49,884 nucleotides of DNA from positions 1 to 49,884 of the forward strand of contig JANXXL010000283.1 of the NCBI GenBank assembly GCA_025350625.1. Direction: 5' to 3'. The stretch is from Bryobacterales bacterium. Its GTDB lineage: Bacteria; Acidobacteriota; Terriglobia; Bryobacterales; Bryobacteraceae. Each line of letters begins with the position of its first letter. The stretch's first letter is position 1. Positions 1 to 49,884 of this stretch are shown piece by piece. The notes below the pieces were generated by a model. It ran no database searches, was not told the origin of the DNA, and saw nothing but the letters and a program-made list of their open reading frames with translations. The translations under genes and the position numbers were made by a program.

Positions 1-884
1 GCCGGTTCCTCGGCGGCCGCCTTGCTGAGGCCGGATGCCTGCAGATTTTCGAGGAGTCCGTCGTGTAACCGGGCGGTCAGGCGCTGGAGCCGACGGCTCA
101 CTGTTGCCTCATGGACGCCGAGAACTCGGGAGATTTCTAGCAGTGTACGCCGGTCGAGAAACCAGGCGGAAAGAAGGAAGCGGTCTTCCTCCACGAGACG
201 GCTGAAGGTCGTGCTAAGGGCCTGGCTAAGCCGCGAAAGCATCTCCGTTGTGGGTGTCATGCCGGGAGATACGGCCGGCAATTCGTCGGTTGCGAGAGGC
301 GTCTCACGATTGGTCCGGCGATGGTGGTCGACGTTCCGCTGTGCGAGCGTCGCCCGCAGGAAACCCTTCAACGACCCCCTTCCAGAATAATAAGTAAGGG
401 GCGAGCGGCGTTGCCCGTCTCGATCCCTAAGCCCAAATAGGTCGGCGTAGAGCGAATCTGCGAGCTCGCGCCCTGTTGCCGCCGAGGATGTCATGCTGAT
501 CGCGGCTTGAATCAAGGGATCCCGATAACGGGTGATGAATTGTTGCCAGGCGGATTCGCGCCCGAGAGCGCAGGCATGGGCGAGAGCAAGGTCCCGGAGT
601 TGAAGTGATCGCCAGAAGTCGGCGATCAGCTGTGGCGTGGTTACGCTTCCAGGCGGCAGCCCGTAGTTGTATTTGAGGCCGAGCGTGAGTAGCACGGTAG
701 CCAGTTCATCCTCATGGAGACCAACGGAATCGGCTTCGGCTGCCAGCCACAACTCGTGGATTTCGAGACCTGACAGGTCTTTTAGCTGCAATTCCGGCGT
801 CTGAGTCTCGCGCAGTGTTTCAAGGCCTTCGGCGCAAGGAGACGGGAACGGGCGATCTGGGGAATGTGGCGGCGCCGAATCCAC
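1..884 (-). CDS. Sigma-70 family RNA polymerase sigma factor, 3' end outside window
   Basis: Reading the minus strand from a GTG at 884 gives an uninterrupted frame of at least 294 codons that runs off the left edge, so the C-terminus is missing. The central part (frame around GRELADSLYADLFGL and YYSGRGSLKGFLRATLAQRN) resembles sigma region 2, with the usual core-binding and -10-recognition helices. The later part (FLDRRTLLEISRVLGVHEATVSRRLQRL) is a clear region-4 helix-turn-helix that would contact the -35 element. The N-terminal ~100 residues are a poorly recognised extension. The start is uncertain: the frame stays open upstream to an ATG at 1034, but the GTG has a GAGGG just ahead and residues before it look less protein-like. 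It is probably an ECF-like or related alternative sigma factor; its regulon and any anti-sigma partner are not visible here. Confidence 0.7.
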   Translation of the reverse strand, partial: MDSAPPHSPDRPFPSPCAEGLETLRETQTPELQLKDLSGLEIHELWLAAEADSVGLHEDELATVLLTLGLKYNYGLPPGSVTTPQLIADFWRSLQLRDLALAHACALGRESAWQQFITRYRDPLIQAAISMTSSAATGRELADSLYADLFGLRDRDGQRRSPLTYYSGRGSLKGFLRATLAQRNVDHHRRTNRETPLATDELPAVSPGMTPTTEMLSRLSQALSTTFSRLVEEDRFLLSAWFLDRRTLLEISRVLGVHEATVSRRLQRLTARLHDGLLENLQASGLSKAAAEEP

Positions 885-1316
885 GCCCTCACTATAGCTG
901 AAGATTGGGGATTCGATTAAGTATCCTGCCTCGACGAAATACCAAAAATGGTGGGCACTCGTGGCAATGAAGTTACAATCTAGCCTGGTTTCTGTCGGGC
1001 AATATCGGGCAAGGAGCCATGGCAACGTTGGCATCCACGGTAGGCGCGGCAATGTGGAATCTGTAAGTTGCCGATGGCATTGAGGCGGTCACGTATCGAA
1101 TCCCCCCCTCTCCGCCAGAACTTTCCTGTCCGGTCCGGACACATGGGTAACAGATTGCGCCTAAGACATAGGTAACACTTTTGGCCCGAAGGGAATGGGC
1201 AGTGCTGCCAGTGGAAGCGTTTGACGATAAACCGACGCCGAGGCTCCTTCCGCTGCGGCGCAATGTCACTGTGATACATTCGGGATCAACCCTTCGCCAA
1301 CTGGGAGTCGACGACG
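885..1316. other. Non-coding gap with IS-end-like direct repeats
   Basis: This 432-base stretch between the sigma factor and the hydrolase has no convincing gene. Two overlapping minus-strand open frames near 973-1279 look non-protein: they are rich in Arg, Pro and Cys and have no family resemblance. The recognisable content is the repeat pair at 1141-1177. Promoters for the divergent flanking genes must lie here, but no strong -35/-10 pair stood out. Confidence 0.5.
1141..1177. repeat. Direct repeat pair resembling an insertion-sequence terminus
   Basis: ACATGGGTAACA (1141-1152) and ACATAGGTAACA (1166-1177) are 12-base direct repeats differing at one position, 25 bases start to start. On the minus strand they read TGTTACCTATGT and TGTTACCCATGT. 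This style of repeated TGTTACC(T/C)ATGT is what I recall from ends of IS481/IS21-like elements in Acidobacteria. No transposase lies next to it, so it would be a solo end or a decayed copy. The assignment is by resemblance only. Confidence 0.4.
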
Positions 1317-2090
1317 ATGTCGCTTGAAAGTTTTTCCAAACTTGTCTGTTTCAGCCGGATTTGCCCCCTTTGTACAATCACGATCATCGCATTCTTGCTG
1401 CCGCCGAGCGCAGCCGCGCAGGCTTTAGGCGATTCTCCCGCGGTTAACCCGGGAATGCATAGCTTGAGTTTGCAGCGAGCCGACGGACCCGCCGTGCATT
1501 ACGCGATCTTCATTCCCCGGAACTATTCTCCCTCCACGCCGGTACCTCTCATTCTTGCGTTGCACTTCGGAGTCGGCGGTGGAAACGCGAGCGGCGCCGG
1601 TGGCGATGTGGTTCAAATCCTCATTGGTCCGGCACTCGCAGAACTTGGCGCCCTCATCGTCGCGCCGGATTCGGTGGCAGGCGATTGGAGCAGTCCCGAA
1701 AACGAGAAGGCGGCGAACGCATTGCTCGATATGATCCTGGCACGCTACTCCATCGATAAGAAAAAAGTGGTAGTCACCGGCTTCAGCATGGGCGGCACAG
1801 GCTCCTGGCATTTTGCTGAAACATTCCCGGAACGTTTCAGCGCAGTGATCCCAGTAGCCGGAAGGCCGCCGGCATCCGCCTCAGGGTGGCGGTTACCGGT
1901 TCTGGCGATTCACTCCCGCGACGACCAAGTGGTACCGTTTGGCCCGACGGAAGCGCGAATTGCGGAACTCCAGAAAGCAGGCCTCAATGCAAGGCTGATC
2001 CAGCTGACCGGGATCACGCATTACGAGACCAGCCGCTTCAGAGATGCCTTGCGGGAGGCGATCCCGTGGTTACGGGAGGTCTGGAAATAA
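1317..2090 (+). CDS. Secreted alpha/beta hydrolase (dienelactone hydrolase / PHB-depolymerase-like esterase)
   Basis: A 257-residue protein with an N-terminal hydrophobic signal peptide ending near the SAAAQA stretch (about residue 35), so it should act outside the cytoplasm. The nucleophile elbow is GFSMGG, with the catalytic Ser in the canonical GxSxG context at about residue 160. The acid is probably the Asp in HSRDDQVVPF and the base the His in GITHYETSRF near the C-terminus, giving a full Ser-Asp-His triad. The length and the early IFIPRNYSPSTPVPLILALH segment fit predicted-peptidase/LpqC-type esterases that hydrolyse ester bonds in polymers or phenolic esters. The substrate cannot be read from sequence. 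The ATG start is chosen because it precedes the signal peptide; its ribosome-binding site is weak. It appears monocistronic. Confidence 0.75.
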   Translation: MSLESFSKLVCFSRICPLCTITIIAFLLPPSAAAQALGDSPAVNPGMHSLSLQRADGPAVHYAIFIPRNYSPSTPVPLILALHFGVGGGNASGAGGDVVQILIGPALAELGALIVAPDSVAGDWSSPENEKAANALLDMILARYSIDKKKVVVTGFSMGGTGSWHFAETFPERFSAVIPVAGRPPASASGWRLPVLAIHSRDDQVVPFGPTEARIAELQKAGLNARLIQLTGITHYETSRFRDALREAIPWLREVWK

Positions 2091-2329
2091 ATTCCGGACC
2101 CTGCCCTCCCCGCCGACATACTTCGTCCTGTGGTTAAGCGGGCGATGGGTGTAGATCCCGCCCCCCAGATCCATGCCCATGCGCATCGGATCGAGCAATT
2201 CCAATCCTAGCGAGTCGTCATCCCAGCTCGTCTCTTTCGTGACTGAATTATACAGTAGTCGTAGGCACGCACTTGCGCCGGAGTGACGTTCCCGTCTCGC
2301 GGAGTTTCCAATAGAATGAAAAAACGCCT

Positions 2330-3502
2330 ATGGACGCAAAATCCGCGGCACAAGAGCGTTTTGCATTCGCCCGCGAGGGGCTGATCGAGCTTAGCCACCG
2401 TATTCACGCTCATCCCGAACTGGGCTTTGAAGAAGAGCGGGCCTGCGCGTGGCTCTGCGAGTCGCTCGCCGACGCCGGATTCTCGATCGAAAAGGGCACT
2501 GGCGGCCTTCCTACGGCGTTCCGCGCCCGCGCCGGATCCGGTCCTTTGCACATCGGCATTTGCGCTGAATACGATGCCTTGCCGGGCATCGGACACGCTT
2601 GCGGCCACAACGTCATTGCCGCCTCGTCCGTGGGCGCCGCGCTGGCTGCCGCTAAAGTAGCCGACGAGTTGGGGCTGACCATCACCGTCATCGGCACGCC
2701 CGCCGAAGAAGTGGGCAATGCCAGTGGAAAGATTTTGCTGCTGGAGCGGGGCGCCTTTGCGGGCATCCACGCCGCCATGATGGTGCATCCAGCGCCCTTC
2801 GACATGCTTCGAGCGAAGATCATCGCCGCTTCTATGTTTGAAGTTCATTGCACCGGCAAGGAGTCCCACGCGTCGGCTTTTCCGGAACGCGGCGTCAACG
2901 CGGCGGATGCGCTCACCATCGCGCAAACCGCGTTGGGCCTCCTGCGCCAGCATATCCGCTCTACCGATCGAATACACGGCATTATTACTAATGGCGGCTC
3001 TGCTCCGAACGTGGTTCCCGCCCACACTTCCGCTAAATACATCATTCGCTCGGAGACTCTGGATCAACTGGCCGAATTGCGCCCCAGAGTTCACCGCTGT
3101 TTTGAGGCGGGAGCCCTCGCTACCGGGGCGAAGCTTGCGATCACTGGCGGCGACAAGCCGTACGCCGAGATGCGGCACCACGAGAGCATGGCGGCGCTAT
3201 ACCGCCAGAATTCCGAGGCGCTGGGGCGGCCCTTCCCCGATCTGGGCGAGTGGCAAACCAGGCCCAGCGGCTCCACCGACATGGGCAACGTCTCGCAGAC
3301 GATTTCATCCATCCATCCGATGATCGGCATCAATTCCCTGCCCGCCGTCAACCACCAGCCGGAGTTCGCCCAGCACTGCATCACTGCGGACGCGGATAAG
3401 GCGTTATGCGACGGCGCCTTGGCCATGGCATGGACCTGCATCGATTTAGCAATGAACCGCGAGGTGCGTGAAGAGTTATTGCGCGCAGCAGTTCCACATT
3501 AA
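2330..3502 (+). CDS. M20-family amidohydrolase (AbgB / M20D peptidase-like)
   Basis: A 390-residue cytoplasmic metallohydrolase; no signal peptide is visible. It starts with the M20 signature (LSHRIHAHPELGFEEE, about residues 20-35), and CAEYDALPGIGHACGHNV carries the metal-ligand His and Asp/Cys cluster typical of the amidohydrolase/aminoacylase branch. GTPAEEVG supplies the catalytic Glu pair, and VHPAPFDM and the dimerisation domain follow. The closing SGSTDMGNVSQTI segment is typical of the branch including p-aminobenzoyl-glutamate hydrolase subunit B and PM20D2. These enzymes remove N-acyl or dipeptide amides from small molecules using a Zn or Mn centre; the exact substrate is not deducible. 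A 239-base gap lies upstream without an obvious gene, and the next gene starts 53 bases downstream. Confidence 0.82.
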   Translation: MDAKSAAQERFAFAREGLIELSHRIHAHPELGFEEERACAWLCESLADAGFSIEKGTGGLPTAFRARAGSGPLHIGICAEYDALPGIGHACGHNVIAASSVGAALAAAKVADELGLTITVIGTPAEEVGNASGKILLLERGAFAGIHAAMMVHPAPFDMLRAKIIAASMFEVHCTGKESHASAFPERGVNAADALTIAQTALGLLRQHIRSTDRIHGIITNGGSAPNVVPAHTSAKYIIRSETLDQLAELRPRVHRCFEAGALATGAKLAITGGDKPYAEMRHHESMAALYRQNSEALGRPFPDLGEWQTRPSGSTDMGNVSQTISSIHPMIGINSLPAVNHQPEFAQHCITADADKALCDGALAMAWTCIDLAMNREVREELLRAAVPH

Positions 3503-3555
3503 TCGAGCGCTATGAACCGCCGCACTACTCGTGTATGATGTGCACGGAGGTTCGC

Positions 3556-4932
3556 ATGACATCGATCTTTTGGGCTGCCGTTGGAATGTTTGCGGGAACG
3601 GTCTTCGCGGCCGATTCCATCACTTTTCACAAGAATGTCGAGCCGATCCTGCAGAAAAACTGTCAAAGCTGTCATCGGCCCGGCCAGATCGCGCCGATGT
3701 CGTTTTTGACCTACCAGGGCACGCGCCCGTGGGCCAAGGCGATGAAGACTGCGGTCGCCAGCCGCAAGATGCCGCCGTGGTTCGCCGATCCGAAGTACGG
3801 CCACTTCTCGAACGACCACGCGATGCAGCAAGGCGACATCGATACCATCGTCGCGTGGGTTGACAGCGGCGCCAGGGAAGGCGATGCCAAGGATGCGCCG
3901 CCGCCTATCGCGTGGCCGGCCGATGGCTGGCTGATTCAGCCGGACTACATTGTGAAGGGGCCGACCTACGATGTTCCGGCGAAGGGCGTCCTCGAGTGGA
4001 CCAACGTTGTCGTTCCCAGCGGATTAACCCAGGATACCTGGATCACTTCGCTCGAGATCAAGCCCAGCGCGCTTGCCGTGACGCATCACATCTGCGTGAG
4101 TTTCATCGCGCATAATCCGGAGGTAAAGTACGGCGTCCCGGTGTGGGTGGACAAGCAGCGCGATGAGACCGGCAGCGCATTGCCCAGGGCACAGGGCGTC
4201 AAGAACGAATTGCCGGGAGTGCCGGGCGTGGCGAAAGACGAGCGCGAGCTTATCGGGGCCAGGCTCAACCCAGGCGGGAGCGAAGGCTGCTACGTACCGG
4301 GCCAACAGGTTACCGACTATCGTGCGTTCCACGCGGCTAAGCTGGTCCCGGCCAACACCGACATCGTTTTCCAGATGCACTACACCACTACTGGTACACC
4401 GATGACCGACAAGCCGGAAGTCGGTTTCACGATCGCCAAGGAACCGCCGCAGCGCCGTTACATCTCCTATAACTCGCAGCCGTCGGTCGGTACCGACAGT
4501 GCGGTTTTCAAGATTCCGGCAAACGATGGGAACTGGCAGAGCCCTCCGTCCGAGATCTTTTTCAACGAGGACGTGCAACTGGTGTGGATGATGCCGCACA
4601 TGCACATGCGAGGCAAGGACATGACCTACAACCTCGAGTATCCGACCGGGGAGAAGCAAATTGTGCTGAAAGTGCCTCACTACGACTTCAACTGGCAGCT
4701 GGGTTACTACACCGATGTCAAGGTGCCCAAGGGCAGCAAGATGACGGTGGACGCTCACTTTGACAATTCGCCCAACAACAAATTCAATCCCGATCCCAAC
4801 CGGCCGGTGTTTTACGGAGATCAGACCTGGGAAGAAATGATGGCGCCGTTTTTCGGCATCGTCGTGGATATGAAGCAGGATCCCGAGAAGGTCGTCACGG
4901 TGAAAGGTGGCCGGGGTAGAGGAGGCGCGTAG
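3556..4932 (+). CDS. Secreted monohaem cytochrome c fused to a copper type II monooxygenase-like domain
   Basis: The start at 3556 is preferred over an in-frame ATG at 3535 because GGAGG lies five bases ahead and a compact signal peptide (MTSIFWAAVGMFAGTVFAAD) follows at once. The mature protein begins with a cytochrome c domain: FHKNVEPILQKNCQSCHRPG carries one CXXCH haem site, followed by a MPPWFADPKYGHF segment common in planctomycete/acidobacterial secreted cytochromes. The C-terminal ~250 residues resemble the copper type II ascorbate-dependent monooxygenase fold: histidines in VTHHICVSFIAH, FQMHYTTTG and MMPHMHMRGKDM are candidate Cu ligands. It is 458 residues and periplasmic. It may couple electron transfer to oxidation of an organic substrate, but this is inference. 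A shorter paralogue of the cytochrome half is at 36876-37568. Confidence 0.75.
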   Translation: MTSIFWAAVGMFAGTVFAADSITFHKNVEPILQKNCQSCHRPGQIAPMSFLTYQGTRPWAKAMKTAVASRKMPPWFADPKYGHFSNDHAMQQGDIDTIVAWVDSGAREGDAKDAPPPIAWPADGWLIQPDYIVKGPTYDVPAKGVLEWTNVVVPSGLTQDTWITSLEIKPSALAVTHHICVSFIAHNPEVKYGVPVWVDKQRDETGSALPRAQGVKNELPGVPGVAKDERELIGARLNPGGSEGCYVPGQQVTDYRAFHAAKLVPANTDIVFQMHYTTTGTPMTDKPEVGFTIAKEPPQRRYISYNSQPSVGTDSAVFKIPANDGNWQSPPSEIFFNEDVQLVWMMPHMHMRGKDMTYNLEYPTGEKQIVLKVPHYDFNWQLGYYTDVKVPKGSKMTVDAHFDNSPNNKFNPDPNRPVFYGDQTWEEMMAPFFGIVVDMKQDPEKVVTVKGGRGRGGA

Positions 4933-5086
4933 CCTTTGAGCTTCGGCATTCCGCTCCACTTTTTTAAGCGCCGCCTCTACCCAACGCGCTTAGGAGAAAT
5001 ATGAAATGAAACAGGTGTATCCTGAATTAAATTACCGGAACGCAGGATAGCGAATCCGGCAAATTTGATCTGAGAAGGAGGGGCCT

Positions 5087-6331
5087 ATGGGTTCCAAGAA
5101 GCCGAATCGGAGAGGTTTCCTGAAGGGCGGAGCCGCGTTAGCCGGCGTGGCTGCCGGAGCCGCACAATCTGCAAAGGCAGAGCCGCCGCTGGCGGAATTG
5201 CGCGCGAAGGGCACTAGTAAAGAACAGATCGCTTATGGCGACCGCTCCCCTTACGAAACATCGATGCGCGCCCCGGTGGTGGAGAGAACTTCGCCCGACG
5301 CATTCGGGCTGATGTTTCACGTCAATGCTCCCCTGCAGGATTTGGTCGGAGCCATCACGCCATCCTCGCTTCACTATGTTGCTACCCATCGCGGCTCCTT
5401 CATCCCGAACATCGATCCCAAAGAACACCGCTTGATGATTCACGGCATGGTCGACCGGCCGCTGATCTTCACCATGGAAGATTTGAAGCGCCTGCCTTTC
5501 GTCACGCGGCAGCATTTTATCGAGTGCGCCGGAAATCGCGCGAAGGCGACGCACAAGACCGTCCAGGACACGCACGGCCTGACGAGCAGCAGCGAATGGA
5601 CGGGAGTGCCCCTGTCGCTATTACTCAAGGAAGCCGGCGTGCAAAAGGGCGCGTCCTGGGTGGTCATCGAAGGGGCCGAAGAAGTCAAAGGGGCATCCAG
5701 TATTCCGCTCGGCAAGGCCATGGACGATTGTCTGGTGGCCTACGGCCAAAATGGCGAGGCCATCCGTCCGCAGCAGGGGTATCCCTTACGACTGATGGTT
5801 CCCGGCTTTGAAGGAATTTTCCAGACGAAGTATCTCAGGCGGATCAAAGTGGTGGAACAGTATTACATGACTTACAACGATTACGGGCATATCAGCCCGG
5901 ATCCGAAAGTCGCCGCGCTGGCGAACCAGATCGGGCCGAAATCCGTCATTACGTTTCCTTCCGGAGGACAAAAACTGCCTGCTCCCGGATTCTACGAAAT
6001 CAGCGGCCTGGCATGGTCCGGCGGGGGCGCCATTCGCAGCGTGGAAGTATCCACCGACGGCGGCAAGAACTGGAAGAACGCGGAGCTTCGCACTCCGTCC
6101 TATCCGATGGCGCATACACGTTTCGGTTTTCACTGGAAATGGGACGGGAAAGAGTGCGAAATCCAATCGCGCTGCACCGATGAACTTGGCACTGTGCAAC
6201 CCACGCGCGCTCAGTCCGCCAAATACTTCAACCAACCGTTGGACAAGGATTTCCGCGCGCCGGGAACTGACAATACCGTTCTGCCGTGGCGCATCGCCAG
6301 CGACGGGAGCGTTCACAATGGACTGGCATAA
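5087..6331 (+). CDS. soxC: SoxC-like sulfite dehydrogenase molybdopterin subunit
   Basis: A 414-residue protein with a Tat signal (RRGFLKGGAALAG at residues 8-20), expected for a cofactor-loaded periplasmic enzyme. A strong GAAGGAGG lies ahead of the ATG. The molybdopterin-binding oxidoreductase domain spans about residues 90-280. RQHFIECAGN contains the Cys (about 147) that ligates molybdenum in the sulfite oxidase family, and the C-terminal dimerisation (Mo-co) domain contains GLAWSGGGAIRSVEVSTDGG. The family oxidises sulfite, or sulfane sulfur in the Sox complex, and passes electrons to a cytochrome. The next gene overlaps by 14 bases and encodes that cytochrome, so the two form a SoxCD-like pair. 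No soxXYZAB genes are in the window, so a stand-alone sulfite dehydrogenase is as likely as a thiosulfate-oxidising complex. Confidence 0.85.
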   Translation: MGSKKPNRRGFLKGGAALAGVAAGAAQSAKAEPPLAELRAKGTSKEQIAYGDRSPYETSMRAPVVERTSPDAFGLMFHVNAPLQDLVGAITPSSLHYVATHRGSFIPNIDPKEHRLMIHGMVDRPLIFTMEDLKRLPFVTRQHFIECAGNRAKATHKTVQDTHGLTSSSEWTGVPLSLLLKEAGVQKGASWVVIEGAEEVKGASSIPLGKAMDDCLVAYGQNGEAIRPQQGYPLRLMVPGFEGIFQTKYLRRIKVVEQYYMTYNDYGHISPDPKVAALANQIGPKSVITFPSGGQKLPAPGFYEISGLAWSGGGAIRSVEVSTDGGKNWKNAELRTPSYPMAHTRFGFHWKWDGKECEIQSRCTDELGTVQPTRAQSAKYFNQPLDKDFRAPGTDNTVLPWRIASDGSVHNGLA

Positions 6332-6920
6332 ACCGATTCTCATCGCGACCATCCTGGCCGCGGGCCAGATGGCATTCGCCCAGCTTCCAACCTATGGTGT
6401 GGGACGGACGCCGACTGCGGATGAAGTCAAGGCTTGGGACATTTCCATTGGTCCGTCCGGCAAGGAACTTCCGCAAGGTCACGGAACCGCTAAAGATGGC
6501 GCGCGGCTCTTTCTACTGAAGGGGTGCGGGGGCTGCCACGGGGTGACTGGGATAGGTGGGCGAGCGCCCGCTTTGGTAAAGGGCGGTCCTCCAGCCGTTC
6601 CCGGTCAGACGCCGCCCAATGGGATGGAAGGCATGCACATGGTGCCGGACACCGGAATCATGGCGCTGCGCTCGCCTTACGCTGTCACTCTGTGGGATTA
6701 CATCAACCGCGGCATGCCGCTCAATCGTGAAGGAACCTTGAAGCCGGATGAAGTATACGCGATCACTGCTTTTCTTCTTTATAAGAACGAGGTGATCAAG
6801 TCTGAGGATCAGGTGCTCGACGCTCAATCGCTGCCGAAGGTGGAGATGCCGAATCGCAAAGGATTCGCTGACGCGCCAGAGTGGAAGCATGGAGCGCCGA
6901 GGCTGGCCGGTTATCCGTAA
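6318..6920 (+). CDS. soxD: SoxD-like c-type cytochrome subunit of sulfite dehydrogenase
   Basis: The ATG at 6318 lies inside the end of the soxC-like gene (14-base overlap), implying translational coupling; it is followed by a signal peptide (MDWHKPILIATILAAGQMAF, then A-Q). An earlier in-frame ATG at 6180 would read through soxC and is rejected. The ~200-residue protein has one haem-binding motif in LLKGCGGCHG, about residue 70 onward, then a GGRAPALVKGG loop. A likely distal Met ligand lies in the NGMEGMHMVPDTG or NRGMPLN region. It should accept electrons from the molybdenum subunit in the periplasm. It is shorter than classical two-domain SoxD and has a single CXXCH, so it corresponds to the single-haem partner seen in SorAB/SoxCD-like systems. 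Confidence 0.78.
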   Translation: MDWHKPILIATILAAGQMAFAQLPTYGVGRTPTADEVKAWDISIGPSGKELPQGHGTAKDGARLFLLKGCGGCHGVTGIGGRAPALVKGGPPAVPGQTPPNGMEGMHMVPDTGIMALRSPYAVTLWDYINRGMPLNREGTLKPDEVYAITAFLLYKNEVIKSEDQVLDAQSLPKVEMPNRKGFADAPEWKHGAPRLAGYP

Positions 6921-6959
6921 ACCTTCGCGAAATTGTTGCGATCATTCTATAGCCAGCGG

Positions 6960-7391
6960 TTATTGAGTGTTCACTGCGTAGAGGGTGATGGACTTCGGAA
7001 CTACCTTCCACCAGTGCGGCGTCCCCGGAGGGATTACGATTACGTCTCCCTTGGTTAACTGCACAGTTTTGCCGCCTTCGATAGTTGTCCCCTGTGTCAG
7101 CCCTGGTTTGGTCACCTTGCCGCCAATCAGCGTTCCGCCGGTCACATAGGTTGCCGAGCCGTCGAGAACGTACCAAATATGCGTGGTCTTCTCGTGAATT
7201 TCGGGCACGGCACTCTCGGTGCGGACGTTAGTCCCGACCGTGTATTCGGGCGTTTTGGCCAGGGTGCCACCTTTGGCTAAGGTCGCCATCAGTTTGTCAT
7301 GACCCACATAGATTGCACCAAGTCCTCCCCCAGCGCCGGTCATCAATACGGCCATCGCCAAAAGAATTGCGAGCGCCCCAAGAAATTTCAT
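6960..7391 (-). CDS. Secreted single-domain cupin
   Basis: On the minus strand the ATG at 7391 is preceded by GGAGGGAAGCT and followed by a signal-peptide-like hydrophobic run (LGALAILLAMAVLMTGAGGG). Longer starts upstream lack a ribosome-binding site. The ~143-residue protein has both cupin motifs: EIHEKTTHIWYVLDG supplies metal-binding His residues and GDVIVIPPGTPHWW supplies the second motif with its His. It is therefore a small beta-barrel, probably a metal-binding periplasmic protein. No enzymatic role can be assigned. It is convergent with the soxD-like gene and transcribed away from the metallo-beta-lactamase gene next door. Confidence 0.72.
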   Translation of the reverse strand: MKFLGALAILLAMAVLMTGAGGGLGAIYVGHDKLMATLAKGGTLAKTPEYTVGTNVRTESAVPEIHEKTTHIWYVLDGSATYVTGGTLIGGKVTKPGLTQGTTIEGGKTVQLTKGDVIVIPPGTPHWWKVVPKSITLYAVNTQ

Positions 7392-7520
7392 AGCTTCCCT
7401 CCTCCATAAATTTGCCAGCCGGGTCCCGGCAGGCACCACTGGGAACTATAAGCTTACCGGCACAGCTTGTCAAACCGTGCCATGTCAACCACGCCATTCC
7501 TATTCGACTCTGAGTCGGGT

Positions 7521-8396
7521 ATGCTAATGCACATGTTTTGCCGAAAGCTCTTAGCGATAACTCTCCGTGCCGTGATAGCATTTGCCGTTCTGGCCCCCTC
7601 CGCCTATCCCCAGGCCCGTCCCAAGCCTCCGAAGTCCGTCCGGCTTTACGTATTCGACAACGGCATTATCAAAGACCCGGATGTGACCCGGTTCCACTTC
7701 AAAAAAGAGGAAATCGCGGTGCCCGATTTTGTGGTGTGCTCATATCTGATCGTGCATCCCAAAGGCACCTTGATGTTCGATGCCGGGTCGATTCCCGACG
7801 CGAACTTCAAGGAGGGCGTCACGCCAACGACTTTGAATCGATTTATCGCGACCAAGACGCTTCAGTCTCAAATGGCGGCGCTGGGCTATGCGCCGAAGGA
7901 CATCACCTATTTCGCTTTGTCGCATTACCACGGCGATCATATTGCTAACTCCAACGCCTTCGCCGGCTCCACCTGGCTGGTGCAGAAACCGGAGCGCGAC
8001 GCGATGTTTGCCGAGGACAGCCCTGTAAAGGATCAGTTACCACTTTTCAACCGGCTCAAAGACAGCAAGTCCAAAATTCTCGAGGGCAAGGATTTCGACG
8101 TATTCGGCGACGGCACGGTGGTGATCAAGGGCGCCTACGGGCACACTCCCGGGCACCAGGTAATCTATGTGAAACTGGCCAAGAGCGGACCCATCCTGCT
8201 CTCGGGCGATTTATATCATTATCGCGAGGAGCGCTTCACGGACAAGACGCCGGTGTTTGAGTTCAACGGTCCGCAATCGTTGGCCAGTCGCGCCAATATC
8301 GAGGCATTCCTGAAGAAGTCCGGCGCGCAGCTTTGGATCGAGCACGATCTGCAATTATTCCGCGGGTTGAAAACGGCTCCGGAGTATTTGGAATAG
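7521..8396 (+). CDS. Secreted metallo-beta-lactamase-fold hydrolase (N-acyl homoserine lactonase family-like)
   Basis: The zinc-binding signature is SHYHGDH, about residue 130, with upstream FDAGSIPD, the later GHTPGHQVIYV His and the LLSGDLYH Asp, and a final IEHD supplying the last ligand. This motif order matches the AHL-lactonase (AttM/AiiA) branch of the fold. Clustered ATGs at 7521, 7527 and 7533 precede a hydrophobic signal peptide (KLLAITLRAVIAFAVLAPSA); 7521 is chosen, and starts further upstream lengthen the protein with non-signal sequence. Secretion distinguishes it from the cytosolic quorum-quenching enzymes, so a broader lactonase/esterase role is possible. The substrate is unknown. 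It appears monocistronic. Confidence 0.75.
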   Translation: MLMHMFCRKLLAITLRAVIAFAVLAPSAYPQARPKPPKSVRLYVFDNGIIKDPDVTRFHFKKEEIAVPDFVVCSYLIVHPKGTLMFDAGSIPDANFKEGVTPTTLNRFIATKTLQSQMAALGYAPKDITYFALSHYHGDHIANSNAFAGSTWLVQKPERDAMFAEDSPVKDQLPLFNRLKDSKSKILEGKDFDVFGDGTVVIKGAYGHTPGHQVIYVKLAKSGPILLSGDLYHYREERFTDKTPVFEFNGPQSLASRANIEAFLKKSGAQLWIEHDLQLFRGLKTAPEYLE

Positions 8397-8530
8397 CGCG
8401 ACGGCACCAACATCAGCGGGGATCTCTCAGCGGTTCGCCCCACCGCGAGGGGAGCATCCCGATTTCGGTGGGAGTCAGTAAGTCATGCGCTTCTTGCCAA
8501 ACTCCTGCATGTTAGCGGAAACTTGGGACG

Positions 8531-9691
8531 TTGTCCCAGCGGCCTGAGCTTGATCTCCTAATCGCCTGCGCATTACCGGCGGGATGTCGTGAAACCGGCT
8601 CGCGAGTTCGAGCCGCGCTCGGTGTCCCCCTGGACTGGAACAGGGTTCGGGAACTCGGCGCCTATCATAGAGTCCGGCCTCTGCTCTATGAGCGGCTGAC
8701 GAAGTACGCGGCCGATGCCGTCCCTGCAAACGTGGCCGCCGAACTTGCCTCCGAATTTCGCAGCGGAGTAGCTCGCAGCCTCTATCTAACCGGAGAGCTG
8801 GTCCGTCTGACGAAAGCGTTCGCAGCGGTAAACATTCCGGTGCTCCCCCACAAAGGGCCAGTACTGGCACAAACCGCCTATGGCGATTTGGCTCTGCGTG
8901 AGTTCTCCGACCTGGATTTGCTGATCCATTCGTCCGATTTGCCTGCGGCGATCAAACTCCTGGAAGAGTGCGGTTTTTTGCCGCCTCCGGACTTGGCGTG
9001 GCTGTCCCCTCAGGCTTTGCTCCGCTGGACCTGGGAGACGTCTTACACTTCAGCCAGCGGGGTTTCCGTCGATCTTCACTGGAGACTAACGCCACCCCAT
9101 TACACGGTTCAACTCGATCCGGACATCCTCTGGAATCATCGGGCCTCCATTACAATCGCCGGATCCGCGCTGCCGTCGATCACGCCCGAAGCGATGTTAC
9201 TGCTGCTCGCGGTGCATGGCGGGAAACACTGCTGGGAGGCGTTGGGCTGGCTGGCGGACATAGCCTGGCTGCTCGACGCGAATCCTAAACTCGACTGGCA
9301 GCTCGCCTGGAAACTGGCCGGTGATACAAAATGCCATCGCCCGCTCCTGCTCGCTTTATCCCTGGTGGCGCAGCTCTTCGACGCCAACGTTCCGAAGCTG
9401 GGAAGCGATCCGTTGGCCGGCAAGCTGCGGCAGCGAGTCATGGCTCGCCTTTACCAGGGGCCAATCGAGACTCCGCGTTCGCCTGAGCTGTTTTCCTTCG
9501 CCGCGACGCTCGCCCGCCAACGCAGCGATTCCTTAAAACATTTGCTGGGCGTTGTGTTTCATCCCACGGAAATCGACTGGAAAGAGCGGCGCCTGCCCGA
9601 TTCCCGGTTTTGGCTCTACACTCCGGCGCGGCTCGCGCGGCTCTGCGGGAAATACCTGCGAAGAAAAACATCATCGAGTGAACGCACCTAG
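8531..9691 (+). CDS. Nucleotidyltransferase family protein (PF14907 type)
   Basis: A 386-residue cytosolic protein beginning at a TTG; no ATG lies near the start and upstream codons in frame give no better choice. The diagnostic block is PVLPHKGPVLAQTAYGDLAL followed by REFSDLDLLI, about residues 100-135; the acidic DLDLL pair is the likely metal-binding site of a minimal nucleotidyltransferase fold. A second family hallmark is AVHGGKHCWEALGWLADIAW, about residue 220-240. Members occur in lasso-peptide and related RiPP clusters together with HPr-kinase-like and PqqD-like genes; the pseudomycoidin cluster member (PsmN) is the best-known case. Those same partners lie 3.4-5 kb downstream here, separated by a large secreted-protein gene, so membership in that system is plausible but not shown by operon structure. 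Confidence 0.75.
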   Translation: MSQRPELDLLIACALPAGCRETGSRVRAALGVPLDWNRVRELGAYHRVRPLLYERLTKYAADAVPANVAAELASEFRSGVARSLYLTGELVRLTKAFAAVNIPVLPHKGPVLAQTAYGDLALREFSDLDLLIHSSDLPAAIKLLEECGFLPPPDLAWLSPQALLRWTWETSYTSASGVSVDLHWRLTPPHYTVQLDPDILWNHRASITIAGSALPSITPEAMLLLLAVHGGKHCWEALGWLADIAWLLDANPKLDWQLAWKLAGDTKCHRPLLLALSLVAQLFDANVPKLGSDPLAGKLRQRVMARLYQGPIETPRSPELFSFAATLARQRSDSLKHLLGVVFHPTEIDWKERRLPDSRFWLYTPARLARLCGKYLRRKTSSSERT

Positions 9692-9786
9692 TTAAACGAG
9701 TACTAACCGCGAACTGCTCGGAACCCGTGCGGAATTTTTTGCTCGCGGGCTACGGCTGCGGATGGTACTTCTAGAACCTTCGAGTA

Positions 9787-9815
9787 TTGACTCATCCTCC
9801 GACCGATGTTAACCT
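9787..9815 (+). promoter_or_regulatory. Candidate sigma-70 promoter for the large secreted protein
   Basis: TTGACT at 9787-9792 and TAACCT at 9810-9815 are separated by 17 bases. The predicted transcript begins near 9822 and has a leader of about 100 bases containing a CCTC-TCGGAG-GAGG hairpin-like sequence at 9835-9848. The -35 is strong and the -10 moderate. Confidence 0.45.
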
Positions 9816-9919
9816 CGAACCACTTTCGCACCTCTCGGAGGAGGATGTATTACATCTATGGTGCCCACAGGATTGGCCCGCCCGCTCACCCAAACTCTCG
9901 TCAGTGGAGATTTTCGTTT

Positions 9920-12844
9920 ATGAATCGCAAAAATTGCATTCCGGTATCGCTGGCCGCGCTGGCGTTTATCGCGGCCCCAGCCGTTGGGCAAAACAATGCT
10001 CCCGGCGTGCCGTACGACTGGAGCCATCATCACGTAATATTCAGTCCACCGAGCACCCAGGAGCAGCAGACCGGCGCGACTGCCGATCGCCGCTATTTGC
10101 ATCAATGGACATACCGCAATTTGCAGCACACAGCGCCTGACGAACAGGACTCGATCAACGGCCAAGTCCACACTGCCGTGAGTTCGGGCGCGCCGCCCGC
10201 CGCGAGTTCCAACGCCGCACTCAGTGCTACACCCAGCGCCTTAAAGACCAGGAAAATCAATAACGGCCTGTGGGAGATGAATATGGGCGCCGGTGCTACT
10301 GTCGGCCAAGGCAACTATCCTGCAAAGTTCTCCTTTACCACTTCTTCCGCTTTGTGTGCAGGCGCCCCGCAGCCGGACTTTGTAGTTTATAACACTGGAT
10401 TGGTGGGTTTAAACACCAGTCAAGCAACCATCATCGCGTTTGACAACCTGTATAGCGGTTGCACTGTTACTCGTACGGGGCTGCACATCACCGCCAATAG
10501 CGGGAGCACCTCCATAGGCTACAGCGCGGGCGTGATCACGACTGCGGATATAGGGTCGACGATCACGGATACGACCTCGGGCCACAGCTTCATACCCGCA
10601 GGCACCACCATTACGGCAGTGACCACACCCGTTGCGGCATCGCTCACTTCGAACAGCTTTAACTCCACGACCACGACGGCGAATTTTGGACAAACGATCT
10701 CGGTAAACGGGGTTACGCTGACGGCAAACACGGCTCGGGCAGAAGTGAATCGGATAGGCTTCGGCGGTACCGCTCCAAGCAATAATGCCTCAGTTACTGT
10801 TGCGGGAATCGCATATGTTTTTAAGACGGCCAATTGGACGTCGGGCACCGAAGGCGCTTCACAATGCTTTATTCGGACAAGCGCCACCACAAGCAATATG
10901 GTTTCCTGGTTGGCCTCGGCGATCACAACTGGCGCTGCTAACACCGGATCGAGCACCAACACGTGGGAGTGTAACGCTGCCAGCGGCTCGCAGCCAAGCG
11001 CAGGTGTTACGGTGACTGGCAGCACAAGTCCCAACGTGGACGTAACGGCCAAAATCGTAGGAGCCACCGGGTTCACGGCAACTTCAACTGGGACTAATGC
11101 GCCGAGCGTCTCAATCACCCTCACCGGCTCGGATGCAGTCAACGCGGGCGCTACATTCTTCACGGTATGGTCCGGAGCTGCGGGTGTCAGCGCCGCGACG
11201 CTGGGCGCGAACATCGTTACCGCCATCAATAACAATTCCGCCACCACGCTTTCAACGGCGGCGCTCGCGGGGGCCGGTCCATTCACGATCACGGTCACCG
11301 CGTCCACTCCCGGCACCGCTGGGAACGGTATCAACGTGGGGAGCACGTTCACGGGATTCTCATGGCCAGCGCCTGGACATCTCCAAAACGGTGTCGATGG
11401 CGCTACGATCAGTAACGCCACTACGGGCGCTATCGTTGCCACCGACAGCATCACGATCACGCCGCCGGCCGGCAAGGTTCCGAACGTCTTCTGGTCCTAC
11501 AACACCGACACCTCGGGCACAGACAATTCCAAGATTTCAACTTCGGTAATTCTCTCACTGGACGGTTCTCAGGTCGCTTTCGTCCATAGCAACGCCAGTG
11601 GATCGAGCCTGGTCCTTCTAAACTGGAAAGCCGGTGACGGTGTGCCGGCGGGCAGCGCCACCAATGCCGCTTCTGCGGCCGTGAAGCCCGCCAATCAGTA
11701 CGCCGCAGGCGCAGCATCAAGCTACATAGCGTGCGCGGCGAACACCTCCTGCCAGCTCACGCTTCCATTTAGCGGCACCACGGCGAACGTTACCCGTTCC
11801 TCGCCTTTTGTCAACTACAATACCGGCGAACTCTACGTTGGCGACGACAACGGTGTGCTCCACAAGTTTGTCAATATTTTCAATGGCGGCATTCCTGCCG
11901 AGGTGACCACGGGAGGATGGCCATTGACGGTGAGCTCAGCGGCCGGGACCGGCAAGATACTCACATCGGCCGTTCTTGACCTGGGTACTCACAACATTTA
12001 CGTGGCAGATTTCGCCGGAGTGCTGCGGTTCGTGAAGGACGTTGGCAGTACCTTAGGAAGTTGCGCTGCCGGCAGCCCGCCATGTCTTGCCTCCGCCACA
12101 CAGACCCCCGGAGGACCGATCGTCGAGGGCCCCATGATCGATTCAACGACGCAAAGAGTTTTCGCGTCTACAGGCGTGACTGGCGCCATAGCATCCTACA
12201 AAATCTTTCAAACGGATGAGGCTTTAACCACCGCGCAGAATAAGTCGATCACCTTCGCAGGCGCGAGCGGAAGGAGCTACAATTCTTATCCTCACTTGGG
12301 CGCCTTCGATAACATCTACTATGCGACTGGCGTCTCCAGCGGTCACTTATACTTTTGCGCGCCGGATACCAGCGGCAGTTTCTTCAATGCCGCCACCCTT
12401 TACCAAATTGGCTTCAACGCTTCAGGGGTGATGAATACCTCTACGGGCGGGAGTTTGACGATGCAAAGCCCGTCGGTTGCAAATGGCGCCAGTGTGGACG
12501 ATTGTTCGCCCCTCACAGAATTTTACAACGGTACGACCGACTTCCTATACGCTGGCGTGGCACAAAACGGAAATATAACTGGCTGCGCGGGTAGTACCAC
12601 GAATGGCTGCCTCTACAACTTCGATATCACGAGCGGGACAATGCCCAGCGATTCGGTTGCCGGGAGAGTCTCGGCGGCGGGGACCAGCGGCATCGTGATC
12701 GACAATACAGCTTCGTCGGGAGGTTCCCAGATCTACTTTACCCCGCTAGCCGACAGTGTTTGCACCGGTGTGTCCCCCCCTGGTGCTCCCGGTAATGGGA
12801 CTGGGGGTTGCGCAACGCAGGCGACCCAGGCCGCTCTGAATTAG
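9920..12844 (+). CDS. Large secreted Thr/Ser/Gly-rich repeat protein
   Basis: The ATG at 9920 has TGGAGA upstream and is followed by a good signal peptide (MNRKNCIPVSLAALAFIAAP); a start at 9806 would add a non-signal N-terminus and is rejected. The ~974-residue protein has a low-complexity first third. Then come two related beta-rich repeat units of roughly 100 residues around positions 270-520, with matching phrases such as VSWLASAIT and LGANIVTAINNN, each following a GFTA/ATFF-type strand. The last third (YVGDDNGVLHKFVNIFNGG, VLDLGTHNIYVADFAGVLRF) looks like beta-propeller repeats. Paired Cys residues suggest an extracytoplasmic, disulfide-stabilised protein. No PEP-CTERM, LPXTG or autotransporter tail is seen. 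Its function is unknown. It sits between the nucleotidyltransferase and the RiPP-like operon and ends 45 bases before the precursor gene. Confidence 0.72.
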   Translation: MNRKNCIPVSLAALAFIAAPAVGQNNAPGVPYDWSHHHVIFSPPSTQEQQTGATADRRYLHQWTYRNLQHTAPDEQDSINGQVHTAVSSGAPPAASSNAALSATPSALKTRKINNGLWEMNMGAGATVGQGNYPAKFSFTTSSALCAGAPQPDFVVYNTGLVGLNTSQATIIAFDNLYSGCTVTRTGLHITANSGSTSIGYSAGVITTADIGSTITDTTSGHSFIPAGTTITAVTTPVAASLTSNSFNSTTTTANFGQTISVNGVTLTANTARAEVNRIGFGGTAPSNNASVTVAGIAYVFKTANWTSGTEGASQCFIRTSATTSNMVSWLASAITTGAANTGSSTNTWECNAASGSQPSAGVTVTGSTSPNVDVTAKIVGATGFTATSTGTNAPSVSITLTGSDAVNAGATFFTVWSGAAGVSAATLGANIVTAINNNSATTLSTAALAGAGPFTITVTASTPGTAGNGINVGSTFTGFSWPAPGHLQNGVDGATISNATTGAIVATDSITITPPAGKVPNVFWSYNTDTSGTDNSKISTSVILSLDGSQVAFVHSNASGSSLVLLNWKAGDGVPAGSATNAASAAVKPANQYAAGAASSYIACAANTSCQLTLPFSGTTANVTRSSPFVNYNTGELYVGDDNGVLHKFVNIFNGGIPAEVTTGGWPLTVSSAAGTGKILTSAVLDLGTHNIYVADFAGVLRFVKDVGSTLGSCAAGSPPCLASATQTPGGPIVEGPMIDSTTQRVFASTGVTGAIASYKIFQTDEALTTAQNKSITFAGASGRSYNSYPHLGAFDNIYYATGVSSGHLYFCAPDTSGSFFNAATLYQIGFNASGVMNTSTGGSLTMQSPSVANGASVDDCSPLTEFYNGTTDFLYAGVAQNGNITGCAGSTTNGCLYNFDITSGTMPSDSVAGRVSAAGTSGIVIDNTASSGGSQIYFTPLADSVCTGVSPPGAPGNGTGGCATQATQAALN

Positions 12845-12889
12845 ATGTTATAGGCTAGGCCCTTGGCGAATCAGAGGCTTTGAGAATAT

Positions 12890-13066
12890 ATGAAAACACC
12901 GCAGTCAAACTACGAACCGATCCACGATCCCAGGGTCGCGGGCGTCAAGAAGCCCTATCAGAAGCCGACCTTCCGCTTCGAGAGGACTTTTGAAACTCGG
13001 GCGCTTACCTGCGGGAAGATCCAAAGCACCCAGGGTTCGTGCCATTTCAACCGGAACGCATCCTAG
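12890..13066 (+). CDS. Putative RiPP precursor peptide (58 residues)
   Basis: A small gene opening the operon. Its ATG at 12890 has GAGG about 12 bases upstream, and its TAG is 10 bases before the protease gene. The peptide splits into a charged leader and a short tail: residues 20-28 read KKPYQKPTF, followed by RFERTFETRALT, then CGKIQSTQGSCHFNRNAS. YQKPTF fits the YxxPx(L/F) motif that PqqD-like recognition elements bind in lasso-peptide leaders, and Thr40 sits two residues before Gly42, like the leader-core junction there. The probable core has two Cys (41, 51), no Asp or Glu, and a C-terminal Ser58. Neighbouring radical SAM/SPASM and PqqD-like genes support precursor status. Modification type and cleavage site are inference. 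Nothing in the window is a second copy. Confidence 0.72.
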   Translation: MKTPQSNYEPIHDPRVAGVKKPYQKPTFRFERTFETRALTCGKIQSTQGSCHFNRNAS

Positions 13067-13076
13067 CGTACGAAGC

Positions 13077-13520
13077 ATGACAGACCTGCACACATCGGCG
13101 AAATGCGACCTCCTGGCGGAAGTGGCCCGGAATATCGGGCACGCGCGCGTGCAGGTCACCGGCTTCAGTATGCTCCCGGCGATCTGGCCCGGAGATGTGC
13201 TCACTGTCGAGCATCACACTCATTCGCAATTCCGCCAAGGACAGATCGCAGTGTTCGCGCGCGACGGCGGGCTGGTGGCGCACCGCGTGATCCGGGCAGA
13301 CGGTTTGATGGTGGTCACGCGAGGCGATAGCCTCCCGGTCGCGGATGTGCCCGTGCGCCCCGAAGAGGTGATTGGGCGGGTGTCGGTAATTGTTCGCAAC
13401 GGCCGCGATGTGGCTGTCGAGCAATCGCTTTCCCAACGGATGCTGGGATTGTTTTTGCAGCGGTCGGATGTGGCGTTGCGGACGCTGCTCCGCCTAAGGA
13501 GGCTGGTGTGGGCAGCATAG
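13077..13520 (+). CDS. Soluble S24/S26 (signal-peptidase-like) Ser-His protease of the RiPP operon
   Basis: The start at 13077, 10 bases after the precursor stop, is preferred over an in-frame ATG at 12990 that overlaps the precursor. The 147-residue protein carries the signal peptidase boxes in order: VTGFSMLPAIWPGD (nucleophile Ser31), RQGQIAVF, and VAHRVIRADG, where His69 occupies the place of the general-base Lys, followed by VTRGDSLP. A Ser-His pair is typical of the SipW/Sec11 branch. There is no N-terminal membrane anchor, so it would work in the cytoplasm, unlike ordinary type I signal peptidases. In this context the likeliest job is cutting the leader from the modified precursor. Its 3' end overlaps the kinase gene by 13 bases. 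Confidence 0.72.
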   Translation: MTDLHTSAKCDLLAEVARNIGHARVQVTGFSMLPAIWPGDVLTVEHHTHSQFRQGQIAVFARDGGLVAHRVIRADGLMVVTRGDSLPVADVPVRPEEVIGRVSVIVRNGRDVAVEQSLSQRMLGLFLQRSDVALRTLLRLRRLVWAA

Positions 13521-14323
13521 CTTCCACTTTCGCGCTGCCTATTGAGATCGGCGGGATCCCTATTTTGGTGCGCACCGATAGCCCGGAGTTCGCCGAAATT
13601 CTTGAACAGCGCTATGGCGGCTATATCAATTTCTCGGCCCAGCCGCTGTTCACGTTCGATGTGGAGATTGTCGAACCTTCGACAGGCGCCGACGCGGATG
13701 CCGCAGCGACGGTGCGGTACGAGGAGGGCCGTTGGATCATCGAACGCGGCGACTTTTACGCGGAGTGGAATCCGCAGGCAAAGCACGGGTGCATCCGGCA
13801 GGCGCTCTATCCGTATGCCATTGACGCGGCTTTGCGCATCTTGCACTCGCTGCTGCTGGCCAGTCAGGGCGGCTTGCTTATGCACGCCGCGAGCGCCGTG
13901 CGCAACGGACGGGCGTTTTTGTTCGCCGGCGTTTCCGAGGCCGGCAAGACCACCATGTCGCGGCTGGCTCCGCCCGACGCTACGCTGCTTACCGACGAGA
14001 TTTCTTATTTGCGTCCGAATAGCGATGGGACGGGCTACCTCGCCTATGGCACGCCGTTCGCGGGGGAGCTGGCCGAGCCGGGCGCCAACATCCGCGCGCC
14101 TTTGGCGGGGATTTTTTTGCTCGGCAAAGGCCCGGAAAACCGTATCGAGCCGGTGGGCGAGGGCGAAGCGGCGCGCGCGGTGCTCGCGAACATTTTGTTT
14201 TTCGCGCACGATGCAGAGTTAGTGGGCAAGGTATTCGATACCGCCTGCCGCGTGGCCCGCACGGTGCCGGTGCAACGTTTGACATTCTTCCCGGACGCTC
14301 GGGTATGGGGCTTAATCCAATGA
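13508..14323 (+). CDS. HPr kinase-related protein (HprK-like) of the RiPP operon
   Basis: The gene starts at a GTG inside the end of the protease gene and ends overlapping the PqqD-like gene. The 271-residue protein has HAASAVRNGRAFLFAG leading into a Walker A loop GVSEAGKTT (about 141-149). An acidic segment LLTDEISYL (about 161-169) follows, then GTPFAGE, IFLLGKGPEN and a C-terminal helix: the layout of HprK C-terminal-domain relatives. True HprK phosphorylates Ser46 of HPr. In paeninodin-type lasso clusters, relatives of this size phosphorylate the C-terminal Ser of the precursor, and the precursor here also ends in Ser. Family annotations also describe an HprK-related kinase paired with a PqqD-like chaperone. 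A role in peptide phosphorylation is therefore the leading inference; the protein could instead only bind nucleotide. Confidence 0.75.
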   Translation: MGSIASTFALPIEIGGIPILVRTDSPEFAEILEQRYGGYINFSAQPLFTFDVEIVEPSTGADADAAATVRYEEGRWIIERGDFYAEWNPQAKHGCIRQALYPYAIDAALRILHSLLLASQGGLLMHAASAVRNGRAFLFAGVSEAGKTTMSRLAPPDATLLTDEISYLRPNSDGTGYLAYGTPFAGELAEPGANIRAPLAGIFLLGKGPENRIEPVGEGEAARAVLANILFFAHDAELVGKVFDTACRVARTVPVQRLTFFPDARVWGLIQ

Positions 14324-14619
14324 CAGCTTGCTACATCGCTCGTTCTTCCCAGGTGGCCGCTCGCATGATCGGCGGCGAAATGATGATTATGTCAGCGAAG
14401 GACAGCACGCTGTTCAATCTGAACGAAGTCGCTTCCGCGATATGGAACGCAGCCGATGGCGCCACGCCGCTGGCGGAAATCGTGCAACGCGCGGTGTGCT
14501 CTGAGTATGAGGTTCCGCCTCCGCAGGCGATCGAAGAGGCCGAGGCGTTTGTGCACGAGTTGTCCGAGCACGGAATCTTGATGGTCTCCGGCCAGCCCAT
14601 CGCGGGTGCACCCAAATGA
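14320..14619 (+). CDS. PqqD family RiPP recognition element
   Basis: The ATG at 14320 forms an ATGA overlap with the kinase stop and is preferred over the ATG at 14305. About 99 residues with the PqqD winged-helix pattern: an N-terminal strand region (ARMIGGEMMIMSAKDSTLFN), LNEVASAIWNAADGATPLAE as the conserved helix-turn, and a terminal HELSEHGILM helix. PqqD-type proteins bind the leader of a precursor peptide and deliver it to the modifying enzyme, usually a radical SAM protein. Its start and end both overlap neighbours by four bases, so its product is probably made in step with the kinase and radical SAM enzyme. It would be expected to bind the YQKPTF-containing leader of the 58-residue precursor. 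Confidence 0.85.
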   Translation: MTACYIARSSQVAARMIGGEMMIMSAKDSTLFNLNEVASAIWNAADGATPLAEIVQRAVCSEYEVPPPQAIEEAEAFVHELSEHGILMVSGQPIAGAPK

Positions 14620-15731
14620 ACCTGATGGACGAGCTGGGCTCGCGCGCCTTGAAGCTGGGCATCCCGCTGAGCGCGCATCTGGACCTCACTTACCGCTGTA
14701 ACGAGCGCTGCGTTCATTGCTACCTGGATCACGACGATCACGGCGAAATGACCACCGCCGAAATCAAGAGTGTGCTGGATCAAATGGCCGAAGCGGGCGT
14801 CCTGTTCCTGGTGCTGAGCGGCGGCGAAGTTTTCATGCGCCGCGACTTCTTCGAGTTGCTGGAATACGCCCGCTCGCTCCTGTTCAGCGTCAAGATCAAG
14901 ACCAACGCGGTGATGATCGGCGACAAGGAAGCGGACCGTCTGGCGCGCGCCGGCGTCGAGGCCGTGCAAGTGAGTGTGTACTCCGCCCGGCACGACGTAC
15001 ATGATGAAATCACCAAGCTTCCGGGGTCGCTGAAGCGCACTATCCAGGGAATGCGGCGGCTGCGCGAGCGCGGCGTGAAGGTGATTTTCGCTAACGTTTT
15101 GATGCAGCGCAATTATGGAGATTATCCTGGCGTGAAGGCGCTGGCTGCGGAGCTGGGAGCGGAATATACTATCGATCCCACGATCACGCCGATGATGGAT
15201 GGCGACCGTTCGATCCTGCAACTGGGGTTGCGTGCGCAGGAATTGGAAGAAGTGTTCCGCAATTCCGAACTGGTGGGCGATGTGGCCGAGTTTTGCGCCC
15301 CTCCGCAGGAAGTGGGCGACGATATTTTGAACGGGCTCCCCTGCAGCGCCGGACACAATGCGTGCTATATCTCGCCTTACGGCGAAGTGTTTCCGTGTGT
15401 GCAATTTCCCCTACCGAGCGGAAACCTGCGGCAACAGAAATTTATCGACATCTGGCGCGATTCGCCACAGCTGCAGGAAGTCCGCGCGATCACGGCGCGG
15501 CAGTTGCCGACATGTTCGACTTGTTCCCACGTCGGAACCTGCTCGCGGTGTCCGGGACTGGCTTACCAGGAAGGCAACATGCGCGGGCCGTCGAGTCAGG
15601 ATTGTGAGAAATCCTACCTGCGCACCGGTGTGGTCACAGCAGGAATGCTCGCCCGCAAGCCTAACGCCGCAGCGGTGTCCACGCTAGTGCAAATTCGCGG
15701 CGTCAACATGACCGGTCTCCAGCACGCCTGA
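14616..15731 (+). CDS. Radical SAM/SPASM peptide maturase (PqqE-like)
   Basis: The ATGA overlap with the PqqD-like gene fixes the start. The 371-residue enzyme has the radical SAM cluster motif CNERCVHC (Cys28, Cys32, Cys35) and VLSGGEVFMRRDF as the GGE SAM-binding motif. A C-terminal SPASM domain has the Cys pattern LPCSAGHNAC, GEVFPCVQFP, TCSTCSHVGTCSRCPGLA and a final QDCEKS, enough for one or two auxiliary iron-sulfur clusters. PqqE-like enzymes use the 5'-deoxyadenosyl radical to make C-C or C-S crosslinks in ribosomal peptides. The precursor has two Cys, Lys43 and several Thr/Gln in the likely core, so a thioether or a C-C crosslink are both possible. It is the last gene of the operon, and a convergent methyltransferase gene ends 12 bases beyond. 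Confidence 0.88.
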   Translation: MNLMDELGSRALKLGIPLSAHLDLTYRCNERCVHCYLDHDDHGEMTTAEIKSVLDQMAEAGVLFLVLSGGEVFMRRDFFELLEYARSLLFSVKIKTNAVMIGDKEADRLARAGVEAVQVSVYSARHDVHDEITKLPGSLKRTIQGMRRLRERGVKVIFANVLMQRNYGDYPGVKALAAELGAEYTIDPTITPMMDGDRSILQLGLRAQELEEVFRNSELVGDVAEFCAPPQEVGDDILNGLPCSAGHNACYISPYGEVFPCVQFPLPSGNLRQQKFIDIWRDSPQLQEVRAITARQLPTCSTCSHVGTCSRCPGLAYQEGNMRGPSSQDCEKSYLRTGVVTAGMLARKPNAAAVSTLVQIRGVNMTGLQHA

Positions 15732-15743
15732 GAGCGATCTGCT

Positions 15744-16439
15744 TCAGACCGATCGATACAACGCGCGGTATGCATTTTCCTCGACCTTGCGAAGCCATGT
15801 TTCGCCTCGAACGCACTGGTCGAATTCTGCTTGATTGAACGCAATCACGAATAAGTCACGCGGGTGCAAGACGTGGGACTGGCGCATCCGCTCCACCACT
15901 TCCACCAGTGTCCAGCCGATGAAGGAGTTGAAAAGGAAAAACACATTGACATCGTCCGGCACCGGGAACGCGGCGGCGTCGGAATAGTGCACCTCCGCCC
16001 GAGCGGCGCGGCGGTGCTTCATCTGCGCGAGATTCTGGCGCGCAATCGCAACCAGCTCGGCCGATATTTCTACGCCGATCACTTTCCGGAAGGGCCGCGC
16101 TGCGGCGCATACCAGTGCCCGTCCCTTGCCGGCGCCGTAATCGAGAAACACTACTTGAGAATCGGGGAAAGGGATCTCCGGCAGAGCGCGCCTCAGGTGT
16201 TCATAGCCCAGGGCAGCGTAGGCTTGAGCATCGGGATTCTGGATGCCGAGTTCTTCAGGCTCGATGAAGCCGGAGGTGGACACGCCGAATTTGCGCTCGC
16301 CATGCCAAGTGGCAATGCGGTGGTGGATCTGCTCCGCAAAACCACCTAAGCCGTAACTGCGGATGTAATCGAACGCCTTGCGCGGCCACCCGATGGCGAG
16401 CAAGCTCGGATTACCCTTCACGGTTGGCTCGGCATCCAT
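15744..16439 (-). CDS. SAM-dependent class I methyltransferase
   Basis: On the minus strand, about 231 residues from the ATG at 16439; an in-frame extension to 16508 has no ribosome-binding site. The Rossmann methyltransferase motif I is VVFLDYGAGKGRALV (about residue 100), motif II KVIGVEISAEL, and motif IV is near VNVFFLFNSFIGW. The N-terminal GFIEPEELGIQNPDAQAYAALGYE segment is common to small-molecule and peptide-linked class I methyltransferases of Acidobacteria. It converges on the radical SAM gene with only 12 bases between, so it is not co-transcribed with the RiPP operon. It could tailor the peptide or act on something unrelated. The substrate cannot be read from sequence. Confidence 0.7.
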   Translation of the reverse strand: MDAEPTVKGNPSLLAIGWPRKAFDYIRSYGLGGFAEQIHHRIATWHGERKFGVSTSGFIEPEELGIQNPDAQAYAALGYEHLRRALPEIPFPDSQVVFLDYGAGKGRALVCAAARPFRKVIGVEISAELVAIARQNLAQMKHRRAARAEVHYSDAAAFPVPDDVNVFFLFNSFIGWTLVEVVERMRQSHVLHPRDLFVIAFNQAEFDQCVRGETWLRKVEENAYRALYRSV

Positions 16440-16524
16440 TACTGAAATTCTACGCGAGGAGAGGCGTGAGCACGCGCGGGAGCAAGTAATAGCAATCCCA
16501 GTACTCACAATATTTTACCGTTAA

Positions 16525-16553
16525 TTGACTGACCTTCCAACCAGTGATATTCT
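16525..16553 (+). promoter_or_regulatory. Strong sigma-70 promoter for the TadE/TadG gene group
   Basis: TTGACT at 16525-16530, a 17-base spacer, and TATTCT at 16548-16553 make one of the clearest promoters in the window. Transcription should begin near 16560, giving a leader of about 285 bases before the first TadE-like gene. A CCAAT-TCACC-ATTGG inverted repeat lies right at the predicted start. Confidence 0.6.
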
Positions 16554-16559
16554 TTTGCC

Positions 16560-16845
16560 AATTCACCATTGGAAACTCTCGGAGGAGAGCCAAAGTTGGT
16601 GCTCGCAGGCGTCCATTATTCAAGGGGCGTCTGCGTCGGAGGAGACCTGACTTATGACGCTGAGATTGCATCTCAGGTCGGTTGGCCACGCCTGCGCTTA
16701 TTGCCTTCGCGGACGGGCTCACTTCACAGTTTCGCCTTGTGGCTCTGCCAGTCACGAGGCGGAATTGCGGCGAGCGCAACTTTCCACAGTCCAATCCGGG
16801 CCGACGTTAAGAACACTGCTTGCGTCAAGCTCGGGTGAGTCGGCC
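16560..16845 (+). promoter_or_regulatory. Structured leader RNA ahead of the TadE/TadG genes
   Basis: This 286-base untranslated stretch is full of stable elements. CTCTC-GGAG-GAGAG forms a small hairpin near 16575. CGCAGGCGTCC pairs with GGGCGTCTGCG near 16608-16640 (11 base pairs, two wobbles). CTGAGAT (16660-16666) pairs with ATCTCAG (16670-16676), but GACCTGA (16644-16650) can instead pair with TCAGGTC (16673-16679). The last two helices exclude each other, as in a switching leader. It matches no riboswitch consensus I know (cyclic-di-GMP-I, glycine, SAM and TPP were considered). Open frames inside it have poor protein character. Confidence 0.4.
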
Positions 16846-17358
16846 GTGACACACTTGCGTCCTCCGCAGCGTCGGGGTCGCCGCCGTGAGGCTGGCAGCT
16901 CCATCATCGAAGTGGCGCTAATGGCGCCCTGGATTTTTTTCCTGTTCGTAGGCGTTTTCGATTTCGGATTCTACGCCTACGCGGGGATTTGCACGCAGAA
17001 CGCGGCTCGCGCGGCGGCATCGCGCACCGCGGCGGATGAATTCTCTCAGTCGAGTGCGCTTGCCTGCACTTCGGCTTTGCAGGAGATGAACGAAGTCCCG
17101 AATGTGGTGGGCTTGAGTTCCTGCGGTGCGTTGCCGCTTAAAGTGACCCAGAGCACACTATGCACGCAAGCGACGGTCAAGCCCTCCGGCATCGCGTGCA
17201 CCGCTCCGGGGTGCGCCGACTGCGGCGCGGACAATACGGCCGCTTCCACCCAGGTGACTGTGACTTACCAGTCGATCCCCTTGATTCCGATACCGGGAAT
17301 ACTGACGGGACGATTGAATTTGACCAGGATTGCAGAAATGAGGATCACCGCTCAATGA
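16846..17358 (+). CDS. TadE-like pseudopilin
   Basis: A GTG at 16846 with GGGTGA upstream starts a ~170-residue protein; the frame is open further upstream but those residues belong to the structured leader. A basic N-terminus (RPPQRRGRRREAGSS) precedes the TadE motif IIEVALMAPWIFFLFVGVFD, a single membrane helix with the conserved Glu at position +5 of the prepilin-like segment. Periplasmic residues follow with several Cys pairs. TadE-like proteins are minor pilins of the Flp/Tad pilus or related secretion system, processed by a TadV-type prepilin peptidase. Its stop overlaps the next gene's ATG (ATGA), so the two are coupled. The Tad ATPase and membrane platform are not in the window. Confidence 0.72.
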   Translation: MTHLRPPQRRGRRREAGSSIIEVALMAPWIFFLFVGVFDFGFYAYAGICTQNAARAAASRTAADEFSQSSALACTSALQEMNEVPNVVGLSSCGALPLKVTQSTLCTQATVKPSGIACTAPGCADCGADNTAASTQVTVTYQSIPLIPIPGILTGRLNLTRIAEMRITAQ

Positions 17359-17900
17359 TCACCTTGAAACCTTCAGGATCCGGCCGGCGCGGCCAGGCAA
17401 TGGTCGAGTTTACATTTGTGGGTATTGCGGTGATGTTCGTTTTGATCTCGGTTTTCGAAATCTCGCGCGGGATGTGGATGTACCATACCCTGGCCTATGC
17501 AGTGAAGGAGGGCGTGCGCTACGCGATTGTACACGGGCAAAACTGCGACCCCACTTTTGGCGGAAATTCATGCCAGGTGAAGATGGGACCGGCCACTACG
17601 GCAGGCACAGTCGCTTCGGTGATACGCAATGCCGGTGTGGGGCTCGACCCGAAAGCCACCATGCTGACTTTTACTGCGGCGGGGAGTGCTTCCGCGCCAT
17701 GCAGCCTCGATGCAACCACGACTCCTTGTCCGGCGAACGTTTGGCCACCGGCCGGCAGATACGGAGTTGGGCAGACCATCCGAATCGATATTACAACTCC
17801 GTTCCGCTCCGCGATAGCCATGTTTTGGCCGGGAGCCAACCCAACGTCGTTCGCCGCAGGCGTGTTCGGGGCGAGCTCGAGCGACAACATCCAGTATTGA
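17355..17900 (+). CDS. TadE-like pseudopilin, second copy
   Basis: The start at 17355 is fixed by the ATGA overlap with the previous gene; an alternative start at 17160 would be embedded in that gene. About 181 residues: GRRGQAMVEFTFVGIAVMF is the TadE-type N-terminal segment with its Glu, followed by a membrane helix and an extracytoplasmic domain with paired Cys (NCDPTFGGNSC and CSLDATTTPCP). The two copies share the pilin-like start but little sequence beyond it, so they are likely different minor pilins rather than a recent duplication. Located in the inner membrane until assembled. Confidence 0.75.
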   Translation: MITLKPSGSGRRGQAMVEFTFVGIAVMFVLISVFEISRGMWMYHTLAYAVKEGVRYAIVHGQNCDPTFGGNSCQVKMGPATTAGTVASVIRNAGVGLDPKATMLTFTAAGSASAPCSLDATTTPCPANVWPPAGRYGVGQTIRIDITTPFRSAIAMFWPGANPTSFAAGVFGASSSDNIQY

Positions 17901-17907
17901 GGCATCC

Positions 17908-19890
17908 ATGAACATACGAAGGAAAACTTCACATGGACAGGCGTTGGTGATGATTACTTTGGCCCTGCTCGCCATGACCGGCATGATGGGTCTGGCAGTC
18001 GACTTGGGCTGGTCGTTCTTTGTCAAGAAGCAAGCCCAAGCGGCGGCCGACGGAGCGGCTCTCGCTGCGGTTCAAGAGGTGTCGAAACGGGCGGGTGGAA
18101 TGGCCAGCGCCATTAATTGTAGTGCGGCCAGTGCCGATTGCCAGACGAACCCTGTGGCATGCAGCTCTTACAGCGCCGGCTCGACAAGTAATCTTTATAA
18201 CGGCTGCTTGTATGCCATGATCGACGGATTCAAGGCGGGCGGTCAAGCCGGACGCCAGAACGTCACTATCCAGTCGAACGTAGGGACACTGCCGCCCACT
18301 GTTGCCGGGATCAGCGCCACCAATGTTGCGTATTGGGTTACTGTGCGCACGGTTCAAACCATCCCGCAATTGTTCTCGGCGGTGCTCGGCAACCCCACAG
18401 GTTTAGTCGCAGCCCGCGCCACGGCGGCCGTCGCGATAGAAACGCTTCCGAACTCGGTTTACGGTTTGGACCGCGAGGGGGATTGTGGAGACCACGGCGG
18501 ACCGGGTACCGGAGCCTGCGGCGTTCCGCTCCAATTTAACGCGGGCGGCAGGATAACGGCCGCCGGAGGACTCGTACTCGATTCGCTATGCAACGGCACT
18601 TCGCGGGTGGGTTGCAGTAATTTTGGTTCTGGCAGCGTCAGCTCGGCCAATCAAACAGCCAGCGGCAACAACTATGCGGGGATGGGTTCGGGCACTGTAA
18701 CGGCCGGGGGTCCAATACAAATTCGAGGCGGAGCCGGGGGAACTGCAGGAGGAAAGGTGGACCCCTCCGGGACCTACACGCCTGCGCCTACGCCCGGCCC
18801 CTCCGACGGCAGCCTGTATCAAGATCAGACCAAGGGGATGCCGCAGCCGCCGCTCGCCGCGAGCGCGCCGGTTCCCACTTGCGGAATCAAGAACGGCACG
18901 GTAACCAGCGGCACGCTAGGCCCCTTCAACTACTATTCGTACAGCAGCGTAAATGGCTCGCGCAAACCGGTGCCGGACGGGGGAACAATCACCGTCACCG
19001 GCACGGTCACTTTTTCATCTAATGGGACGTGTCCCACTTATGGTACGGATATCAACTACAACGCGACGGGCGCCACGGCGCAGACCGGCGCGGCCTTCCC
19101 CGCATACATCTTTCACGGAGGCCTTATCGTCGGCGGAAACGGTAATACCAGCCTTACGCTAGGTCAAGGCCAGTATGTGATGGATGGCCGTGCGCCCGAT
19201 AGCAATTGGGTGAATAGCGTGGCCCCGGTGCTCGATGTGATCGACAATGGGTCGGGGAGAACTTCGATAACCGGCACCGGCTCGGGCGGTCAAATGTTCA
19301 TCTTCACTGCGCCGCAATCTAGCGCGAGTGCGGCTACTCCAAATTACAGTTACCCGGGTCTGAACACTCAGATTAGTGCGTTTCCGGAGATCCAAACCGC
19401 AACTGCCGGGCTGGATCTTGGAAAGTTTGAGATTGAGACGACCAACTCCAGCTCTTCGGTCATTCTCAGCGGCGCGAACCAGGCTTCGGGCGCGTTGCCC
19501 GCTACTTTAAAGGCCTACGACGGCATCCTGTTCTGGCAGGATCGGCGGAACTCGTTGATGAAGTACAACCCTGACGGCTCCTATAACTGCGTTGGCCCCT
19601 TTACCGGTGTGTCCTGCATGAAGACGTCGGCGCAGCAGACGGCGGATCTCATGATCGATAGCTTTGAATCGCCCGAACAAGAGATTGATGCTTTAACCGG
19701 CACTATTACGCTTGACGGCGTAATTTACCAGCCTCGCGGGGGACTCATGGAGATCCAGGGCCCGGGGGCGACCTTCAGCAGCAAGATACAGCTGATTTCG
19801 GGGGCGGTGATTCTCGAAGACAATGTCAATGTTAATCTCACTATTCCAACCCATCCTTTTAAACGGACGGTGGTGGCGCTGATTGAATAA
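17908..19890 (+). CDS. TadG-like pilus-associated protein
   Basis: The ATG at 17908, seven bases after the previous stop with GAGG upstream, starts a 660-residue protein. HGQALVMITLALLAMTGMMG is the TadG/Flp pilus assembly N-terminal helix (DUF2134/TadG-like), followed by AVDLGWSFFVKKQAQAAADG, strongly conserved in the family. The long remainder is a Gly/Ser/Thr-rich periplasmic or surface domain with repeated beta-strand-like units; no von Willebrand A MIDAS motif was seen. TadG proteins associate with the Tad pilus in the envelope. The three genes 16846-19890 form one operon under the promoter at 16525. Confidence 0.72.
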   Translation: MNIRRKTSHGQALVMITLALLAMTGMMGLAVDLGWSFFVKKQAQAAADGAALAAVQEVSKRAGGMASAINCSAASADCQTNPVACSSYSAGSTSNLYNGCLYAMIDGFKAGGQAGRQNVTIQSNVGTLPPTVAGISATNVAYWVTVRTVQTIPQLFSAVLGNPTGLVAARATAAVAIETLPNSVYGLDREGDCGDHGGPGTGACGVPLQFNAGGRITAAGGLVLDSLCNGTSRVGCSNFGSGSVSSANQTASGNNYAGMGSGTVTAGGPIQIRGGAGGTAGGKVDPSGTYTPAPTPGPSDGSLYQDQTKGMPQPPLAASAPVPTCGIKNGTVTSGTLGPFNYYSYSSVNGSRKPVPDGGTITVTGTVTFSSNGTCPTYGTDINYNATGATAQTGAAFPAYIFHGGLIVGGNGNTSLTLGQGQYVMDGRAPDSNWVNSVAPVLDVIDNGSGRTSITGTGSGGQMFIFTAPQSSASAATPNYSYPGLNTQISAFPEIQTATAGLDLGKFEIETTNSSSSVILSGANQASGALPATLKAYDGILFWQDRRNSLMKYNPDGSYNCVGPFTGVSCMKTSAQQTADLMIDSFESPEQEIDALTGTITLDGVIYQPRGGLMEIQGPGATFSSKIQLISGAVILEDNVNVNLTIPTHPFKRTVVALIE

Positions 19891-20134
19891 GCTCTCCTGC
19901 TCATTTAGGAACTGCTTACGCATACGGACCGCTCTTACGGCTCTATGGCCCGGATGGCCGACATCGCAATCGGCATCGGAATGCAAAGTACCTTTGCGAA
20001 GAATTTTCTTGCTGTCCTCCTTCGCTTGCCAGATCATGGCTTGCAAGCGTGGCCCAGGTATACGCCGCATGTTGGGAGTCTGCGGAACTTGTTGTGCGGG
20101 GAGTTCGACCGCAGGTCGATGTGCTTAGGCGGCG

Positions 20135-20434
20135 CTACTGGCTCGCGATAACCGATACTTTGACTTGGTACCCCAAGGCACTTAGTACGCGGATCAGCAG
20201 GTCACTCGATACGCTCTCAAGATTGCCATTCAGGATTGCTGTAATCCTGGTCCGCGACGTTCCTGCGCGCTTCGCGATCTCCGCGTGAGTGATCTTCTCC
20301 CGTTGGACGATTCCCTTTAGCCTTTTCAGCAACTCATATTGAACCCGCCATTCCTTGGCATCCGCAACTGAGAGCCCTAAAGCTTCCGCCAGTGCTTCGG
20401 GGGTTCTGGCAACAGTTGGTTTTAGTTTAGGCAT
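20135..20434 (-). CDS. HigA-like XRE-family antitoxin
   Basis: On the minus strand the ATG at 20434 has GGAG upstream and lies within the last bases of the toxin gene (8-base overlap). About 99 residues: an N-terminal coupling segment (TPEALAEALGLSVADAKEW) and a helix-turn-helix of the Xre/Cro type (ITHAEIAKRAGTSRTRITAI, then LNGNLESVSSDLLIRVLSAL). In HigBA-type modules this protein binds and blocks the toxin and represses the shared promoter. The order toxin-antitoxin fits HigBA. A longer start at 20464 would add ten residues without support. Confidence 0.8.
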   Translation of the reverse strand: MPKLKPTVARTPEALAEALGLSVADAKEWRVQYELLKRLKGIVQREKITHAEIAKRAGTSRTRITAILNGNLESVSSDLLIRVLSALGYQVKVSVIASQ

Positions 20435-20753
20435 CGAGAATCTCCTTAAGGCGCTTTCTTCCAATTTCGATCTCAGACTCCGGGGTCTGGTGGGTCTTTT
20501 TTACAAACGCATGAAACACGATGATTCCTCCCGCATGGGCCGTGTAGTAAAACGCGCGGTAAGTGCCATCCTCGCCCCTGACACGGACCTCCGAGACTCC
20601 CGCCGCCACACTGCTCATTGGCCGCGAGTGCGGCATACCCAACGGTTCACCCACTTGGAGCAGGAACAGATGTTGTCCCAGACGGCTTCGGACCTTCTCC
20701 GGGAATCGGCGAATCGCCTCCCGCGCTCGCGGATGAAGGATAATCGCCCTCAC
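20427..20753 (-). CDS. HigB-like toxin (phage Gp49-like, RelE superfamily)
   Basis: On the minus strand, a GTG at 20753 gives ~108 residues; an in-frame extension to 20852 adds low-quality sequence. The family pattern is REAIRRFPEKVRSRLGQHLF, SSVAAGVSEVRVRGEDGTYR, AFYYTAHAGGIIVFHAFVKK and THQTPESEIEIGRKRLKEIL, matching the Gp49/HigB (DUF891) group of RelE-like mRNA interferases. The family cleaves mRNA on the ribosome. The antitoxin gene follows with an 8-base overlap. The module stands alone between the pilus genes and the helicase, typical of a horizontally moved cassette. Confidence 0.8.
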   Translation of the reverse strand: MRAIILHPRAREAIRRFPEKVRSRLGQHLFLLQVGEPLGMPHSRPMSSVAAGVSEVRVRGEDGTYRAFYYTAHAGGIIVFHAFVKKTHQTPESEIEIGRKRLKEILDA

Positions 20754-21014
20754 TGCCTGTAGTGTATCAAATATGAGACATCCGAGTACCGAATAGGAAC
20801 TCACCGGGATATCCGAAAGGGAGCCGTCTTTCCCCGAAAAACGTTTGTGCACCGCTGCCGCGCGACCCGGGTTCCTGACTAATACGGTCCCAGCAGAGCT
20901 ACAGCATTTTTTCGAGCGCCCCCCGCACGCAAACGTGCTATCCTGTTCTTAAGCAGATCTGCTCCCTCCGTAAAACGTAAGCCGGTTCGCTGAATTTTCC
21001 CCCAAAAACACTGA

Positions 21015-22241
21015 ATGAATAAATTTTCTGAACTCACTCTCAGCGCTTCGCTGCAGAGTAATTTAACCCGCCACGGTTTTGTCCAACCGACTCCCGTGCA
21101 AGCGCAGGCGATTCCCCCGGCCCTTGAAGGCCGCGATGTGGTAGCCACCGCGCAAACAGGAACCGGCAAAACTCTTGCCTTTCTCCTCCCGATTTACGAA
21201 CTTCTTACTCGCACGGACCGCCCCACCGGCGTCTGCGCCCTGATCCTCACCCCCACGCGCGAGCTCGCGCTGCAGGTCAATGAAGCCGCCATCAAAATCG
21301 CGGCCAGCCTGCCGGTGCGCTCCTCCGTGGTCGTCGGCGGCATGAACGAATCGACCCAGTTGCAGGCCATTCGCAGGGGATCGCAAATCGTGATCGCCAC
21401 CCCCGGCCGCCTGTGCGATTTCCTCGAGCGCAAGCTAGTCGATTTGAGCGGCGTTCGCTTCCTGGTGCTCGATGAAGCCGACCGCATGCTCGACATGGGC
21501 TTCCTTCCCGCGATCCACGCGATTCTCAAAAAGATTCCGCCGGCGCGCCAGACGCTTTTCTTCTCGGCGACGATCGAAAAGTCGGTCGCGCACCTGATCA
21601 ATTCACACGTTCGCAATCCTGTTCGCGTCGCCATCGGCGGCGACTCGAAGCCGGTCGATGAAGTTGACCTGCATGTCTACGAAGTCGAGCAGGATCGCAA
21701 GCTCAGCCTGCTGCAGAAGCTGCTCCAGGCCGAGACCGGTTCTTTCCTGGTATTCGCGCGCACCAAGCATGGCGCGGACCGCCTGGCGAAGAAACTTGGG
21801 CGTGACGGCATCGACGCCGCGCGCATTCATGGCGATCGCACGCAGAGCCAGCGCAACCAAGCGCTAGCCGGTTTCAAGAAGGGCGATTACCGCGTTTTAG
21901 TCGCCACCGACGTCGCGGCGCGCGGCATTCACGTCGATGGCATCGCTCACGTTGTCAATTACGACTTGCCGCAAGCCCCCGAGGACTTCATCCATCGCAT
22001 AGGCCGGACCGCCCGCGCCGGCGCCCGCGGAACGGCATCGACATTCAGCACGCGCGCCGAACGCGGCGACATCCGCCAGATCGAGAAAGCCTTGGGAGTT
22101 CGCCTGACGCCGCGGGAAGCCGGGGCGGACTTGCAGCGCGAAGAGAAGTCGTCGCTCAAAACCGTGGTGATTCCGATCCAGCGTCATAAACATCCCGGTG
22201 GCAGCTATGCTCCCCGGGGCCGCCGCTTCGGTACGCGCTAG
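21015..22241 (+). CDS. rhlE: DEAD-box RNA helicase (RhlE type)
   Basis: A 408-residue cytosolic helicase with all the motifs in order: the Q motif (GFVQPTPVQAQAIPPALEGR), motif I AQTGTGKT, motif Ia PTRELALQV, GG and TPGR, motif II VLDEADRMLDMGF, motif III SAT, and in the second RecA domain IHGDRTQSQRNQAL, ATDVAARGIHV and HRIGRTARAG. The short basic tail (IPIQRHKHPGGSYAPRGRR) suits RNA binding and the RhlE subfamily. It unwinds short RNA duplexes using ATP, in ribosome assembly, mRNA decay or cold adaptation. A cold-shock protein gene lies just downstream. A CCGCCG-CAATA-CGGCGG inverted repeat at 22251-22267 may help end its transcript, but there is no U-tract. Confidence 0.9.
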   Translation: MNKFSELTLSASLQSNLTRHGFVQPTPVQAQAIPPALEGRDVVATAQTGTGKTLAFLLPIYELLTRTDRPTGVCALILTPTRELALQVNEAAIKIAASLPVRSSVVVGGMNESTQLQAIRRGSQIVIATPGRLCDFLERKLVDLSGVRFLVLDEADRMLDMGFLPAIHAILKKIPPARQTLFFSATIEKSVAHLINSHVRNPVRVAIGGDSKPVDEVDLHVYEVEQDRKLSLLQKLLQAETGSFLVFARTKHGADRLAKKLGRDGIDAARIHGDRTQSQRNQALAGFKKGDYRVLVATDVAARGIHVDGIAHVVNYDLPQAPEDFIHRIGRTARAGARGTASTFSTRAERGDIRQIEKALGVRLTPREAGADLQREEKSSLKTVVIPIQRHKHPGGSYAPRGRRFGTR

Positions 22242-22383
22242 CCGCGCCAACCGCCGCAATACGGCGGAAATTCTTAACTCTCCGCCATCCAGTTGATTCT
22301 ATTGATCTACGTTCCTTATGATCGCTTCAGCGGGCCGCGGCGTTTTGCCGTTCATACCAGGGAAGTGGCGGACAAATAAGGGC

Positions 22384-22412
22384 TTGCAGGGTTTTTATAT
22401 GTGTGCTATCCT
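22384..22412 (+). promoter_or_regulatory. Candidate promoter of the cold-shock gene
   Basis: TTGCAG (22384-22389) and TATCCT (22407-22412) with a 17-base spacer. The transcript would start near 22419 and carry a ~110-base leader, the long 5' untranslated region usual for csp mRNAs. A 63-codon open frame across this leader (22318-22509) looks non-coding. Confidence 0.5.
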
Positions 22413-22528
22413 CTCTCTAGCTTTTGAAACCCCAGAACGTCGCTTGAACCTCAACGAAAAAACCTCGCTAGACCGTATCAATCGAACCCGCAGGGACTTC
22501 CAACGCTAGAAAAGAGAACAATACTTCA

Positions 22529-22732
22529 ATGAAAGAAACAGGAACGGTGAAGTGGTTTAACGCCGGTAAAGGATTTGGATTTATCGCGCGTGAAAACGGC
22601 GAAGATGTGTTCGTACATTTTTCGGCCATCGAGGCGAGCGGGTACCGCACGCTCGAAGAAGGCGCAAGGGTTTCGTTTGTGGTTACGCGCGGACCGAAAG
22701 GTCTGCAGGCCGAACAAGTCAGCCTAGCCTAA
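22529..22732 (+). CDS. Cold-shock protein (CspA family)
   Basis: A 67-residue single-domain OB-fold protein. The nucleic-acid-binding motifs are intact: [16 protein letters not shown] carries RNP1 (KGFGFI) and DVFVHFSAI carries RNP2 (VFVHF). A basic-acidic tail [13 protein letters not shown] ends the family domain. It binds single-stranded RNA/DNA and melts secondary structure, often at low temperature or during growth transitions. It lies just downstream of the RhlE-type helicase gene but has its own promoter and a strong terminator at 22747. AGAGAACA upstream is a weak ribosome-binding site. Confidence 0.93.
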
Positions 22733-22746
22733 AATCTGGTCGAGAG

Positions 22747-22780
22747 CGCCGGTGCTCGGCAGCGAGCGTCGGCGTTTATT
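22747..22780 (+). terminator. Intrinsic terminator of the cold-shock gene
   Basis: CGCCGGTGCTCG (22747-22758) pairs with CGAGCGTCGGCG (22763-22774) across a GCAG loop: 12 base pairs with two G-U wobbles, followed by TTTATT. It sits 15 bases after the csp stop codon. Confidence 0.75.
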
Positions 22781-22886
22781 GTGGTCCGCGCCGGAAACCT
22801 TCCGCAGCGCGGACTCATCGTCGCGTGTGTCTCCAGGAACGCGCTTCCCGCCCAGATTAGTCTCGAGTTCCAAGAAAGAGAAAGTC

Positions 22887-23030
22887 ATGTCCAAAACATG
22901 TGGTGACACCGCGCGATTCCACCGGCTTCGCAAACAAAAGATCGCCCGGCGCGCACGCAACCGCGCATTGCAAGCCGAGATCGCAGCCCGCAAAGCCGCC
23001 AACCCCGAAAAATCCAAACCTGCGGCCTAA
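22887..23030 (+). CDS. Small basic protein of unknown function (47 residues)
   Basis: The ATG at 22887, after AAGAAAGAGAAAG, starts MSKTCGDTARFHRLRKQKIA and continues with Arg/Lys-rich helical sequence (RRARNRALQAEIAARKAAN) to a KSKPAA end. An in-frame start at 22752 would lie inside the cold-shock terminator and is rejected. The phrase S-K-x-x-G-D-T-A-R-(F/Y) recurs in short acidobacterial hypothetical proteins, as I recall. High positive charge suggests nucleic-acid or ribosome binding; no function is known. Confidence 0.6.
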   Translation: MSKTCGDTARFHRLRKQKIARRARNRALQAEIAARKAANPEKSKPAA

Positions 23031-23206
23031 CAACCTACAAATCGTCTGGCGTGTTATGCCAGTCGGCTCGCAAAGTGCTAAACTGAAGATGTCTCTGCTA
23101 GATCGGTTTCGCCTGAGGGCGTTGCCAGCACTCCTGGCGCCAACATCGGAAACTAAAGCAGTTACAACGGAGACAGTCCGGCAAATTCAATAGTTAGGAG
23201 CACGTT

Positions 23207-23434
23207 ATGGCCGGTCGCGGACCGCAGTCCTTTAAAAAGCGGCAAAAGGAACAACTGCGCAAGGAAAAGCAACAGGAAAAGAACGCCAAGCGGGCGGAAC
23301 GCCGTACCCTGGGCGGAGTTTCTCCGCTGGACGAAGAAATTCCGCTGCTCGATGGACCCGTGATCTTCGAAGTTGATGAGGCCGACCTTCCCTGGGATGG
23401 AACGCCGCGTGTCAGCGAAAGCGAGACCAATTAG
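23207..23434 (+). CDS. Small charged protein of unknown function (75 residues)
   Basis: AGGAGCACGTT ahead of the ATG is a good ribosome-binding site. The N-terminal half is very basic and predicted helical (GPQSFKKRQKEQLRKEKQQE, KNAKRAERRT), and the second half is acidic (SPLDEEIPLLDGPVIFEVDE). A dipolar protein of this kind may bind RNA or an abundant basic partner. The upstream 176 bases have a possible TAAACT -10 at about 23078 but no convincing -35. It overlaps no other gene. The family is not recognised. Confidence 0.65.
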   Translation: MAGRGPQSFKKRQKEQLRKEKQQEKNAKRAERRTLGGVSPLDEEIPLLDGPVIFEVDEADLPWDGTPRVSESETN

Positions 23435-23441
23435 CTTGCTT

Positions 23442-23768
23442 ATGGATTTTGTCTTAACGGGATTCCGGCAGGAGGCGAACATCCGCCGTTTCGCGTTTCA
23501 GCGCGTGGCCGGAGACCACAGCCGCACCGAGTTCACGGTGTCGGCGGACATGTCCCTGCTCGTGAAGCACAAGATACCGCTGCAGGAACTTCCGTTGCTG
23601 TGCAGAGCGCTGCTCGAAGACCAGCAGCAGACCGGTCCGGCGAAAGCCGTAACTTTCACCGAGACCGACATGCTGGTTTATGTGAACCGCCGCAGTGCAG
23701 CGAAGGACGAAGCCGACCGGAAACGGGCGCAGCACCGGTCGCCATTCGTAAAACGCGCGAAAACCTAG
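23442..23768 (+). CDS. Conserved-looking hypothetical protein (108 residues)
   Basis: The ATG at 23442 begins MDFVLTGFRQEANIRRFAFQ, seven bases after the previous stop; an earlier ATG at 23373 overlaps the previous gene in another frame. The sequence alternates strand- and helix-like segments (RVAGDHSRTEFTVSADMSLL, VKHKIPLQELPLLCRALLED) and ends in a basic tail (RKRAQHRSPFVKRAKT). There is no signal peptide or membrane segment, so it is cytosolic. No family is recognised. It is probably co-transcribed with the small charged protein upstream and runs toward pgk on the other strand. Confidence 0.6.
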   Translation: MDFVLTGFRQEANIRRFAFQRVAGDHSRTEFTVSADMSLLVKHKIPLQELPLLCRALLEDQQQTGPAKAVTFTETDMLVYVNRRSAAKDEADRKRAQHRSPFVKRAKT

Positions 23769-23794
23769 TTGGCGTGCCGCGAATCGAGGTTCGC

Positions 23795-24964
23795 TTACTT
23801 TTTAGATAACGCCGCCACGCCCGGCAATTCCACGCCGCCGAGAAATTCGAGTGACGCGCCACCCCCCGTGGAAATGTGCGAGATTTTGTAGGCTACGCCC
23901 GCGGATTTGACGGCTTTCTCGGAGTCGCCTCCGCCCACCACGCTTACCGCGCCCGACGCAGCCACGGCCTTGGCCAGCGCTACTGTGCCTTTATCGAATG
24001 GCGGCATTTCGAAGACGCCCATGGGCCCATTCCAGATAATGGTTCTGGCTCCGGCGATCACTTTCGAATATTCGGCGATGGTCTTAGGGCCGATGTCGAG
24101 CGCCATTTTTCCGTCTGGAATTAGATCGACGACCTGGCTTTCCGCACCGGCTTTGAATTCTGACGCCACCAGGTGATCGAGCGGCAACACCAGCTTGTCA
24201 CCACTGGCCGCTATCAACTCCTTCGCGAGGTCGATCTTGTCTTCCTCGACCAACGACGTGCCAGTGCCCTGCCCTAGTGCACGAAGGAACGTGTAGGCCA
24301 TCGCGCCGCCAATCAACAAACGATCGACGACCTTCATCAGGTTCTGAATTACTTCGATTTTGTCCGACACTTTGGCGCCGCCGAGAATGGCGATACATGG
24401 ACGCTCGGGATTCTGGGTGACTTTGGTAAGGTATTCGAGTTCTTTATCCATCAACAGTCCCGCGGCGGCTTGCTTGACGTAGGCGATCATGCCGACGGTA
24501 GAGGCGTGGGCGCGGTGCGCCGTGCCAAAGGCGTCGTTCACGTACACGTCGCAGAGGGCGGCGAGCTGGCGCGAAAAGGCGGGGTCGTTCTTCTCTTCCT
24601 CGGGATGATAACGCAGGTTTTCGAGCAACAACACTTCGCCGGGCTTGAGGAGCATGGCCTCGACTTGGGGACCGACGCAATCCGGAGCCATCGCCACCGG
24701 TTTTCCGAGCAGCGCAGCGAGCCGTTCGGCACAAGGCGCCAGGCTCATCTCCGGATTTGGCTTGCCCTTGGGCCGGCCGAGATGGCTGGCCAAGATCAGC
24801 GCGGCGCCGTGATCGAGCGCGTACTGGATGCTCGGCAGTGACGCCTTGATGCGCTTGTCGCTGGTAATTTCTTTGCCGCCGGGGGCCAGGGGAACGTTGA
24901 AATCGACCCGCATAAAGACCCGCTTGTTGCGGAGATCGAGGTCGCGAATGGAAAGTGTGGTCAC
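23795..24964 (-). CDS. pgk: Phosphoglycerate kinase
   Basis: On the minus strand from a GTG at 24964 (389 residues, the usual PGK length); the frame can be extended to 25054 but that part has no family resemblance. Signature segments: [13 protein letters not shown] at the N-terminus, [72 protein letters not shown] (nucleotide binding) and [11 protein letters not shown], followed by [13 protein letters not shown]. The enzyme interconverts 1,3-bisphosphoglycerate plus ADP with 3-phosphoglycerate plus ATP in glycolysis/gluconeogenesis. The thioesterase gene ends 26 bases upstream on the same strand, so the two may share a transcript. Confidence 0.95.
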
Positions 24965-24990
24965 TTTTTCAATATAGCGGGATTTCCCAC

Positions 24991-25392
24991 TTACATACCG
25001 AACTGCGGCCAGTATTTCTGCGGCAGTTTCGCGGGACGGAAGTTCCTGCCGCAAAAGATGTGCTTGGTGAATCCATGCGCCAGACGCGCGCCGGAGGTCT
25101 GATCGTAAAGCTCATAGTCAAAACGCACCATGCGCGGAGTGGCCGCGCCCAGGGCAGTGGAAATCCGGACTTCGTCGTCGTAGCGTGCGGGCGCGTGGTA
25201 GCGGCAGTTAGCCTCCGCCACTACCAGCAGGATGCCGTCGTCAACCTCCATATCGCGGTAGCGAATCCCTTGCGCGCGGCAGAATTCGACGCGGCCCACC
25301 TCCATCCAGATCAGGTAATTGGCGTAATAAACCACGCTCATCTGGTCGGTTTCGGCGTAGCGAACGCGCAGGCGGGTATCGACGGGATCCAT
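24991..25392 (-). CDS. Acyl-CoA thioesterase (YbgC/4-hydroxybenzoyl-CoA thioesterase family)
   Basis: A 133-residue hot-dog-fold enzyme. RVRYAETDQMSVVYYANYLI with a following WMEVGRVEFCRAQG holds the catalytic Asp and the helix typical of the YbgC/4HBT branch. EANCRYHAPARYDDEVRIST and the FDYELYD strand complete the fold. It hydrolyses acyl-CoA or aryl-CoA thioesters in the cytosol; the chain specificity is unknown. It starts divergently from the MoaD-MoaE gene, whose extended open frame begins two bases away, so their promoters must overlap. Confidence 0.85.
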   Translation of the reverse strand: MDPVDTRLRVRYAETDQMSVVYYANYLIWMEVGRVEFCRAQGIRYRDMEVDDGILLVVAEANCRYHAPARYDDEVRISTALGAATPRMVRFDYELYDQTSGARLAHGFTKHIFCGRNFRPAKLPQKYWPQFGM

Positions 25393-25448
25393 GCTTGCCG
25401 ATTATAACGTTCAAGGAAACCGGAACAGGCCTAAACCAGTCTGTTACT

Positions 25449-26177
25449 ATGTGCTCAGTGCATATTCGAGTGCTGTTTTTTGGGGTAATTCGTGACATGG
25501 TAGGGCTCCGCGAGGACACCTTGGAGATTCCCGAGGGCGGAAGCCTGGGGTCGGTTTTTGAGCATTACGCCGGGCGCTTTCCGCGGCTTCGCGAGGCGGC
25601 GGCGAGCACCGTGCTGGCGCTGAATCAGCAGTTTTCTTCGCCCGCGGCGCCGCTGGCGGATGGCGATGAGGTAGCACTGCTGCCTCCGGTAAGCGGAGGA
25701 TCTGGCTATACCCATCAGATCGCCGATCCGGCGGGGAATTTCTTCGCCTTGACGCGTGATGCCATCGACGGGACCGCCATCGCGCGGCAGCTTTTGCGCG
25801 GCGAGGATGGCGCATTCGTCAACTTCGAAGGCGTGGCGCGGAATAACACTAAGGGCCGGGCCACCCGCTATCTCGAATACGAGTGCTACGAGGCGATGGC
25901 GGTGAGGATGATGTCGGAGATCGGGACAGAGATCGCGCGCAGCCACTCCATCGGACGCATCGCCATGGTGCACCGGTTGGGACGTCTGGAGATCAGCGAG
26001 ACCAGTGTCGCCGTCGTGGTGACTGCGCCCCATCGAAAACCGGCGTTCGATGCGGCGCTCGAAGGCATCAACCGCTTGAAGAAACTGGTGCCGGTGTGGA
26101 AGAAAGAGTACTTCGTCGACGGCGAAGTGTGGGTGGATGGCGAATGGGACGACGCAGTAGTCAAGGCTCATACGTGA
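25449..26177 (+). CDS. MoaD-MoaE fusion, molybdopterin synthase
   Basis: The start at 25449 (MCSVHIRVLFFGVIRD) is preferred because it begins the MoaD ubiquitin-like fold; the frame is open to 25395 with no family sequence. Residues ~1-84 are MoaD, ending in PPVSGGSGYTH, where Gly83-Gly84 would be the thiocarboxylate-bearing C-terminus of a free MoaD. MoaE follows: GAFVNFEGVARNNTKG, LEYECYEAMAVRMMSEI, MVHRLGRLEISETSVAVVV and HRKPAFDAALEGINRLKKLV then PVWKKEYF, including the catalytic Lys region. The synthase adds dithiolene sulfur to precursor Z in molybdenum cofactor synthesis. Mycobacterium tuberculosis MoaX has the same architecture and is cut after a Gly at this place. It supplies the cofactor needed by the SoxC-like enzyme. 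Confidence 0.85.
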   Translation: MCSVHIRVLFFGVIRDMVGLREDTLEIPEGGSLGSVFEHYAGRFPRLREAAASTVLALNQQFSSPAAPLADGDEVALLPPVSGGSGYTHQIADPAGNFFALTRDAIDGTAIARQLLRGEDGAFVNFEGVARNNTKGRATRYLEYECYEAMAVRMMSEIGTEIARSHSIGRIAMVHRLGRLEISETSVAVVVTAPHRKPAFDAALEGINRLKKLVPVWKKEYFVDGEVWVDGEWDDAVVKAHT

Positions 26178-27079
26178 GGGCGTCGGCTATCATCTTTGCG
26201 GGGGCGCTGGCCTGCTTGGTAGTTGCGGCGCAGGAGCCAAGTTTCAAAGTTGACGTTCAACTGGTGCGCATGCTGGTCAGCGTGACCAACACCAATGGCG
26301 ATCTGGTGGGTTCTCTCGAAGCGCGGGACTTTGCTCTCTTCGACAAAGATGTATCGCAAGAAATTACCGTTTTCGAACATCAGACGACGCAGCCGCTTTC
26401 GGTCACGCTGCTGATTGACACCAGCGGCTCCACCGCCAAGGATTTGCGGTACGAGACTACGTCGCTCGCGAAATTTTTGAACGCGCTGGTGCGGGATGGC
26501 AACCCTGACGACGCCGCGGCGCTTTACAGCTTCAACGACGAGGTCACCTTACTGCAGTCGTTCACGCGTCGGCTGACCCGGCTTGAAGACAGCCTCAAGC
26601 CGCTGAAAGGGGATGCCGGGACTTCCCTTTACGACGCGATTTATCTTTCGTCTTCACCCTTGCGCGATCGCGAGGGCAGGCATGTAATTGTAGTGGTCAC
26701 CGATGGCGGGGACACTACCAGCTCCAAGAAATATAACGATGCGCTGGCTGCGGCGCTCAAGGCAGATGCGATTTTTTATCCGATTGTGGTGGTGCCGATC
26801 ACGAATCCAGCGGGGCGCAACACGGGTGGCGAGCATGCTCTTGAAACACTGGCAGCGAACACCGGAGGGCGTGCCTTCTACCCCACTGTGGGCCCCGATC
26901 TCGACCGCACCTTTGCCGACATCCTGCGCGAACTACGGACCCAGTACCTGATCGGCTACTATCCGCGCGGCCCCGCAGTGGGCGACGGTAAATTCCACAG
27001 GGTTCGCGTGGAACTCCCCCAGCACAGGGATTTGCGGATTTCGACGCGCACTGGCTACTATGGAGTTGTCTCTCGCTAG
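26174..27079 (+). CDS. Secreted VWFA-related acidobacterial-domain protein
   Basis: The GTG at 26174 overlaps the previous stop (GTGA) and leads straight into a signal peptide (VRASAIIFAGALACLVVAAQ). The ~301-residue protein has an N-terminal strand segment (FKVDVQLVRMLVSVTNTNGD, LVGSLEARDFALFDKD) and then a von Willebrand A domain with a complete MIDAS: LLIDTSGST, a Thr in the GDAGTSLYDAI loop, and the Asp in VVVTDGGDTTS. This matches the VWFA-related domain (TIGR03436) that is expanded in Acidobacteria. It should bind a divalent metal and a protein ligand outside the cytoplasm. Its partner is unknown; coupling to the MoaDE gene is positional only. Confidence 0.85.
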   Translation: MRASAIIFAGALACLVVAAQEPSFKVDVQLVRMLVSVTNTNGDLVGSLEARDFALFDKDVSQEITVFEHQTTQPLSVTLLIDTSGSTAKDLRYETTSLAKFLNALVRDGNPDDAAALYSFNDEVTLLQSFTRRLTRLEDSLKPLKGDAGTSLYDAIYLSSSPLRDREGRHVIVVVTDGGDTTSSKKYNDALAAALKADAIFYPIVVVPITNPAGRNTGGEHALETLAANTGGRAFYPTVGPDLDRTFADILRELRTQYLIGYYPRGPAVGDGKFHRVRVELPQHRDLRISTRTGYYGVVSR

Positions 27080-27097
27080 AAGTTCAATCAACTCACC

Positions 27098-27337
27098 GTG
27101 GCCGGAAAAATCAGTCAGATAAAAGCTCCCGATCACACCCAGCAGGAAGGGCGGTACTTGCAGCGCCTCGCTGACGAACGCATCCGAGTGCGCGTGCGAC
27201 TGAGTGACAACCAGGAAGTAGAAGGCCTCATCGAGTTTTACGATGCCGCCTTCATTCGCCTGACGCGGGAGGGCGCCCCCAACCTGTTCCTCTTTAAACA
27301 GGACCTGAAGTACCTTTACGAATTGGCCCCGTCTTGA
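27098..27337 (+). CDS. Hfq-like Sm RNA-binding protein
   Basis: A GTG start gives 79 residues. YLQRLADERIRVRVRLSDNQ, then EVEGLIEFYDAAFIRLTR and NLFLFKQDLKYLYEL, form an Sm1/Sm2 layout: a start helix, a G-x-(I/V)-x-x-(F/Y)-D strand resembling Hfq GQIESFDQF, and a second Sm motif in place of the canonical YKHAI. The 27-residue N-terminal extension is unusual. It would be expected to form a ring and bind U-rich or A-rich RNA. It may be the main Hfq of this lineage or a divergent paralogue. It ends four bases inside the inositol monophosphatase gene, suggesting coupling. Confidence 0.65.
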   Translation: MAGKISQIKAPDHTQQEGRYLQRLADERIRVRVRLSDNQEVEGLIEFYDAAFIRLTREGAPNLFLFKQDLKYLYELAPS

Positions 27338-28137
27338 AAAGTTTTGCAGAGATTGCTGCCGAGATCGCGCGTGAATCCGGCGCAGTCATTTCCGAGTTTG
27401 CACGGCGGCGCATCGGCTTCGAGCTAAAGGGCGCTCATGACCTGGTGACGGAAGCGGACCGCGCGAGCGAACAGTTGATCGTTGAGCGCTTGCACCAGCA
27501 GTTTCCCACTCACGCGATTGTGGCCGAAGAAGGCGGCGGCAACGATGGATCTTCCGAATACTGCTGGTATGTCGACCCTCTCGACGGCACGACGAACTTC
27601 GCCCACGGCTTCCCGGTCTACAACGTGTCGCTGGGACTCGAACGGTCTGGCGAGATCGTCGCGGGAGTGATCTACGATCCCACGCGCGATGAGATGTTCC
27701 AGGCGGAATTAGGTTCGGGCGCGTTCCTGAATGGCGAGCCGATTCACGTCACGCCGACGGCGCGAATAGACGACTCGCTCTCGGCGACCGGCTTCCCTTC
27801 CCGCAAACGCCACCAGAACATAAACGTCCATTTCTATTACCAACTGGCGATGATGTCGCACGGTGTGCGGCGGGCCGGGGCCGCGGCGTTGGATCTGGCG
27901 TATGTAGCCTGCGGGCGTCTCGACTTCTTTTGGGAGTTCGCGCTGAAGCCGTGGGATGTGGCGGCCGGCAGTTTATTGGTGCGCGAAGCGGGCGGCCGGT
28001 GCACCGATATGCTCGGCGCACCGCTCAATCTGCGGGGAGCGCACATATTGGCCGACAACACCGCGTTGCACGGCGACGTACTGGAACTGTTCGGCGAGAT
28101 CTTCGCGGGCCGGCAGCGTGTGCCGCTGCCCCAGTGA
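27334..28137 (+). CDS. suhB: Inositol monophosphatase family protein (SuhB-like)
   Basis: A TTG start overlapping the previous stop (TTGA) gives 267 residues. The metal-binding signatures are complete: LVTEADRASEQ, IVAEEGGGND, WYVDPLDGTTNFAHGFPVYN and the C-terminal KPWDVAAGSLLVREAGGRCT. The family removes phosphate from myo-inositol 1-phosphate and related compounds (also fructose-1,6-bisphosphate or PAP in some members) using Mg2+. In some bacteria SuhB also acts in rRNA transcription antitermination. A cytosolic enzyme. It is the last gene of the moaDE-VWFA-Hfq-like-suhB run and is convergent with the minus-strand operon that ends at 28141. Confidence 0.88.
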   Translation: MKSFAEIAAEIARESGAVISEFARRRIGFELKGAHDLVTEADRASEQLIVERLHQQFPTHAIVAEEGGGNDGSSEYCWYVDPLDGTTNFAHGFPVYNVSLGLERSGEIVAGVIYDPTRDEMFQAELGSGAFLNGEPIHVTPTARIDDSLSATGFPSRKRHQNINVHFYYQLAMMSHGVRRAGAAALDLAYVACGRLDFFWEFALKPWDVAAGSLLVREAGGRCTDMLGAPLNLRGAHILADNTALHGDVLELFGEIFAGRQRVPLPQ

Positions 28138-28140
28138 ACT

Positions 28141-28719
28141 CTATTTCGCCGGCTTCTCTTTAATCAATTCGTAGAAGCCGCTCATCTTCACATGAATCAC
28201 CGTTACGATGTCGGTTTGATTCTGAAAGAACCAGCCGTGGATTCCGGTGAATGGCGCGATCAGCGATCCGTGGCCTTCCTTGGCTTCCTGTGTCACGGTA
28301 TAGCTGGTAGCTTTTCCAGGTTCTTTGTCCGATTCGCCGTGAAAATCGATGTAGAGAGACTGCGGGCATTTCCAGGAATAGACTAGCGTTCCGCCCTCCT
28401 GCATGTGAACCTTGTACTCCAATTCACCATCCTTGCCAATCGGGATATCGACATCGTCCGTACGGAAGGGAACTGGATAGGTATGCGCCGCCGTCGTGTT
28501 CATCACTGGCGTAGCAGCCGCGGCGGGCGGCGCTGCCTGCGTTTGCGACATCTTCACGAGTCCAGTGAGCTTGCCAAATCCCGTCGGGTCGATTTGATAT
28601 TCGGCGGGGAGCACGAATCCAACCAGGATTATGGCCGCCACCACCAGCGCTCCGCCCAACCGCAGGAGCAGGCCCGAGCGCGAGGGCAACATCACGGGCG
28701 TTGCATTGGATGTGCTCAT
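28141..28719 (-). CDS. Membrane-anchored extracytoplasmic protein of the TonB-HupE operon
   Basis: 192 residues on the minus strand, starting four bases inside the end of the HupE gene. A basic start and one membrane helix (LLLRLGGALVVAAIILVGFV) anchor it. After a Pro/Ala-rich linker is a compact beta domain: DVDIPIGKDGELEYKVHMQE, GGTLVYSWKCPQSLYIDFHG and GIHGWFFQNQTDIVTVIHVK, ending GFYELI. The pattern of a beta sandwich with a His/Trp-rich tip looks like a ligand-binding lid, but no named family was recognised. Such a protein next to HupE-type permeases is, as I recall, often annotated only as a transmembrane anchor protein. A role in metal delivery or transporter assembly is inferred from position. 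Confidence 0.7.
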   Translation of the reverse strand: MSTSNATPVMLPSRSGLLLRLGGALVVAAIILVGFVLPAEYQIDPTGFGKLTGLVKMSQTQAAPPAAAATPVMNTTAAHTYPVPFRTDDVDIPIGKDGELEYKVHMQEGGTLVYSWKCPQSLYIDFHGESDKEPGKATSYTVTQEAKEGHGSLIAPFTGIHGWFFQNQTDIVTVIHVKMSGFYELIKEKPAK

Positions 28720-29402
28720 ACGGCCCTCGTGGTGTAGTATCCAGTCAACTGATATCCAATCAAGAGGAAACCAAGCATCATCACAACCACGTTAGCGGCA
28801 ACGGCACGCTTGACGAAATCGCTGGTGCCCCGCCACCAGGTCATAGCGAGCAGAATGATCGACAGGGCAATCAACTGTCCGAGTTCCACGCCGACGTTGA
28901 AGGACACCAGATTCCCGACCAAGCCTTTTGTAGACAAATGAAGCTCTTGCAGCTTCGTCGCCAACCCAAATCCGTGCACCAGCCCGAACCCCAGCACCAT
29001 TAGTTTCGTGTTGGGCTGGAAACCCAGTAGGGTACGAAAGCCATCCAGGTTGTCGAATGCCTTATAGACTACGGAGAGTCCAATGAGCGCATCCACCAGA
29101 AAGGGGTTTACGTGCACCCCGGACAACACCCCGGTCAATAGCGTGACGCTGTGCCCTACTGCAAAGCAGGTCACATAAACCGCAACGTCTTTCAGCCGGT
29201 ATAGGAAGAAGATGACGCCAAACAGGAACAGCAGATGATCGTAGCCCGTGACCATGTGCTTCGCGCCCAAATAGAGAAACGGAAAGATCTGCGCGCCTTG
29301 ATTCTGCCTCAGAAACGCTGCGTCGCGAGCAGCCACATTGTGGGCGAGCAATGGGGCGGCCGCACAGATCAGTGCCAGGACAATGGTTTTCGCGAGTCTC
29401 AT
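28716..29402 (-). CDS. HupE/UreJ family membrane protein
   Basis: A 228-residue protein with a signal peptide (MRLAKTIVLALICAAAPLLA) and six or so membrane helices. The family hallmark is the YLGAKHMVTGYDHLLFLFGV segment with His and Asp in the membrane, followed by FAVGHSVTLLTGV, VVYKAFDN and FGLVHGFGLATKL, whose polar HxFG motifs are the presumed metal path. HupE/UreJ proteins are linked to nickel or other transition metals and sit near hydrogenases and ureases. Here the partner is a TonB receptor 4 bases upstream, so the substrate could be a metal or metal chelate entering through the outer membrane. No hydrogenase or urease genes lie in the window. Confidence 0.8.
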   Translation of the reverse strand: MRLAKTIVLALICAAAPLLAHNVAARDAAFLRQNQGAQIFPFLYLGAKHMVTGYDHLLFLFGVIFFLYRLKDVAVYVTCFAVGHSVTLLTGVLSGVHVNPFLVDALIGLSVVYKAFDNLDGFRTLLGFQPNTKLMVLGFGLVHGFGLATKLQELHLSTKGLVGNLVSFNVGVELGQLIALSIILLAMTWWRGTSDFVKRAVAANVVVMMLGFLLIGYQLTGYYTTRAV

Positions 29403-29406
29403 ATAG

Positions 29407-32400
29407 TCAGAAGGTGAATTTTAACGCAATTTGCATCAACCGTGGCGGGGCCGCGCGTATTACTTGGCCGAATAATGCGGTGTCGATGCCGCCATCGACC
29501 GCTACCGGTCCGAAGAACTGGGTGTGATTGAAGGTGTTGAACGTCTCCAGCCGAAACTGTAGCGCTTTGGATTCTGTGAGCCGGAAGGTTCTCAGGAGCG
29601 CCAGATCGAAGTTCAGCATTCCCGGTCCATGGAACGAGCGGCGCGACGCCGTGCCGGGTGTGCCCAGTGCGTTGTGACTGAATAGCGAAGTATTGAAATA
29701 CGGCAAACCATTCCGCGGGTCGTGATTTAGATTGAGGTTTCCGGGCGTAAAATCCGGCAAATCGAGGCTCTGATTATTCACACCGTTGGGCAGACTGCCC
29801 ATCAAAGAGAGATCCCCGTCGGCGTGGATGGTTACCGGGAAGCCAGAGCTGAGGCGAGTGATCCCGGAAATAGCCCAGCCCTCGGCGAGGCCTTTGGCAC
29901 GACCAAAGAAGCGCTGGAGCGGAAGCTGATATTGGTATGTGGCCACGAGGTTGTGCGTCAGATCCCAAGCCGAAAGGGCGCGGGTGGCACTGAAGTTAAA
30001 AGGATTGACCGGATCCGAAATGCTGGAAGCCTGGTCGATGGATTTGCTGTAGGTGTAGGCCAGCATCAAGTCCAATACGCTGCCCGAGTGGCGAACGCTG
30101 GCTTGAAACGAATTGTAATTCGAATTTCCAATACTCCCCTCGTAATCGTCGTTCGCGAAATTGGGGCCCAACGGTCCGCGGGTGCCTCCCACGACCTGTC
30201 CTGCGGAGGTAATGTAGGTAGCATCTTCGCCGAACGGCCCACAGGTAGGCGAGCCGGGAGCAACCGCGCTCGGCTTGCTCAATGCCAGGCAAAGAGCAGG
30301 GTTTCCGGGGTTTGCCGAATACACCACCAGCAGATGATGCGCCTGCGAACCAACGTAGCTTAAACTCAGGACCGTATTAGCCGCCAGTCCCCGCTCAATC
30401 GAAAAGAAGTAATTCTCGTTATAAGGATAGGTGTTGCTTGGAGGAGGCGCGGTCATGCCGGCTTGCGGAAGAAACGCTGAAAAATCGATGTTCGGATTGG
30501 GATGACTTATCGAGGCATTCAAGGGCGGGAACGTGAGCGGAAATGGATTCACGTGGACTTCGCCGCTAGCTGCGTTGATGAACGGCCTGTCGAATAGCGG
30601 CTGCCCCGGGCTGGTGTAACTCAAACCATACGGGGGCTGAGGCTCGTCAATGGCAATGGTATTTCCTTGGATCACAGAATAAAAGATGCCGTAACCCGCA
30701 CGAATGCTGGTTTTGCCAGGCCCGCCGAGAATCTTGCCGAGGAATCCGCTGGCTTTCGAAGGCGAGTAAGCGAGTCCTAACCGCGGTGCAAACTTATTTT
30801 TCTGAGGCACCAGGGTAGTGGGAACTCCAGGATCGGTAGGATACACCAAGCTGGTAGGAGCCGTCGGATAAACTTTGGATTGCTGACCCAACACGAACGT
30901 GGGGATCTGATTATATTTCTCGGACCAATACTGCATCAAGTCCCAGCGCACTCCAATGTTTAGCGTCAGGTTGGGCCGGACTCGCCAGCTATCCTGCAGG
31001 AAAGCGCCGCCGTACTTGTGGCGTCCGTAGAAGGTCTGTGAATCCGCTTGGTTATAATTGCTTCCCACCCCGATCAAGAAATCCGCGAAGTCCGACCCGG
31101 TTTCAGAGCCAGTGAAAAGGAATGACCCATTGAAGGTGGGGTTGGGGTTGATATTGACCTGTTCGACGCTCACCTGCAAACCAGCCTTGAGAGTGTGAGC
31201 TCCCAGGGCCTTTGAGAGATTGTCGCCCAGCGCAGAGGTGTTATTGGCCTGGGTGAGGTTCGTGATGGGCGTCCCCATCACAAAGGAATTAAAGCGTACG
31301 TTTTCCACTCCCTCAATTTGAGGCGCAAGCACCACAATGCCGGGAGTTCCCGGACCCGTGACGAAACCTTGCGAAGCGAGACTCGGTCCCACGCCGCCCG
31401 CGGGCTGGCCCACATTATTCGCGCTACGCATGTAGCTCACGCGAAATTCGTTCACGAGGGATGCCTGGTAGGTCTTGGTCTGACTGAGACTGAAGAGCTG
31501 GCTTCGGCCTAAATTTAAAGCGGCGAAACCAGGGACGCTCGCGCCTCCCTGCCCGACCGGATAAGGATTGTTCAGATTGTAATCGTCGAAATAGTAGTAA
31601 GCGGATAACAAGCCCCAGCGGGAACTATTGCCATCGACGCGGAAACTGGCTTTGTCGTCCCGCAGAATCTTTCCGTTCGAGCCGGTGGAAAAGGTGGTGT
31701 CCCCCGCATTAGGAACGGGAATGTACCGCAACAGATGTTTGGCCGGCTCAGACCAGGCGCGCTGGGGAATCACGGCGTTGGGGAAAACGCATTGTGCGGA
31801 CGAGATGCACCCAGGAGTATAGTAATCCTCGTTGGCCGAAACCGGGTAGCCGAGCTTTTGCGAAAGAAGCCCGGCGAGAAAAGGTCCGCTCACCGTGTTG
31901 GGCCCTTCGCTCCCTTGGAAATCGCCGGCTCGATCCGCCAGATTTCCATTGCGGTTGGCGACGGATGGCACGGGGATCAGACCGGTGTCGAGACCCTGGC
32001 TTTGGCGCGTTCCCTGGTAGTCCCCGAAGTAGAAAACTTTATTTTGCTTGATAGGTCCGCCGACCGTGCCGCCGAACTGGTTTTGCCGGTAAAAGCTACG
32101 CTCTGGAGAAAAGTAGTTCCGCGCATCGAGCGCCGTGTTTCGCAAAAATTCGAAAGCGCTGCCGCTGAGCCGATTGCCGCCGGACTTCGTCACCACGTTC
32201 ACCACGCCACCGCTGTAATCGCCGTACTCGGCGTCGAAGTTATTGGTTAAGACTCGAAATTCGGCAATCGAATCCAGGTTGGGAACAACAGTGGTGCCGC
32301 CGTTCATCAGTTCCTTAACGTCGCCTCCATTGATCATGAACCCATTGGCGTCTTCGCGCTGACCGCTGATCGATTGATTCCCGGCATTCAGGGCGCCCGA

Positions 32401-32973
32401 CGGTTGAATGGCGACCGATGCGCCCGCCATCACGATCGAATCGGGTTGCTGCGTGGTCATCGGCACGATACCCGGCTGCAGGGCCAGTAGGTCCGTGAAG
32501 CTGCGTCCGTTCAACGCGACCGAGGTCATGGCGCGGCCCGTCACCACCTGTCCCATTTGAGAGCTGACGGAATCCACCTGAACGTCGTTTTCGATGACCG
32601 TTACTTCCTCGATTTTCTCGATCATTTCGACCGTCAGGTCAATCTTGAGGGCACTGTCGGCGTCGATCACCAAGCCGGTTCGTTTCGCGGATCGAAAACC
32701 TTCGACCTGGGCCTGAAGGTCATACCGGCCGACCGGAAGACTCGGGAATATGTAGAATCCTTTGTCGTCTGTCGTGGTTTTGCTTTGGATGCCCTGGGCG
32801 GTATGGGTCGCAATAATCATGGCGCCCGGAACGACTGCGCCACTGGGATCTTTTAGAATGCCCGAAATACTGCCGGTAGTCGCCGCCCACAAAAGGGTGG
32901 AGGAAGCGGTGAGGAATAACAGAAACTGGGCGAAGCAGAAGATTCGGTGGCCACGCGGACCGATTCTATTCAT
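29407..32973 (-). CDS. TonB-dependent outer-membrane receptor (Oar-like)
   Basis: A 1188-residue protein on the minus strand. The start is the second of two adjacent ATGs; the first, at 32976, adds one Met. A signal peptide ends near the TASSTLLWA stretch. Then comes a carboxypeptidase-regulatory-like beta sandwich (GSISGILKDPSGAVVPGAMI, DDKGFYIFPSLPVGRYDLQA), a plug domain with NGGDVKELMNGGTTVVPNLD, and a beta-barrel with YSGGVVNVVTKSGGNRLSGS and DYQGTRQSQ. It ends in LKFTF, an aromatic C-terminus used for barrel assembly. This Oar-like architecture is expanded in Acidobacteria, where ligands are mostly unknown. It heads the operon with the HupE and anchored-protein genes (gap 4 bases, then a 4-base overlap). 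Confidence 0.85.
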   Translation of the reverse strand: MNRIGPRGHRIFCFAQFLLFLTASSTLLWAATTGSISGILKDPSGAVVPGAMIIATHTAQGIQSKTTTDDKGFYIFPSLPVGRYDLQAQVEGFRSAKRTGLVIDADSALKIDLTVEMIEKIEEVTVIENDVQVDSVSSQMGQVVTGRAMTSVALNGRSFTDLLALQPGIVPMTTQQPDSIVMAGASVAIQPSGALNAGNQSISGQREDANGFMINGGDVKELMNGGTTVVPNLDSIAEFRVLTNNFDAEYGDYSGGVVNVVTKSGGNRLSGSAFEFLRNTALDARNYFSPERSFYRQNQFGGTVGGPIKQNKVFYFGDYQGTRQSQGLDTGLIPVPSVANRNGNLADRAGDFQGSEGPNTVSGPFLAGLLSQKLGYPVSANEDYYTPGCISSAQCVFPNAVIPQRAWSEPAKHLLRYIPVPNAGDTTFSTGSNGKILRDDKASFRVDGNSSRWGLLSAYYYFDDYNLNNPYPVGQGGASVPGFAALNLGRSQLFSLSQTKTYQASLVNEFRVSYMRSANNVGQPAGGVGPSLASQGFVTGPGTPGIVVLAPQIEGVENVRFNSFVMGTPITNLTQANNTSALGDNLSKALGAHTLKAGLQVSVEQVNINPNPTFNGSFLFTGSETGSDFADFLIGVGSNYNQADSQTFYGRHKYGGAFLQDSWRVRPNLTLNIGVRWDLMQYWSEKYNQIPTFVLGQQSKVYPTAPTSLVYPTDPGVPTTLVPQKNKFAPRLGLAYSPSKASGFLGKILGGPGKTSIRAGYGIFYSVIQGNTIAIDEPQPPYGLSYTSPGQPLFDRPFINAASGEVHVNPFPLTFPPLNASISHPNPNIDFSAFLPQAGMTAPPPSNTYPYNENYFFSIERGLAANTVLSLSYVGSQAHHLLVVYSANPGNPALCLALSKPSAVAPGSPTCGPFGEDATYITSAGQVVGGTRGPLGPNFANDDYEGSIGNSNYNSFQASVRHSGSVLDLMLAYTYSKSIDQASSISDPVNPFNFSATRALSAWDLTHNLVATYQYQLPLQRFFGRAKGLAEGWAISGITRLSSGFPVTIHADGDLSLMGSLPNGVNNQSLDLPDFTPGNLNLNHDPRNGLPYFNTSLFSHNALGTPGTASRRSFHGPGMLNFDLALLRTFRLTESKALQFRLETFNTFNHTQFFGPVAVDGGIDTALFGQVIRAAPPRLMQIALKFTF

Positions 32974-33047
32974 CATTTTAAGTATTGGCCTTGAGGGAGA
33001 ATAGCGGAACTCAGTGAGCGGATGCTAGCCTAGAGACCAGTCAGATG

Positions 33048-33060
33048 CGGTCATTGACCG
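33048..33060. promoter_or_regulatory. Palindromic candidate operator upstream of the TonB receptor gene
   Basis: CGGTCA-T-TGACCG is a 13-base perfect palindrome with a one-base centre, about 75 bases upstream of the receptor start on the minus strand. A dimeric regulator could bind it. No regulator gene adjoins, so the identity is unknown. Confidence 0.3.
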
Positions 33061-33096
33061 GTGTGTGACGGACTCAACTGATACCATTCTGCAAAC

Positions 33097-33486
33097 TTAT
33101 TTGGCAGGCTGGGCGATCGCCGAATTCGCTTTTCCGCCCAAAACCACTTTCCTCCCGCTGGCTACATGCGATCCGTCTCTGGCTGCGTAGCCCGTCACAA
33201 CTACACGGTCTCCGGGCTTTACGGAATCAACCTTCCATCCTTCCCTCAGCAACCCGTTGGGGCTGGCAAGCTCCATTTCCCAGTTCGCAAGGTTACCGCT
33301 TTCGTCCTTCACGTCTATATTCAACAGGACGTGAGGATTCTTCCACGAAAGCTTGGTAACGATGCCGTAAAAAGTCACCGGGCGGGTCTCATCGAATTCG
33401 ACTTTAAAGGAGTGGTGGGCCAGGACCGGCATTGCCGCTGACAGAATTCCGACCAAGGCTATCCATGCAGTTCGCTTGATTCTCAC
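33097..33486 (-). CDS. Secreted DUF6152-family protein
   Basis: 129 residues with a signal peptide (MRIKRTAWIALVGILSAAMP, then VLA) and the domain hallmark HHSFKVEFDETRPVTFYGIV, followed by TKLSWKNPHVLLNIDVKDES, NWEMELASPNGLLREGW and GDRVVVTGYAARDGS. This is the DUF6152 pattern, an OB-like beta fold of unknown role that is abundant in secreted acidobacterial proteins, with the two His right after the signal cleavage site. It is probably periplasmic and may bind a metal through the HH pair. It stands alone between the receptor promoter region and the RND gene, on the same strand as both. Confidence 0.78.
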   Translation of the reverse strand: MRIKRTAWIALVGILSAAMPVLAHHSFKVEFDETRPVTFYGIVTKLSWKNPHVLLNIDVKDESGNLANWEMELASPNGLLREGWKVDSVKPGDRVVVTGYAARDGSHVASGRKVVLGGKANSAIAQPAK

Positions 33487-33584
33487 GCGACACCTCCAAA
33501 GTCAGTTTCCTCTATACGCGCATTGGCTGGCTGCCCTGATTATAGCCGAGACTTTCACGGTGGGCTCGCTAACGACACGAGGAC

Positions 33585-36500
33585 CTAACGCAAGGCCGGT
33601 TGTTGCTCGGCCATGGTCCGGGCGCTTGCCTTGCGCGTAGCCTTGCGCCCTGATCCCGTAAAGCGCTCCATGTAAATGTAAATCACCGGGGTGATGTAAA
33701 GAGTCAGAAGCTGCGAGACCAGCAGACCGCCCACCACCGCCAGACCCAGCGGTCGTCGAGACTCTCCGCCCGCGCCAATGCCGAGCGCGATCGGCAAAGT
33801 GCCAACCAGCGCCGCCATGGTGGTCATCATAATGGGGCGGAAACGGACCAGGCAGGCTTCCAGAATCGCTTCCGCCGGAGGCAGGCCCAGGGTTCGTTGG
33901 GCTTCTACCGCGAAGTCGATCATCATAATCGCGTTCTTCTTGACGATTCCCACCAGCATGATAATGCCGACAAACGAAAAAATGTTCAGCTCATCCTTGA
34001 AAACCAGCAGAGTAAGCAGCGCTCCTAAACCCGCCGAAGGCAGACCGGACAAAATCGTCAACGGATGAATGAAGCTTTCATACAAGATCCCCAGGACCAG
34101 ATAGATCACCAGAATCGCCATCACCAGCAGCATTCCCATGTTGGTGAAAGAAGATTGGAAGGCAGCGGCCGTGCCCTGAAAAGCGGTGCGAATACTGGCC
34201 GGCAAGGTTTGGCGCGCGGCTTCTTCAATCCGTTCGGTAGCATCGCCCAGGGAAACGCCGGGAGCTAAATCAAAAGAGTAAGACACCGCCGGGGATTGGC
34301 CCAGATGGTTCACCGTCAGCGCGCCGACGCTATTGCGGGGCGTGGTCACGGAGTCCAATGGAACCAGTTTGCCGGTTTTGGATCGGACATAAAGCATGCG
34401 CAGCGCATTGGGGTCGCGCTGGAATTCGGGCAACAGCTCCATGATCACCTGGTAATCGTTAGTGGGCGTAAATATACTCGATACCTGTTTGGTTCCGTAA
34501 GCCTCAAACAACGCGCTCTCCACCTGGCTGGCGGTGACTCCCATGGTCGAGGCGCGATCGCGGTCGATATCCAGCATCACCTGAGGGCTGGCTATCTGGA
34601 GGTCGCTGTTCACGTCCGTCAAGCCAGGAATACGCTTCAGCACGTTTTCAAACTCCGCCGCGCTGTGATAGAGCTCGTCCAGATTCTGCCCCTCCAGTGT
34701 GAACACATACTGGCTGCGGCTGCCGAATCCGCCGATGCGCAAAGAGGGCGGGTTGGTCAGGAATGCCCGGCCGCCCGGAATACGGGCCAGCTTGGGACGA
34801 AATTCATTGATGATTTCGTCGACATTCAGTTGCCGTTCCTTGCGCGGCTTCAGGCGCAATTGCATGCGCCCGTTGTTGGAACTGCCATTCACGCTTACGC
34901 CCGACGCTTCCACATTCGGATCGTCCGCGATAATCTTCGCGATCTCGCGCCCGCTCTTTTCCATCACGTCATAAGAGGCGTCCTGAGGGAACTGGATCTG
35001 CCCGTCGATATTGCCGGTGTCGGTGCTGGGAATGAAACCCGTGGGGACCAGCCGGTAAACCATCACCGTCGCCACCAAGGTAGCGACGCCGACCAGCAGC
35101 ATCACGAAGCGATAGCGGATCACGCGGCGGAGCGTCCAGCCATAAGTGTCCCGCCAAGCGTCGAAAACCCGCTCCGTGGCGCGGAACAGGAAGTTATGCC
35201 GCTCGCTGGGAGGCCGCAAAAAGCGGCTGCACAGCATGGGCGTCAAGCTGAGTGAGACGATGCCGGAAATGATAATCGCCGACATGATGACCACCGCAAA
35301 CTCGTGAAACAAGCGCCCGACAATGCCCTTCATGAACAGCACTGGAATGAATACGGCCGCGAGCGACAGCGTCATCGAGAGCACGGTAAAGCCGATCTCC
35401 CGGCCGCCTTCGAGCGCCGCCTCAAAGCGCGGTTTTCCCATTTCCATGTGCCGCACAATGTTTTCAAGCACCACGATGGCGTCATCCACCACAAAGCCCA
35501 CCGCGAGTGTAAGGGCCATCAGCGAGAGGTTGTCCACCGTATAACCGAACAGCGACATCATCGCGAAGGTTCCGACGATAGACAAGGGCAGCGCCAGGCT
35601 GGGAATCAAAGTCGCTGAAACATTGCGCAGGAACAGAAAGATCACCAGCACCACCAGTACGATTGCCAGCACCAGCGTGAACTTCACGTCATGCACCGAT
35701 TCGCGAATCGCCTGCGAGCGGTCCGCCAGCACGTCCAAGTTGATGGACGGCGGAAGCTGAGCCCGGAAAGAAGGCATCAGCTTCAGGATGTTGTCGACAA
35801 TCTCTACAGTATTGGTGCCCGGCTGGCGCTTGACCTCCAGCATGATCGAGCTGCGCAGGTTATACAGGCTCAGGCTCTTGTCATTTTGCACCCCGTCGAT
35901 GACGCGGCCGAGATCCTGCAATCGCACCGGAGAACCGTTTCTGAACGCCACAATGAGCGGCCGGTATTCGGCGGCGCTATTGAGCTGACCGTTAGCCTGC
36001 ACCGTGAAAGCCTGGTGGGAGCCCCACAACGTGCCGGTGGGCAAATTCGCATTATGCTGATCGACGGCCGTCGAAACATCGTCCAGGCTGATCTGCCGGT
36101 TGACTAGCTTGTTCGGATCCAGTTGCACGCGGACCGCATATCTTGAAACACCCCCGCCTCCTCCGCCGCCGCCGCCGCCAAAAGTGGCCACCTGCGAAAC
36201 GCCATTGATAGTGGAAACTTGCGGTGCGATGAGAGTCTCCGCATACTCGTCAACCGCCGAAGGCGACAAGGTGACGGAATTCAAGGAGAGGTGAAGAATC
36301 GGCCGATCCGCGGGATTCAGCTTATTCATTGACGGCGGATTGGGCATTCCGGGCGGAAGTCTTCGGGAAACCGCCGCAATTCCATTGGTGACATCCGCCG
36401 CGGCGGAATCGATGTCGCGTTCGAGCGCAAACTGCAACATCAGGAAAGAAAATCCGCGCTGGCTCGAGGAAGTCATGTTGTCCAACCCGGAGATGGTTGA

Positions 36501-36713
36501 AAATTGCCGCTCGAGAGGCGCCGCCACTGACGATGCCATCGTCTCCGGACTCGCGCCAGGGAGACTCGCCTGCACCATGATGATGGGGAAATCGATTACC
36601 GGAAGGTCGTTGACCGGAAGCGACCGGTAGGCCACCGTGCCGAAGATCAGAATTGCGATCATCAGCAGCGCCGTCATAACCGGCCTGCGAATAAAAAGTT
36701 CGGTCAAATTCAC
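33585..36713 (-). CDS. RND-family efflux permease (MdtB/MdtC-like)
   Basis: The GTG at 36713 with GGGAGGGTTGAG upstream begins NLTELFIRRPVMTALLMIAI; the frame continues to 36839 but without family sequence. About 1042 residues, the expected length, with twelve membrane helices in two halves. The first porter domain has RLPPGMPNPPSMNKLNPADR and RQPGTNTVEIVDNIL. Helix 4 carries the proton-relay DD motif (VGFVVDDAIVVLEN), and the second half repeats GIVKKNAIMMIDFAVEAQRT and PRNSVGALTVNHLGQSPAV. The MdtB/MdtC group exports amphiphilic compounds such as bile salts with a periplasmic adaptor and TolC; neither is next to it here. A ten-Gly tract sits in the first porter domain (see 36150-36179). Confidence 0.88.
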   Translation of the reverse strand: MNLTELFIRRPVMTALLMIAILIFGTVAYRSLPVNDLPVIDFPIIMVQASLPGASPETMASSVAAPLERQFSTISGLDNMTSSSQRGFSFLMLQFALERDIDSAAADVTNGIAAVSRRLPPGMPNPPSMNKLNPADRPILHLSLNSVTLSPSAVDEYAETLIAPQVSTINGVSQVATFGGGGGGGGGGVSRYAVRVQLDPNKLVNRQISLDDVSTAVDQHNANLPTGTLWGSHQAFTVQANGQLNSAAEYRPLIVAFRNGSPVRLQDLGRVIDGVQNDKSLSLYNLRSSIMLEVKRQPGTNTVEIVDNILKLMPSFRAQLPPSINLDVLADRSQAIRESVHDVKFTLVLAIVLVVLVIFLFLRNVSATLIPSLALPLSIVGTFAMMSLFGYTVDNLSLMALTLAVGFVVDDAIVVLENIVRHMEMGKPRFEAALEGGREIGFTVLSMTLSLAAVFIPVLFMKGIVGRLFHEFAVVIMSAIIISGIVSLSLTPMLCSRFLRPPSERHNFLFRATERVFDAWRDTYGWTLRRVIRYRFVMLLVGVATLVATVMVYRLVPTGFIPSTDTGNIDGQIQFPQDASYDVMEKSGREIAKIIADDPNVEASGVSVNGSSNNGRMQLRLKPRKERQLNVDEIINEFRPKLARIPGGRAFLTNPPSLRIGGFGSRSQYVFTLEGQNLDELYHSAAEFENVLKRIPGLTDVNSDLQIASPQVMLDIDRDRASTMGVTASQVESALFEAYGTKQVSSIFTPTNDYQVIMELLPEFQRDPNALRMLYVRSKTGKLVPLDSVTTPRNSVGALTVNHLGQSPAVSYSFDLAPGVSLGDATERIEEAARQTLPASIRTAFQGTAAAFQSSFTNMGMLLVMAILVIYLVLGILYESFIHPLTILSGLPSAGLGALLTLLVFKDELNIFSFVGIIMLVGIVKKNAIMMIDFAVEAQRTLGLPPAEAILEACLVRFRPIMMTTMAALVGTLPIALGIGAGGESRRPLGLAVVGGLLVSQLLTLYITPVIYIYMERFTGSGRKATRKASARTMAEQQPALR
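36150..36179. repeat. Triplet repeat encoding ten consecutive glycines in the RND permease
   Basis: On the minus strand, five GGC codons followed by GGA GGA GGC GGG GGT encode Gly10 between QVATF and VSRYA. The pure GGC half is a potential slippage site; gain or loss of a base would shift the frame of the transporter early in the gene. Confidence 0.85.
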
Positions 36714-36875
36714 GGTCTCAACCCTCCCGTCGTGGGGATGCGGACAAACGGCTCCGGCGAAGGGAACACGGTAATCACATATAATAGTACTCGATTCGAT
36801 GCAAGCACATGCTCCGCCAAATGGCAGGGAATGCGCCATAAAGAGACGCTTCGTGAGCTTCGGATTACCCGCGAA

Positions 36876-37568
36876 CTAACGAGCCAGAAGCAAGTTCACA
36901 GTGGCCGTTTGGGGCACGCCTCGAAGAACCGTCCCCCGGGGCAGAGAAACAGGTCTGCGGAACCAGAAAGGATGGCTATACGCAGGTTTATACGGCTGTA
37001 GCCAGAGCAGTGGCTGGATGCTCCCATCGGGCAGTTCTGCGGTAATCTGGAAAGAAGAATCGCCCGCTATTTTTTGGGGCTGTATGCCAGATAACTTTAG
37101 CGAATTCAATAACTTGTAGTCTCCGCTGAACGCCAACTGCTGCGACCCGTGAGGGACCGCAGCCGGCGGAACCGGTGCGGCTACCGGGGGCAGATCTTTG
37201 GGTTCTCCCTCGGGAGCGCCCCCCTCCACCCAATCGGCCACCAGTTCAATCTGTTCGGGGGTCAGCGCCTGGTCGTCGCGAAATTCTCCAAAACCCTTCA
37301 CCGCGCCCCACGGCGGCATGCGCCTTTCGAGCACTTCCTCCTGCATGGCTTTCGCCCACGGCCGCGCTTCGTCATAAGTCATTAATGAGAACGCGCTCCC
37401 GCCCTCGCGATGGCAGCTTTCGCAGCGGGCGTGGACGATACGAATAATCTCCCGGTCGAAGGTGATTTTGGTGGTGATGACGTCATGGCCCCACGCCACA
37501 TTGGCCAGGTTAGCCAAACCGGCCAGGAGCGCCCACGAAAAGATCGACTGGATACCGCGGCGTTCCAT
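36876..37568 (-). CDS. Secreted monohaem cytochrome c-like protein
   Basis: On the minus strand the ATG at 37568, with GGAGGCGGGGC upstream, precedes a signal peptide (IQSIFSWALLAGLANLANVA). About 230 residues. One haem motif lies in ARCESCHREGG, followed by SLMTYDEARPWAKAMQEEVL and ERRMPPWGAVKGFGEFRDDQ, nearly matching the N-terminal cytochrome domain of the protein at 3556-4932 (RPWAKAMKTAVASRKMPPW). The Met in this RMPPW segment is a candidate distal haem ligand. After it comes a Pro-rich linker and a small beta domain (LPDGSIQPLLWLQPYKPAYS) in place of the copper monooxygenase-like domain. It is a short paralogue, probably a periplasmic electron carrier. Confidence 0.72.
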   Translation of the reverse strand: MERRGIQSIFSWALLAGLANLANVAWGHDVITTKITFDREIIRIVHARCESCHREGGSAFSLMTYDEARPWAKAMQEEVLERRMPPWGAVKGFGEFRDDQALTPEQIELVADWVEGGAPEGEPKDLPPVAAPVPPAAVPHGSQQLAFSGDYKLLNSLKLSGIQPQKIAGDSSFQITAELPDGSIQPLLWLQPYKPAYSHPFWFRRPVSLPRGTVLRGVPQTATVNLLLAR

Positions 37569-37638
37569 ACCGGTTGCCCCGCCTCCTCCTACTTCAGAGT
37601 ACACGCTCTGCGCGGCGACGCCTCCTGTCGAGGAGCGA

Positions 37639-39003
37639 CTAGTCTTGGGAAGCAGGAAGTTCCGCTCGCGCTGTCGATTCAGCCGCCAGCACCGAGCGCT
37701 TCGCCAGCCAGTCGATATGGTGAGAAGCGGTGACTTTATATTGCTTGGTATACGACTCGTGATTTCGTTCCACGTCTTCCAGGCGATAAATATAGTTCAC
37801 CATCAACCCCGCGGAACGTCGGATTCCTGCGCTCGAAGTATCGCCCAACCAGTTGATTCGCTCCAGGCGTGCGCCATTTCGCAGGTGGAAACGCGCCACC
37901 GGATCCAACGGCTCCTTCCCTTGTTTCGCGTAAAGCAGATAATAGGCGCATAACGGCTCGAGTTGACGCCGCAACCGCTCACTGAGCATCCGGTCGTCCA
38001 GCCATTCGGACCCGTCCAGTAGGGCCACCGCAGGGCCCAGCTTTTGCCAGTGCCGCACCTCGCTTTCGACCATTTGCTGGAGCCATGCGCGGAACCCCGG
38101 AACCGGCGAAAGAGTAGCAAATTTTCTTAAGCGCGGAAATTCTGCGCCCAGATTTTCCGCGACGCGCTTGATCAGGAAACTGCCAAACGGTACGCCCCGT
38201 AGTCCGGGGTGGCAGTTGGTGATCGAATAGAAGATCGCACAGTCGGCCTCTTGCGGATCGGAAATCGGCGAAAGAGGATCCACCAGCGGCTGGACGGCCG
38301 CGCTCATGCCGCGGGTGAGCGCCACCTCGATGAAGATGATCGGTTCACCCGGCAGCGCCGGATGGAAGAACGCGTAACAACGCCGGTCTGCCTGCAAGCG
38401 GCGCTGCAGATCGGACCATCCCTGGATCGCATGCACCGCTTCAAACTGGATCAGCTTTTCGAGCACATTCGCAGGCGTCGTCCAATCGATGCGCTGCAAA
38501 GATAAAAAGCCGCGATTGAACCACGAAGCCAGCAGGTGCGCGAGATCGGCTTCGATGGCGGTCCACTGCGGGTGGTTGCGGGTTTCGTCGAGCAGATCGC
38601 GCCGCATATTCACCAGCATTCGCGTGCCGCCGGGCGCCATATTGAGGCGCCGGAACAGCTCCTGCCGGGGCGGTTCGACAATGCGCTGCAGCTCGGCGAG
38701 ATTGGCCGCGGAGGGATCGTCCCGATAGGCCTCGCCGCGGAGGCCGACCTCGTCGGGATCGGGAGAAAACTCCCTCACCAGCGTATCGAAAAAGGCATGC
38801 CGCGAAGCTGCATCGAGGGAGTCGTAAGAGAGCTGGGCTTGGCTCGCCAGATGGACCCCGGAAACTTCGCCCCGTTCCGACATCAGGCTATGACACAGCT
38901 TAGTGAGCTGCTGGACAGATCGCGAACTGCTGCGTGAGAGAGCCTTGGCCGTGCTCCCTGGGAAACCCATCAATTTCGCGAAGTTCACTCGATTCGCTCC
39001 CAA
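37639..39003 (-). CDS. Malonyl-CoA decarboxylase
   Basis: A 454-residue cytosolic protein from a TTG at 39003; a GTG at about 38988 is an alternative. An all-helical N-terminal region (LSRSSSRSVQQLTKLCHSLM, NMAPGGTRMLVNMRRDLLDE) precedes the catalytic domain: PALPGEPIIFIEVALTRGMS, AIFYSITNCHPGLRGVPFGS, FLIKRVAENL, LSPVPGFRAWL and CAYYLLYAKQGKEPLDPVAR, then FHLRNGARLERINW. The Ser/His pair of the acetyltransferase-like catalytic core lies in SITNCHPGLRGVPFG and FHLRNGA. The enzyme turns malonyl-CoA into acetyl-CoA and CO2. Malonyl-CoA synthetase (matB) and a malonate transporter, its usual partners, are not adjacent, so it may dispose of excess malonyl-CoA. Confidence 0.85.
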   Translation of the reverse strand: MGANRVNFAKLMGFPGSTAKALSRSSSRSVQQLTKLCHSLMSERGEVSGVHLASQAQLSYDSLDAASRHAFFDTLVREFSPDPDEVGLRGEAYRDDPSAANLAELQRIVEPPRQELFRRLNMAPGGTRMLVNMRRDLLDETRNHPQWTAIEADLAHLLASWFNRGFLSLQRIDWTTPANVLEKLIQFEAVHAIQGWSDLQRRLQADRRCYAFFHPALPGEPIIFIEVALTRGMSAAVQPLVDPLSPISDPQEADCAIFYSITNCHPGLRGVPFGSFLIKRVAENLGAEFPRLRKFATLSPVPGFRAWLQQMVESEVRHWQKLGPAVALLDGSEWLDDRMLSERLRRQLEPLCAYYLLYAKQGKEPLDPVARFHLRNGARLERINWLGDTSSAGIRRSAGLMVNYIYRLEDVERNHESYTKQYKVTASHHIDWLAKRSVLAAESTARAELPASQD

Positions 39004-39097
39004 TACCCCTAAGCATCATAATAATCTACTCCGGCCTCGTCACGCATAGTTCCAGTTATGGGTAACCCCGATTCTGAATGCATTTGCACTTCAATTC

Positions 39098-39313
39098 GTG
39101 GAGCGGTCCGATCTCAGCACGCGCATGAGCGTCCGACGGTTCACCCGCCTAACGAATGGCTTTTCGAAGAAGTGGGAGAACCACTGGGCAGCGGATTGCT
39201 TGGGGTTCGCTTATTACAACTTCTGCCGGATTCATAAATCGTTGCGCGTCACGCCCGCGATGGAAGCGGGGATCACCGATCCTATGTGGGACGTTAGTGA
39301 ACTATTAGCGTAG
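39098..39313 (+). pseudogene. Fragment of an IS1-like transposase (C-terminal part)
   Basis: A 71-codon frame beginning ERSDLSTRMSVRRFTRLTNG and continuing FSKKWENHWAADCLGFAYYN, FCRIHKSLRVTPAMEAGITD. This is the conserved end of IS1-type DDE transposases (NLTMRxHxRRFTRLTNAFSKK and the H-K-S/T-L-R catalytic end). The first two-thirds of the transposase is absent, so it is a remnant. It lies at the boundary between malonyl-CoA decarboxylase and the odd low-GC gene that follows, marking a rearranged spot. Terminal repeats were not found. Confidence 0.75.
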
Positions 39314-39363
39314 TATTGTTGAAGGCGGCTACGGATTCTGCTGAAGTGTGGATTGACGAAGAG

Positions 39364-40224
39364 ATGGCTCTCAACAACGACCAATTGGATCGCAAGATCG
39401 AGAAATCGGACAAAGCCATAGCAAAGCTCGCAGAGCGTATAGCGGCAGTTGAGGGCCGGATAGCGGCACCGCCGAAGCAATTCAATCCGGTGGTTACTAC
39501 AGTTCTTGCCATCATAGGCGCAGCCGTTTTAGCCTTTTGGGGTTGGATCGCTACCACTCTCGTGCAGCATGGGAACACCTTGGCAGGTATTCGGCAGTCA
39601 CTTGTAAGCCTTGGTGTGAAGGTCGCCGCCAACAATCCAATTACTCCCAGTGGCCAGTCTGATGCGAAGATGATTCTCAGACAGGCACGAGAAGGTCAAA
39701 TACAAATTCCAGGACCAATCGTCGAACAGGCAGGAAAGAGTTTCATCGACGCAGCAAAGACCGAATCCACTGCTTGGGATGTTGCTTTGGATTTTGTTTC
39801 CTATCGTTCTCTTATAAACTCAAATTTTCTACCACTACTAGGGAAGCAAAGAGCCAGTTATGCCTTTCTGGCGCAAATTAAACCGATAAAGGGTGCGCCT
39901 TCTCCACTGGTTTTGGCTGCGGGATCGGCTCCTCCTGGCCGGGCGGCTCGGTTTGAACCACTGAATCCCGAAGTGATTGCACACGATCAGGACGAAGCCG
40001 CATACCTCATAGTCGATTTACACGGATTTAGCGTGGTGCTGGATAATATGCGGCTAAAGCACGTTATCTTAAAAAATGCACATGTAATGTATAGGGGCGC
40101 ACCAATTGACTTACAGGACGTTACCTTTGTGAACTGCTCCTTTGAGTTTGTGCGAGACGACAGAGGCCAACAGCTTGCGCAAGCCATACTCGCCACTCCC
40201 GCAGTAAATTATCAGATTACATAA
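39364..40224 (+). CDS. Membrane protein of unknown function with N-terminal coiled coil
   Basis: The ATG at 39364 has GAAGAG directly before it; the frame is open to a TTG at 39316. About 286 residues: a coiled coil (NNDQLDRKIEKSDKAIAKLA, ERIAAVEGR), one membrane helix (VVTTVLAIIGAAVLAFWGWI) and a larger domain with a late stretch of regular beta character (DNMRLKHVILKNAHVMYRGA, PIDLQDVTFVNCSFEFV) that recalls a short pentapeptide-like or beta-helix run. Base composition is lower in GC and codon use differs from neighbours. Together with the IS1-like fragment immediately upstream, this points to acquired DNA. No family is recognised. Confidence 0.6.
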   Translation: MALNNDQLDRKIEKSDKAIAKLAERIAAVEGRIAAPPKQFNPVVTTVLAIIGAAVLAFWGWIATTLVQHGNTLAGIRQSLVSLGVKVAANNPITPSGQSDAKMILRQAREGQIQIPGPIVEQAGKSFIDAAKTESTAWDVALDFVSYRSLINSNFLPLLGKQRASYAFLAQIKPIKGAPSPLVLAAGSAPPGRAARFEPLNPEVIAHDQDEAAYLIVDLHGFSVVLDNMRLKHVILKNAHVMYRGAPIDLQDVTFVNCSFEFVRDDRGQQLAQAILATPAVNYQIT

Positions 40225-40319
40225 AAGCAACGATTCTGTAATCCAAGCGAAAATCGAACTCAGACACTACCGCATTCCCCGCACTATCCAATCCACATCC
40301 GCGCGGGATAGAGTGAAGC

Positions 40320-40886
40320 ATGCGCCAAGGTAACTTATGGGTGATCCGCCACGGAGAAACGGAGTGGAGCGCTTCCGGCCGGCACACTTCGACCACCGAT
40401 CTGGCCTTGACAGCAGAAGGCGAACAAAAGGCTGCTGCTGTCGGGCGCATGCTGGCCGGGAAGACGTTTGCGCTGGTTTTGGCGAGCCCCTCGCGCCGCG
40501 CAATCGACACCTGCCGTCTGGCCGGATACAGCGCCGAGGTCACTGTGGATTTGCGCGAATGGGGTTACGGCGCCTACGAGGGGCTTACCACCGCGGAGAT
40601 TCAGGCCGAAAATCCCGGCTGGACCATCTGGACCGGCACCCCGCCGGGCGGAGAATCGGCAGAAGAAGTGGGCGCTCGCGCAGACCGCGTGATCGCCCGG
40701 GCCCTCGCGGCGCAAGGAGACGTCGCGCTCTTCGGACACGGGCACATGTCGCGCGTGCTGGCGGCGCGGTGGTTATCCATGGAACCGGCGGGCGGACGGT
40801 TGTTCGCCCTCTCGACCGGGTCGGTCAGCATATTAGGTTATGAGCGGGAGACGCGCGTACTGCAGATGTGGAATCGGACAACCTAG
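40320..40886 (+). CDS. Histidine phosphatase family protein (phosphoglycerate mutase-like)
   Basis: 188 residues. The catalytic RHG motif is WVIRHGETEWSASGRHTSTT with the phospho-accepting His, followed by LASPSRRAIDTCRLAGYSAE (Arg of the active site), LREWGYGAYEGLTTAEI, and the second His in LFGHGHMSRVLAARWL. This pattern belongs to the branch of acid phosphatases and cofactor-dependent mutases, including alpha-ribazole and SixA-like phosphatases. The substrate cannot be read. It is cytosolic and convergent with glgC, with a 7-base gap between stop codons. Confidence 0.83.
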   Translation: MRQGNLWVIRHGETEWSASGRHTSTTDLALTAEGEQKAAAVGRMLAGKTFALVLASPSRRAIDTCRLAGYSAEVTVDLREWGYGAYEGLTTAEIQAENPGWTIWTGTPPGGESAEEVGARADRVIARALAAQGDVALFGHGHMSRVLAARWLSMEPAGGRLFALSTGSVSILGYERETRVLQMWNRTT

Positions 40887-40893
40887 CAGTCGA

Positions 40894-42147
40894 TCACACC
40901 AGCATGGTGGCGATGTCAACCGCAGAGCGGTGGCCCTCGACGACAGCGATCCCGCTTTCGGTGACATGATAGAGCAAGCGGTCCTGCTGGATGTCGTAGC
41001 CGATAGAAGCGTCCTCGGGAACGTGCACGTTCTTATCCAGGATGGCGCGGCGCACGCGCGATCGGCGCCCGATCACACAATGATCGAACACAATCGAATC
41101 CTCTACCAGCGCGCCGGAGAGAACGCGCACTCCTCGTCCAATCACCGAATTGCGAACGGTTCCCCCGGATAGAATAGACCCGCCGGAGACGATCGAATCC
41201 GTGGCCTGTCCGGCATGGCCGGCCTCATCGAAAATGAATTTCGCCGGCGCGTCGAAATAACCGGCAGTTCTTAGCGGCCACTGCCGGTTATACAAGTTCA
41301 GCGCCGGAGTGGGCGACCGCAAATCCATACTCGCGGCGTAATAAGCGTCGATGGTTCCGACATCGCGCCAGTAAGGGTCCTGATTCAGCGGATCGCCGGG
41401 GATTTGATTGGTTTGAAAATCGTAGGCGAACATATCGGCGCGGCCGATCAGCCCTGGCAGAATATCGCGCCCAAAATCGTGCGAGCTGGATTCGTTAGCG
41501 GCGTCCGCATAGAGTTCGCGCAAAAGCAGGTCGGTCGAGAAAATGTAATTGCCCATCGAGGCGTAGACCCGCTCCGGATCGTCCGGCAGCGTAGGCGCAT
41601 CGGCGCGCTTTTCGTGAAATCCGACAATGCGCCCGTCATTCCCCGCTTCGATGACCCCGAACTCAGCGGCCTGGCTCTTATCAACCGGAATAGCTGCGAT
41701 GGTGGCCGCGGAGCGCTTGCGGACATGATAGTCGAGCATCGCCCGGATGTTCATACGGTAGATATGGTCGGCGCCGAAGATCATCACATAATGCGGATCG
41801 GCCTGTTCGATCAGATTGATATTTTGATGGATGGCGTCGGCCGTGCCGCGATACCACATCTCATCGGGGGAGCGCATTTGCGCGGGCACAGGGATCAGGA
41901 AGTGCTGCCGTAACAGGCCGCTGACTTCCCATCCGTCGCGCAGGTGCTGCAGCAAGGACTGACTCTTGAATTGAATCAACACATATGTCGAATAGATCCC
42001 GGAATTGATCAAATTGCTGAGCACGAAATCGACAATCCGGTAACGGCCGCCGAATGGCACCGCGGGTTTGGCTCGCTCTTTAGTGAGCGGGTAGAGCCGG
42101 GTCCCTTTCCCGCCTGCCAGCACGAATGCGAGAACGCGGGCTTCCAT
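40894..42147 (-). CDS. glgC: Glucose-1-phosphate adenylyltransferase
   Basis: A 417-residue enzyme. The N-terminal pyrophosphorylase signature is VLAGGKGTRLYPLTKERAKP with AVPFGGRYRIVDFVLSNLIN, followed by WYRGTADAIHQNINLI, IFGADHIYRMNIRAMLDYHV, FHEKRADAP, YWRDVGTIDAYYAA and the C-terminal left-handed beta-helix (SILSGGTVRNSVIGRGVRVL). It makes ADP-glucose from glucose 1-phosphate and ATP, the committed step of glycogen synthesis, and is allosterically regulated in most bacteria. It starts 7 bases after the unknown gene 42155-43081, itself 7 bases after aroF, so it may be transcribed from the aroF promoter. Confidence 0.93.
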   Translation of the reverse strand: MEARVLAFVLAGGKGTRLYPLTKERAKPAVPFGGRYRIVDFVLSNLINSGIYSTYVLIQFKSQSLLQHLRDGWEVSGLLRQHFLIPVPAQMRSPDEMWYRGTADAIHQNINLIEQADPHYVMIFGADHIYRMNIRAMLDYHVRKRSAATIAAIPVDKSQAAEFGVIEAGNDGRIVGFHEKRADAPTLPDDPERVYASMGNYIFSTDLLLRELYADAANESSSHDFGRDILPGLIGRADMFAYDFQTNQIPGDPLNQDPYWRDVGTIDAYYAASMDLRSPTPALNLYNRQWPLRTAGYFDAPAKFIFDEAGHAGQATDSIVSGGSILSGGTVRNSVIGRGVRVLSGALVEDSIVFDHCVIGRRSRVRRAILDKNVHVPEDASIGYDIQQDRLLYHVTESGIAVVEGHRSAVDIATMLV

Positions 42148-42154
42148 GGGTACC

Positions 42155-43081
42155 CTATTGTATCTGGCCGGCCGCCAACGCTTCGATGAATCCGCGCTCC
42201 ACCGGCCAGGTTGCGATCATGGTGGATTGACTTTGCTCAAAAGCGCCTGCGACCAGAACGCCGCTTAAGTCGCGCGGGTTGGGAGTCATGTGCTGGCGCT
42301 CGATCATGTCCTTGAGCAAGCTGGTGACGCTCGCAAGCTGTTTGGCCAAGTCGGCGGCCGCAGCCGGGGTGGGGCACGCGACCTCCAGGCGAATCTGCAG
42401 CCGGTCTCCCTTGGGCCCTGCCGCGAAGGTCACCTTTTCGGCATGTGTCAGCGGGCTTAGAAACGCGCGCGTCCCGTCCGGAAAATTATCCAGGTGATTG
42501 AAGACCGCCGCGGGCACCGACACCCAGACCGGCTCCGGCGGCACCGCTAGCTGTAGCTGCCGCCCTCCCGGGCCGATGCTGGTCACGGCTCGCGGATCGC
42601 TCGAAACCGCCAGCGCCAGCACGTCCGACTTCAAAGGGTAAAAAGAAATATTGCGTTCGAAGTTGCTGCCGGGCATGTTGCACACGGAGTAACGGCATTC
42701 TCCGCCCTGGCTTTCGGCGTAGGCGTTCAATTGTTTCCATTGGAAGCGCCCGCGCAGAGTAATATAAACATGATTGTCGACAAACGCGGCGGCCACCGCA
42801 TCCAGATCCCGCCGGTAGTCGAACCCGGTCTGATCGACAAACTTGCGGTAGTCGGGCTCTTCCACGGCTTTGGACCCGGCCACCAGATCCAACAGCCCGC
42901 TCTGGCGCAGCAGACCGGTGTCAATATAAACCACGGTGGCTTTTTCCGCGGGCAGCAGCGCCACCAGATGTGCAGCGTCATAGGGCGCCGACACTCGCCA
43001 CCAGCGGACCACTCCGACGGAAGCCACACACAAGGCCACCACCAAAAGCGCCAGCTGCCAAGGCTGAAAGCGAAGTCGCAC
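42155..43081 (-). CDS. Membrane-anchored protein of unknown function between aroF and glgC
   Basis: A GTG start gives 308 residues: one N-terminal membrane helix (WQLALLVVALCVASVGVVRW) and a long extracytoplasmic domain rich in beta strands. Notable segments are LPAEKATVVYIDTGLLRQSG, DRFDYRRDLDAVAAAFVDN-like text (actually TGFDYRRDLDAVAAAFVDN), GGECRYSVCNMPGSN with a Cys pair, and late helices (PAAAADLAKQLASVTSLLKD). It resembles secreted proteins that are annotated only as hypothetical in Acidobacteria. The 7-base gaps on both sides make it part of the aroF-glgC transcription unit. Confidence 0.68.
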   Translation of the reverse strand: MRLRFQPWQLALLVVALCVASVGVVRWWRVSAPYDAAHLVALLPAEKATVVYIDTGLLRQSGLLDLVAGSKAVEEPDYRKFVDQTGFDYRRDLDAVAAAFVDNHVYITLRGRFQWKQLNAYAESQGGECRYSVCNMPGSNFERNISFYPLKSDVLALAVSSDPRAVTSIGPGGRQLQLAVPPEPVWVSVPAAVFNHLDNFPDGTRAFLSPLTHAEKVTFAAGPKGDRLQIRLEVACPTPAAAADLAKQLASVTSLLKDMIERQHMTPNPRDLSGVLVAGAFEQSQSTMIATWPVERGFIEALAAGQIQ

Positions 43082-43088
43082 GTCTGGC

Positions 43089-44126
43089 CTAAACCGCCAC
43101 GGTTTCTCGCATGCGCGATTGCTTCCAGAGCGCGATATACGGTTGCAAGTCCTGCATCATGCGGGCCCACTGCTTCGGATCGAGAGACTGCGCGCCATCG
43201 CTAATCGCTTTTTCCGGTTGCGGGTGCACTTCAACGATCATCCCGTCCGCGCCGATAGCCACCGCCGCGCGAGCGAGCGGCGGAACCAGGCTGCGTTTGC
43301 CGGTAGCGTGGCTGGGATCGAGGATCACCGGCAGATGCGTCATTTCATTCAGCACGGCTACGGCGACGATGTCACAGGTATTACGGGTGACAGTTTCAAA
43401 CGTGCGAATCCCGCGCTCGCAGAGGATCACGTCCGGATTGCCGTGGGCGACGATGTACTCCGCCGACATCAGCAATTCTTTGATGGTGGAGCTCAGCCCG
43501 CGTTTGAGCAGAATCGGACGGCCGCATTTGCCCAAGGTCTTGAGCAGCGAGAAATTCTGCATATTGCGCGCGCCAATCTGCAAGATGTCGGCGTACTCCG
43601 CCACCATTTCCACATCGCGGTCGCTCATTACTTCGGTGATGATACCGAGTCCAGTCACGCGCCGCGCCTTATCAAGCAGTTTCAGCCCTTCGAGTTCCAG
43701 GCCCTGAAAGTCGTAGGGCGAAGTGCGCGGTTTGAACGCGCCGCCGCGCAGGAGTTTTGCGCCGTGCTTGGCCACCAGTTCCGCGCTTTCGAGAATCTGT
43801 TTTTCACTTTCGACCGAGCAGGGGCCCGCCATCACCACGAACTCATCGCCGCCGATGACCACGTCACGCACCTGGATGCGGGTTTTCTCGGGCCGAAACT
43901 CGCGGCTGACAAACTTATAGGGCGCCGAAATACGCATCGCCCGCTCCACGCCCGGCATGGCTTCGAGCGACTCCAGGCAAGCGGTGACGTCACCCATGCC
44001 CACTGCGCCGATCACGACGCGCTCCTCCCCCGCGATCGAATGGACCTTATACCCGAACTCCTCAATTCGCTCGCGGACATGGTCGATTTCCTCCTTGGTC
44101 GCATGCAGCTTCATCGAAATGATCAT
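43089..44126 (-). CDS. aroF: 3-deoxy-7-phosphoheptulonate synthase (DAHP synthase)
   Basis: 345 residues on the minus strand, with AAGGAG upstream of the ATG at 44126. A ~75-residue N-terminal ferredoxin-like regulatory domain ([30 protein letters not shown]) precedes the barrel: [105 protein letters not shown] and [20 protein letters not shown]. These include the metal-binding Cys, His and Glu positions of this family. It condenses phosphoenolpyruvate and erythrose 4-phosphate, the first step of the shikimate pathway. The leader upstream (44150-44277) holds a complete aromatic-amino-acid attenuator. Confidence 0.93.
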
Positions 44127-44149
44127 CGCGGGTCTCCTTGGGGCCTCCT

Positions 44150-44181
44150 AAAAATCAAAAACCCACTCTTTCGAGTGGGTT
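44150..44181 (-). terminator. Attenuator terminator ahead of aroF
   Basis: On the minus strand AACCCACTC (44173-44181) pairs with GAGTGGGTT (44160-44168) across a four-base GAAA loop, followed by TTTGATTTTT (44150-44159). A nine-base-pair perfect stem plus U-rich tract is a standard intrinsic terminator. It lies before the ribosome-binding site of aroF, so it would stop transcription unless the rival structure forms. Confidence 0.88.
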
Positions 44182-44213
44182 GCCATTTAAACCTGCCTGC
44201 TTCAGCCCACTCG
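44172..44213 (-). promoter_or_regulatory. Antiterminator helix of the aroF attenuator
   Basis: CGAGTGGG (minus strand, 44206-44213) can pair with CCCACTCG (44172-44179), eight perfect base pairs that remove the 5' half of the terminator stem. This is the 2:3 pairing of a classical attenuator. It begins 7 bases after the leader-peptide stop, the spacing expected if a stalled ribosome at the aromatic codons frees this segment. Confidence 0.8.
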
Positions 44214-44220
44214 TCGCGAT

Positions 44221-44277
44221 TCAGACGGTAAAATACCACCAGTAACTAAATCGAAACGAGCTGGCTCCCATAGACAT
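44221..44277 (-). CDS. Aromatic leader peptide of the aroF attenuator (18 residues)
   Basis: The minus strand from an ATG at 44277 encodes MSMGASSFRFSYWWYFTV and a TGA stop, 18 residues. Seven of the last eleven are aromatic: three Phe, two Tyr, two Trp, with the cluster SYWWYF uninterrupted. Such a composition is the signature of ribosome-mediated attenuation: low charged tRNA for Phe, Tyr or Trp stalls the ribosome on this run, lets the antiterminator form and allows reading into aroF. All three amino acids are end products of the pathway that AroF opens. A ribosome-binding site is weak. Confidence 0.88.
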   Translation of the reverse strand: MSMGASSFRFSYWWYFTV

Positions 44278-44342
44278 GAAAGAGTAGTGTACCATAAAGT
44301 TCTGCTGTTAGAGACAGAATATCCAGCTGCCGCGGCTCGCCT

Positions 44343-44546
44343 ATGATTAGGAATTTACAATCCATCTGGATGCGCCTATCGAATCAGGACGCCGGACAGG
44401 ATATCTCCGAATATTCCCTCCTGCTGGCGTTCATCTCTTTGATTTCACTGTGCCTGTATCTTCAAAACGCCCGTGACGTCTCCGCCGTCTGGAAAACTGC
44501 CAGTAATATTCTTGTTCGTGGCGGCCAAGTCGTGTCCGGGTCTTGA
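44343..44546 (+). CDS. Flp-type pilin-like protein
   Basis: 67 residues with one hydrophobic helix. Leader MIRNLQSIWMRLSNQDAGQD is followed by ISEYSLLLAFISLISLCLYL. The Gly-Gln-Asp-Ile-Ser-Glu-Tyr pattern matches the Flp/Fap prepilin cleavage region, where Glu and Tyr follow the processing site. A short tail (ARDVSAVWKTASNILVRGGQ) follows. It would be a major or minor subunit of a Tad/Flp pilus. It lies 24 kb from the TadE/TadG genes, and no assembly ATPase, prepilin peptidase or secretin is near, so it is an orphan pilin here. It is transcribed divergently from the aroF leader, 65 bases away. Confidence 0.72.
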   Translation: MIRNLQSIWMRLSNQDAGQDISEYSLLLAFISLISLCLYLQNARDVSAVWKTASNILVRGGQVVSGS

Positions 44547-44630
44547 GCCGGCAGGTTAGGCTCTCTTTAGCGGCGGGCCGTTTTGTGTGTGTTAAGATGG
44601 AAATTCCCAAGGAAAGTTCAGAGTCTCTCC

Positions 44631-44873
44631 ATGAAACCAGGTATCCACCCCGCCTACGAAGAAGTAAATGTGACTTGCGCCTGCGGACACAAGTTCCGCA
44701 CCCGTTCGGCGCACAAAGGCGACATTCGTGTTGAAATCTGCTCCAGTTGCCACCCGTTTTTTACCGGGAAGCAAAAGTTGATCGACACCGAAGGCCGCGT
44801 CGATCGTTTCCAGAAGAAATATCAGAAGGTCCGGGACGCCGCCGAGGCTAAGAAAAAACAGCCAGTCGCGTAG
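44631..44873 (+). CDS. rpmE: Ribosomal protein bL31
   Basis: 80 residues from the ATG at 44631; an extended start at 44583 would add unrelated residues. [40 protein letters not shown] and [20 protein letters not shown] match bL31, including the zinc-binding set CACGH and CSSCH of the C+ form (four Cys). This small protein bridges the 50S central protuberance and the 30S head. The ribosome-binding site is weak (AGAG). The stop is five bases before the stop of the Spy-like gene on the other strand. Confidence 0.93.
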
Positions 44874-44878
44874 CGGAG

Positions 44879-45298
44879 CTATTGCCGGGGCGGAAGCGGC
44901 ATGCCGCTGTCCTTCTTGCTGTCACGCGCACGCCGGCGCTGTTCCATCATCTTCTGAAATTCGGCTTGCTGGTCGGCGGAAAGAATTTCGCTGATCTTCT
45001 GGCGTTGCTCTTCCCGGATCTTTTGGATTTCCGGCTCGATGGTGAGCCGCGCAGCTCGAAACTGCTGCCGCGTCTGCTCCATGATCGCTCCCACTTTTGC
45101 CGCTTGGTCGTCGTTGAGATTCAGTCTGTTTTTCAACTCCGCCATGAATCTCTTGCGAAATTCTTCGGGATTGCGCTGGCCGGCATTCGCGCTCACGTCG
45201 GAAACCGTATACAACCGGTAAGCGAATGCGCCCACCACCGCCCCGCACGCAAACATCAGCCCCATATACAACGCAACTGTCCAGCGGGTGAATTTCAT
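44879..45298 (-). CDS. Spy/CpxP-like periplasmic protein (heavy-metal-sensor-like)
   Basis: 139 residues. A signal-anchor helix (RWTVALYMGLMFACGAVVGA) precedes a helical domain: NPEEFRKRFMAELKNRLNLN, DDQAAKVGAIMEQTRQQFRA and EIQKIREEQRQKISEILSAD with QQAEFQKMM. The L(N/T)xxQ repeats are the Spy/CpxP/ZraP family trait, a curved helical hairpin chaperone of the periplasm linked to envelope stress. It starts four bases inside the end of the next gene upstream, in an operon after an ECF sigma factor and a small membrane protein. This suggests a stress-responsive envelope module. Confidence 0.72.
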   Translation of the reverse strand: MKFTRWTVALYMGLMFACGAVVGAFAYRLYTVSDVSANAGQRNPEEFRKRFMAELKNRLNLNDDQAAKVGAIMEQTRQQFRAARLTIEPEIQKIREEQRQKISEILSADQQAEFQKMMEQRRRARDSKKDSGMPLPPRQ

Positions 45299-45642
45299 TC
45301 GGGTTCCCCTGGCGGGATGGGCACGCCGTCACCGGCGGAATCGGCCACGGAATCGGCCGCAGCCAGCACGTCCACATAATTGGCCTCGTACATCGGAGCG
45401 TTTTGCAGGCGCGGAATGACGATTGCGCCCATCACAATGGTTAACGCCACCGCCGTAGCCAGCCACACTTGGGCCCATACACGGAACCAAGAAGAGGAAA
45501 TCGCATTCCGGCGGGTTTCAATACTCCGCCACATTTGCGGCATGAAACCAGCACTTGCCTCCGGGTCCGGGCAGGCCTCCCGATATTCGGCCCACAAAGG
45601 ATCTAAACTGTCGTTCATCCGATCCCGATCCATCTGTTCCAT
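45295..45642 (-). CDS. Single-span membrane protein, probable anti-sigma-like regulator
   Basis: 115 residues. An N-terminal cytoplasmic part (NDSLDPLWAEYREACPDPEA, FMPQMWRSIETRR) precedes a membrane helix (WLATAVALTIVMGAIVIPRL) and a short periplasmic tail. It sits 11 bases after the ECF sigma gene and overlaps the Spy-like gene by four bases. Size, topology and position fit an anti-sigma factor that holds the sigma factor at the membrane, but no zinc-binding HxxxCxxC motif is present, so the role is inferred from context. Confidence 0.6.
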   Translation of the reverse strand: MEQMDRDRMNDSLDPLWAEYREACPDPEASAGFMPQMWRSIETRRNAISSSWFRVWAQVWLATAVALTIVMGAIVIPRLQNAPMYEANYVDVLAAADSVADSAGDGVPIPPGEPE

Positions 45643-45653
45643 TATATTACTCC

Positions 45654-46247
45654 CTAGTCCTTCCGCCCCTTGGCGCCCCCAGCAAAAGCTAGTTCCGACT
45701 CATATGCCTTCAAAACTCTTTGACGCGCCCGAAACAAGCGGACCTTCAACGCGTTCTCGTTCACGTTATAGACCTGCTCCAGCTCCTTCAGCGAAAGCCC
45801 TTCCACTTCCTTCATCACCAGCAGAATCCGGTCTTCCTCGGAAACTTTGCCCAGCAGGGACTGCACCATTTCGCGAACCTTCGTGCGCCTGCTCTCCTCG
45901 GCCTGCTTCTTGCCTCCGGCCGAGGCGTCCGCCATCATGACCTGCTGCTCGCTCAGATCCGACATACGGTGTTCATGCCGGCGTTTCTGGCGCCGCAAAT
46001 AATCGTAAGCCGCATTCACCGTGAGGCGGTATAACCAAGGCTCAAAAACCTCCGGCGCCCGCAACTGATCCAGGGAATAATACAGCCTGAGAAACACCTC
46101 TTGACCCACATCTTCTACGTCCTCTGGTCTTCCAATCAGCCGCGCAATGGTGCCCAGAATACGTTTGCGGTACGCATTTACCACCTGGTTAAACGCACCA
46201 TCGTCGCCGTTACGCGCCTTTTCAATGAGCTGGAATTCAATCAGCAT
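45654..46247 (-). CDS. ECF RNA polymerase sigma factor (RpoE-like)
   Basis: 197 residues. Region 2 is FNQVVNAYRKRILGTIARLI then GRPEDVEDVGQEVFLRLYYS, and the following EVFEPWLYRLTVNAAYDYLR is typical of ECF sigma region 2.4/3 linkage. Region 4 is LLVMKEVEGLSLKELEQVYN with ENALKVRLFRARQRVLKAYE. The linker between contains many charged residues. It would direct transcription of an envelope-stress regulon, probably including its own operon with the membrane regulator and Spy-like protein that follow. Confidence 0.88.
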   Translation of the reverse strand: MLIEFQLIEKARNGDDGAFNQVVNAYRKRILGTIARLIGRPEDVEDVGQEVFLRLYYSLDQLRAPEVFEPWLYRLTVNAAYDYLRRQKRRHEHRMSDLSEQQVMMADASAGGKKQAEESRRTKVREMVQSLLGKVSEEDRILLVMKEVEGLSLKELEQVYNVNENALKVRLFRARQRVLKAYESELAFAGGAKGRKD

Positions 46248-46388
46248 CGCTACCGCGCGCCTCGATTCGCCGTCGAACGGTAGCCGAAATCCGGATTATC
46301 CATTTGAAAAGGCGCACGTATTCTCACTCAGGTTACAACAAGCCTGACGCGTTGGACGCTTGCTGCGCAAATAAGGCTATAGTCTTTT

Positions 46389-46586
46389 TTAGGCTGCCCC
46401 CGCTAAACGGGTTTCGGCTTCCGTCACGGCTTCGGGCGCTATCTCCGAGCCGGGGGGCGCGCAATAGATCGCATACCGTTCCAGGCAGGCGATGGCTTGG
46501 TCTAAAACAGCTTTTCTATTCCGCAGATCAGCTAGTCTCGCCCGAATTGCTCCGGACGTCTCGGGGGAAGAAGTCTTCGGAATCAT
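46389..46586 (-). CDS. Small hypothetical protein (65 residues), tentative
   Basis: An ATG at 46586 gives MIPKTSSPETSGAIRARLAD, then LRNRKAVLDQAIACLERYAI and an Ala/Glu-rich tail. The middle is a plausible amphipathic helix or coiled coil. No ribosome-binding site was found and no family is recognised. It lies between the sigma-factor operon and uvrD. It could be a chance open frame. Confidence 0.35.
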   Translation of the reverse strand: MIPKTSSPETSGAIRARLADLRNRKAVLDQAIACLERYAIYCAPPGSEIAPEAVTEAETRLAGAA

Positions 46587-46676
46587 GGACTAATTCTATA
46601 TTTTTGTTTAATTTCACGGACCATGACGGGTCGTGATGAAAGAGCGGCGTCTTCGTCCAGTACTATACCAATACGA

Positions 46677-46732
46677 GGTACCGGCTAAATATACCCCCGA
46701 ATAGGGGTACCGGTAAAATCGTGTTAAAATCG
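46677..46732 (+). promoter_or_regulatory. Tandem repeats and AT-rich element upstream of uvrD
   Basis: GGTACCGG occurs at 46677-46684 and 46706-46713, flanking a TACCCC-CGAATA-GGGGTA inverted repeat. TAAAATCG then occurs at 46714-46721 and 46725-46732. TAAAAT at 46725 would be a -10 element with a start only a few bases before the ATG of uvrD, giving a leaderless or nearly leaderless mRNA. The repeats could bind a regulator; no SOS-box consensus was recognised. Confidence 0.35.
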
Positions 46733-46739
46733 CCCATTG

Positions 46740-49073
46740 ATGGATTTTCTTGAGGGCTTGAACCCCCGCCAAAGGGAGGCAGTCGAGCACTCCGAAGGCC
46801 CCCTACTGGTACTTGCCGGCGCCGGAAGTGGCAAGACCAGGGTGATCACCCACCGCATCGCGCATCTGATGACGGCCTTCCGGGTCCCCGGCTGGGCAGT
46901 TTTGGCCGTAACCTTCACCAATAAAGCCGCCGGCGAAATGCGCGATCGCGTGCGCTCGCTGGTGGCTACCGGTCCCGAGGGAGCGCCAACGGTTGCCACC
47001 TTCCACTCCTTCTGCGTACGCCTTTTACGGCGTGACGGCGCCCCCCTCAGCCAATTGCGGCGGGGATTTACGCAATCCTTTACGATCTACGACGACGATG
47101 ACCAGATTTCGATGATTAAATCGATCTATAAGGCCGTCGGCCTGGACGACAAGTTCATGCAGCCGCGCGCCGCGCTCTCGCGCATCAGCCACGCGAAAAG
47201 CCATCAGCAGTCGCCCGAGGAAATCGCCCGCGCCGCAACCGACCCCACCACCACCCGTTTCGCCACCGTCTATGAACGCTACGAAGCGCGTCTTCGCGAA
47301 TCGAATGCCCTCGATTTCGACGACCTGCTGCTCGAAGCCGTCAACCTGCTGCGCCATGATGACGCCACCCGCCAGCGCCTGAACCAGCGCTACGAATTCG
47401 TGATGGTCGACGAATATCAGGACACCAACCGCAGCCAATACGATTTGATGCGCCTGCTCACCGAAGAGCGTCATAACATCTGCGTGGTGGGCGACGAGGA
47501 CCAATCTATTTACGGCTGGCGCGGCGCGAATATCCGCAACATCCTCGACTTCGAGCGCGACTTCTCCGGCGCAACCATCATTCGGCTGGAGCAGAACTAC
47601 CGCTCGACGCAGACCATTCTCGAAGCCGCCAGCGCCGTGGTGGCCCACAATACCGAACGCATCGGCAAAACTCTCTGGACCGACTCCGGCGCGGGCGAAA
47701 AAATCACGCTTTATGAAGCGCCCGATTCGGAAAACGAAGCTCTGTGGATCGCCGACACCGTCGAGAGCCGTCTGGCTCGGAACCCCCAAGAGCGCGTAGC
47801 GGTGCTCTACCGGACCAACTCTCAATCCCGCCAGATCGAAGAAGCCCTGCGCCGCTACGGCCGCAAATACGTGGTGGTCGGAGGCTTCAGCTTCTACCAG
47901 CGCGCCGAAGTGAAGGATATTCTCGCCTATCTCAAGGTGCTGGCCAGCCCGCATGATTCAATCGGTCTGCTGCGCATCATCAACACACCCGCGCGAGGAA
48001 TCGGCCGCACCACACTCGATCAGATCGAGCAATACGCTTTGCAGAATGAACTATCGATGTGGTCGGCGCTGGAGCAAATGCTCGAAGCCCATGCCTTCCC
48101 GGGCCGCGCCGAAGCTGCTTTGGCCGCATTCCATCGCATGATGACCGAACTCACAGCGCAATTGGAAACCCGCCCCGTCAGCGCGACTTTGGCGGATGTC
48201 CTCGAGCGCACCGGCTATCGCAAGATGCTCGAAGACGAAGGCACGGAAGAAGCCCGCCAGCGCCTGGCGAACCTAGACGAATTGCTGAACGCCGCTGCCG
48301 ATGCCGGCGAGCGTGGTGAAACCCTGCGCGATTTTCTGGACCACGCCGCGCTCGTCTCCGACGCCGATTCGGCCGATTCGCGCGCCCCGGTTTCGCTGCT
48401 TACCATGCACAACGCCAAGGGCCTGGAATTCCCGGTGGTGTTTATCGCCGGTCTCGAGGAAGGCTTGTTCCCGCACAGCCGCTCGCTTGATTCGGAAAGC
48501 GGCATGGAAGAAGAGCGCCGCCTGTGCTACGTCGGCATGACGCGCTCGGAAACCAAATTGTACTTGAGCTGGGCCCGTTACCGGCGCCGCTTCGGCGGTG
48601 GGCAGCCGGAAGTTTCACTAGCCTCCCGCTTCTTGCAGGAGGTCCCTCGCAACCTGGTCGACGCCGTTCGCGGAGATCAGCCGCAAGCCCGTTCGGTGGA
48701 TCTCTATTCGGAGCGCTACCAGGTCCGCGAATCGGCGCAGCGGAACCTCTATACTGGGAAGACTTACAATTCTGTCGAGAACATCCGGCAGTTTTTTTCG
48801 GAACGCGGTATGCCGGCGCCGCAGGGGATTGCCCCGCCGCCGGCCGTTGCGAGTGCAGCCCAGAACGCGGCTCCGGTTACGCCGGCTCCCCAGTTCAAGA
48901 AGGCGAGCCCCAGGAAACTAGGGCCGGGTTCCACGGTGGAACACACCAAATGGGGCCGCGGAACGGTCCTGCGCCTGGAAGGTTCGGGCGACGATACGAA
49001 AGTGACCGTGAGTTTTCCTGGATACGGTTTGAAGAAATTAATCGCGAAATACGCAGGGATCAAGGTGGAATGA
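46740..49073 (+). CDS. uvrD: UvrD/PcrA-type superfamily 1 DNA helicase
   Basis: The ATG at 46740 is preferred to the TTG just before it. About 777 residues, usual for PcrA/UvrD. Motifs in order: MDFLEGLNPRQREAVEHSEG (Q motif), LVLAGAGSGKTRV (Walker A), VTFTNKAAGEM, ATFHSFCVRLL, FVMVDEYQDTN (motif II DExx), VVGDEDQSIYGWRGA (III), RLEQNYRSTQTIL (IV), LTMHNAKGLEFPVVFIAGLE (V) and LCYVGMTRSETKLYL (VI). The C-terminal tail includes a tudor-like segment (PGSTVEHTKWGRGTVLRLEG) typical of PcrA. It unwinds DNA 3'-5' in excision and mismatch repair and rolling-circle replication, and removes RecA. The upstream repeats may regulate it. A small basic gene overlaps its stop. Confidence 0.93.
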   Translation: MDFLEGLNPRQREAVEHSEGPLLVLAGAGSGKTRVITHRIAHLMTAFRVPGWAVLAVTFTNKAAGEMRDRVRSLVATGPEGAPTVATFHSFCVRLLRRDGAPLSQLRRGFTQSFTIYDDDDQISMIKSIYKAVGLDDKFMQPRAALSRISHAKSHQQSPEEIARAATDPTTTRFATVYERYEARLRESNALDFDDLLLEAVNLLRHDDATRQRLNQRYEFVMVDEYQDTNRSQYDLMRLLTEERHNICVVGDEDQSIYGWRGANIRNILDFERDFSGATIIRLEQNYRSTQTILEAASAVVAHNTERIGKTLWTDSGAGEKITLYEAPDSENEALWIADTVESRLARNPQERVAVLYRTNSQSRQIEEALRRYGRKYVVVGGFSFYQRAEVKDILAYLKVLASPHDSIGLLRIINTPARGIGRTTLDQIEQYALQNELSMWSALEQMLEAHAFPGRAEAALAAFHRMMTELTAQLETRPVSATLADVLERTGYRKMLEDEGTEEARQRLANLDELLNAAADAGERGETLRDFLDHAALVSDADSADSRAPVSLLTMHNAKGLEFPVVFIAGLEEGLFPHSRSLDSESGMEEERRLCYVGMTRSETKLYLSWARYRRRFGGGQPEVSLASRFLQEVPRNLVDAVRGDQPQARSVDLYSERYQVRESAQRNLYTGKTYNSVENIRQFFSERGMPAPQGIAPPPAVASAAQNAAPVTPAPQFKKASPRKLGPGSTVEHTKWGRGTVLRLEGSGDDTKVTVSFPGYGLKKLIAKYAGIKVE

Positions 49074-49228
49074 ATACAAAAAAGGTTACCGATAAAGACG
49101 AACGCAAGAAGCTGAAGCGCGCGGCCCGCAAAAAGGTCGCGCCCAAAGCCAAACGGGCCGCCGACGTCGCCCGTGGTTCGCAAAAACGAAAAGTGAAGAA
49201 GATGGTCAAAGGCCAGCGTAAGCGCTAG
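49070..49228 (+). CDS. Small highly basic protein (52 residues) coupled to uvrD
   Basis: The ATG overlaps the uvrD stop (ATGA). The peptide is MNTKKVTDKDERKKLKRAAR followed by KKVAPKAKRAADVARGSQKR and KVKKMVKGQRKR: more than a third Lys/Arg with almost no aromatic residues. It looks like an intrinsically disordered nucleic-acid-binding tail. Coupling to a helicase suggests a DNA or RNA partner, but that is inference. No family is recognised. A hairpin terminator follows within 15 bases. Confidence 0.65.
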   Translation: MNTKKVTDKDERKKLKRAARKKVAPKAKRAADVARGSQKRKVKKMVKGQRKR

Positions 49229-49240
49229 GCTCATAAACGC

Positions 49241-49266
49241 AACGGGGCGGGCCTGCGGGCCCGTTT
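49241..49266 (+). terminator. Candidate intrinsic terminator after uvrD operon
   Basis: AACGGG (49241-49246) pairs with CCCGTT (49260-49265) around a GC-rich loop that can form a further short stem, followed by TTTT overlapping the stem end. Six base pairs outermost, so moderate strength. It separates uvrD and its basic partner from the permease gene starting at 49282. Confidence 0.5.
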
Positions 49267-49281
49267 TCCGCCGCCGGCCGC

Positions 49282-49884
49282 ATGTCCACCCTTTTCCGGA
49301 CCAAAAGCATCGCGGATCTCATCGCGGCCAGCGATCACCCTTCGCATCGCCTCAAGAAAACCCTCGGACTCGGGAGCCTGATCGCCTTAGGGATCGGAGT
49401 GGTGGTCGGGTCCGGCATCTTCACGCTGACCGGCACCGCCGCCGCCGGACTCAAATTCGATTACCCGTCAGTCTTCAAGGCTCCCGTACTCGATTTGCTG
49501 ATCGGCGGAACGCACGCCGTCGGCACTTTCGGACGCCCCGGCGCCGGACCCGCCATCTCCATTTCCTTTCTCCTGGTAGCACTGGCCTGCAGCTTCGCGG
49601 CACTGTGCTACGCGGAACTGGCGTCGATGATTCCGGTTTCAGGGAGCGCCTACACCTACGCCTACGCCACCCTGGGAGAAGTCTTCGCGTGGATCATCGG
49701 CTGGGATCTGATCCTCGAATACGCAGTCGGCAACATGGCAATAGCGGTCGGCTTTGGCGCCTATTTCAATGATCTGCTCGACAACGTCTTCGGTTTCCAT
49801 CTGCCGTCGCAACTTACTCAGCCGATTTTCATAGAAGGCAAGGCCACCGGCGCGTGGTTCAATCTGCCGTCGTTCCTGATGGTC
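49282..49884 (+). CDS. Amino-acid permease (APC superfamily), 3' end outside window
   Basis: The frame is open from the ATG at 49282 to the window edge (201 codons). MSTLFRTKSIADLIAASDHP begins it, then HRLKKTLGLGSLIALGIGVV leads to VGSGIFTLTG, the APC motif GxGI(F)xxxG in helix 1 that binds the substrate backbone. Later helices (FLLVALACSFAALCYAELAS, MIPVSGSAYTYAYATLGEVF, AWIIGWDLILEY) match the cationic-amino-acid-transporter-like branch. An inserted hydrophilic loop (FKAPVLDLLIGGTHAVGTFG) between helices 1 and 2 is common in the CAT-type subgroup. It probably imports amino acids in symport or exchange; specificity unknown. Confidence 0.85.
   Translation, partial: MSTLFRTKSIADLIAASDHPSHRLKKTLGLGSLIALGIGVVVGSGIFTLTGTAAAGLKFDYPSVFKAPVLDLLIGGTHAVGTFGRPGAGPAISISFLLVALACSFAALCYAELASMIPVSGSAYTYAYATLGEVFAWIIGWDLILEYAVGNMAIAVGFGAYFNDLLDNVFGFHLPSQLTQPIFIEGKATGAWFNLPSFLMV

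Follow-up and report, generated by a model that had tools for sequence, protein, structure and literature searches.

A five-gene cassette, mostly of Acidobacteriota soil bacteria, that probably makes a radical cross-linked peptide phosphorylated at its very end

A cassette found mostly in soil bacteria of the phylum Acidobacteriota probably produces a small peptide with a cross-link made by a radical enzyme and a phosphate at its very end. The window analyzed here, a stretch of 49,884 nucleotides from a Bryobacterales bacterium, carries one copy on its forward strand. The cassette genes, their conserved order, a precursor family with invariant residues and the conservation of the catalytic residues are established. 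Our favored reading, with a probability of roughly 0.58, is that of a RiPP cassette akin to the linear polyphosphorylated peptides (LPP) and the phosphorylated lasso peptides, a member of neither, to which a radical SAM/SPASM enzyme has been added. For the route set out below, we infer the chemical steps, their order, the export of the product and its role.

The precursor gene (58 amino acids) starts with an ATG at 12890 and extends with its stop codon to 13066. After a gap of 10 bases it is followed by a signal-peptidase-I-like (S24/S26) leader peptidase of 147 amino acids (13077..13520), assigned from family models and invariant residues; an HprK/PEPCK-fold kinase of 271 amino acids with a GTG start (13508..14323), assigned from its fold and invariant residues; a PqqD-like RiPP recognition element (RRE) of 99 amino acids (14320..14619; PF05402, 2.5e-15); and a radical SAM/SPASM maturase of 371 amino acids (14616..15731; Radical_SAM 1.3e-23, SPASM 2.6e-11). 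The peptidase and kinase genes overlap by 13 bases, the kinase and PqqD genes by 4, and the PqqD and radical SAM genes by 4. An earlier note on this DNA had given these five genes with the same order and spacing, and the re-derived coordinates agree throughout; it overlooked two recurrent partners that lie upstream on the same strand, a nucleotidyltransferase (NTP_transf_5) of 386 amino acids (8531..9691; PF14907, 5.8e-61) and an exported beta-propeller-like protein of 1012 amino acids as an open reading frame (9806..12844), which recurs beside the cassette. A scan for promoters and terminators gave no excess over shuffled sequences.

The radical SAM protein served as the query for collecting relatives; the scan yielded 80 loci, nine titled Pseudomonadota and the remainder Acidobacteriota, so that this gene is present by construction in all 81 stretches (80 loci and the window). 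Since the full order precursor-peptidase-kinase-PqqD-radical SAM is kept in 67 of them, the association of the five genes is not due to chance; one further stretch has the order kinase-PqqD-radical SAM-precursor-peptidase. Among the 13 stretches with an incomplete cassette, three start at a contig end (L015, L068, L077), five have no detected precursor (L025, L026, L053, L057, L088) and two lack both precursor and peptidase (L062, L075); these last seven, which are uncut by a contig end, count against the proposed route. So do the other three (L009, L043, L073), which keep a precursor with an intact terminal Ser and have no kinase in the stretch, L009 also lacking the peptidase and L073 the PqqD gene. 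The kinase is present in 78 of the 81 stretches.

The reverse search, starting from the precursor, gave seven long-type matches outside the window, five of which (L179, L180, L182, L183, L184) adjoin kinase, PqqD, peptidase and radical SAM genes. Some precursors are separated from their machinery (L181 with L211), the precursor of L185 has lost the usual end, and one of the 22 same-genus genomes searched (G017) carries a close kinase, the other four genes being absent within 10.2 kb; these cases also count against the route. In the order of Thermomonas, the precursor was found in two of 299 genomes, one of which is the center itself. A plasmid collection returned zero matches to the kinase and 21 records for the radical SAM protein, all below 60% identity, and the annotation of the three such records inspected held no kinase of the cassette kind.

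The precursor comprises a leader (12890-12997, with YQKPTF at 12956-12973 and FET at 12989-12997) and the core RALTCGKIQSTQGSCHFNRNAS (12998-13063), with Cys codons at 13010-13012 and 13040-13042 and the C-terminal Ser codon at 13061-13063; the putative border was placed after FET by comparison with LPP (PMC13381572). The alignment of 71 rows (the window and 70 others, including the duplicate contig L003/L022, the near-identical L079/L080 and the cut L033, with the frameshifted L038 left out) contains 68 distinct 22-residue ends. Every row has exactly two core Cys and ends in Ser, the only invariant hydroxyl position of the core. The leader follows the pattern YxKPxF...F(E/V)(T/V), with YxxP in 70 rows, and its final triplet is FET in 48, FVT in 15, FEV in 7 and FVI in 1. 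Ahead of the first core Cys stand an Ala (70/71) and a Leu (69/71), and a Lys lies two residues after it (CxK) in 70 rows. The terminal Ser is encoded by all four TCN codons and followed by all three stops (69 loci); codons vary behind constant residues, and the family is constrained rather than fortuitous. There is a second type of precursor, a short one, in which YEKP, two Cys and the C-terminal Ser are retained; among 15 short or divergent precursors the terminal Ser occurs in 15, two core Cys in 14 and CxK in 12. The earlier note had proposed a RiPP operon, to be refuted if related operons had no conserved small peptide at this place; that search was run, the peptide is conserved, and the 71-row family supports the proposal. 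No known precursor family was found for the window precursor and four long ones, nor, in NCBIfam only, for nine short or divergent ones, and the precursor profile had no match among PDB sequences at E 10, though the PDB contains LPP and lasso leader complexes.

The lasso-like leader, the RRE, the kinase and the nucleotidyltransferase would fit a phosphorylated lasso peptide with a cyclase encoded at another site or overlooked, as would the precursors located away from the machinery and the match to PF13471 (lasso B2) in 59 of 232 genomes of the same order. This explanation is nevertheless very improbable. The window's own genome (89% complete) has no PF13471 match; among 88 loci and the window, the B2 model, which matches 40 of 41 control stretches around B2 genes, matched in a single locus, L082, some 5.5 kb away from its cassette; and an Asn-synthase (lasso cyclase) model, made from 25 motif-chosen open reading frames of 24 stretches around B2 genes and recognizing only 24 of 41 such stretches, gave no match in the same set. 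The leader peptidase is of a different kind, and an acceptor Asp or Glu is not conserved: these residues occur in 13 of 71 cores, confined to positions 9-14 after the F-x-T triplet, with two rows at position 9 and none earlier. A lasso peptide with a missed cyclase was thus rejected on the precursor acceptors, the PF13471-less genome and the 88-locus model scan, in agreement with the absence of B2 protease, cyclase and ring acceptor that the earlier note had reported. Its description of the parts as lasso-style fares less well if taken to mean a kit from local lasso clusters. In a kinase tree built without Bacillota lasso or LPP kinases, and with L133 on a very long branch, 30 cassette kinases are split by a 100/100 branch from 16 kinases of B2-gene stretches of the same order, and derivation from the latter is therefore unsupported.

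The peptidase hits Peptidase_S24 (8.5e-7) and the archaeal-type signal peptidase model TIGR02228 (1.5e-13; 50.9 bits, marginally below the cut-off of 51.85), and its Ser31, His69, Asp84 and Asp90 are invariant in 61/61 aligned rows, as fits the Ser-His protease recognized earlier; this enzyme would cleave after F-E-T. The RRE, which may grip the YxKPxF leader motif, gave a family profile that matches the lasso RREs TbiB1 (1e-7), PbaB1 (5.5e-6) and TfuB1 (3.6e-5) and also LppB (0.0027). Its Asn35 aligns with LppB Asn33 (Asn in 73 of 79 rows), and the counterpart of LppB Asp70 is Asp in 70 of 79 rows and Glu in the window.

The kinase has the HprK/PEPCK superfamily fold and the His-Lys-Asp residues, HprK itself not being among the 50 matches listed; its best models, TIGR04249 ScmC (4.7e-10) and then HprK_rel_A (5e-5), all score far below cut-off. 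His126, P-loop Lys147, Asp163 and Glu164 are invariant, with His-Lys-Asp-Glu in 75/75 rows and Asp-Asp instead in the divergent relatives L191 and L196. This enzyme would phosphorylate the invariant C-terminal Ser, perhaps repeatedly. As core position 3 is Leu in 69/71 rows, the choice of site draws on conservation and on the paeninodin-type kinases, which PMC9266682 describes as targeting a C-terminal Ser and carrying a His-Lys-Asp-Asp motif. The Glu in place of the second Asp counts against the route, as do the targets of the LPP kinase (core Ser3) and of BsfK (ring Ser3, according to PMC10368454), which are not a terminal Ser. The nucleotidyltransferase may then cap or glycosylate the phosphate; a relative occurs somewhere within the fetched stretch in 35 of the 60 loci whose two flanks each exceed 1.5 kb.

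In the radical SAM enzyme, the CxxxCxxC motif (Cys28, 32, 35) is conserved, as are seven SPASM Cys (Cys261 in 80/81 rows, the remainder in all rows reaching them). It would cross-link one or both of the CxK...C cysteines, most likely as a thioether, to a second residue, and is a plausible ring-maker in place of a cyclase. Its best solved relative by sequence is SkfB (1.3e-18), a sactisynthase, followed by PqqE (9.6e-12); among family models, NirJ2 (154 bits) and mycofactocin (140.5) score highest, all far below cut-off. Because the SkfB similarity is distant and those models fall so far short, the same cassette might instead carry out a C-C or C-N cross-link, an epimerization or a decarboxylation, with the two Cys forming a disulfide or binding metal. 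We consider this less likely than a thioether. The NirJ2 and mycofactocin models, PqqE among the solved relatives and a CxK Lys almost as conserved as the Cys speak for it; the constancy of exactly two Cys, in 71/71 cores and in 14/15 short or divergent ones, and SkfB as the best solved relative speak against it. That two Cys could form a disulfide also counts against the route as a whole.

In the order favored here, leader recognition by the RRE would come first, then phosphorylation, cross-linking, capping or glycosylation of the phosphate, and leader cleavage. Exit from the cell would follow, through an ABC exporter in some hosts, while in others the product may act together with the exported propeller protein. 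Propeller-like relatives adjoin the cassette in 33 of the 60 loci, 28 directly upstream and five downstream. By visual inspection, the probable start of the window's protein is position 9920, which would give it a signal peptide, and the protein has no Pfam match; its structural model reaches a mean pLDDT of only 58, with Foldseek matches to propellers in the C-terminal half, and its C-terminal tail is conserved. An ABC-2-type permease lies directly upstream of the cassette in 17 of the 60 loci. An adjacent propeller and a directly upstream ABC pair never co-occur, and Peptidase_C25 giants adjoin the short precursors of L191, L192 and L196. These patterns, with the conserved propeller C-terminus, could also mean that the product is attached to, or part of, the propeller or the C25 peptidase rather than a free peptide. 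The odds of this are poor: neither partner is adjacent in 10 of the 60 loci, no conjugation enzyme was seen, the neighbor of L187 is not a C25 peptidase, and co-location is not interaction.

More broadly, and tentatively, the cassette might define a distinct RiPP class of Acidobacteriota and a few Pseudomonadota, with a radical SAM cross-link at CxK...C, a terminal Ser that is (poly)phosphorylated and then nucleotidylated or glycosylated, long and short precursors, and a dedicated exported propeller or C25 (gingipain-type) partner. If the proposed route is correct, it would unite in one pathway radical cross-linking and terminal-Ser (poly)phosphorylation, which occur separately in the CC-licensed PMC papers surveyed, and would place such a peptide family in a common soil phylum. 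The five-gene operon and the invariant precursor residues make this chemistry directly testable in E. coli.

Among known systems, SynChlorMet (Scm, NCBIfam) shares a kinase, a PqqD protein and a radical SAM enzyme, which match ScmC, ScmD and ScmE weakly; the scores (39.3, 24.7 and 100.5 bits) stay below the respective cut-offs (125, 100 and 400) and are too low for membership. Sactipeptides and ranthipeptides (SkfB, StsB, AlbA) likewise have a SPASM radical SAM enzyme and a short core containing Cys, whereas an HprK-like kinase together with a signal-peptidase-like leader peptidase was not found for them in the portions of the literature surveyed. The phosphorylated lasso peptides (paeninodin, pseudomycoidin, Bsf) have in common with the cassette the RRE, the HprK-like kinase, a nucleotidyltransferase of the same kind, a Y/WxxP leader, a Thr near the cleavage site and, for paeninodin, a kinase target at the C-terminal Ser; the cassette differs in having no B2 protease, cyclase or ring acceptor and in a kinase clade separate from that of same-order B2 stretches. 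The nearest published system is LPP, described from Bacillota in May 2026 in a paper that restricts LPP to that phylum and whose main text does not contain the term "radical SAM" (PMC13381572). Its kit comprises a signal-peptidase-like leader peptidase, a PqqD-type RRE, an HprK-like kinase and an NTP transferase without a cyclase; LppS (Ser29/His68/Asp93) and the RRE cut after the T of the leader YxxPxV...FETxxS, within the precursor motif YxxPxVLxHQxIxFETxxS (PMC13381572). Such a cyclase-less kit is therefore not new, contrary to the earlier note, and the cassette extends it beyond Bacillota. Shared with LPP, whose nucleotidyltransferase is also of the window's kind, are the discrete RRE, the kinase, the NTP transferase, the absence of a lasso-type cyclase, the YxxP and FET leader, and a signal-peptidase-I-like peptidase with Ser-His-Asp (predicted activity; 61/61 rows here). 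In contrast to LPP, the cassette has a radical SAM/SPASM enzyme in the operon, two invariant core Cys, Leu for Ser3, an invariant C-terminal Ser, an FET two residues nearer to the Tyr, no MsbA-like exporter recognized in the seven-gene stretch of the window, a propeller or ABC partner, and hosts in other phyla.

The five-gene operon proposed in the earlier note was confirmed, with gaps and overlaps exactly as claimed. On the forward strand, the precursor (58 residues, 12890-13066) is followed by a signal-peptidase-like peptidase (13077-13520), the HprK-like kinase (13508-14323), the PqqD-like protein (14320-14619), and finally the radical SAM/SPASM enzyme (14616-15731). A nucleotidyltransferase (8531-9691) and a large exported protein, here called the propeller protein (9806-12844), precede the cassette, and all seven genes share one strand. 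On the opposite strand follows a methyltransferase (15744-16508), for which no relative was found in other cassette loci.

This gene order is conserved well beyond the window. Genome contigs were scanned with the radical SAM protein, and the best 80 of 92 confirmed loci, with 57-69% identity to the query, were taken. By record title, nine of these best 80 belong to Pseudomonadota (Thermomonas, Lysobacterales, Nevskia, Ramlibacter, Burkholderiales, and the like) and the remainder to Acidobacteriota. With the window, they form 81 stretches, all of which contain the radical SAM gene by construction. The order precursor-peptidase-kinase-PqqD-radical SAM occurs in 67 and kinase-PqqD-radical SAM-precursor-peptidase in one, while 13 cassettes are incomplete: three start at a contig end, five have no recognisable precursor, two lack precursor and peptidase, and three (L009, L043, and L073) have a precursor and no kinase in the stretch. 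In these last three, a terminal-Ser precursor lies beside PqqD and/or radical SAM, with L009 also lacking the peptidase and L073 lacking PqqD. A second PqqD-like ORF was observed upstream of the cassette in L018 (3577-3996) and L043 (4405-4791).

A search started from a precursor profile is free of the radical SAM query bias. Five of its seven long-type matches outside the window (L179, L180, L182, L183, and L184) adjoin the other four genes. None of the other four genes occurs in the 14 kb stretch of L181 (precursor at 7131-7373, minus strand), but its genome, G501, carries kinase-PqqD-radical SAM on another contig (L211); L185 (6708-7190, genome G312) holds a second precursor-like ORF whose usual end is lost.

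In all, 72 stretches have a long precursor; this number takes in the window as well as L003, the same contig as L022. The alignment comprises 71 rows, with the frameshifted L038 left out and the cut L033 kept. Every row ends in Ser and has exactly two core Cys. Counted after the F-x-T triplet, the inferred leader/core border, these Cys occupy positions 5/15 in 61 rows, 5/14 in six, 5/16 in three, and 5/17 in one. The triplet reads FET in 48 rows, FVT in 15, FEV in seven, and FVI in one, and Tyr-x-x-Pro is present in 70. The first core Cys is preceded by Ala (70/71) and Leu (69/71) and followed by Gly (68/71) and Lys (70/71). Many other core positions vary freely, and the constant residues are encoded by varying codons (69 loci).

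At E 0.001, kinase matches occurred in 7 of 61 genomes, the window's own included: strong in the window, G039, G017, and G060, and weak in three. The kinase of G017, a genome of the same genus (L234, 6691-7611, minus strand), is 59% identical to that of the window, with none of the other cassette genes within 10.2 kb. Judging by this lone kinase, probably a remnant, the cassette has a patchy-looking history of gain and loss. A search of 396 genomes of the phylum with a profile built from 12 precursors gave matches in 17 and brought to light a second, shorter type with the consensus MKKPYEKPAIIHTEKIEARAVxCAKxDxxCxxxGPxTS. With a profile of nine short precursors, 52 of the 396 genomes gave matches at E 0.001, the weak ones being candidates only, and 35 of these reached 1e-10 or better. 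Fifteen short or divergent precursors were read (L119, L186-L196). Each has a C-terminal Ser; two core Cys are present in 14, with three in L186, and CxK in 12, the exceptions being L186 and both precursors of L188. Kinase, PqqD, and radical SAM adjoin such precursors in L119, L186, L191, and L196; L192 has PqqD and radical SAM beside it, and L188 has all three close by, in L220. Other genomes carry these sets elsewhere (L213, L216, L217, L222) or showed kinases only (L212, L214, L215, L218, L219, L221; L219 also a weak peptidase match). Exported Peptidase_C25 (gingipain-type) giants of about 1400-1500 aa adjoin short precursors in L191 (7066-11562), L192 (2581-6894, minus strand), and L196 (7173-11363); the large neighbour in L187 is not Peptidase_C25.

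Partners were counted in the 60 stretches that reach more than 1.5 kb past the cassette at each end, and shared ancestry inflates these counts: the propeller protein adjoins the cassette in 33 (28 before, 5 after), an ABC permease lies directly upstream in 17 (ATPase and permease families identified), both hold those places in none, and neither does in 10, while a nucleotidyltransferase occurs anywhere in 35. In L029, the propeller protein adjoins the cassette and the ABC pair lies farther away on the opposite strand. The propeller protein's C-terminal tail is conserved among relatives (GCAVQASQSALQ-like or GGCAVQASQSALQ-like) and reads GGCATQATQAALN at 12800-12844 in the window; it looks as if this free C-terminus might be recognised. 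The predicted model is poor overall (pLDDT 58), and its better-modelled part, about residues 545-1010, matches propellers. The window protein also has an extra stretch (10466-11473, about residues 221-556) absent from most relatives. Downstream of the nucleotidyltransferase, a c10-c11-c10 block, which we take to be two related transporter-like ORFs flanking a LacI-like regulator, recurs in L030, L035, L047, L056 (first ORF not clustered), L058, L059, L061, L062, and L069, which suggests a fixed genomic site.

A lasso peptide pathway would call for the B2 leader peptidase and an Asn-synthase-type cyclase. Within the order, PF13471 (B2) matched 59 of 232 genomes at E 0.001; it had no match in the window genome (89.2% complete, 5.5% contamination). 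A B2 model of 29 ORFs from loci of PF13471-matching genomes matched 40 of 41 control stretches (L119-L159); on the cassette side (88 loci plus the window), its only match was in L082, about 5.5 kb beyond the cassette. An Asn-synthase model of 25 ORFs, picked by motif from 24 of the control stretches, had no match in those 88 loci and the window. In a tree of 46 kinases, built without those of Bacillota, 16 from B2-gene stretches and 30 from cassettes are split by a 100/100 branch. YxxP is no lasso mark, because groups of FusE, McjB, PqqD, and StsC are listed in an RRE survey as binders of W/Y/LxxP-type motifs (PMC12710340). The RRE-Finder study (PMC7470986) noted that about 300 lasso-model RREs lie next to radical SAM enzymes and classed them as false positives of the model. 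Separately, control stretches L133 (7512-10058) and L134 (7228-9838) hold a RiPP-like set in which a precursor (leader FVPPKL or YSSPKL) is accompanied by PqqD and a radical SAM enzyme; in L133, an HprK-like kinase was recognised as well. Both adjoin a lasso-type B2 on the opposite strand, and the Asn-synthase model had no match in either stretch, L133 ending at a contig end.

The earlier interpretation is partly right: the cassette fits a radical SAM RiPP that has tailoring parts of the lasso type but lacks a cyclase, yet the cyclase-less kit has already been published, as the linear polyphosphorylated peptides (LPP). Our searches of CC-licensed PMC papers turned up no description of the present gene combination, and there is a fair chance that class status will be deserved once the product is known. 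As described in the LPP paper (PMC13381572), LPP clusters encode a signal-peptidase-I-like peptidase, an RRE, an HprK-like kinase, an NTP transferase, and an MsbA-like transporter. LPP leaders carry the motif YxxPxVLxHQxIxFETxxS; their peptidase (Ser29, His68, Asp93) cuts after FET and requires the RRE, and the kinase adds several phosphates to Ser3. Its authors hold LPP to be linear and restricted to Bacillota, and the term "radical SAM" is absent from its main text. Against that description, the window cassette has the same kit, and its leader likewise carries YxxP and FET, but the distance from Tyr to FET is two residues shorter, Leu replaces Ser3, the only hydroxyl residue invariant in the core is the Ser at the C-terminus (as in paeninodin), its precursor family has two invariant Cys, and a radical SAM/SPASM enzyme lies inside the operon. 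The cassette is predicted to be LPP-like up to phosphorylation and leader removal; by the features tested, it is not an LPP.
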